Positions 1 through 23,756 of a DNA stretch of 23,756 nucleotides are shown in pieces; position 1 is the first letter of the stretch, and every line of letters begins with the position of its first letter. Origin of the DNA: a virus. Under the pieces are notes generated by a model that worked only from the letters and a program-made list of their open reading frames with translations, did no database searches and was not told the DNA's origin. The position numbers were made by a program, and so were the translations under genes. The DNA lies in the IMG/VR virus record IMGVR_UViG_3300043449_001463, positions 1-23,756 of that record; one strand, 5' to 3'.

Positions 1-255
1 AATAACAAAGTATTAATAAGAAATATTCCATCATTCAGTGTTGATTACATTAAAACATACCCCTCAAGTAATTTTACCAATCTAAATTTAGGGTCATATA
101 CTTCTATATTAAGATTCCCATCTAAGGTAGATACTTTTACAAATTTAAGTACTGTTAAATCTAAAAGCGGTATGGCAATTATGGTTAAAGTAACACCTGA
201 TGAAATACTTAAAAATCAAAATATATTAAATAATAAAATAAACTTAGAAAAATAA
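1..255 (+). CDS. C-terminal end of an unknown protein (5' truncated by window)
   Basis: The reading frame is open from the first base and ends at TAA 253-255, giving the last 84 residues of a protein whose start lies outside the window. The fragment is rich in Asn, Lys, Ser and Ile, with no motif I recognise and no membrane segment. It ends three bases before the glutamine synthetase start, so it is probably the upstream gene of the same operon. Coding status is inferred from the uninterrupted frame, codon use like the neighbours, and tight spacing. No function can be assigned. Confidence 0.75.
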   Translation, partial: NNKVLIRNIPSFSVDYIKTYPSSNFTNLNLGSYTSILRFPSKVDTFTNLSTVKSKSGMAIMVKVTPDEILKNQNILNNKINLEK

Positions 256-258
256 CAT

Positions 259-1380
259 ATGAAAACAAAATTAGAATATATTTGGTTAGATGGTTACACA
301 CCCGAACCAAATTTAAGAAGTAAAATTAAAGTTATTGACGGAGGAATTTCGGATTTGTCACAAGTACCTGAATGGAATTTTGATGGTTCATCTACATTAC
401 AAGCTGAAGGTAATAATTCTGATTGTATATTAAAACCTGTTAGATTATATCGTGAAATTGGGCAGAATGGTAAAGTATATGTTTTATGTGAAGTTATGAA
501 TCCTGATGGTACTCCTCATGAAACAAACCAAAGGGTTAAATTAGGAGAAGAAGATAGTGGTATGTGGTTTGGTTTTGAACAAGAATACTTTATTAGAGAA
601 GGTAAAAATAAACCTGTGTTAGGTCATAGTAGTGGGTCAATTGAAGGTCAAGGTAAATATTATTGTGGTGTAGGTGCTAATGTAATCGGTAGAGATATTG
701 TTGAAGAACATATGGACCTATGTTTAAATATGGGTATTGGTATTACAGGTATGAATGCTGAGGTCGCTTTAGGGCAATGGGAGTATCAAGTATTTTCTAA
801 AGGGAAATTAAAAGCGGGTGATGACCTATGGATGAGTAGATATCTAATGGATAAACTATCTGAAAAATATGGTTATTATATTGAATATCATCCTAAACCT
901 TTGGCTTACGGAGAGTGGAATGGTTCAGGACTACACACGAACTTCTCAACCGAGAAGATGAGAAACGAAGGAGGGGAAAACTACTTTAATGTATTATTCA
1001 ATTCATTGGAATCAAGAAGACACAAACACATTGAAGTTTATGGTTCTGACAATGAACTTAGACTAACAGGTAGATTTGAAACACAAGCAATTGATAAATT
1101 CAGTTGGGGTGTTAGTGATAGAGGTTCATCTATCCGAGTACCTATGTCCACTGCTAAAGAATGGAAAGGTTATATTGAAGACAGAAGACCTGCTTCAAAT
1201 GCAAACCCATACGAAATTATCAAAGTTATTTCTGATACTATTAATATGGCAAATGAATTGGTAGAAACCACTCATAAAATGTATACTAATGTTGATATGA
1301 AAAACTTTGACGAAATTGCTAAAAAGTATAATGGGATGTTATCAAGTGAAGAATTATTAAACGAATATAAAGAAGATTAA
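259..1380 (+). CDS. glnII: Glutamine synthetase, eukaryotic/GSII-like type
   Basis: Predicted to make glutamine from glutamate, ammonia and ATP in the cytoplasm. The 373-residue protein looks complete. It has the N-terminal beta-grasp signature (VPEWNFDGSST, residues 36-46), the metal-site glutamates in GFEQEY (105-110), GMNAEVALGQWEYQV (164-178), the HPKPLAYGEWNGSGLHTN block (211-228), and the C-terminal NELRLTGRFET and RGSSIRVP to EDRRPASN blocks (265-314). Plant and animal enzymes usually have RR before LTG. Here the first Arg is Leu, but the second is kept. All other landmark residues I can check are present, so an active enzyme is likely. Length and motifs fit GSII, not the longer bacterial GSI or GSIII. 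It sits in an operon with DUF3310 and a DNA methyltransferase, one base before the next start. A complete glutamine synthetase is unusual cargo for a phage. It may support nucleotide synthesis or nitrogen supply during infection, which is inference. Confidence 0.95.
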   Translation: MKTKLEYIWLDGYTPEPNLRSKIKVIDGGISDLSQVPEWNFDGSSTLQAEGNNSDCILKPVRLYREIGQNGKVYVLCEVMNPDGTPHETNQRVKLGEEDSGMWFGFEQEYFIREGKNKPVLGHSSGSIEGQGKYYCGVGANVIGRDIVEEHMDLCLNMGIGITGMNAEVALGQWEYQVFSKGKLKAGDDLWMSRYLMDKLSEKYGYYIEYHPKPLAYGEWNGSGLHTNFSTEKMRNEGGENYFNVLFNSLESRRHKHIEVYGSDNELRLTGRFETQAIDKFSWGVSDRGSSIRVPMSTAKEWKGYIEDRRPASNANPYEIIKVISDTINMANELVETTHKMYTNVDMKNFDEIAKKYNGMLSSEELLNEYKED

Positions 1381-1381
1381 A

Positions 1382-1597
1382 ATGGAACAAGTTAATCATC
1401 CACAACATTACGGAGGTGAAGATAATCCGTATGAAGCTATTAAAGTAATTGACGCTTGGGGTTTAGGATTTAGTTTAGGTAATACTGTTAAGTATATTTC
1501 AAGAGCAGGAAAAAAAGATACTGATAAAGAACTACAAGACCTCAAAAAAGCACTTTGGTATTTACAACATCATATCGAAAAATTAGAGAAAAAATGA
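1382..1597 (+). CDS. DUF3310 (SaV-like) phage protein
   Basis: A 71-residue protein matching the DUF3310 pattern: VNHPQHY (residues 4-10) near the start, YEAIKVIDAWG, then NTVKYISRAGKKD and a C-terminal helix with DLKKALWYLQHHI. The family is common in tailed phages, often near nucleotide-metabolism genes, and its function is not established to my knowledge. The start follows the glutamine synthetase stop after one base. The stop overlaps the next start (ATGA, 1594-1597), so the genes are probably co-translated. Identity is confident from the motif spacing; the role is unknown. Confidence 0.9.
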   Translation: MEQVNHPQHYGGEDNPYEAIKVIDAWGLGFSLGNTVKYISRAGKKDTDKELQDLKKALWYLQHHIEKLEKK

Positions 1598-1809
1598 AAT
1601 TAAATGAACTTAAAGAATGGTTGAATTCTTTACCTGAAGAGTTTGGAGAATATCCTTGTGTAAATGGTGAAGAAACAAAAATTGATGAAGTTTATCATTA
1701 TCGAGTTGACAAACCAATAATTGCTGGTTATGTTGATGAAGAAACTAAAGAGGTGGTACTATGTCATCAATTAATAGAAAGAAATAATGGAGACGAACAA
1801 AATAATTAA
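1594..1809 (+). CDS. Small acidic protein of unknown function
   Basis: A 71-residue acidic protein beginning MKLNELKEWLNSLPEEF. An N-terminal amphipathic helix is followed by a region with alternating hydrophobic and charged residues (YRVDKPIIAGYVDEETKEVV). I chose ATG 1594 because it overlaps the DUF3310 stop as ATGA. A frame extension to 1555 would run into the DUF3310 gene. The 3' end overlaps the methyltransferase start by 23 bases, so translation is probably coupled. I do not recognise a named family. Confidence 0.8.
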   Translation: MKLNELKEWLNSLPEEFGEYPCVNGEETKIDEVYHYRVDKPIIAGYVDEETKEVVLCHQLIERNNGDEQNN

Positions 1810-2635
1810 TGGAAATTGTATTGAGGTAATGAAAACATTACCTGAAGGGAGTATTGATTTAGTCGTTACTAGCCCACCATATGGTGTCGGTATTAACTAT
1901 GATGTACATGAAGATGATGTTGAATTTGAAGAGTATAAAGTATTTGCTAAAGAGTGGTTAACTGAAACTTATAGAGTTTTAAAAGATGATGGGAGAATTG
2001 CTCTGAACATCCCATATGAAATTAATAGGCAGAAAAAAGGAGGTAGGATATTTTTTGTGTCCGAAATGTGGCAGATAATGAAAGAAATTGGATATGGGTT
2101 TTTTGGTGTTGTTGATTTGGAGGAAGATAGTCCTCATAGAAGTAAAACAACGGCTTGGGGTTCATGGATGAGTCCATCATCACCATACATTTATAACCCA
2201 AAAGAATGTGTCATACTCGCATATAAAAAACACCACATTAAAAAAGTTAAAGGAGAACCACAATGGAAGGGAATACCTACAGAAATTGAAGTTGAAGAAG
2301 GTGTAACAAAAATGAAAACAGTTTATGCTGAAGAAGATAAAAAAGATTTCATCAGTTTAGTTTATGGTCAATGGAAATACTTCGCAGATACTAAATCACT
2401 AACTAAGGCAACATTTTCAATGGACATCCCAACTAAAGCGATTAAAATATTATCATACAAAAATGATATTGTGTTGGACCCATTTGCTGGTTCGGGAACA
2501 AGTTTAGTAGCTGCAGAGATTTTAGATAGAAGATGGATTGGGATTGAATTATCACCTAATTATTGCCAAGTTGCGGAAACAAGAGTTAATTACTTTAGAA
2601 CGTTAGAACAAATTAAAGAAATCCCACAATTGTAA
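1787..2635 (+). CDS. DNA methyltransferase, beta-class (N4-cytosine or N6-adenine)
   Basis: Predicted S-adenosylmethionine-dependent modification of DNA bases. The 282-residue protein has the catalytic motif TSPPYGV (motif IV, residues 28-34) near the N-terminus and the cofactor-binding motif DPFAGSGTSL (motif I, 231-240) near the C-terminus, followed by RRWIGIELSPNYC. This motif order defines the beta class. The SPPY form is compatible with N4-cytosine or N6-adenine methylation. The target recognition region lies between the motifs, so the recognised sequence cannot be read off. No restriction enzyme is adjacent, so this is probably an orphan methylase that protects phage DNA from host restriction or marks it for regulation (inference). 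It is the last gene of its operon; its stop lies inside the loop of the terminator hairpin. Confidence 0.93.
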   Translation: METNKIINGNCIEVMKTLPEGSIDLVVTSPPYGVGINYDVHEDDVEFEEYKVFAKEWLTETYRVLKDDGRIALNIPYEINRQKKGGRIFFVSEMWQIMKEIGYGFFGVVDLEEDSPHRSKTTAWGSWMSPSSPYIYNPKECVILAYKKHHIKKVKGEPQWKGIPTEIEVEEGVTKMKTVYAEEDKKDFISLVYGQWKYFADTKSLTKATFSMDIPTKAIKILSYKNDIVLDPFAGSGTSLVAAEILDRRWIGIELSPNYCQVAETRVNYFRTLEQIKEIPQL

Positions 2636-2647
2636 GTGGGATTTTTT
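2620..2647 (+). terminator. Intrinsic terminator after methyltransferase
   Basis: An eight-pair stem AATCCCAC/GTGGGATT (2620-2627 with 2636-2643) has an eight-base loop and a T-rich tail. The methyltransferase stop codon TAA (2633-2635) lies in the loop, so coding and termination overlap. It ends the glutamine synthetase operon. Confidence 0.85.
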
Positions 2648-2658
2648 ATTTATCTTGG

Positions 2659-2666
2659 TATTTATA
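2659..2666 (+). promoter_or_regulatory. TATTTATA box, candidate late-type promoter
   Basis: TATTTATA lies 15 bases before ATG 2682 and just after the preceding terminator, where a new transcript must begin. It matches the box seen 2-4 bases before many other starts in the window. It also lies inside a possible TTG-initiated extension of the downstream gene, which argues for the ATG start. The promoter role is inferred from position and recurrence. Confidence 0.55.
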
Positions 2667-2681
2667 GTAAAACATCTTATA

Positions 2682-3860
2682 ATGAAGAATAGTTTTATTA
2701 ATGAATCAGAACTTAAAAATAAGTTAACCCAAATATACGAGGAAGAACAACTAAGATATTTGAATAAAAAATGGGAAAAACTATCAGGTGCTGATAGGAC
2801 TTTTGTTATTGAAAGTTTAAAATCAATATACCCTGAAAAATCTTATTTATTAAAAGAATCAAGATGGTATAATACTGTTGGTGATATCGTAGGTATATTT
2901 GACCCTACAGGTATTGTTGACCTTGTAAACGGTATTAGTTATTGGAGACAAGGAGATAAACTTTTCGCAATACTTTCTTGGATATCAGTTTTACCTGTGT
3001 TAGGTGATTTAATTGCAAAACCTGTTGTAGGCTCAATGAAACTTGGTGGTAATGCGATAAAGGCATTTAGAACTGCATCGGCGGTAGGTGATGCTGCCAA
3101 AATTGCGGAAACTGCGAAAGCCGCTGGAGGACCAGTTGCTAAATTAGTATCATCCACACCAAAATGGGGAAGTACATTATTAGGTAAACTTGGTAAAAGT
3201 GGTAAAGCATCTAGTACTATGATGAAAGGTGTAACCGATTATGTTAAAGTATTTGATGATGCGGGTAAACTAATGAAAAATAGTAAAAAAGTTAAAAGTG
3301 CTATTGAGTTTGGTAAAGATGCTGCAAAACTTGGTAAAGGTTTTAAAGATGTTAGTAAGATAGGTAAAGGAGTCACAGGTGCCAAATCATTAGCCGCGGC
3401 TGAAAAAGCTCAGTTAGGTGTTTTGGCAAAACAAAATCCTGTTAGAATATTCCGAGACTATGGTACAGGTAAAAATAGTTGGCTTTCATTTATGAAATCA
3501 GATGCTAGTTTAGCGTCTAAATTTCAGGCAGGTGTACCAAGAATTTTTGGTGGAAATCCTGCAACTAGGTCTTTAATGAGAAGAACTAAATTTTATGCAG
3601 GGTTTTTAGATTGGTTGGGTATTGCTAATTTAGTCGGTCCTGAAGAACTTGAGACTGCGGTAGGAGGGGCCGATGAAGCAAATAAATTATATTCAGAATA
3701 TGCCCAATTACCTGAGGCTCAAAAATTATGGAATCAAGATATGGGAGGAGTTACATTACCACCACCAGTAACTTCAACAGAGACACCATCAGTTGCTAGT
3801 AAAGTTGCAAGTAGTGTTGGGATTGACCCTGTTAGTATATTAACAAAATTATTTATTTAA
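2682..3860 (+). CDS. Ala/Gly/Lys-rich protein with hydrophobic module and E-S-type N-terminus; possible internal virion protein
   Basis: A 392-residue protein. It starts MKNSFINESEL, one of the recurring N-termini in this window. A second site of the same kind, LLKES, occurs at residues 57-61. A hydrophobic module follows at about 68-115 (GIFDPTGIVDLVNGISYW, then LFAILSWISVLPVLGDL), resembling the helical-hairpin modules of some toxin and phage-internal proteins. Residues 115-250 are rich in Ala, Gly and Lys with repeated K-L-G-K and K-A-like units. The C-terminus has an LPPPV linker. I chose ATG 2682 because the upstream TTG would lie in the promoter box. The stop overlaps the DHH start. No enzyme motif is visible. 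A DNA- or membrane-interacting protein packaged in the head is a reasonable guess, not a demonstrated role. Confidence 0.8.
   Translation: MKNSFINESELKNKLTQIYEEEQLRYLNKKWEKLSGADRTFVIESLKSIYPEKSYLLKESRWYNTVGDIVGIFDPTGIVDLVNGISYWRQGDKLFAILSWISVLPVLGDLIAKPVVGSMKLGGNAIKAFRTASAVGDAAKIAETAKAAGGPVAKLVSSTPKWGSTLLGKLGKSGKASSTMMKGVTDYVKVFDDAGKLMKNSKKVKSAIEFGKDAAKLGKGFKDVSKIGKGVTGAKSLAAAEKAQLGVLAKQNPVRIFRDYGTGKNSWLSFMKSDASLASKFQAGVPRIFGGNPATRSLMRRTKFYAGFLDWLGIANLVGPEELETAVGGADEANKLYSEYAQLPEAQKLWNQDMGGVTLPPPVTSTETPSVASKVASSVGIDPVSILTKLFI
3850..3857 (+). promoter_or_regulatory. TATTTATT box before DHH gene
   Basis: TATTTATT lies two bases before ATG 3860, inside the last codons of the upstream gene. The spacing agrees with the other box-start pairs. 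It also encodes the terminal Leu-Phe-Ile, so the match could be partly coincidental. Confidence 0.4.
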
Positions 3861-5263
3861 TGAAAAGAATACTTAAAGAAAGTGGGTTAAGAGATATTCG
3901 AGATTTATCTAAAAGATACCCTAAAGCAGAAATATATTTTCATCAAGATTTAGATGGTGTTACTACGGCAATTGCTATGAAACATTATTTAGAGAATAAT
4001 GGGATTAAAGTTGTAGACGCTCATGTTATACAATATGGGGATAAAGAATTCTCAGTTAAAAAGAATGATGCTCAAGGAGATGTGATGCCAGTGTTAGTTG
4101 ATTTTGCACATGGTAAACCTATGTTTGTTATTCATACTGACCACCATGATAGACAAGCAGGTGCTGAGGATACAAAATCTAAATCTTTCAGACAATCTAG
4201 GTCTAACGTTGAGACAATATCTCAGATAGTGTCACCTAAAGACATTTTTTCAAGTGAAGACTTATTGTTAATATCAACAGTAGATTCGGCTAATTTTGCG
4301 GCGAATAAAATATCTGTTGATGACGTAATGAATTATTTGTTTAGATTAGATAAAGAACAATCATTACAAAGAAATAAAATGCTATTAGGGTTAGTTGCAA
4401 ATAAACTACTATTGGCATTTAAAAACAAACCAGGATTTTTAGAAGAGTTGGTTATGAAAACCACACCTTCGTTAATGAATTTGATACAAAACATTAAACG
4501 AATCATGGTTGAAAAAGGTTATACACCTGTTGAAAAACTTGAAAAAAATAAGTTGGACTACGTACAACAAATGAAATCACATCCTGATGTGAAAGTTATG
4601 GATAATGTAATAGTCCAATATGGAGGGGGAAGTATGATGCAACCTGGGTCCTACGATAGATACACCCCATTTAAAAATAACCCTGAAGCAGATTTCTTAG
4701 TAATTGCTTGGCCTTTAGGGTTAGTACAAGCGTCTTGTAATCCATATAAACAAGATAGAGAATTAAAAGGGGTTAATTTAGGTGAGATTGCACAAGAAGT
4801 TTTATCTAAATGGGAGGGACAACTTAAAAATAGAGACATACCATTATCGACAATAAAGTGGATTTCTGAATCCTCAAAAGAGTTCGGAGAACATTCGGTA
4901 GGGTTTACATTCAGAGATTTTGTGGCGATTTATGGCAACGACTTCAAGGAAGTTAAAGGGGGTAAAGAAACTTTAAAAGATATTGGTGAATTAATGAGTA
5001 GACCATTTAAATCATTAGATGATGAGGAGATGGATGTTTTAGATAGTATTAGTGTTACCGCTTGGGATGTAATACAAGCCAATAGTGGTGGACATAAATG
5101 TATAACTAATATTTCAGGGTTAAGTTATATGGGAAGAAACACTAGACCACCTAAAGGACCGTATAAGTACAACAAAGACAAAGATGATTCACCATATGTG
5201 AAGTTTACTAAAATGATACAAAATGAATTTGTTAAAGTTTTACAGAGTAAGATTAAAAGTTAA
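3860..5263 (+). CDS. DHH/DHHA1 phosphoesterase with E-S-type N-terminus
   Basis: Predicted metal-dependent phosphodiesterase of the DHH superfamily (RecJ, nanoRNase and cyclic-dinucleotide hydrolases). The 467-residue protein has HQDLDGVT (residues 28-35), a metal-binding Asp in VLVDFAH (D81), the signature HTDHHD (92-97), and the DHHA1 motif GGHKCI (410-414 region). Both domains are therefore present, separated by an unusually long middle region of about 300 residues. It begins MKRILKESGL, another of the shared N-termini. The start overlaps the previous stop (TAATG), and the 3' end overlaps the convergent DUF192 gene by 11 bases. The substrate cannot be told from sequence: single-stranded DNA, short RNA and cyclic dinucleotides are all family substrates. 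If it is packaged, it might act on host nucleotides or signalling molecules early in infection (speculative). Confidence 0.9.
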   Translation: MKRILKESGLRDIRDLSKRYPKAEIYFHQDLDGVTTAIAMKHYLENNGIKVVDAHVIQYGDKEFSVKKNDAQGDVMPVLVDFAHGKPMFVIHTDHHDRQAGAEDTKSKSFRQSRSNVETISQIVSPKDIFSSEDLLLISTVDSANFAANKISVDDVMNYLFRLDKEQSLQRNKMLLGLVANKLLLAFKNKPGFLEELVMKTTPSLMNLIQNIKRIMVEKGYTPVEKLEKNKLDYVQQMKSHPDVKVMDNVIVQYGGGSMMQPGSYDRYTPFKNNPEADFLVIAWPLGLVQASCNPYKQDRELKGVNLGEIAQEVLSKWEGQLKNRDIPLSTIKWISESSKEFGEHSVGFTFRDFVAIYGNDFKEVKGGKETLKDIGELMSRPFKSLDDEEMDVLDSISVTAWDVIQANSGGHKCITNISGLSYMGRNTRPPKGPYKYNKDKDDSPYVKFTKMIQNEFVKVLQSKIKS

Positions 5264-5594
5264 TAACGTCACCAACTTTAATCCCAAGCTTTTTACAAGT
5301 ACCACCACGAACTTCTAATATCATATCACCATCACCACAAAAGTTCTCACAATCTTCAGTAGTACACGGTTTACAATTATGATGTATTGACGTAATTTCA
5401 TCACCACTTATAAAGATAATATCTAAATTAATTATACAGTTTTTCATCCAAAAACAATGGTCACCATCTTTCATTAGGAATAACATACCATTAAAGGATG
5501 AATTAAAATCTCTTCCCATCATTCCTTTTTGAGTGTCTTTCTGTGAAAAGACCGTTTTAACTCTAAACTTTTTATCTTTTAATCTTATTATCAT
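5253..5594 (-). CDS. DUF192 family protein with Cys-rich insertion
   Basis: A 113-residue protein with the DUF192 pattern: KGMMGR (residues 23-28), GMLFLM, the signature FWMKNCIINLDIIFI (48-62) and a C-terminal LEVRGG to GIKVGD. DUF192 proteins are small beta-rich proteins of unclear biochemical role, often secreted. This one has no signal peptide, so it is probably cytoplasmic or virion-associated. It carries an unusual number of cysteines (47, 53, 74, 77, 82, 86, 100), four of them in a short insertion before the end that could hold metal or disulfides. I chose the ATG at 5594 because TATTTATA ends three bases upstream. It is the only minus-strand gene in the first 17.6 kb and is convergent with the DHH gene. 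Confidence 0.88.
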   Translation of the reverse strand: MIIRLKDKKFRVKTVFSQKDTQKGMMGRDFNSSFNGMLFLMKDGDHCFWMKNCIINLDIIFISGDEITSIHHNCKPCTTEDCENFCGDGDMILEVRGGTCKKLGIKVGDVINF

Positions 5595-5597
5595 ACT

Positions 5598-5605
5598 TAT
5601 AAATA
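5598..5605 (-). promoter_or_regulatory. TATTTATA box before DUF192 gene
   Basis: On the minus strand TATTTATA ends three bases before the ATG at 5594. Read on the plus strand it is TATAAATA, identical to the T4 late -10 element, and lies 14 bases before the NUDIX start at 5620. It could therefore serve either or both divergent genes. Confidence 0.55.
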
Positions 5606-5619
5606 TATACATTTCCCTA

Positions 5620-6036
5620 ATGAAACAAAGTAAAAGATTTGCTGGTATTCTTGTAAAAGTTGGTGATGAGGTTTTGATGTGTCAAAGAAATTACAAAGGG
5701 GATATGCCAGGAGCTTGGTCAATACCTTGTGGTCATTTAGAAAATGATGAAAATGCAGTAGACGGTGCTAAAAGAGAATTTTTTGAAGAAACAAATATCG
5801 ATATTGATGGTAAAATAAAATTAGTTGGTTTTATGAATGGAAAAACAAAAGGTAAAAATGATTCAGATGGATTGTTCCATGTTTTTCTATACGAACCTAA
5901 TGAAAAAATTAAACCTGATTTAAATAATGCTCAAGACGGAGACGAACATTTAGGTTGTAGATATTACACTTTAAATAATTTACCAATAAGTGAAGAAACT
6001 CAATTATATGGTATTATTAAAAAAATTTTAAAATAA
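5620..6036 (+). CDS. NUDIX hydrolase
   Basis: Predicted hydrolysis of a nucleoside diphosphate linked to another moiety. The 138-residue protein has a near-perfect NUDIX box at residues 38-60: G38, E44, R52, E53, E56 and E57 all fit GX5EX7REUXEEXGU, with Asn59 in place of the last Gly. MPGAWSIPCGHLE before the box is typical of MutT-like members. The substrate may be an oxidised or non-canonical NTP, a dinucleotide or a nucleotide sugar. I chose ATG 5620 because the longer frame reaches into the divergent DUF192 gene. It is divergent from DUF192 with a 25-base gap containing the TATAAATA/TATTTATA element. It is likely monocistronic, since a T-rich stretch and a candidate RNA follow. Confidence 0.92.
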   Translation: MKQSKRFAGILVKVGDEVLMCQRNYKGDMPGAWSIPCGHLENDENAVDGAKREFFEETNIDIDGKIKLVGFMNGKTKGKNDSDGLFHVFLYEPNEKIKPDLNNAQDGDEHLGCRYYTLNNLPISEETQLYGIIKKILK

Positions 6037-6060
6037 CATAACTTTTTTTATAATACATAA

Positions 6061-6068
6061 TATTTATA
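6061..6068 (+). promoter_or_regulatory. Orphan TATTTATA box
   Basis: This TATTTATA box has no start codon at the usual short distance and no credible ORF downstream. It is followed by two hairpins, the second a clear terminator, which suggests it drives a short untranslated RNA. An A/T-rich genome gives chance matches, so confidence is limited. Confidence 0.35.
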
Positions 6069-6072
6069 TCCT

Positions 6073-6149
6073 ACATAGCCCCAACAACCCCTTTCTTTAT
6101 GTTGGTAATGATTAACCCTAATAAATTTAGCCATTTGTTAGGGTTTTTT
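6073..6149 (+). ncRNA. Candidate small RNA between NUDIX and smpB
   Basis: About 77 bases lie between an orphan TATTTATA box and a strong terminator. The first hairpin is CCAACA/TGTTGG (6081-6086 with 6100-6105, 13-base C/T-rich loop). The second is the terminator stem at 6114-6145. The C/T-rich loop would be single-stranded and could base-pair with a target. The start is a guess, a few bases after the box. No good reading frame fills the segment. It could also be just the leader and terminator debris of NUDIX. Confidence 0.35.
6114..6149 (+). terminator. Intrinsic terminator before smpB
   Basis: A 13-pair stem from AACCCTAATAAAT (6114-6126) and ATTTGTTAGGGTT (6133-6145) contains one G-T pair and a six-base loop, and is followed by a T tract. 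It separates the NUDIX region from the smpB promoter 12 bases later. Confidence 0.88.
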
Positions 6150-6161
6150 CTTTTTATTTAC

Positions 6162-6169
6162 TATATTTG
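6162..6169 (+). promoter_or_regulatory. Host-type TATATTTG box before smpB
   Basis: TATATTTG matches the Bacteroidota -7 consensus TAnnTTTG and ends five bases before ATG 6175. At the usual distance to the start site, transcription would begin at or next to the ATG, a leaderless message. A good -33 TTTG at 19-21 bases is not seen: the nearest TTTG is 24 bases away, inside the terminator. Confidence 0.55.
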
Positions 6170-6174
6170 TCGAT

Positions 6175-6600
6175 ATGAAGAATAAAGTTCGTATTGAAAA
6201 TAGAAAAGTTAAATTTGAGTATTTTATTGAGGAAAAGTTTTCTGTTGGAATTAAATTAACAGGTGTTGAGGTTAAAAGAATTAGAGAGGGTAAAATCTCA
6301 ATGACTGACTCATTTTGTTACTTTAACAACGGAGAATTATTCATGAAGAATGCTTTAATCCAAGGAATTGGAAACGATAACATTGGTAGAGATAGAAAAC
6401 TTCTATTAAAGAAAAAAGAACTAAAAAAACTTGAATCTGAATTAATTAAGGGATATACCATTATACCTCATATTCTTTATGAAAATGATAAAGGTTTATT
6501 AAAACTTGAAATTGTATTAGCCAAAGGTAAAAAACTTTGGGACAAACGTAATACAATTAAGGAACGAGACATTAGTAGAGAATTAAAAAAAGAATATTAG
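6175..6600 (+). CDS. smpB: SsrA-binding protein SmpB
   Basis: SmpB binds tmRNA and brings it to stalled ribosomes for trans-translation. The 141-residue protein is close to family length, with IENRKVKFEY (residues 7-16), GIKLTGVEVKRIREGKIS (25-42, usually GTEVKSLR), RDRKLLLKKKE (about 72-82), KGYTIIPH, and the C-terminal GKKLWDKRNTIKERDISRELK that enters the mRNA channel. It looks complete and functional. No tmRNA gene is visible in the window, so it would have to use host or distantly encoded tmRNA. It has its own host-type promoter and is followed after one base by a small gene. A phage-encoded SmpB is uncommon. It might modify ribosome rescue or RNase recruitment during infection (inference). 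Confidence 0.93.
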   Translation: MKNKVRIENRKVKFEYFIEEKFSVGIKLTGVEVKRIREGKISMTDSFCYFNNGELFMKNALIQGIGNDNIGRDRKLLLKKKELKKLESELIKGYTIIPHILYENDKGLLKLEIVLAKGKKLWDKRNTIKERDISRELKKEY

Positions 6601-6601
6601 T

Positions 6602-6841
6602 ATGGAAAACAGAAGTACCCATTATGGAGATGTTGCCAAATGGATAGAGAAAGTAATTGACTCTTGTGAAACATGGAGACAAACATTAACCGCTCGTAAA
6701 TTAATTAGTAATTTTAGACATCAATTAATGAGGGAGACTCCTGACAAATATTGGAATAGTTACCAGTATGAAGTTATATGGCCCCTTGACGATAGGGTAG
6801 AAAGGAAGAGAGAGGAGCTCGTAAAAAAATCTGAAAAGTAA
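6602..6841 (+). CDS. Small basic protein of unknown function
   Basis: A 79-residue protein starting one base after the smpB stop, so the two are co-transcribed. It has THYGDVAKWIEKVIDSCETWRQ (residues 6-26) and then a Lys/Arg-rich tail. It looks mostly helical, with three conserved-looking Trp residues. No named family is recognised. Its pairing with smpB suggests a linked role, but nothing in the sequence states it. Confidence 0.75.
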   Translation: MENRSTHYGDVAKWIEKVIDSCETWRQTLTARKLISNFRHQLMRETPDKYWNSYQYEVIWPLDDRVERKREELVKKSEK

Positions 6842-6850
6842 AGTTTTTTT

Positions 6851-6881
6851 TTTGTAATATCGTTTTATTTTACTATCTTTG
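6851..6881 (+). promoter_or_regulatory. Bacteroidota-type promoter (TTTG-N19-TATCTTTG)
   Basis: TTTG at 6851-6854, a 19-base spacer and TATCTTTG at 6874-6881 match the Bacteroidota primary-sigma promoter in both boxes and in spacing. It would give a leader of roughly 28 bases before ATG 6915. It also rules out the TTG at 6879 as the start. Confidence 0.8.
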
Positions 6882-6914
6882 TATTCTACAAACAGATACA
6901 AATACCCTTACGCC

Positions 6915-7691
6915 ATGACACAAAAAGAATATCAACAGAAACATATTAGAGAGACTATCGCTAACGTACAAAGAAGTGCAGATACTTTTAAACAAGATAG
7001 AGATAAAGTACAATCCGAATGGGAAAAACTATTCAAAGAGGTTATTAAACATTCACCTGATTTTCAATTAAAAAAGACTCCAAGAAAACAAACTTGGCAA
7101 GTACAACCTTATATTGTTGGGGTTGATGGTACTCATAGCTATACCTCTCAAAGAGTGTTGGTTGGTGAGATTTCTACTGATTATAACGATATGGAAATCG
7201 TGTACACAGGAAAATTCCCTGAAGGTGATGCTGGTAGAGTTAGAGTAATTGTCGAAGAACATAAAACAAATCCAAGAGGGTCTTGGAGAACAGTTAGTCA
7301 TGGTTATAAACTTAAAGTTGTTTGTGGTTATGATGATGATAAAAAATATTACAAAACAGGGCGACCTGTAGTACAAAAAGTTGAAGACTATGTTAAACGT
7401 CTTTGGGACTCCTTCAACCACAAACAAAAACAAGAGGAACTTAAATCAAGAGCATTTAAATTAGCGTTTAACAAATATTGGGGTACGAATACCGATGTTG
7501 AATTTGGGGGTAGAACCAATAATAAAATCGCGAGTAATCACAATCAAATTGTTGTTACACATAGTAACGGAAGTGCCATAGTACTTTCATATTACGAAGT
7601 TAATGGTGAGGTTCTTTTTAATGTTGAAAGAACTTACATGGGTAATAATAGTGCCGATTCAATCATCGAAGCATTAGGTAATATGAAATAA
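6915..7691 (+). CDS. Unknown protein with N-terminal coiled coil
   Basis: A 258-residue protein. The first 55 residues are charged and helical (KEYQQKHIRETIANVQRSAD), probably a coiled coil. The middle is beta-rich, with a positively charged GRVRVIVEEHKTNPRGSWRTV stretch, and the C-terminal part has alternating strands. I see no catalytic motif or membrane segment. I chose ATG 6915 over the in-frame TTG at 6879, which lies in the promoter. The strong host-type promoter suggests expression by the unmodified host polymerase, perhaps early. The function is unknown. Confidence 0.8.
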   Translation: MTQKEYQQKHIRETIANVQRSADTFKQDRDKVQSEWEKLFKEVIKHSPDFQLKKTPRKQTWQVQPYIVGVDGTHSYTSQRVLVGEISTDYNDMEIVYTGKFPEGDAGRVRVIVEEHKTNPRGSWRTVSHGYKLKVVCGYDDDKKYYKTGRPVVQKVEDYVKRLWDSFNHKQKQEELKSRAFKLAFNKYWGTNTDVEFGGRTNNKIASNHNQIVVTHSNGSAIVLSYYEVNGEVLFNVERTYMGNNSADSIIEALGNMK

Positions 7692-7697
7692 AAATTG

Positions 7698-7705
7698 TAT
7701 ATTTG
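7698..7705 (+). promoter_or_regulatory. Host-type TATATTTG box before membrane operon
   Basis: TATATTTG, 20 bases before ATG 7726, fits TAnnTTTG. A clear -33 TTTG is missing at 19 bases (TTAGG is there). It probably drives the operon 7726-9331. Confidence 0.5.
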
Positions 7706-7725
7706 TTTTTTAAAATAAAATTGAT

Positions 7726-8001
7726 ATGAACACATCGACTTATAACATCAGAATTGAGAATGAAAAATTCGGTAAATTAGTTAACGAGACTTTTGTTGAC
7801 GGAACTCAGTTTAAAATATTCCTTAAAATGGTACATGGATGTCTCGAACTTAAAAATGACCTAACTTTTTTTAACGGGGTTGATTTCTTGGTACACGTAC
7901 CATACAAGTATCTTGCCGACTCAATCGTATTGACATCAGTAGATTCATTCACTTTGGCGGACCATGCTAAAAGTAAAATAGAAGCGTTAGTAACTAAATA
8001 A
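7726..8001 (+). CDS. Small unknown protein, first gene of the SPFH operon
   Basis: A 91-residue soluble protein with mixed alpha/beta character: TYNIRIENEKFGKLV at the start, then a hydrophobic central stretch (FFNGVDFLVHVPYKYLADSIVL). No family is recognised. Codons ending in C are somewhat more common than in the unknown genes further right. It is followed after eight bases by two small membrane proteins and a prohibitin-like gene, and no terminator separates them, so they probably form one transcript. Confidence 0.75.
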   Translation: MNTSTYNIRIENEKFGKLVNETFVDGTQFKIFLKMVHGCLELKNDLTFFNGVDFLVHVPYKYLADSIVLTSVDSFTLADHAKSKIEALVTK

Positions 8002-8009
8002 TATTGAAT

Positions 8010-8207
8010 ATGGAATGGTTAGTTGCAATAGGGTTGACATTATATATCATCTATAGATTTTGGAAAATAGTTCTTAAATGGATGTTGATTATCACAGTTT
8101 TTTTATTTATATTTTTGGTGTTAAAGTTTAAAACGTCTTTCAGTGGTTTTACAGGACTCACTGATGATGTTAAAACTGAAGAAGTAATTAAATGTTTTGA
8201 TAAATGA
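8010..8207 (+). CDS. Small membrane protein
   Basis: A 65-residue protein with two adjacent hydrophobic segments (about residues 2-15 and 22-40, the second LKWMLIITVFLFIFLVLKF) and a short hydrophilic tail ending EEVIKCFDK. I chose ATG 8010; a TTG six bases earlier is in frame but weaker. The stop overlaps the next start (ATGA). It is probably an inner-membrane partner of the SPFH protein encoded downstream. A holin-like role cannot be excluded from topology alone, but no lysis gene is adjacent. Confidence 0.75.
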   Translation: MEWLVAIGLTLYIIYRFWKIVLKWMLIITVFLFIFLVLKFKTSFSGFTGLTDDVKTEEVIKCFDK

Positions 8208-8380
8208 AGTATTTTAAATTGTTTTTGATGTGGTTGGGATTTGTTGCCATCACATCGTATTTTGGCGAATATATCGTCAGTAGAGAAGTTAATGGAGGAG
8301 TACAACTGTTATGTTTCGTTGGTGTTGTAGGACTCTTGATTTATATGATTAACGAAACACTTAAATTTTTAAAAAAATAA
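8204..8380 (+). CDS. Small two-helix membrane protein
   Basis: A 58-residue protein starting at ATG 8204, which overlaps the previous stop as ATGA, and ending at TAA 8378-8380. It has two hydrophobic segments: about 3-20 (YFKLFLMWLGFVAITSYF) and 33-50 (VQLLCFVGVVGLLIYMI), joined by a short polar loop, with a Lys-rich C-terminus. This is a typical small double-spanning membrane protein. It lies six bases before the SPFH gene. No family is recognised. Confidence 0.72.
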   Translation: MKYFKLFLMWLGFVAITSYFGEYIVSREVNGGVQLLCFVGVVGLLIYMINETLKFLKK

Positions 8381-8386
8381 AAAAAA

Positions 8387-9331
8387 ATGATTAGTACTTT
8401 AATTTTTGTATTAGGATTGGCAATTGCCTTATTTGTAGCTTTCACTACAAGAGACCAAATGTATACCGTTGAAGAAGGTAGATATGGGGATATTCGAACA
8501 TTTAAAATATCATGGTTATTTAAACCCATTGGAATATTTTTAGTCGGTTTAATTACCTCATCAGTTCAGCCCTTCGCGTTAGAAAGAGTTGATGCAGGAC
8601 ATGTAGGTATCAAAGTTAATTTAACAGGTGATAAACGAGGGGTATCTAACTATGAATATAAAACAGGTTGGGTTCTATATAATACATGGACCGAACAAAT
8701 GTTAGAGTTCCCTACTTATCAACAACACATTGAATACAAAGACCAAACTGTAATTACTAAAGGTGGATTTGCGGCAACAATTAAACCAAGTTTTAACTAT
8801 TCACTTAAACCTACGGCAATTGGTAATATGTTTGAAAATTTGAGATTGGATATAAAACAAATTGAACAAGGATGGTTGATGAATGCTATTGTATCTTCAG
8901 TAAATGACGTGGCAAATAAATGGGAGGTTGACGCAATATTCAATAAACGAGAAGAGTTTGAAGCAGCAATTGTTACAGAGTGTAATAAAAGATTATCTAA
9001 GTGGTTTGAAGTATCTCAATTGAGAACAAATATCACACCACCAAAGGCTCTACAACAAGCTATCGAATCTAAAACAAAGGCGGTTCAGGAGGCACAGGCG
9101 GCGATGCAACGTAAGTTAGTTGCTGAGGCAGAAGCACAAGAAAAAATTGCAATCGCTCGTGGTGATTCTGCTAAAGTTATAATTGACGCACAAGCATTGG
9201 CCTTGGCGATGAAATTAAAACAAAAAGAAATCACTCCATTATATGTTGAGTATATAAAGGCACAGGCTTGGGATGGTAAACTACCAACAACAGTTGCAGG
9301 TGGTTCGGGTACTTTCCTAAATATAAAATAA
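8387..9331 (+). CDS. Prohibitin-like SPFH-domain membrane protein
   Basis: Prohibitins and other SPFH proteins form large ring- or cage-shaped membrane assemblies. This 314-residue protein has a hydrophobic segment at 2-19, a second at about 46-62, then an SPFH domain beginning ERVDAGHVGIKVNL (66-79). The typical Ala/Glu/Lys-rich coiled coil follows (TKAVQEAQAAMQRKLVAEAE and after) and ends in a short hydrophobic tail. Two membrane segments before the SPFH domain is more than the single one of classical prohibitins. It is the last gene of an operon with two small membrane proteins and is followed by a strong terminator. Phage prohibitin homologues are known from some large phages; a role in protecting or remodelling the host membrane is inference. 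Confidence 0.88.
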   Translation: MISTLIFVLGLAIALFVAFTTRDQMYTVEEGRYGDIRTFKISWLFKPIGIFLVGLITSSVQPFALERVDAGHVGIKVNLTGDKRGVSNYEYKTGWVLYNTWTEQMLEFPTYQQHIEYKDQTVITKGGFAATIKPSFNYSLKPTAIGNMFENLRLDIKQIEQGWLMNAIVSSVNDVANKWEVDAIFNKREEFEAAIVTECNKRLSKWFEVSQLRTNITPPKALQQAIESKTKAVQEAQAAMQRKLVAEAEAQEKIAIARGDSAKVIIDAQALALAMKLKQKEITPLYVEYIKAQAWDGKLPTTVAGGSGTFLNIK

Positions 9332-9337
9332 ACGTTT

Positions 9338-9380
9338 CTTTATTCGTATAAATAAAGTGGTGGATTCGCCGATTTTCGGC
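9338..9380 (+). other. Structured 3' untranslated region: two extra hairpins
   Basis: After the SPFH stop, two hairpins precede the terminator: CTTTATT/AATAAAG (9338-9344 with 9351-9357) and GCCGA/TCGGC (9368-9372 with 9376-9380, three-base loop). With the terminator they make three stem-loops in about 75 bases. This may stabilise the message or be released as a small 3'-derived RNA. Confidence 0.45.
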
Positions 9381-9383
9381 CCC

Positions 9384-9410
9384 AAGGGAGAAGAAATTCT
9401 CCCTTTTTTT
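9384..9410 (+). terminator. Intrinsic terminator after SPFH operon
   Basis: A nine-pair stem AAGGGAGAA/TTCTCCCTT (9384-9392 with 9397-9405) is closed by a GAAA tetraloop and followed by a T tract. It is one of the strongest terminators in the window. Confidence 0.92.
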
Positions 9411-9420
9411 ATTTGTATGA

Positions 9421-9428
9421 TATTTATT
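9421..9428 (+). promoter_or_regulatory. TATTTATT box before 9433 gene
   Basis: TATTTATT ends four bases before ATG 9433 and lies between a strong terminator and the first gene of a three-gene unit. A new transcription or translation start must occur here. Confidence 0.6.
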
Positions 9429-9432
9429 TAGT

Positions 9433-10101
9433 ATGAAAGGAAATAAGTATAATTCGATGTTAAAGGCCAATATTTTATTGGAAAGAAATTTTATTTATGG
9501 TAGAAACATTATTAAAGAATCTAGCGGAGAAATGGATTCTAAAAAACAAACTATGATAAGTAATTTAGAAACTTTAAAAAAAGATAATCCCACCTTCTCA
9601 ACCAAATTTGACAAACACATCAATGCTTTAAAAAGTGCGGACGTTACAAATGCTTGTGAAGGTAATAAATTAAAAGCCGATTTACAGTCTAAATTAAGTG
9701 ATGCTAAAAGTGACTTAAGTATGAAGGCCTTATTAAAGGACCCAAATAAAGTAATACCAACATTAGAATCCGATATTAAATTTATTGAAAGTTATTGTAC
9801 AACTAAAGGAAGTTCTACATCATCATCAACAACAAGTGGAGGTTCATTACCACCACCAGTTGGTAAAACAGACCAAACATCAAGTAGTGGTACCACTTCA
9901 TCTCAAGACTTAGAAGCTTTAAAAAAGATGGATTTTAAAAGTGCGTTAGAACTTATGAGGACCGATAAAAAATACTCAAAAGACGACATAATTAAATTTG
10001 TTAGTCAAACAAATGCAACGACTATGACCACAACAAAACAACATGGTTCAGATGAAGAAAATTTCATGGCAAATTGGAACAAGACTCAAGGAAAAGTATA
10101 A
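9433..10101 (+). CDS. Low-complexity Ser/Thr-rich protein with I-K-E-S N-terminus
   Basis: A 222-residue protein. The N-terminus has NIIKES at residues 25-30, of the same kind as the other E-S-type N-termini but placed further in. Residues about 33-125 are helical and charged, 128-162 form a Ser/Thr/Gly-rich linker containing SLPPPV, and the C-terminal 60 residues are again charged. The LPPPV linker recurs in the 2682-3860 protein. The start at 9433 is supported by the box spacing; ATG 9469 is an alternative. It heads a unit with two further genes of the same N-terminal class. It is a likely virion or head-internal protein, by inference only. Confidence 0.75.
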   Translation: MKGNKYNSMLKANILLERNFIYGRNIIKESSGEMDSKKQTMISNLETLKKDNPTFSTKFDKHINALKSADVTNACEGNKLKADLQSKLSDAKSDLSMKALLKDPNKVIPTLESDIKFIESYCTTKGSSTSSSTTSGGSLPPPVGKTDQTSSSGTTSSQDLEALKKMDFKSALELMRTDKKYSKDDIIKFVSQTNATTMTTTKQHGSDEENFMANWNKTQGKV

Positions 10102-10118
10102 TACAATTATAAAATTTT

Positions 10119-10895
10119 ATGAAAAACATTTTAATATCTGAAAAACAATTAGAAGATTTAGTTAAGACTTTAAAGGAAAGTCCTGAAGATGAATTGGATG
10201 AAGGTTTTTTAGGTGATTTAGGTAGAGATATTGGAACATTAAGTTTTGGTAATATTTTTGCAGGGATTAAAGGGGCTTTTAAAGGAAAAGGTTATAATTT
10301 GGGTAGAAGTATGAATATTGTAAAAAATTCATTAAAGAAAATTAAAAGAACCCAAAACTCAATGCTGGCGGCTATGAAAGAACTAAAACATGTTGAAGTT
10401 GAGTTTAGTGAGTTAGAATCTAATGACCCTGTAGTTTATAAAATATTAAATAATTTAAGAAACACAATCTCATATTACGATGGATATAAAACATCAGTAA
10501 CTAATTTAGATTCAATTATCGAAGAATATTACAAATTAGAGAAAGAAGGTAAAAAAGACGATAAATCATCTTTTTCATCATACGAAAAACCTGTTAAAAC
10601 ATTTACACTTAACCCAAAATTAAAACCTGATACAACAGAACCAAAAAAAGACGAACCTTCAATCGGAAAACCAGATACTACGATGGAAAAAAATAAGTTA
10701 GAAGATTATTTTTATGATTGGATATCAGGTATGTATAAATTAGATGGTGATGATTTAATTTATTATTTAACTGCAAGAAAAACATGGGAAGTACGTAAAC
10801 CTGGTGGTAACTTTAATCCATTAAAAGAAACTTTTAAAAATAAAGAAGATTATAACGAAAAATTAAAAGAACTTAAAAACGCCAAAAGAGCATGA
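10119..10895 (+). CDS. Unknown protein with shared ISEKQLE N-terminal peptide
   Basis: A 258-residue protein. Its first 20 residues (ISEKQL, then LVKTLKE) are nearly the same as those of the next gene, while the rest differ. LKE-S at 18-21 and LDE-G at about 26-29 are both of the (L/I)-x-E form cut by T4-type prohead proteases. A Gly-rich hydrophobic stretch at about 29-57 (GFLGDLGRDIGTLSFGNIF) is followed by a helical region, a Pro/Lys-rich linker at about 150-195 and a compact C-terminal domain. No family is recognised. The stop overlaps the next start (ATGA, 10892-10895). It is probably processed and packaged (inference). Confidence 0.78.
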   Translation: MKNILISEKQLEDLVKTLKESPEDELDEGFLGDLGRDIGTLSFGNIFAGIKGAFKGKGYNLGRSMNIVKNSLKKIKRTQNSMLAAMKELKHVEVEFSELESNDPVVYKILNNLRNTISYYDGYKTSVTNLDSIIEEYYKLEKEGKKDDKSSFSSYEKPVKTFTLNPKLKPDTTEPKKDEPSIGKPDTTMEKNKLEDYFYDWISGMYKLDGDDLIYYLTARKTWEVRKPGGNFNPLKETFKNKEDYNEKLKELKNAKRA

Positions 10896-11194
10896 AAAAA
10901 TTAGTTATATCTGAGAAACAACTTGAAAAATTGGTTAAATCTCTTAAAGAAAATCATAATGACACTAGTATGACCAAAAAACAATTATTTACCATTGCAA
11001 CATTGGCATATAAAATGTGGGAATCCATGGACGATAATGAAGAAATGGAGGATTGGATGGTTAGTAAAGTTGCTCAGGCGGAACAAAGTATAATCGCCGT
11101 AGTTAAGAATTTTATGTACGATGAATTTGTGGGAGATAAAGAAGCTGACGGTATGGGTAAATTAGATTATAGTGATATTATTATAGGTAAATAA
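10892..11194 (+). CDS. Unknown small acidic protein with ISEKQLE N-terminal peptide
   Basis: A 100-residue protein that shares its first 20 residues with the upstream gene (ISEKQLEKLVKSLKE), then differs completely: an acidic helical domain (MWESMDDNEEMEDWMV) and the C-terminal EADGMGKLDYSDIII. The start overlaps the upstream stop. The gene ends 20 bases before a terminator. Sharing only the first 20 residues suggests a detachable targeting tag on an unrelated passenger. The function is unknown. Confidence 0.78.
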   Translation: MKKLVISEKQLEKLVKSLKENHNDTSMTKKQLFTIATLAYKMWESMDDNEEMEDWMVSKVAQAEQSIIAVVKNFMYDEFVGDKEADGMGKLDYSDIIIGK

Positions 11195-11203
11195 GAATTT
11201 AAG

Positions 11204-11235
11204 TTTGATTATTTAAAACCTTTGTTGTATGTTTA
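11204..11235 (+). promoter_or_regulatory. Possible host-type promoter overlapping the terminator
   Basis: TTTG at 11204-11207, a 20-base spacer and TATGTTTA at 11228-11235 (seven of eight to TAnnTTTG) overlap the terminator hairpin; the -7 box sits mainly in its loop. The epimerase gene needs a promoter here, and no better one is seen. Weak evidence. Confidence 0.35.
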
Positions 11236-11251
11236 TAACAAAGGTTTTTTT
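11215..11251 (+). terminator. Intrinsic terminator with possible promoter in its loop
   Basis: A 12-pair stem AAAACCTTTGTT/AACAAAGGTTTT (11215-11226 with 11237-11248) has a ten-base loop and is followed by T's. It ends the 9433-11194 unit. The downstream epimerase ATG is the base right after the T tract, so an in-frame TTG at 11222 inside the stem is not the start. Confidence 0.88.
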
Positions 11252-11788
11252 ATGGAATATCCACAACAATACAACAATCCTGTATTCGTAGACAATAGAG
11301 GTACATTCGCACCACTTTCTCTCGACTATACTGACAGTTTTAGAATTATACTTAATAAAAAATGGATTCAAAGTAACATTAGTCATAACCCATTAAAGTA
11401 TACTTTAAGAGGGTTACATTTTCAAATTGGGGAATATGCTCAAGCTAAACTAATTAAAGTTATTACAGGTGGTATTATTGATTTTGTAATGGATATTAGG
11501 GAAGAGTCACCTGAATATTTAAAATTACATATTTTTAAATTAGAACCTGGTGATGAATTGATTGTCCCACGAGGATATGCTCACGGATTCCTAACCACCG
11601 AAAATAATACAATAGTCCAATACTTAGTTGATAATGTTTATTCACCACAAAATGAGGGTATCATCAGTTATTTAGATGTTGATAATTTATTAGATAGGTT
11701 AAAAGAAAAATTACCAATGGAACCTAATTTAAAGAGTAAAATAATTATTCACCAAAAAGATTTATTAACCAAAAATTTTAAAAAATGA
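11252..11788 (+). CDS. dTDP-4-dehydrorhamnose 3,5-epimerase-like protein (RmlC family)
   Basis: RmlC epimerises a dTDP-linked keto sugar in deoxysugar synthesis. The 178-residue protein fits the family length and cupin fold: DNRGTF (residues 14-19), KWIQSNISHN, the core TLRGLHFQ with catalytic His56, AQAKLIKVITGGIIDFVMDIREESPEY (64-89), IVPRGYAHGF (104-113) and the YSPQNEG turn. The active-site His is present. No rmlA, rmlB or rmlD lies nearby, so it either feeds into a host sugar pathway or acts on a related sugar. The start at 11252 directly follows the T tract. The stop overlaps the next start (ATGA, 11785-11788). A role in altering host surface polysaccharide or in phage glycosylation is possible, not shown. 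Confidence 0.9.
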   Translation: MEYPQQYNNPVFVDNRGTFAPLSLDYTDSFRIILNKKWIQSNISHNPLKYTLRGLHFQIGEYAQAKLIKVITGGIIDFVMDIREESPEYLKLHIFKLEPGDELIVPRGYAHGFLTTENNTIVQYLVDNVYSPQNEGIISYLDVDNLLDRLKEKLPMEPNLKSKIIIHQKDLLTKNFKK

Positions 11789-11943
11789 AAGAGAAAGAAT
11801 TAACCGAGAAAGAAGAAATCAAGAAAGTTATTGTACAATTAATCAAGAAGTACCCAAACGATTATGAATTAGGTAAATTCATGAGAAAGTATTATCAAGA
11901 AAATGAACGAGTTTTTAAAGTTCTATCAGAACAAACCACTTAA
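11785..11943 (+). CDS. Small charged helical protein
   Basis: A 52-residue protein with start ATG 11785 overlapping the epimerase stop and end TAA 11941-11943. It is highly charged and helical (ELTEKEEIKKVIVQLIKKYPN, then LGKFMRKYYQEN). It overlaps the next gene by 41 bases in another frame. Codon use and tight coupling support it as real. No family is recognised. Confidence 0.65.
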   Translation: MKEKELTEKEEIKKVIVQLIKKYPNDYELGKFMRKYYQENERVFKVLSEQTT

Positions 11944-12169
11944 TATTAAAATAAACGATACAAACCTTGAAGTTAAAGTTATTAATCTTCAGACTGGTAT
12001 CGATGTTATGTCGAATGAACCCGTTAATGTAATAACAGTTCATATTGTAAATAAGGAAGATTTAAAAAATTATCTTCATAGCATGGTAGGATTCCACCTA
12101 AAAAAAGAATTAAAAAGACACCTATCATTATTTTCAATAGACGGAGATTTAACTGTTAGTTTAGTATAG
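11903..12169 (+). CDS. Small unknown protein
   Basis: An 88-residue protein with a beta-rich N-terminal half (LNIKINDTNLEVKVINLQTG) and a helical C-terminal half (HSMVGFHLKKELKRHLSLF). The start lies inside the previous gene, which would allow translational coupling. It is followed after seven bases by a TATTTATT box. The function is unknown. Confidence 0.72.
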   Translation: MNEFLKFYQNKPLNIKINDTNLEVKVINLQTGIDVMSNEPVNVITVHIVNKEDLKNYLHSMVGFHLKKELKRHLSLFSIDGDLTVSLV

Positions 12170-12176
12170 AACAATA

Positions 12177-12184
12177 TATTTATT
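12177..12184 (+). promoter_or_regulatory. TATTTATT box before ferritin-like gene
   Basis: TATTTATT lies 14 bases before ATG 12199, a spacing shared with the 2659 box and unlike the usual 2-4 bases. It may give a short untranslated leader here. Confidence 0.45.
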
Positions 12185-12198
12185 AATAAAATAGATAT

Positions 12199-12636
12199 AT
12201 GGACAATTTAAAAGATAGATTATTTGAAGAAGTTAAAAGACGAGGTCTTATTGTAGAACAAAAGACAGGTTCTAAAGATTTTACTGAAATGATTTCTTTA
12301 TTATTACACTCAAGAACACAAATACACACATTCCACTTACAAACTAAATCATATGCTGAACACATGGCATTGAATGGTTATTATGATGGTATTGGAGATA
12401 TTGTTGACGGATTAGTTGAGTCGTACCAAGGTAAATACAGTATACTTAAAGGTTATCAAAACTATAAGTTAGAGGACTATAAAGATACTACCAATACAAT
12501 TAACTACTTAAAAGATTTGTGTGGTAAAGTCGAAGAATTAAGAGATTGTTGTAAAGATTCTTACATCCAAAACCAAATTGATACTGTTTGTGAGTTAATT
12601 AATTCTACTTTATATAAATTAAGATTTTTAAAGTAA
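12199..12636 (+). CDS. Ferritin/Dps-like helical protein (DUF5856-like)
   Basis: A 145-residue, all-helical protein. Residues about 35-70 (LLLHSRTQIHTFHLQTKSYAEHMAL, then YYDGIGDIVDGLVE) follow the Dps/ferritin pattern: closely spaced His residues, an H-x-L-x-T stretch, then Y-D-x-x-x-D-x-x-x-E. The C-terminal half ends in a helix with QNQIDTVCELINSTLYKLRFL. I recall this as a phage family of unknown function (DUF5856). The name is from memory and would need a profile search. Dps proteins bind iron and protect DNA; whether the metal ligands are complete is not clear from sequence alone. It has its own box upstream and terminator downstream, so it is monocistronic. Confidence 0.75.
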   Translation: MDNLKDRLFEEVKRRGLIVEQKTGSKDFTEMISLLLHSRTQIHTFHLQTKSYAEHMALNGYYDGIGDIVDGLVESYQGKYSILKGYQNYKLEDYKDTTNTINYLKDLCGKVEELRDCCKDSYIQNQIDTVCELINSTLYKLRFLK

Positions 12637-12655
12637 TTTTTTAATGTTAAAAGTA

Positions 12656-12687
12656 AAACCCTTAATAGAAATGTTAAGGGTTTTTTT
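12656..12687 (+). terminator. Intrinsic terminator after ferritin-like gene
   Basis: A ten-pair stem AAACCCTTAA/TTAAGGGTTT (12656-12665 with 12674-12683) has an eight-base loop and is followed by T's. It separates the ferritin-like gene from the next. Confidence 0.9.
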
Positions 12688-12699
12688 GTATACTTTAGT

Positions 12700-13044
12700 A
12701 TGAATGAAAAAATACATCCAAAACGACTAAGGTTATTTATGGATGAAATATATAAGAATTATCCTGAAACAGAGAATAGTGAAAATTATAGATTCTATTA
12801 TTTGTACACTGATTATCAATCAGAACAAGAATATTTGTTGGTAATTGTGTCAGAACATGCAATGCTAAGGGAAGCTCAAAAAGTTAATAATTCTTTACAA
12901 ATATGGAATGGTATGTTTGGATTTAAAGAATCGACAATATTATCCGAAAATGACTTCCAAAGGACTATTGAAACTCAACTCAGGGAATTACAAAACACAA
13001 TAAGAGGTACTAAATATACTTCAGTTTTTTATGAAGTGTGGTGA
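12700..13044 (+). CDS. Unknown small protein
   Basis: A 114-residue protein with an aromatic-rich N-terminal half (YRFYYLYTDYQSEQEYLLVIV) suggesting beta strands, then helices. It starts 12 bases after a terminator T tract. TACTTTAG just before ATG resembles TAnnTTTG with one mismatch, so it may have its own weak host-type promoter. The function is unknown and no family is recognised. Confidence 0.72.
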   Translation: MNEKIHPKRLRLFMDEIYKNYPETENSENYRFYYLYTDYQSEQEYLLVIVSEHAMLREAQKVNNSLQIWNGMFGFKESTILSENDFQRTIETQLRELQNTIRGTKYTSVFYEVW

Positions 13045-13060
13045 TTTTATCTTACATTGA

Positions 13061-13068
13061 TATTTATT
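13061..13068 (+). promoter_or_regulatory. TATTTATT box before 13073 gene
   Basis: TATTTATT is followed by AATGATG. Of the two adjacent ATG codons, the second (13073) is four bases from the box, which matches the spacing elsewhere. Confidence 0.6.
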
Positions 13069-13072
13069 AATG

Positions 13073-14035
13073 ATGAAAAATTTAATCAGATTAATATCAG
13101 AACAATTAGAAGGTCAAGGAGACAATCCTCTATCCGAAAAAGAAATCAGGTTATTTAAATATATTAATAAACAAGGTGATTCCGCAAAGAAGAAGAATGA
13201 CTTATTAAAATTGTTTAAAACAATGATGCCTATGATAGGTAGACCTGAAAGTGATGCTAGATTTTATTACGAAATTTATACCGCAAATTATAGACCTGAA
13301 GGGGACTATGAAAACTTAGATAAAAGTACATTTAAACATTATAGAGAGTTCAAACAAAGAAGAACACCTAATAACTCAGCATATGAATATAGTGTTGGTA
13401 AAATACCATTTAAAGGTTCTAATATTGAAGGGTTTTGGGATGTTAATGACAAAAATCAATGGTATTACGTAATCGAATCATATGGATGGTACCCTGTATA
13501 TTTGTTTATTAATAATCAATGGTATAAAGTTAGTAACTCATACTCATCAAGTACTTCTAAACAAATGGCGGGCGCAAACCCAATTAGAAGATATGGTTAT
13601 GACCAAAACATTAAACAACAAATTATTACTGTAACACCTGATGAAATAAAATCTATTCGTGATGGTAAGTCAATGGATGATATTAAAACAAAGAGGTTAA
13701 CTTTATTTATGGATAGACTTGGTAATGAAATGAATATGGTCCATCCACAAAGAATGATAACTATTGGATGGGGTAATGATAAGAAAAAAGTAAAGTTCAC
13801 CATTAAAGATGTTAGAGAAGGTGGTGGTAAAATAAATTTCACAATTAGAATTGATAAAGCAGGTACAGTTGAAGGAACCAATAGAATGATAGTTAATCCT
13901 GAAGGTTATGTGGTACCAAGTCCTTTCTCAGAAGACATAGAAAATGGTATTGAACAAAGGATTATATCTGACTATAATGACTTTTTGAAATCTGATAATA
14001 CATCTTTTAAATTTTATCACCCAAAAAGTAATTAA
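13073..14035 (+). CDS. Unknown protein with ISEQLE N-terminus
   Basis: A 320-residue protein starting MKNLIRLISEQLEG, another of the recurring N-termini, with I-S-E at residues 8-10. Residues 40-150 include aromatic-rich stretches (NQWYYVIESYGWYPVYLFINNQ at about 122-143) and a Ser-rich turn (SNSYSSSTSKQ), consistent with a beta-rich structural domain. The C-terminal half has KKVKFTIKDVREGGGKINFTIRI. No catalytic motif is visible. I chose 13073 by box spacing; 13070 adds one Met. A virion or packaged protein is a reasonable guess. Confidence 0.78.
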   Translation: MKNLIRLISEQLEGQGDNPLSEKEIRLFKYINKQGDSAKKKNDLLKLFKTMMPMIGRPESDARFYYEIYTANYRPEGDYENLDKSTFKHYREFKQRRTPNNSAYEYSVGKIPFKGSNIEGFWDVNDKNQWYYVIESYGWYPVYLFINNQWYKVSNSYSSSTSKQMAGANPIRRYGYDQNIKQQIITVTPDEIKSIRDGKSMDDIKTKRLTLFMDRLGNEMNMVHPQRMITIGWGNDKKKVKFTIKDVREGGGKINFTIRIDKAGTVEGTNRMIVNPEGYVVPSPFSEDIENGIEQRIISDYNDFLKSDNTSFKFYHPKSN

Positions 14036-14039
14036 TTTG

Positions 14040-14070
14040 TTTGTGGATTAATCAAAAATGTGTATCTTTG
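14040..14070 (+). promoter_or_regulatory. Bacteroidota-type promoter (TTTG-N19-TATCTTTG)
   Basis: TTTG at 14040-14043, a 19-base spacer and TATCTTTG at 14063-14070 are an exact match to the Bacteroidota promoter. A short leader of about 15-20 bases leads to ATG 14092. With the promoter at 6851 this is the best one in the window. Confidence 0.85.
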
Positions 14071-14091
14071 TAAAACAAATACAGAGACACC

Positions 14092-14826
14092 ATGACAACA
14101 GACATCGCAACACAAGTAAAAAATTATCAAGGAAACAATTCTTTCATCCTTAAAATGAAAGACGCATTAACTAAATACGGTAACCTAACCGTAAATCAAA
14201 AATCTGCAGTTGAGAAAATCTTCGCAAACCCAACTGAGGCTAAAAAAGTAGAATTAACAGGTGACCTAAAAGTTATCGCTGAGTACGAAGGTACTAACTC
14301 ATTCGTTAATGAGTTGAAATCTAAACTTGAGAAATACGGAAAACTTTCTGACAAACAAGTTGCCGCGGCAATCAAGACAATCAGAACTGACGAGAATAAA
14401 GCAAATACCGTTAAGTTGAACCTACCAACTAAAGGGGAAACTATCAAAGTAGGTCGTTCTGTAGGTCAAAAAATGAAAGAGACTTACGGACTACAATTCA
14501 ACCCAATCCTTTTGGACATCACTAAAGTTTTGGCAGTATCACCAAAGGCGGTTAAGTTCGCAGGGAAAATGACTGTAAAAAGAGGAGACGTTTGTGTATG
14601 TTGTGCTAAGACACTTACTGACGAGTTCTCTATGTTGACTAAAATGGGTAAGACATGTGCAAAACACATGGGTGTAGAATACATCACCGATGCTAGCCAA
14701 GCTGAACGTTTCCGTAACGAATACCTTGCAAAAGTTGAGGAAATTGGTGAGATGGAGTTTTGGGTTCCAAAATCAAGAATCATTAAATGGGACGGGAAGT
14801 CCGAAATCATTTTGAAAATGATTTAA
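14092..14826 (+). CDS. Tandem-repeat protein with C-terminal zinc-binding site (DUF6011-like)
   Basis: A 244-residue protein. Two copies of a helical repeat occur at about residues 12-44 and 65-97: YxGxNSF, then a leucine/lysine helix, KYGxL and Q-x-A. A putative zinc site follows: Cys168 and Cys171 (CVCCAKTLTDEFS), then Cys189 and His192 (GKTCAKHMG). This resembles short C-x-x-C-x-K-x-L-T-D zinc modules of phage and bacterial proteins (DUF6011-like, recalled from memory). The gene uses many more C-ending codons than its neighbours (ATC, AAC, TTC, GAC) and has an exact host-type promoter and strong terminator, all pointing to high expression. It is probably a nucleic-acid-binding protein; no partner is evident. 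Confidence 0.85.
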   Translation: MTTDIATQVKNYQGNNSFILKMKDALTKYGNLTVNQKSAVEKIFANPTEAKKVELTGDLKVIAEYEGTNSFVNELKSKLEKYGKLSDKQVAAAIKTIRTDENKANTVKLNLPTKGETIKVGRSVGQKMKETYGLQFNPILLDITKVLAVSPKAVKFAGKMTVKRGDVCVCCAKTLTDEFSMLTKMGKTCAKHMGVEYITDASQAERFRNEYLAKVEEIGEMEFWVPKSRIIKWDGKSEIILKMI

Positions 14827-14830
14827 TAAT

Positions 14831-14867
14831 AATGGGGGTTTATTTTAACCCCCATTAATTTATTTTT
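14831..14867 (+). terminator. Intrinsic terminator after zinc-site gene
   Basis: A ten-pair stem AATGGGGGTT/AACCCCCATT (14831-14840 with 14847-14856) has a six-base loop and is followed by a T-rich run. It begins four bases after the stop. Confidence 0.88.
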
Positions 14868-14872
14868 ACAAT

Positions 14873-15076
14873 ATGAAAGAAAATAAACACGAATTAAACG
14901 TTAAAGAATATTTCTCCAAACAATTACTATGGTATGCGGTAATATCATGGTTTGAAGGTAATTTAAACCCAATGTATTGGTCAATATTTGATAATATATT
15001 TTTAATTATTATATTTCTATTGTTCCAACTTTTTGTATTGGGAACTTGTGTAACTGAAAATAAAACAGAAAATTAA
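14873..15076 (+). CDS. Small membrane protein
   Basis: A 67-residue protein with a polar N-terminus (KENKHELNVKEYF), an aromatic amphipathic stretch (LLWYAVISWF) and a strong hydrophobic segment at about 41-58 (DNIFLIIIFLLFQLFVLGT). It is a single- or double-spanning membrane protein. It follows the terminator closely, so its promoter must be in the short gap or lie in read-through. No family is recognised. Confidence 0.7.
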   Translation: MKENKHELNVKEYFSKQLLWYAVISWFEGNLNPMYWSIFDNIFLIIIFLLFQLFVLGTCVTENKTEN

Positions 15077-15082
15077 AATAAC

Positions 15083-15298
15083 ATGCAAACATTAGTATTT
15101 AATACAACCGAAAAAACGGTTAAATTTTATAAAGACGCGAAAGAAGAAAGTCAAGTATTGGCCCAATTTATAAATGTACCTACAGTTAAAATACAGGAAG
15201 GTTATTATGAGGTGATGCTTAGAACAGAAGATATGCAAAGTTCGATTCCTGTGTTAAGAGTTCCAGTATCGAACACTAATATGTTTATTGAAAAATAA
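15083..15298 (+). CDS. Small unknown protein
   Basis: A 71-residue soluble protein, predicted mostly beta: TLVFNTTEKTVKFYKDAKEE, then PTVKIQEGYYEVML and SSIPVLRVPVSNTNMF. Its start is six bases after the upstream stop. The function is unknown. The compact beta pattern could be a small binding or assembly module. Confidence 0.7.
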   Translation: MQTLVFNTTEKTVKFYKDAKEESQVLAQFINVPTVKIQEGYYEVMLRTEDMQSSIPVLRVPVSNTNMFIEK

Positions 15299-15352
15299 TT
15301 TGACTTCGAAGAATTAATACCTATCATTAAATAGTAAATCAAAAAACAAAAC

Positions 15353-15790
15353 ATGACTGTAAAACAAGCATTAAAGTTGAAGAACAAATTGGTTAAGGAA
15401 ATTACCGAAGAAATCCAAAAAGCACATTCTTACAATAGTGTTGAGGTAGGTACATCAAGACCATACTCTTCAAGAGAATCATTACAAAGAGTTTCACAAC
15501 TCACAAAAGAATTGGTTGAATTGAAAACAAAAATTCACCAAGCAAATTCACCTGTGTACGATATGATTTTCAGACTATCTGAATTGAAATCATTGGTGTC
15601 TAAAATCAAATCGTTGAACTGTACTGAAGGTACTTCAACCGACTACTACTCAAGACGTAGTGAAAACCAACCTGTAATGACATCAGAAATCTCAATCATT
15701 GAAAGAGATAGTATGGTGAAAATTATGGAAGACGAAATAGAGTCAATCCAAGAAGAATTGGATACTCACAATGCTCTCACACAGATATAA
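15353..15790 (+). CDS. DIP1984-like helical protein
   Basis: A 145-residue helical protein. It starts TVKQALKLKNKLVKEITEEI, has a Leu-heptad middle (VYDMIFRLSELKSLVSKIKSL), and ends in a helix and the sequence LDTHNALTQI. The family DIP1984 has the same layout, an N-terminal helix, a Leu-rich centre and an IQ-x-x-N ending. The assignment is from memory and should be confirmed by profile. It uses C-ending codons more than the acidic unknown genes. A weak promoter is possible (TTTG at 15299-15302 with TATCATTA 19 bases later). The stop codon lies in a 15-base palindrome. The function of the family is not known. Confidence 0.75.
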   Translation: MTVKQALKLKNKLVKEITEEIQKAHSYNSVEVGTSRPYSSRESLQRVSQLTKELVELKTKIHQANSPVYDMIFRLSELKSLVSKIKSLNCTEGTSTDYYSRRSENQPVMTSEISIIERDSMVKIMEDEIESIQEELDTHNALTQI

Positions 15791-15956
15791 TATCTGGGAT
15801 AGTTGAGTTAGATGTTTTTCACTACAAATTATTGGCTCAGATGTTATGACATTGATTTAGTACGGTCCTTTAGTCAAGATTCAAGCGTTCAACAGTTATC
15901 AATCAAATCTTAACATTCTTGAAACTCTAACATTGTAAACTCACTTGAACAGATAT
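15791..15956 (+). other. Noncoding stretch between DIP1984-like gene and terminator
   Basis: About 165 bases without a convincing gene. It begins in the palindrome CAGATAT-A-ATATCTG (15782-15796), which contains the upstream stop codon, and is bounded by two copies of ACAGATATAA (15781-15790 and 15949-15958). A 33-codon frame (15812-15913) uses codons unlike its neighbours, so I do not call it a gene. The region may be a long 3' untranslated part, an RNA, or the trace of a duplication. No tRNA or tmRNA pattern is seen. Confidence 0.5.
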
Positions 15957-15984
15957 AAAAAAACCCCTTTTCGAAGGGGTTTTT
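15957..15984 (+). terminator. Intrinsic terminator with UUCG loop
   Basis: The stem CCCCTT/AAGGGG (15964-15969 with 15974-15979) is closed by the very stable TTCG tetraloop. It is flanked by A's on the left and T's on the right, which extend the pairing. It ends the 14873-15790 unit. Confidence 0.92.
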
Positions 15985-16015
15985 GATTATATTATAATTA
16001 TATTAGAAAATTTAT

Positions 16016-16047
16016 ATTGTTAAATAAAATACATTTACCTATATTTG
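16016..16047 (+). promoter_or_regulatory. Host-type promoter (ATTG-N20-TATATTTG)
   Basis: TATATTTG at 16040-16047 ends three bases before ATG 16051, with ATTG at 16016-16019 and a 20-base spacer. The position would put the transcript start at or just beside the ATG. Confidence 0.6.
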
Positions 16048-16050
16048 AGT

Positions 16051-16449
16051 ATGAAAAATTATTATTTATCTGACGAAGAAATGCAAAACTTCTTAGAAGA
16101 AGTTGGTAGTGTAAAAAATTGTTATCGAGACGACGGAAAACCAATGACAAGTCCTGGGTTTTTTGCCTGTGATAATGGATGGTTCCTATTAATTAAAGAA
16201 CTTATTGAGGATTTATTAAAATTAGGTTGGGATGGAAATCTATGTCAAGTTAAAGAGAAATTTGGCGGTCTTAGATTCTATATTGGTAGTGGTTCCAATG
16301 AGATACATGATAGAATTGTTAAAGCTGAAAAAGATAGTTATAATATTTGTGAAAAGTGCGGTAATGAAGGTAAACTTAGAAATGATATAGGTTGGTACTT
16401 AACATTATGTGAAGAACATTACAATGAAAAAAAAGAAAGTCGTAAATAA
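16051..16449 (+). CDS. Phage-type zinc-binding protein with QVKEKFGGLRFY motif
   Basis: A 132-residue protein of a family I recognise from phages by its motif QVKEKFGGLRFY (residues 66-77), followed by a putative zinc site: Cys100 and Cys103 (CEKCG), then Cys120 and His123 (LCEEH). The N-terminal half has CDNGWFLLIKELIEDLLKLGW. The function of the family is not known to me. The site suggests protein or nucleic-acid binding. I chose ATG 16051 over the in-frame TTG at 16045 because the promoter box spans it. It is monocistronic: another box follows after four bases. Confidence 0.85.
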   Translation: MKNYYLSDEEMQNFLEEVGSVKNCYRDDGKPMTSPGFFACDNGWFLLIKELIEDLLKLGWDGNLCQVKEKFGGLRFYIGSGSNEIHDRIVKAEKDSYNICEKCGNEGKLRNDIGWYLTLCEEHYNEKKESRK

Positions 16450-16452
16450 TAG

Positions 16453-16460
16453 TATTTATT
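16453..16460 (+). promoter_or_regulatory. TATTTATT box before 16464 gene
   Basis: TATTTATT ends three bases before ATG 16464 and lies four bases after the previous stop. Confidence 0.6.
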
Positions 16461-16463
16461 GTT

Positions 16464-17021
16464 ATGAAGTTTATCGTAACAGAATCACAATATGACCATG
16501 TATTAAATAGTTTTGGAGGTTTACCAAATTTTGAAAAAATAATATATAAGTTTTGGGATAGAACAACTCCAGATATAAATGATACTTTTAAAATTTTAGC
16601 GTTACCCAAAACACATCATACGTATAGAGCTCTTATGGAGTTATTATTTGAATATCATGGGAAAGATAAAGTTTTTAATGAAGTTAAAAATTTTATTTCA
16701 GGTAATAAAACTCACACAATAAATGATTGCGGAAGTTATAATTTCGATTTCAATATTGTAGGGTATCATATCGATAAGGAAAATCGTCAAGTAGACCTTA
16801 GTATAATTGTTGATGATATTAATGGCGAGGTTAGTTTGATTTTTGGTGATGGTAGAACTTTATCCATAAAAGATGCAATGGATGATAATGATATTGGGTT
16901 TGAAATTAGACAAGAAGTCACCGAATGTTTAGATGATTATTTTAGAGATAATGTCCAAAATAAATTTGGGATTGATTTTGTCTTTAATTATGTAGAACGA
17001 TTATCAAGGTCTAAAAAATGA
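16464..17021 (+). CDS. Unknown acidic protein with VTES N-terminus
   Basis: A 185-residue protein beginning MKFIVTESQYDHV, one of the shared N-termini (V-T-E-S, residues 5-8). Two domains are likely: a helical part to about residue 80 and a beta-rich part around NFDFNIVGYHIDKENRQVDLSIIVDDINGE, then an acidic helical end. No enzyme motif is recognised. Its stop overlaps the next start (ATGA, 17018-17021). It may be packaged, by analogy with the other members. Confidence 0.78.
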   Translation: MKFIVTESQYDHVLNSFGGLPNFEKIIYKFWDRTTPDINDTFKILALPKTHHTYRALMELLFEYHGKDKVFNEVKNFISGNKTHTINDCGSYNFDFNIVGYHIDKENRQVDLSIIVDDINGEVSLIFGDGRTLSIKDAMDDNDIGFEIRQEVTECLDDYFRDNVQNKFGIDFVFNYVERLSRSKK

Positions 17022-17635
17022 AAAAATTATTTGAATTATATAACAAATTTATAAATGGGAGTTTAAATATACACGGTATATTATTAACCCCAATTGCAAT
17101 GGACCATACCTCAATAACCTTTGAAATGGATAATCCTGAAGATATTAGTTATACTAAGGATTGTTTACAGGGGTATTTAATGGACAATATTGATGGATTT
17201 AAAAGATTATTAGGAGACCCAAAACTTAAGTTGATTCCAAGAATATCAAACGCCGAAACTTTATATATTAATTGGGACCTTAAAAATAAAATTGAGGATT
17301 ACTTAAACAGTGTTAATGTATTAACTTTAAAACATAACGACACCATTAATAAAATTTATATTGAACATAGTGATTTTGATATTGTTCTTCAGGATGATAA
17401 TAAGGTAAAAATTTCCAACTACGTTAATCCGATAAAATCCACAGTTAATTATGGGACGGGTGAAAAACCTACTATATTAATGAAAGCGATTGAAATGTAT
17501 GAATATAATCAACATCAACATAGATATGATGAAACCGATGAAAGTTATTTAGGTATAGATTCAATTTTAAATGAGGAAAAGGCTTTAGTAGACCCCGATT
17601 GGATGGTACAGTATGTGGTTACTTATTTCGATTAG
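17018..17635 (+). CDS. Unknown protein, coupled to the 16464 gene
   Basis: A 205-residue protein starting in the stop of the gene before it. It lacks the E-S motif. It is a mix of strands and helices (ITFEMDNPEDISY, then KIYIEHSDFDIVLQDDNKVKISNY) with an acidic C-terminus. It is convergent with the minus-strand gene at 17619-18023, and their 3' ends overlap by 17 bases. The function is unknown. Confidence 0.75.
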   Translation: MKKLFELYNKFINGSLNIHGILLTPIAMDHTSITFEMDNPEDISYTKDCLQGYLMDNIDGFKRLLGDPKLKLIPRISNAETLYINWDLKNKIEDYLNSVNVLTLKHNDTINKIYIEHSDFDIVLQDDNKVKISNYVNPIKSTVNYGTGEKPTILMKAIEMYEYNQHQHRYDETDESYLGIDSILNEEKALVDPDWMVQYVVTYFD

Positions 17636-18023
17636 CCATTCTAACCCATTGACTACCACCAGTACTATTAGGATTTTTACCGTGCATAACCTCTAACTCA
17701 TCAATCCAATCAAATATCTTAATACCATATGAGTTGTAGACCTCAATTTGATAATCATTACTTTTAATTGGTAATTTATTAAATGGTATCAGTTTTGTAA
17801 AATAATCTCTAACATAGTGGTCAATCGCCCAAAAAACATCTACCTCATCATATAAATTTTCTTTGGTTATAGGTTCATTAATATAAAATTTATAAACCAT
17901 ATACGGCTCGCGACCATCATAAGATAAATCAATATCAATATGGTCAAGAGAAGGATATACTGAACCCGACAATGTCGAGTTCATTATCTTTTTAAGGGCG
18001 ATTAACTCACTTTCTATTGTCAT
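17619..18023 (-). CDS. Unknown small protein downstream of amidase
   Basis: A 134-residue protein whose start overlaps the amidase stop (TAATG, 18021-18025), so it is translated with the amidase. Features include DHIDIDLSYDGREPYMVYKFYI and DVFWAIDHYVRDYF. It is predicted alpha/beta and slightly acidic, with no signal peptide. It could be an accessory of the lysis protein or unrelated; nothing in the sequence decides. Confidence 0.75.
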   Translation of the reverse strand: MTIESELIALKKIMNSTLSGSVYPSLDHIDIDLSYDGREPYMVYKFYINEPITKENLYDEVDVFWAIDHYVRDYFTKLIPFNKLPIKSNDYQIEVYNSYGIKIFDWIDELEVMHGKNPNSTGGSQWVRMANRNK

Positions 18024-18901
18024 TATAAACTTAATAACATATCAATTAAATCAGGGTGTGGATACATATCTACTTTCCCTCTAATAACATTTGTATGTGT
18101 ATATAATCCAGGAATCTTCTCAGCTCTTGAAACATCTAAAACATCAAAACCATCAGCTCCTTTATCTTTAACATACTCAACTAAACCAACTCTAGGGTCA
18201 ATAGAATATTTTTCAGCAACGAATAGAATCCAATTCTTAAGAGTTATTATCTGTGAATCAGAGTAATTGTGCCAATATTGATAACCTCTAAATGGTTTCG
18301 CTAACTTGATTATTTGACTTTCATCCGCAGGAGTGTTAACGTAAGTTTTACCATTAACAATTTGACCCATACAACACACCTCAATTGCAACAGAGTTTCT
18401 GTGCATTACTGAATTACCTGTACCTGTATGCCAACCATAACCTCCTTCAGGAAAACATTGAACTAATTCACCATCAAATTTACTCGAAGAACCATTGACT
18501 GATTGTCCACCTAAAATATACTCAGTACCTACATTACCTCTACTATCTCTAGCCCACATATCGGCCACTTGATAAGGATTAGGACCTCCTGCAGTATGGT
18601 GTAAGAAAATCCATTGTTTAGGAACGGGACCTTTGAAGTAAGTACCTTCAGGCATATAGTATTTCTTAATACTTAATGCTTTTGATGCCTCGATGTTTTC
18701 CGCATTGTCAGTATTCAAAATACCCATATGAGCCCAAGTCTTAGGACCAACAACTCCATCAACAACAAGACCATTCTTTTTTTGATAATTTTTAACCGCG
18801 GTTTCAGTTTTAGGACCAAAGTCACCATCAACTGTAATTTTAAGGAACTCCTGAAGAGTTTTAACCGATTCACCCTTACTTCCTTTTTTTAATACTTGCA
18901 T
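18023..18901 (-). CDS. N-acetylmuramoyl-L-alanine amidase with peptidoglycan-binding domain (endolysin)
   Basis: Predicted to cut the bond between N-acetylmuramic acid and the stem peptide of the cell wall. The 292-residue protein has an N-terminal peptidoglycan-binding domain (about residues 3-58, with VDGDFGPKT and VDGVVGPKTW) and a C-terminal Amidase_2 domain. The zinc ligands are likely His101 (IFLHHTAGG), His269 (YTHTN) and Asp278 (GKVDMYPHPDL), with a catalytic Lys276 before it. No signal peptide is visible, so export would need a holin or it acts as a virion enzyme; no holin is adjacent. The start at 18901 was chosen as the first ATG; the longer frame reaches into the neighbouring gene. 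It precedes the 134-residue gene in a coupled pair. Confidence 0.93.
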   Translation of the reverse strand: MQVLKKGSKGESVKTLQEFLKITVDGDFGPKTETAVKNYQKKNGLVVDGVVGPKTWAHMGILNTDNAENIEASKALSIKKYYMPEGTYFKGPVPKQWIFLHHTAGGPNPYQVADMWARDSRGNVGTEYILGGQSVNGSSSKFDGELVQCFPEGGYGWHTGTGNSVMHRNSVAIEVCCMGQIVNGKTYVNTPADESQIIKLAKPFRGYQYWHNYSDSQIITLKNWILFVAEKYSIDPRVGLVEYVKDKGADGFDVLDVSRAEKIPGLYTHTNVIRGKVDMYPHPDLIDMLLSL

Positions 18902-18920
18902 AATTTTAATTATTAATTGT

Positions 18921-19286
18921 TTATTGTACGTATACTGTTTTAACTGGTTGACCAAATGTCAATTCAAACCATTCTTTAATGTAATCCTCAAATAATGAAT
19001 CATCACCAAATACTTTTCGCATATTGGATGAAGAATAAACGATTAAAGTTGGTAAAGACTCAAGTTCAATATCTGACCAATCCTCGGTATTAGACTGCTC
19101 TTCGGGATAATAATCAAATACACTAAAACCATCTTCAGATTCGAATGATATTGCGTCAACAGAAACACCCTCACCCCAGTCAAATATACTTTCCTCATTC
19201 ATTTTTAAAGTATGTGGTTTGTATTCAGAATTGAAGTAATCAAAAAAGACTTTTTTCAGTTTTGACTCTGTAAGAATGTATTTCAT
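18921..19286 (-). CDS. Small acidic protein with LTES N-terminus, paralogue of 20753 gene
   Basis: A 121-residue acidic protein that begins MKYILTESKLKKVFFDYFNSE and ends with a helix and YIKEWFELTFG. The gene at 20753-21136 has the same beginning and a similar ending (YVKEWINNKFN), with a diverged middle, so they are paralogues. The start, three to four bases from a TATTTATT box on the minus strand, is one side of a divergent element. It lies upstream of the amidase. The function is unknown. Confidence 0.8.
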   Translation of the reverse strand: MKYILTESKLKKVFFDYFNSEYKPHTLKMNEESIFDWGEGVSVDAISFESEDGFSVFDYYPEEQSNTEDWSDIELESLPTLIVYSSSNMRKVFGDDSLFEDYIKEWFELTFGQPVKTVYVQ

Positions 19287-19290
19287 ATAA

Positions 19291-19304
19291 AATAAATATT
19301 TATG
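19291..19304. promoter_or_regulatory. Divergent palindromic box pair
   Basis: AATAAATATTTATG holds two overlapping boxes: TATTTATT on the minus strand (19298-19291), four bases from the start at 19286, and TATTTATG on the plus strand (19297-19304), three bases from ATG 19308. The core ATAAATATTTAT is a perfect palindrome. The two start codons are only 21 bases apart. Confidence 0.6.
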
Positions 19305-19307
19305 AAT

Positions 19308-19688
19308 ATGGAAACAGATAACAGTACCAAAAGACTTATAGATTTAATTCAGAATTTTTATAATGGTGTACAAGAATATAGAGATTATTTCACAGTACCA
19401 TATAGTGAAGATGACCAAACTGATGTTAAAATTAAATACCGTATAAAAAAAATATCTATTTGGAAAGTAGATGACCCTGAATGTGGATATGAAGGCACAA
19501 TTTATATCGAACCAATAGAACTATATTTAGGGTTTAATGATGAATTTGAAGGAGGGTTTTATCAACACGATGTTCCCGAATATATTTGGGAATTTTTAGG
19601 TGAAAAATTGATTGAAAATATTGAAACTATATTCAGTAAAGTTTGTTGTGACTATGATTTTGATTTCAAACACCTAAATAGTAATTAA
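19308..19688 (+). CDS. Unknown acidic protein
   Basis: A 126-residue acidic protein. The N-terminal helix STKRLIDLIQNFYNGVQEY is followed by a beta-rich part (KIKYRIKKISIWKVDD, then GTIYIEPIELYLGF) and an acidic C-terminus with CC. The start at 19308 fits the box spacing; ATG 19302 is in the same frame but overlaps the box. It has no E-S N-terminus. No family is recognised. Confidence 0.75.
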   Translation: METDNSTKRLIDLIQNFYNGVQEYRDYFTVPYSEDDQTDVKIKYRIKKISIWKVDDPECGYEGTIYIEPIELYLGFNDEFEGGFYQHDVPEYIWEFLGEKLIENIETIFSKVCCDYDFDFKHLNSN

Positions 19689-19692
19689 TTGA

Positions 19693-19700
19693 TATTTATT
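19693..19700 (+). promoter_or_regulatory. TATTTATT box before 19704 gene
   Basis: TATTTATT ends three bases before ATG 19704, the spacing seen elsewhere. Confidence 0.6.
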
Positions 19701-19703
19701 TAT

Positions 19704-20255
19704 ATGTCTGAAAAATTACAAAATACTCTTATAAAATTAATAAAGGATAATGGGCTATGGGAAGCCTCAGTTATTGCTGGATTAGACATGATTGAATTAG
19801 TATCTAAAAGCGGAATAAAAATAAATTCAGATATTGCTTATAGAATAATAATGGAACTTTATACCGACGACAAGTTACCAACATCATATAAAGAATTTAA
19901 ATTAGAATATTCCCAATTTGACGGGACTTTAGTTTGGGCAGGAAAATTCGATGTTAATATTAAGGGTGAGAAAATAACTGAACACATTTCAATTTATGCA
20001 ACACCATTTTGGGATGGGCAAGAAGTAATTCCATTTAATGTAATGTCATTTACTTTTTATGACAAAGATGGTAATGAGATGGGTTATGACGATAATACAG
20101 ATTATTTTAGGTCTATTGAAGTAAGGGACGAATTTAATACTGTTAAAGATTTATTAGAATGGTTTAAAAACTTTTACTTACCTAAGTGTTACGAAATGAT
20201 AATGGATGAGATTTTACCTGATTTAGAGTATGAGAATATATATAATGTTATCTAA
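19704..20255 (+). CDS. Unknown acidic protein
   Basis: A 183-residue protein with helices at the start (EKLQNTLIKLIKDNGLWEAS), then strands (GTLVWAGKFDVNIKGEKITEHISIYA) and an acidic helical end. The start at 19704 is chosen by box distance. It is convergent with the minus-strand gene ending at 20248, with an 8-base overlap. The function is unknown. Confidence 0.75.
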   Translation: MSEKLQNTLIKLIKDNGLWEASVIAGLDMIELVSKSGIKINSDIAYRIIMELYTDDKLPTSYKEFKLEYSQFDGTLVWAGKFDVNIKGEKITEHISIYATPFWDGQEVIPFNVMSFTFYDKDGNEMGYDDNTDYFRSIEVRDEFNTVKDLLEWFKNFYLPKCYEMIMDEILPDLEYENIYNVI

Positions 20256-20751
20256 TAACTCTTATTGAATCTTTATCTATCTTAGTTTCATTTGTTTCAC
20301 CGTCATAATAGTCTACATTAACTTCCTCTCCTTCATAAACATCTATAGAACCATCATCTAACATTTGGGTAATAGTAGATACAACAAGTTTTTGAGAGTA
20401 TGAAGTTAATCTGTGTTGGTATGACCTAACAACATATTCAGTTCTATGTTCGTCAACATCAAGAGAGTATTCTTGAGCAATAGGTCGTTTAATTTCTGAA
20501 TTAGGTCTATTTCCTGAAAAATCATAATCAGGGTTTAGTTGAATTGTAGCGGCAATATAATTTTGGTCTTCAGGAAACTCAATTTCAAAACCCATCATTC
20601 TTCCCGCAGAATCACATGACTCAAGAAATTCTGAATCTTCCATAATTTTAGGTTGCAAAATATCTTTTAAACTACCATAATCATTAATAACAAATTTAAG
20701 TAAAAAGAATAATTGACCGTTTGATATATTTTCTAATTTAGATTTTTCCAT
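20248..20751 (-). CDS. Unknown acidic protein
   Basis: A 167-residue protein translated right after the 20753-21136 gene on the same strand (one-base gap), so probably co-transcribed. It has a Phe/Leu-rich N-terminal helix (QLFFLLKFVIND), a Met/Glu stretch (RMMGFEIEFPEDQ), a central Arg/Tyr-rich part (EYVVRSYQHRLTSY) and an acidic C-terminus. No motif is recognised. Confidence 0.75.
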   Translation of the reverse strand: MEKSKLENISNGQLFFLLKFVINDYGSLKDILQPKIMEDSEFLESCDSAGRMMGFEIEFPEDQNYIAATIQLNPDYDFSGNRPNSEIKRPIAQEYSLDVDEHRTEYVVRSYQHRLTSYSQKLVVSTITQMLDDGSIDVYEGEEVNVDYYDGETNETKIDKDSIRVIR

Positions 20752-20752
20752 A

Positions 20753-21136
20753 TTAAGTTGGTTCTAAATGAACTGCGTTTAAATTAAATTTATTGTTAAT
20801 CCATTCTTTAACATAAACCTTAACATTATTCTCACCGAATAAATTTTCTAATGGTTCATATACATAAATAGCGTCTAACTCTATTAAAGGATAATACTCA
20901 TCACCATAAGGTGATTCTATACCCGCAATATCTTCATATGCTTCAGAATCTCTATAATATGTAAATACGTGGTCATAATCAGAATAATTTTCATCCCATT
21001 CGACAGTTTGGAAAAATTCTTTAACCGCTGCAGGATAACCAGACCTATGTTCGTTAACATCTTTAAATAATTTAGAATTATCTAAATAATCAAATATTAA
21101 ATTTTTAAGTTTTGACTCCGTTATTAGGTATTTCAT
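20753..21136 (-). CDS. Small acidic protein with ITES N-terminus, paralogue of 18921 gene
   Basis: A 127-residue acidic protein beginning MKYLITESKLKNLIFDYL and ending near YVKEWINNKFNLNAVHL. The first 20 and last 35 residues resemble the 18921-19286 protein, so a duplication is likely. The start is four bases from a TATTTATT box on the minus strand. The longer frame to 21157 would run through the box. It precedes the 20248 gene in the same unit. The function is unknown. Confidence 0.8.
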   Translation of the reverse strand: MKYLITESKLKNLIFDYLDNSKLFKDVNEHRSGYPAAVKEFFQTVEWDENYSDYDHVFTYYRDSEAYEDIAGIESPYGDEYYPLIELDAIYVYEPLENLFGENNVKVYVKEWINNKFNLNAVHLEPT

Positions 21137-21140
21137 ATCA

Positions 21141-21148
21141 AATAAATA
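21141..21148 (-). promoter_or_regulatory. TATTTATT box before 20753-21136 gene
   Basis: On the minus strand TATTTATT ends four bases before the start at 21136. It lies just beside a host-type promoter that points the other way. Confidence 0.6.
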
Positions 21149-21157
21149 TAATAACAT

Positions 21158-21188
21158 TTTGTTATATAGGAATAATTAAGTATATTTG
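21158..21188 (+). promoter_or_regulatory. Bacteroidota-type promoter (TTTG-N19-TATATTTG)
   Basis: TTTG at 21158-21161, a 19-base spacer and TATATTTG at 21181-21188 match the consensus. The box ends four bases before ATG 21193, so the transcript would start at or near the ATG. Confidence 0.75.
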
Positions 21189-21192
21189 CAAT

Positions 21193-21780
21193 ATGATTGA
21201 CAATATAGATTTGATTAAACCACTTCTTAACTTTGAAAACGAAGGAGATTTCTATATGCTCTACGTATTTAAACGCAAGAAAGACCAACCTGAAGGAGAA
21301 AGAGACAATCATCAGTCAGTTAGAACTATTAAAACTTATTGTGTTAGTAGTATTGAATACTTAGAAAAAAGATATGATGAGGTTAAGAAATTATGCGAGA
21401 TGTTTAATGCTCGTGCTTATATCCACGTCCAAAGACAAAACCATAATGATGTTTCATTAGATATGTTGGCAACACTTGCCGAAAGAATCAAAAACGGTGT
21501 TCACAATCAAAAAGGTTTATTTGATTCAGTTGTTGGTCAGATTAAAACACAAGAGAAGAGATGGATAGTAGATATTGATGTAACTGATTTTCATGCCGTT
21601 ACTGAACTTTCAAAGTTTATCAATTATCTTAGACCCGAAGGTAAAAAGATTGAAGCGGTTATACCGACAAAGAATGGATGGCATTTGATAACAGGTAGAT
21701 TTGACGTTAAAGCTTTTAGTGAAAAGTTTCCTGATGTGGACATCCAAAAGAAAAACCCAACAGTATTATATATACCATGA
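21193..21780 (+). CDS. Unknown protein, possibly related to primase-like folds
   Basis: A 195-residue protein: FYMLYVFKRKKDQPEGERDNH, an Arg/Lys-rich part, ARAYIHVQRQNHNDV, RWIVDIDVTDFHA (about 140-152), GKKIEAVIPTKNGWHLITGRFD (165-186) and a hydrophobic end. The PTKNGWHLIT part and acidic DIDV strand recall archaeo-eukaryotic primase-type folds. This is a weak resemblance from memory, not a claim of function. I chose 21193 because a consensus promoter ends four bases earlier. The stop overlaps the next start. Confidence 0.75.
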   Translation: MIDNIDLIKPLLNFENEGDFYMLYVFKRKKDQPEGERDNHQSVRTIKTYCVSSIEYLEKRYDEVKKLCEMFNARAYIHVQRQNHNDVSLDMLATLAERIKNGVHNQKGLFDSVVGQIKTQEKRWIVDIDVTDFHAVTELSKFINYLRPEGKKIEAVIPTKNGWHLITGRFDVKAFSEKFPDVDIQKKNPTVLYIP

Positions 21781-22376
21781 TAACACAAACAATATCAAGA
21801 GTTGAATTACTTTGTCCTCATACACAGGATAAAAGAACTATTATGTTAAATAAAATTCTAAATAATATTGTTGGTGCTAAAGACTACCAAAGACATGATG
21901 TGTATTGTGAATTTAGATGTTATGCACCCAATCATGAATATTATTTCATTATAAAAACATTACACCAATATAACAATCCTGATATTTTATGTGAAAATGT
22001 ACACTTACTGATTGAACAGGTTTTGGATTGGTATGATTTATCTGATGTCCAAAATTTTGATGTTAAATTTGATGAAGGAGGTAGGATACATAAATGTACT
22101 TATTTTGATTTAGCTTGGTGGGGATATCACAGACGTTTGATGTCACATGGTTATAACACACCTTTTTACAGTGATGAGAAACGAAAAAAAATTTTTGAAT
22201 GGGGTAAACGTAAAATGGAAAGTGAGAAAAAAGAGTATGATGAAAAGATGATGAGGGCTTTAGGTGGTGGTCGAGCATTTTGTGATAATAGGGACCCAAT
22301 AATTATTCATAAACCTGAAGGTTTTATTATGAGAATTAAAAATAAATTAGTAAATTTGTGTCATGAGCTTGTTTAA
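21777..22376 (+). CDS. Unknown protein coupled to the 21193 gene
   Basis: A 199-residue protein starting in the stop of the gene before it (ATGA at 21777-21780). It has several Cys and His residues (ELLCPHTQ, YCEFRCYAPNHEYY, IHKCTYFDLAWWGYH) that might bind metal, and a charged helical end (SDEKRKKIFEWGKRKMESEKKE). Its last 14 bases overlap the start of the nucleotidyltransferase gene in another frame, and that gene's promoter lies inside its coding end. The function is unknown. Confidence 0.75.
   Translation: MITQTISRVELLCPHTQDKRTIMLNKILNNIVGAKDYQRHDVYCEFRCYAPNHEYYFIIKTLHQYNNPDILCENVHLLIEQVLDWYDLSDVQNFDVKFDEGGRIHKCTYFDLAWWGYHRRLMSHGYNTPFYSDEKRKKIFEWGKRKMESEKKEYDEKMMRALGGGRAFCDNRDPIIIHKPEGFIMRIKNKLVNLCHELV
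22351..22358 (+). promoter_or_regulatory. Host-type TAAATTTG box before nucleotidyltransferase
   Basis: TAAATTTG fits TAnnTTTG and ends four bases before ATG 22363. It lies inside the end of the previous gene. A good -33 is not seen. Confidence 0.4.
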
Positions 22377-23097
22377 ATTTTATGAGGTAGGTGGAAAAGT
22401 TAGGGATGAGATTTTAGGTCTTCAGTCTAAAGACGTGGATTATGTTGCAGTCCCTAACGACAACTTACTAGAAAAATATCAAGATGCTTATGAAATGTTT
22501 GTGGTATTAGAAACTTATTTAAAAAACGAGAAATTTGAGATTTTCTTATCAACTCCTGATTGTTTTACTATTAGAGCTAAATTCCCTAAAGGTCATAAGT
22601 ATCAAGGAGTTGCCGACTTTGTAATGGCTCGTAAAGAGATTGGGTATGTTCCTAATACAAGAACACCAATCGTTAAACCTGGTACATTATACGATGATTT
22701 GGAAAGAAGAGATTTCACTTTAAATGCTATGGCAAAGGATGAAGATGGCAGCATCATCGATTATTTTGGAGGAATGGAAGATTTAATTTCAGGGAAATTG
22801 AAAACACCATTAGAAACCGAAGTAACTTTCAATGACGACCCACTTCGTATTTTGAGAGCAATCCGTTTTGCAATCACTAAAGGTTTTAGTTTGAAACATT
22901 TGGATTACTACATTAATAATTATGATTATGAAAACAAGATGAAGGTAGTTTCATCTGAAAGAATCCGAGAAGAATTATTAAAGTGTTTTAAACATGATAC
23001 TATGGATACTTTGGATACTTTAAATGACTACCCAACACTTAAAAGATATATATTTGAAAATAAATTAATGTGGTTAAAACCAACAATGGAACAATAA
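22363..23097 (+). CDS. tRNA nucleotidyltransferase (CCA-adding)/poly(A) polymerase head domain protein
   Basis: Predicted class II nucleotidyltransferase that adds nucleotides to a tRNA or RNA 3' end. The 244-residue protein has GGKVRDEILG (residues 10-19), the metal-binding D-V-D at 24-26, the ERRDFTLNAMA motif (114-124) and FNDDPLRILRAIRF (156-169). All catalytic residues expected of the head domain are present. The family usually has about 400 or more residues. This one stops after the neck and lacks the body and tail that bind the tRNA. It may act on a different RNA, work with another subunit, or be a minimal version. It follows a gene pair of unknown function. Confidence 0.88.
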   Translation: MSLFKFYEVGGKVRDEILGLQSKDVDYVAVPNDNLLEKYQDAYEMFVVLETYLKNEKFEIFLSTPDCFTIRAKFPKGHKYQGVADFVMARKEIGYVPNTRTPIVKPGTLYDDLERRDFTLNAMAKDEDGSIIDYFGGMEDLISGKLKTPLETEVTFNDDPLRILRAIRFAITKGFSLKHLDYYINNYDYENKMKVVSSERIREELLKCFKHDTMDTLDTLNDYPTLKRYIFENKLMWLKPTMEQ

Positions 23098-23098
23098 T

Positions 23099-23374
23099 AT
23101 GCACACTAAACCTATCTTAAAAGACTTGAGGGCTGAGGCCACTTGTGAAAATTGTATCAAAATTAATATTGATGAAGACTTATCTTTAGTTGAATCAAAT
23201 ATTAAAATTTTGGGACCTGAAAGAACATTGATGGTTTCGATGAAACCTACTTCACATGAGATTGAAGTTTGTTTATATACTGGTAGACCAATGTTTGTTG
23301 AATTACATACCCCATTTGGGACCTCGGTACAATATGTTAAAGGTTCAGGCTCTGATTTTTATTCAAATAATTAG
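23099..23374 (+). CDS. Small unknown protein
   Basis: A 91-residue protein starting one base after the nucleotidyltransferase stop, so it is probably in the same operon. It contains CENC (residues 16-19), which could bind metal with a later Cys, and beta-like stretches (LMVSMKPTSHEIEVCLY). It is followed after one base by a membrane-protein gene. The function is unknown. Confidence 0.75.
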   Translation: MHTKPILKDLRAEATCENCIKINIDEDLSLVESNIKILGPERTLMVSMKPTSHEIEVCLYTGRPMFVELHTPFGTSVQYVKGSGSDFYSNN

Positions 23375-23375
23375 T

Positions 23376-23642
23376 ATGAAAGATTTAACTAACGAGGAAC
23401 TTTTAGAATTGGCATGGGGTAATCTCGATAAAGCAGATAGACATATGTACTCATCAATTGTCTTAGTATCAGTGTCATTAATACAATCACTTTTACTTAT
23501 TTTTAGTGTCGTTCATATTGTAGGTTTTTTATTGGTGTATATCCCATCTTTTTCTTTATACCTTTATCATAAACATAAAGGGGATAAACACTTAAAAATT
23601 GTTGACCAAGCAATTGTGGAATTAACATCAAGAGAAAATTGA
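23376..23642 (+). CDS. Small membrane protein
   Basis: An 88-residue protein with an acidic N-terminal helix (LTNEELLELAWGNLDKADRHMY) and two adjacent hydrophobic segments (about 25-60, with SSIVLVSVSLIQSLLLIFSV and IVGFLLVYIPSFSLYLY), then a charged tail. It is predicted to cross the membrane twice. I chose ATG 23376, one base after the previous stop. The function is unknown. Confidence 0.75.
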   Translation: MKDLTNEELLELAWGNLDKADRHMYSSIVLVSVSLIQSLLLIFSVVHIVGFLLVYIPSFSLYLYHKHKGDKHLKIVDQAIVELTSREN

Positions 23643-23644
23643 TT

Positions 23645-23756
23645 ATGAAAAATATCCTTTATATATTTAGTTTAATGTTATTTTGTAGTTGTTCTAATTG
23701 GCAATATAAAAATATAACATATGACAGGTGTCAATATATAGAAAAAATACACGTAC
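23645..23756 (+). CDS. Lipoprotein, start only (truncated by window end)
   Basis: The frame starts at ATG 23645, two bases after the previous stop, and is still open at the window end (37 residues visible). The first 16 residues are a lipoprotein signal, KNILYIFSLMLFCSCSN, with L-F-C and a second Cys two residues later as candidate lipidated residues. The protein would be exported and anchored in a membrane. This may be a host-surface or superinfection-exclusion factor, but only the beginning is visible. Confidence 0.7.
   Translation, partial: MKNILYIFSLMLFCSCSNWQYKNITYDRCQYIEKIHV

Follow-up and report, generated by a model that had tools for sequence, protein, structure and literature searches.

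A type-II glutamine synthetase gene as a candidate auxiliary metabolic gene in a group of large phages

Gene content and viral setting of the locus

The DNA analysed here (the window) is an IMG/VR record of 23,756 bases, the ends of which are not closed. Near its start lies an open reading frame (ORF) for a type-II glutamine synthetase (GS; class GlnII/GSII) that begins with ATG and runs for 373 codons without an internal stop. The gene starts 3 bases after the preceding ORF, a single base separates its stop from the DUF3310 gene that follows, and the tight packing with DUF3310 and DNA methyltransferase genes that had been described in the initial annotation was upheld, both neighbours being confirmed by Pfam. 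The features of the window are collected in Table 1.

Table 1. Features of the window (nt positions; residue numbers refer to the GS protein)
Feature	Position	Strand	Remarks
Type-II glutamine synthetase (GlnII/GSII)	259–1380	+	373 aa; Pfam, NCBIfam and PDB matches
GS catalytic/ligand residues			D42, E107, E109, E168, E175, N221, H226, R268, E274, R288, R293, E307, R309, R310
C-terminal extension of phage GS, about residues 332–373	1252–1377	+	conserved in phage clade
DUF3310 protein	1382–1597	+	next gene, 1-base gap; adjoins GS in many related contigs
N6/N4 DNA methyltransferase	1787–2635	+	conserved neighbour
Cluster c13 protein, no assigned function	2655–3860	+	conserved neighbour
DHH-like protein	3860–5263	+	weak Pfam match below cut-off; conserved neighbour
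DUF192 protein	5253–5612	-	conserved neighbour, opposite strand
NUDIX hydrolase	5533–6036	+	conserved neighbour
SmpB, phage-encoded	6175–6600	+	143.9 bits; relatives in 30 viral loci
SPFH/Band-7 protein	8387–9331	+	
dTDP-sugar epimerase (RmlC-like)	11222–11788	+	
Peptidoglycan-binding + N-acetylmuramoyl-L-alanine amidase (endolysin)	18023–18955	-	supports viral origin
Phage-type tRNA nucleotidyltransferase	22363–23097	+	served to fetch wider phage group

No capsid or terminase gene was recognised among the ORFs of the window, so its assignment to a virus rests on shared gene content and gene order. A protein-guided scan of viral contigs recovered 122 stretches encoding GS relatives; the 80 that were kept are 61–95% identical to the window GS, and several of the relatives lie on contigs of 274–304 kb. 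Five long GS-bearing contigs (G007, G009, G010, G019 and G020; 290–311 kb) each carry a terminase gene and a T4 gp23-type major capsid gene. One of them, G010 (304,365 bases; loci L067 and L249), has GS and methyltransferase genes at both ends with the same spacing. Its two GS copies are clearly different in the tree, and the arrangement is explained either by a tandem duplication that spans a circular junction or by mixing of sequences in the assembly.

The missing capsid and terminase genes might suggest that host chromosomal DNA had been misassigned to a virus, or that the assembly is chimeric, but this is scarcely credible, as relatives of 41 of the 43 window ORFs occur elsewhere among viral contigs, dozens of contigs repeat the gene order, the long GS-bearing contigs carry the capsid and terminase genes named above, and no cellular relative exceeds 58% identity among the matches listed. 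Host contamination was ruled out on the basis of cellular identity, recurrent synteny and the count of viral relatives. Neither nesting among host GS sequences nor host synteny was found when the tree and the gene order were checked, and the earlier view that the gene belongs to a viral genome and not to flanking host DNA is confirmed.

ORF clustering around GS in 87 loci revealed a recurrent block. Upstream of GS it comprises thioredoxin, glutaredoxin and several genes with no assigned function (c8, c26 or c19, c6, c2, c3 and c12), and downstream DUF3310, DNA methyltransferase, c13, the DHH-like protein, DUF192 (on the other strand) and NUDIX; DUF3310 comes directly after GS in 37 contigs. 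The block also occurs without the gene. In loci L251, L252, L254, L255 and L256 nothing of GS is present between the c2/c3/c12 side and DUF3310, and in L250 and L253 GS is present in the same block. Around DUF3310 in L251 (10993–13428) are genes for a DegT-type aminotransferase and an epimerase. In G007, which is the phage of L256, GS is located about 23 kb away and adjoins thymidylate synthase, as it also does in G020, so that this adjacency is seen in two distinct lineages. Among 15 contigs fetched via the tRNA nucleotidyltransferase and not via GS, four carry GS, a frequency that is a lower bound as many of the 15 are fragments. Since related phages keep the block without GS, or carry GS elsewhere, the gene is accessory and has undergone gain, loss and relocation among them. 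It is dispensable, given the sister phages that lack it, and the genes in L251 hint at a hotspot, around the GS/DUF3310 site, where metabolic genes are exchanged.

Elsewhere in the window, no tmRNA gene was found to accompany the phage SmpB gene, either in the window itself or in 43 related loci, so that the phage SmpB may act with the host tmRNA. Many window proteins (at 10119, 10892, 13070 and 16464, and at 18921 and 20753 on the minus strand) begin with a motif of the form MK-hydrophobic-[ST]E[SKN], which occurs at 10.7% of the N-termini of viral ORFs longer than 100 aa compared with 2.5% of internal stretches, and which we take to resemble a capsid-targeting or protease-processed leader.

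Class, origin and conservation of the enzyme

Both GSII domains were recognised by Pfam, the beta-grasp N-terminal domain (Gln-synt_N, 39.6 bits, cut-off 33.4, E = 4e-10) being followed by the catalytic C-terminal domain (Gln-synt_C, 72.1 bits, cut-off 24, E = 6e-20). In the NCBIfam ranking GlnII comes first; the match scores 339 bits and covers 331 of the 333 model positions, whereas the type I and type III models reach 60 and 38 bits, respectively. At 373 aa the subunit is also short, as in GSII. The GlnII score is below the 500 bits that NCBI uses as the naming cut-off for GlnII; as ordinary bacterial GSII (flavobacterial (Flavobacteriales), planctomycete and alphaproteobacterial sequences, 387–407 bits) also fall below it, it was not counted against membership of the class. 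The PDB sequences that match best are yeast, plant and Streptomyces enzymes of the GSII class, and animal GSII is also among the close matches.

The window GS is an intact GSII, the match being far beyond chance; this class assignment was set by the family-model scores, as both trees contain GSII rows only. In the careful tree it falls inside an all-virus clade of 15 rows (UFBoot 100 / SH-aLRT 97) within bacterial-type GSII, and a branch with 100/100 support sets it apart from yeast and plant GSII. A quick tree of 93 rows agrees. The initial annotation was therefore right in calling the gene a complete GSII, given the whole ORF, both Pfam domains and GlnII as the best model, but its description as eukaryotic-type does not hold, and a eukaryotic origin is ruled out by the tree.

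All 14 catalytic and ligand residues that were checked (Table 1) are kept in the window, in 89 of 89 viral sequences and in 80 of 80 cellular ones. Five of these are presumed site residues, assigned from general knowledge of GS. Residues were mapped to human GS via conserved motifs, the spacing of which agrees with the human numbering. The roles of the others are those given for human Asp63, Glu136, Glu196, Glu203, Glu305, Arg319, Arg324, Arg340 and Arg341 (PMC5192420). D42 and E274 of the window GS are the equivalents of Asp63 and Glu305, which act on ammonium in glutamine synthesis (PMC5192420).

An AlphaFold2 model of the protein (pLDDT 79.9, pTM 0.82) matched GSII structures, the best being Streptomyces 4bax (E = 2e-34). 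The median dN/dS of viral GS is 0.12 over 104 pairs, and the value for the window compared with its nearest relative is 0.10, which indicates that viral GS is under purifying selection. The reading frame is intact in nearly all viral copies; one relative, L010, is interrupted by an in-frame stop at 8342 but is otherwise intact, and is either affected by a sequencing error or a decaying copy. On the combined evidence of sequence and model, the window GS is taken as a predicted active glutamine synthetase.

The C-terminal tail

Past a conserved PY (residues 317–318), GS proteins of the tailed phage clade continue for 51–99 residues compared with 11–30 in cellular GSII, and the resulting tail of about 40 residues is missing from nearly all of the latter. 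The cellular exception is a GSII with a fused helix-hairpin-helix-like end; such a C-terminal extension, unlike the phage tail, is carried by a Saprospiraceae GSII of 452 aa (L169, ORF from about nt 2423). The earliest-branching member of the phage clade, L247, is without the tail. An ELLxEYxxD motif recurs in the phage tails, and AlphaFold2 predicts helices in this region at residues 317–343, 350–356 and 363–372, with low confidence after about residue 340. Within the tail pN/pS is about 0.1–0.4, i.e. pN is well below pS, and by this measure the tail is under constraint.

It is proposed that the tail is a phage-specific segment for regulation, assembly, docking or interaction. A more far-reaching idea, which is put forward tentatively and may well prove wrong, is that it is a control or docking module evolved by the phages, which would free GSII from host feedback or tie it to phage nucleotide synthesis, and would mark a distinct viral GSII subtype.

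Proposed role and comparison with known glutamine synthetases

The GS of the window is a metabolic gene flanked by phage genes within a phage genome, and its reading frame is open and evidently under selection, as would be expected of an auxiliary metabolic gene (AMG). Its complete ORF, intact residues, modelled fold, purifying selection, stable viral block and position in a virus-only clade together suggest that it probably encodes a catalytically competent bacterial-type GSII, supplying glutamine during infection.

Such an enzyme would assemble as a GSII decamer and would use ATP to join ammonia to glutamate, forming glutamine independently of the control that the host exerts on its own GS. 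The glutamine would feed host amidotransferases in purine, CTP and amino-sugar synthesis and could support translation, which would ease a nitrogen bottleneck at a time when a phage genome of about 300 kb is being made and a phage-encoded reductase is acting on ribonucleotides. Matches to ribonucleotide reductase were present in all 16 records tested, although weak in three. No class-I glutamine amidotransferase was found in 13 jumbo-phage contigs tested, and a class-II enzyme in only two of the 13, both without GS. As the GS-bearing phages lack amidotransferases of their own in the contigs tested, the product of GS would have to serve host enzymes, and a coupling of GS to phage-encoded glutamine amidotransferases was essentially absent in the contigs searched. 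The earlier proposal that the enzyme feeds nucleotide synthesis is thus plausible, being favoured by the thymidylate synthase neighbours of some copies and by the reductase in all records tested, and weakened by the near absence of phage glutamine amidotransferases.

A constrained, phage-specific tail with a recurring motif could also belong to a regulatory or decoy GS, one that binds the host GS or a nitrogen regulator, or drains glutamate, and so resets host nitrogen control, with the tail as the working part and catalysis secondary. The fully conserved catalytic site argues for retained catalysis, however, and a decoy is considered unlikely. GS-fold enzymes that use other amine substrates exist, and a ligase shifted in this way, to the synthesis of gamma-glutamyl-polyamines or gamma-glutamyl-amides and possibly with a part in modifying DNA or surfaces, would suit a gene found beside a DNA methyltransferase, beside thymidylate synthase in two lineages, and at a site where one GS-less relative has a sugar epimerase together with a DegT-type aminotransferase in the same stretch. 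Such a shift is given a slim chance, since the ammonium-site Asp and Glu and the remaining checked residues are unchanged in every viral copy, and GlnII is by far the best family model. That GS is a recently captured, non-functional passenger would agree with its patchy distribution among the contigs fetched via tRNA nucleotidyltransferase, but is very improbable in view of the diversity of the virus-only clade (61–95% identity), the low dN/dS and the frame kept in nearly all copies.

The results show a nitrogen-assimilation enzyme as a diverse, selected and swappable part of large phages and no stray host gene. If active, it would allow these phages to channel the ammonia of infected cells into glutamine, bearing on nitrogen flow in their waters, and the virus-only tail offers a concrete target for how a phage may keep GS outside host control.

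The nearest cellular relatives, among the matches listed in a scan of genome contigs, are GSII of Bacteroidota (Saprospiraceae, Flavobacteriales). These have the same class, domains and catalytic residues as the phage GS, but are only 50–58% identical, form a separate clade and nearly all lack the tail of about 40 residues. The best fold match, Streptomyces coelicolor GlnII (4bax), shares 44% identity with the window GS and has a shorter C-terminus. Three uncultured huge phages (LR756501, LR756502 and LR745206; 635–735 kb) also carry GSII, but their proteins are 45–55% identical to the window GS, are without the long tail and have two other placements in the tree. Since the huge-phage GSII falls elsewhere in the tree, GSII has probably entered phages on more than one occasion.

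Phage-borne GS is already known. The gene glnA is among the jumbo-phage AMGs listed in PMC13037316 and occurs in viromes (PMC9083009), and GS was reported in 2025 from 9 of 25 moraphages, jumbo aquatic phages with mainly Bacteroidota as hosts (PMC12619734). The case for a notable phage AMG therefore stands as regards a viral GS, but less so as regards novelty. The AMG section of PMC12619734 gives no GS class, GS tree, gene neighbourhood or C-terminal tail, and the GSII type, virus-only clade, swap-in locus and conserved tail were not found described. As in the relatives of the window, GS in the moraphages is carried by jumbo aquatic phages, of 200–307 kb (PMC12619734). The long relatives of the window (290–311 kb, GS present) agree with them in size and GS content, and the moraphage GS very likely corresponds to the gene described here, the phages being of one lineage or of sister lineages.
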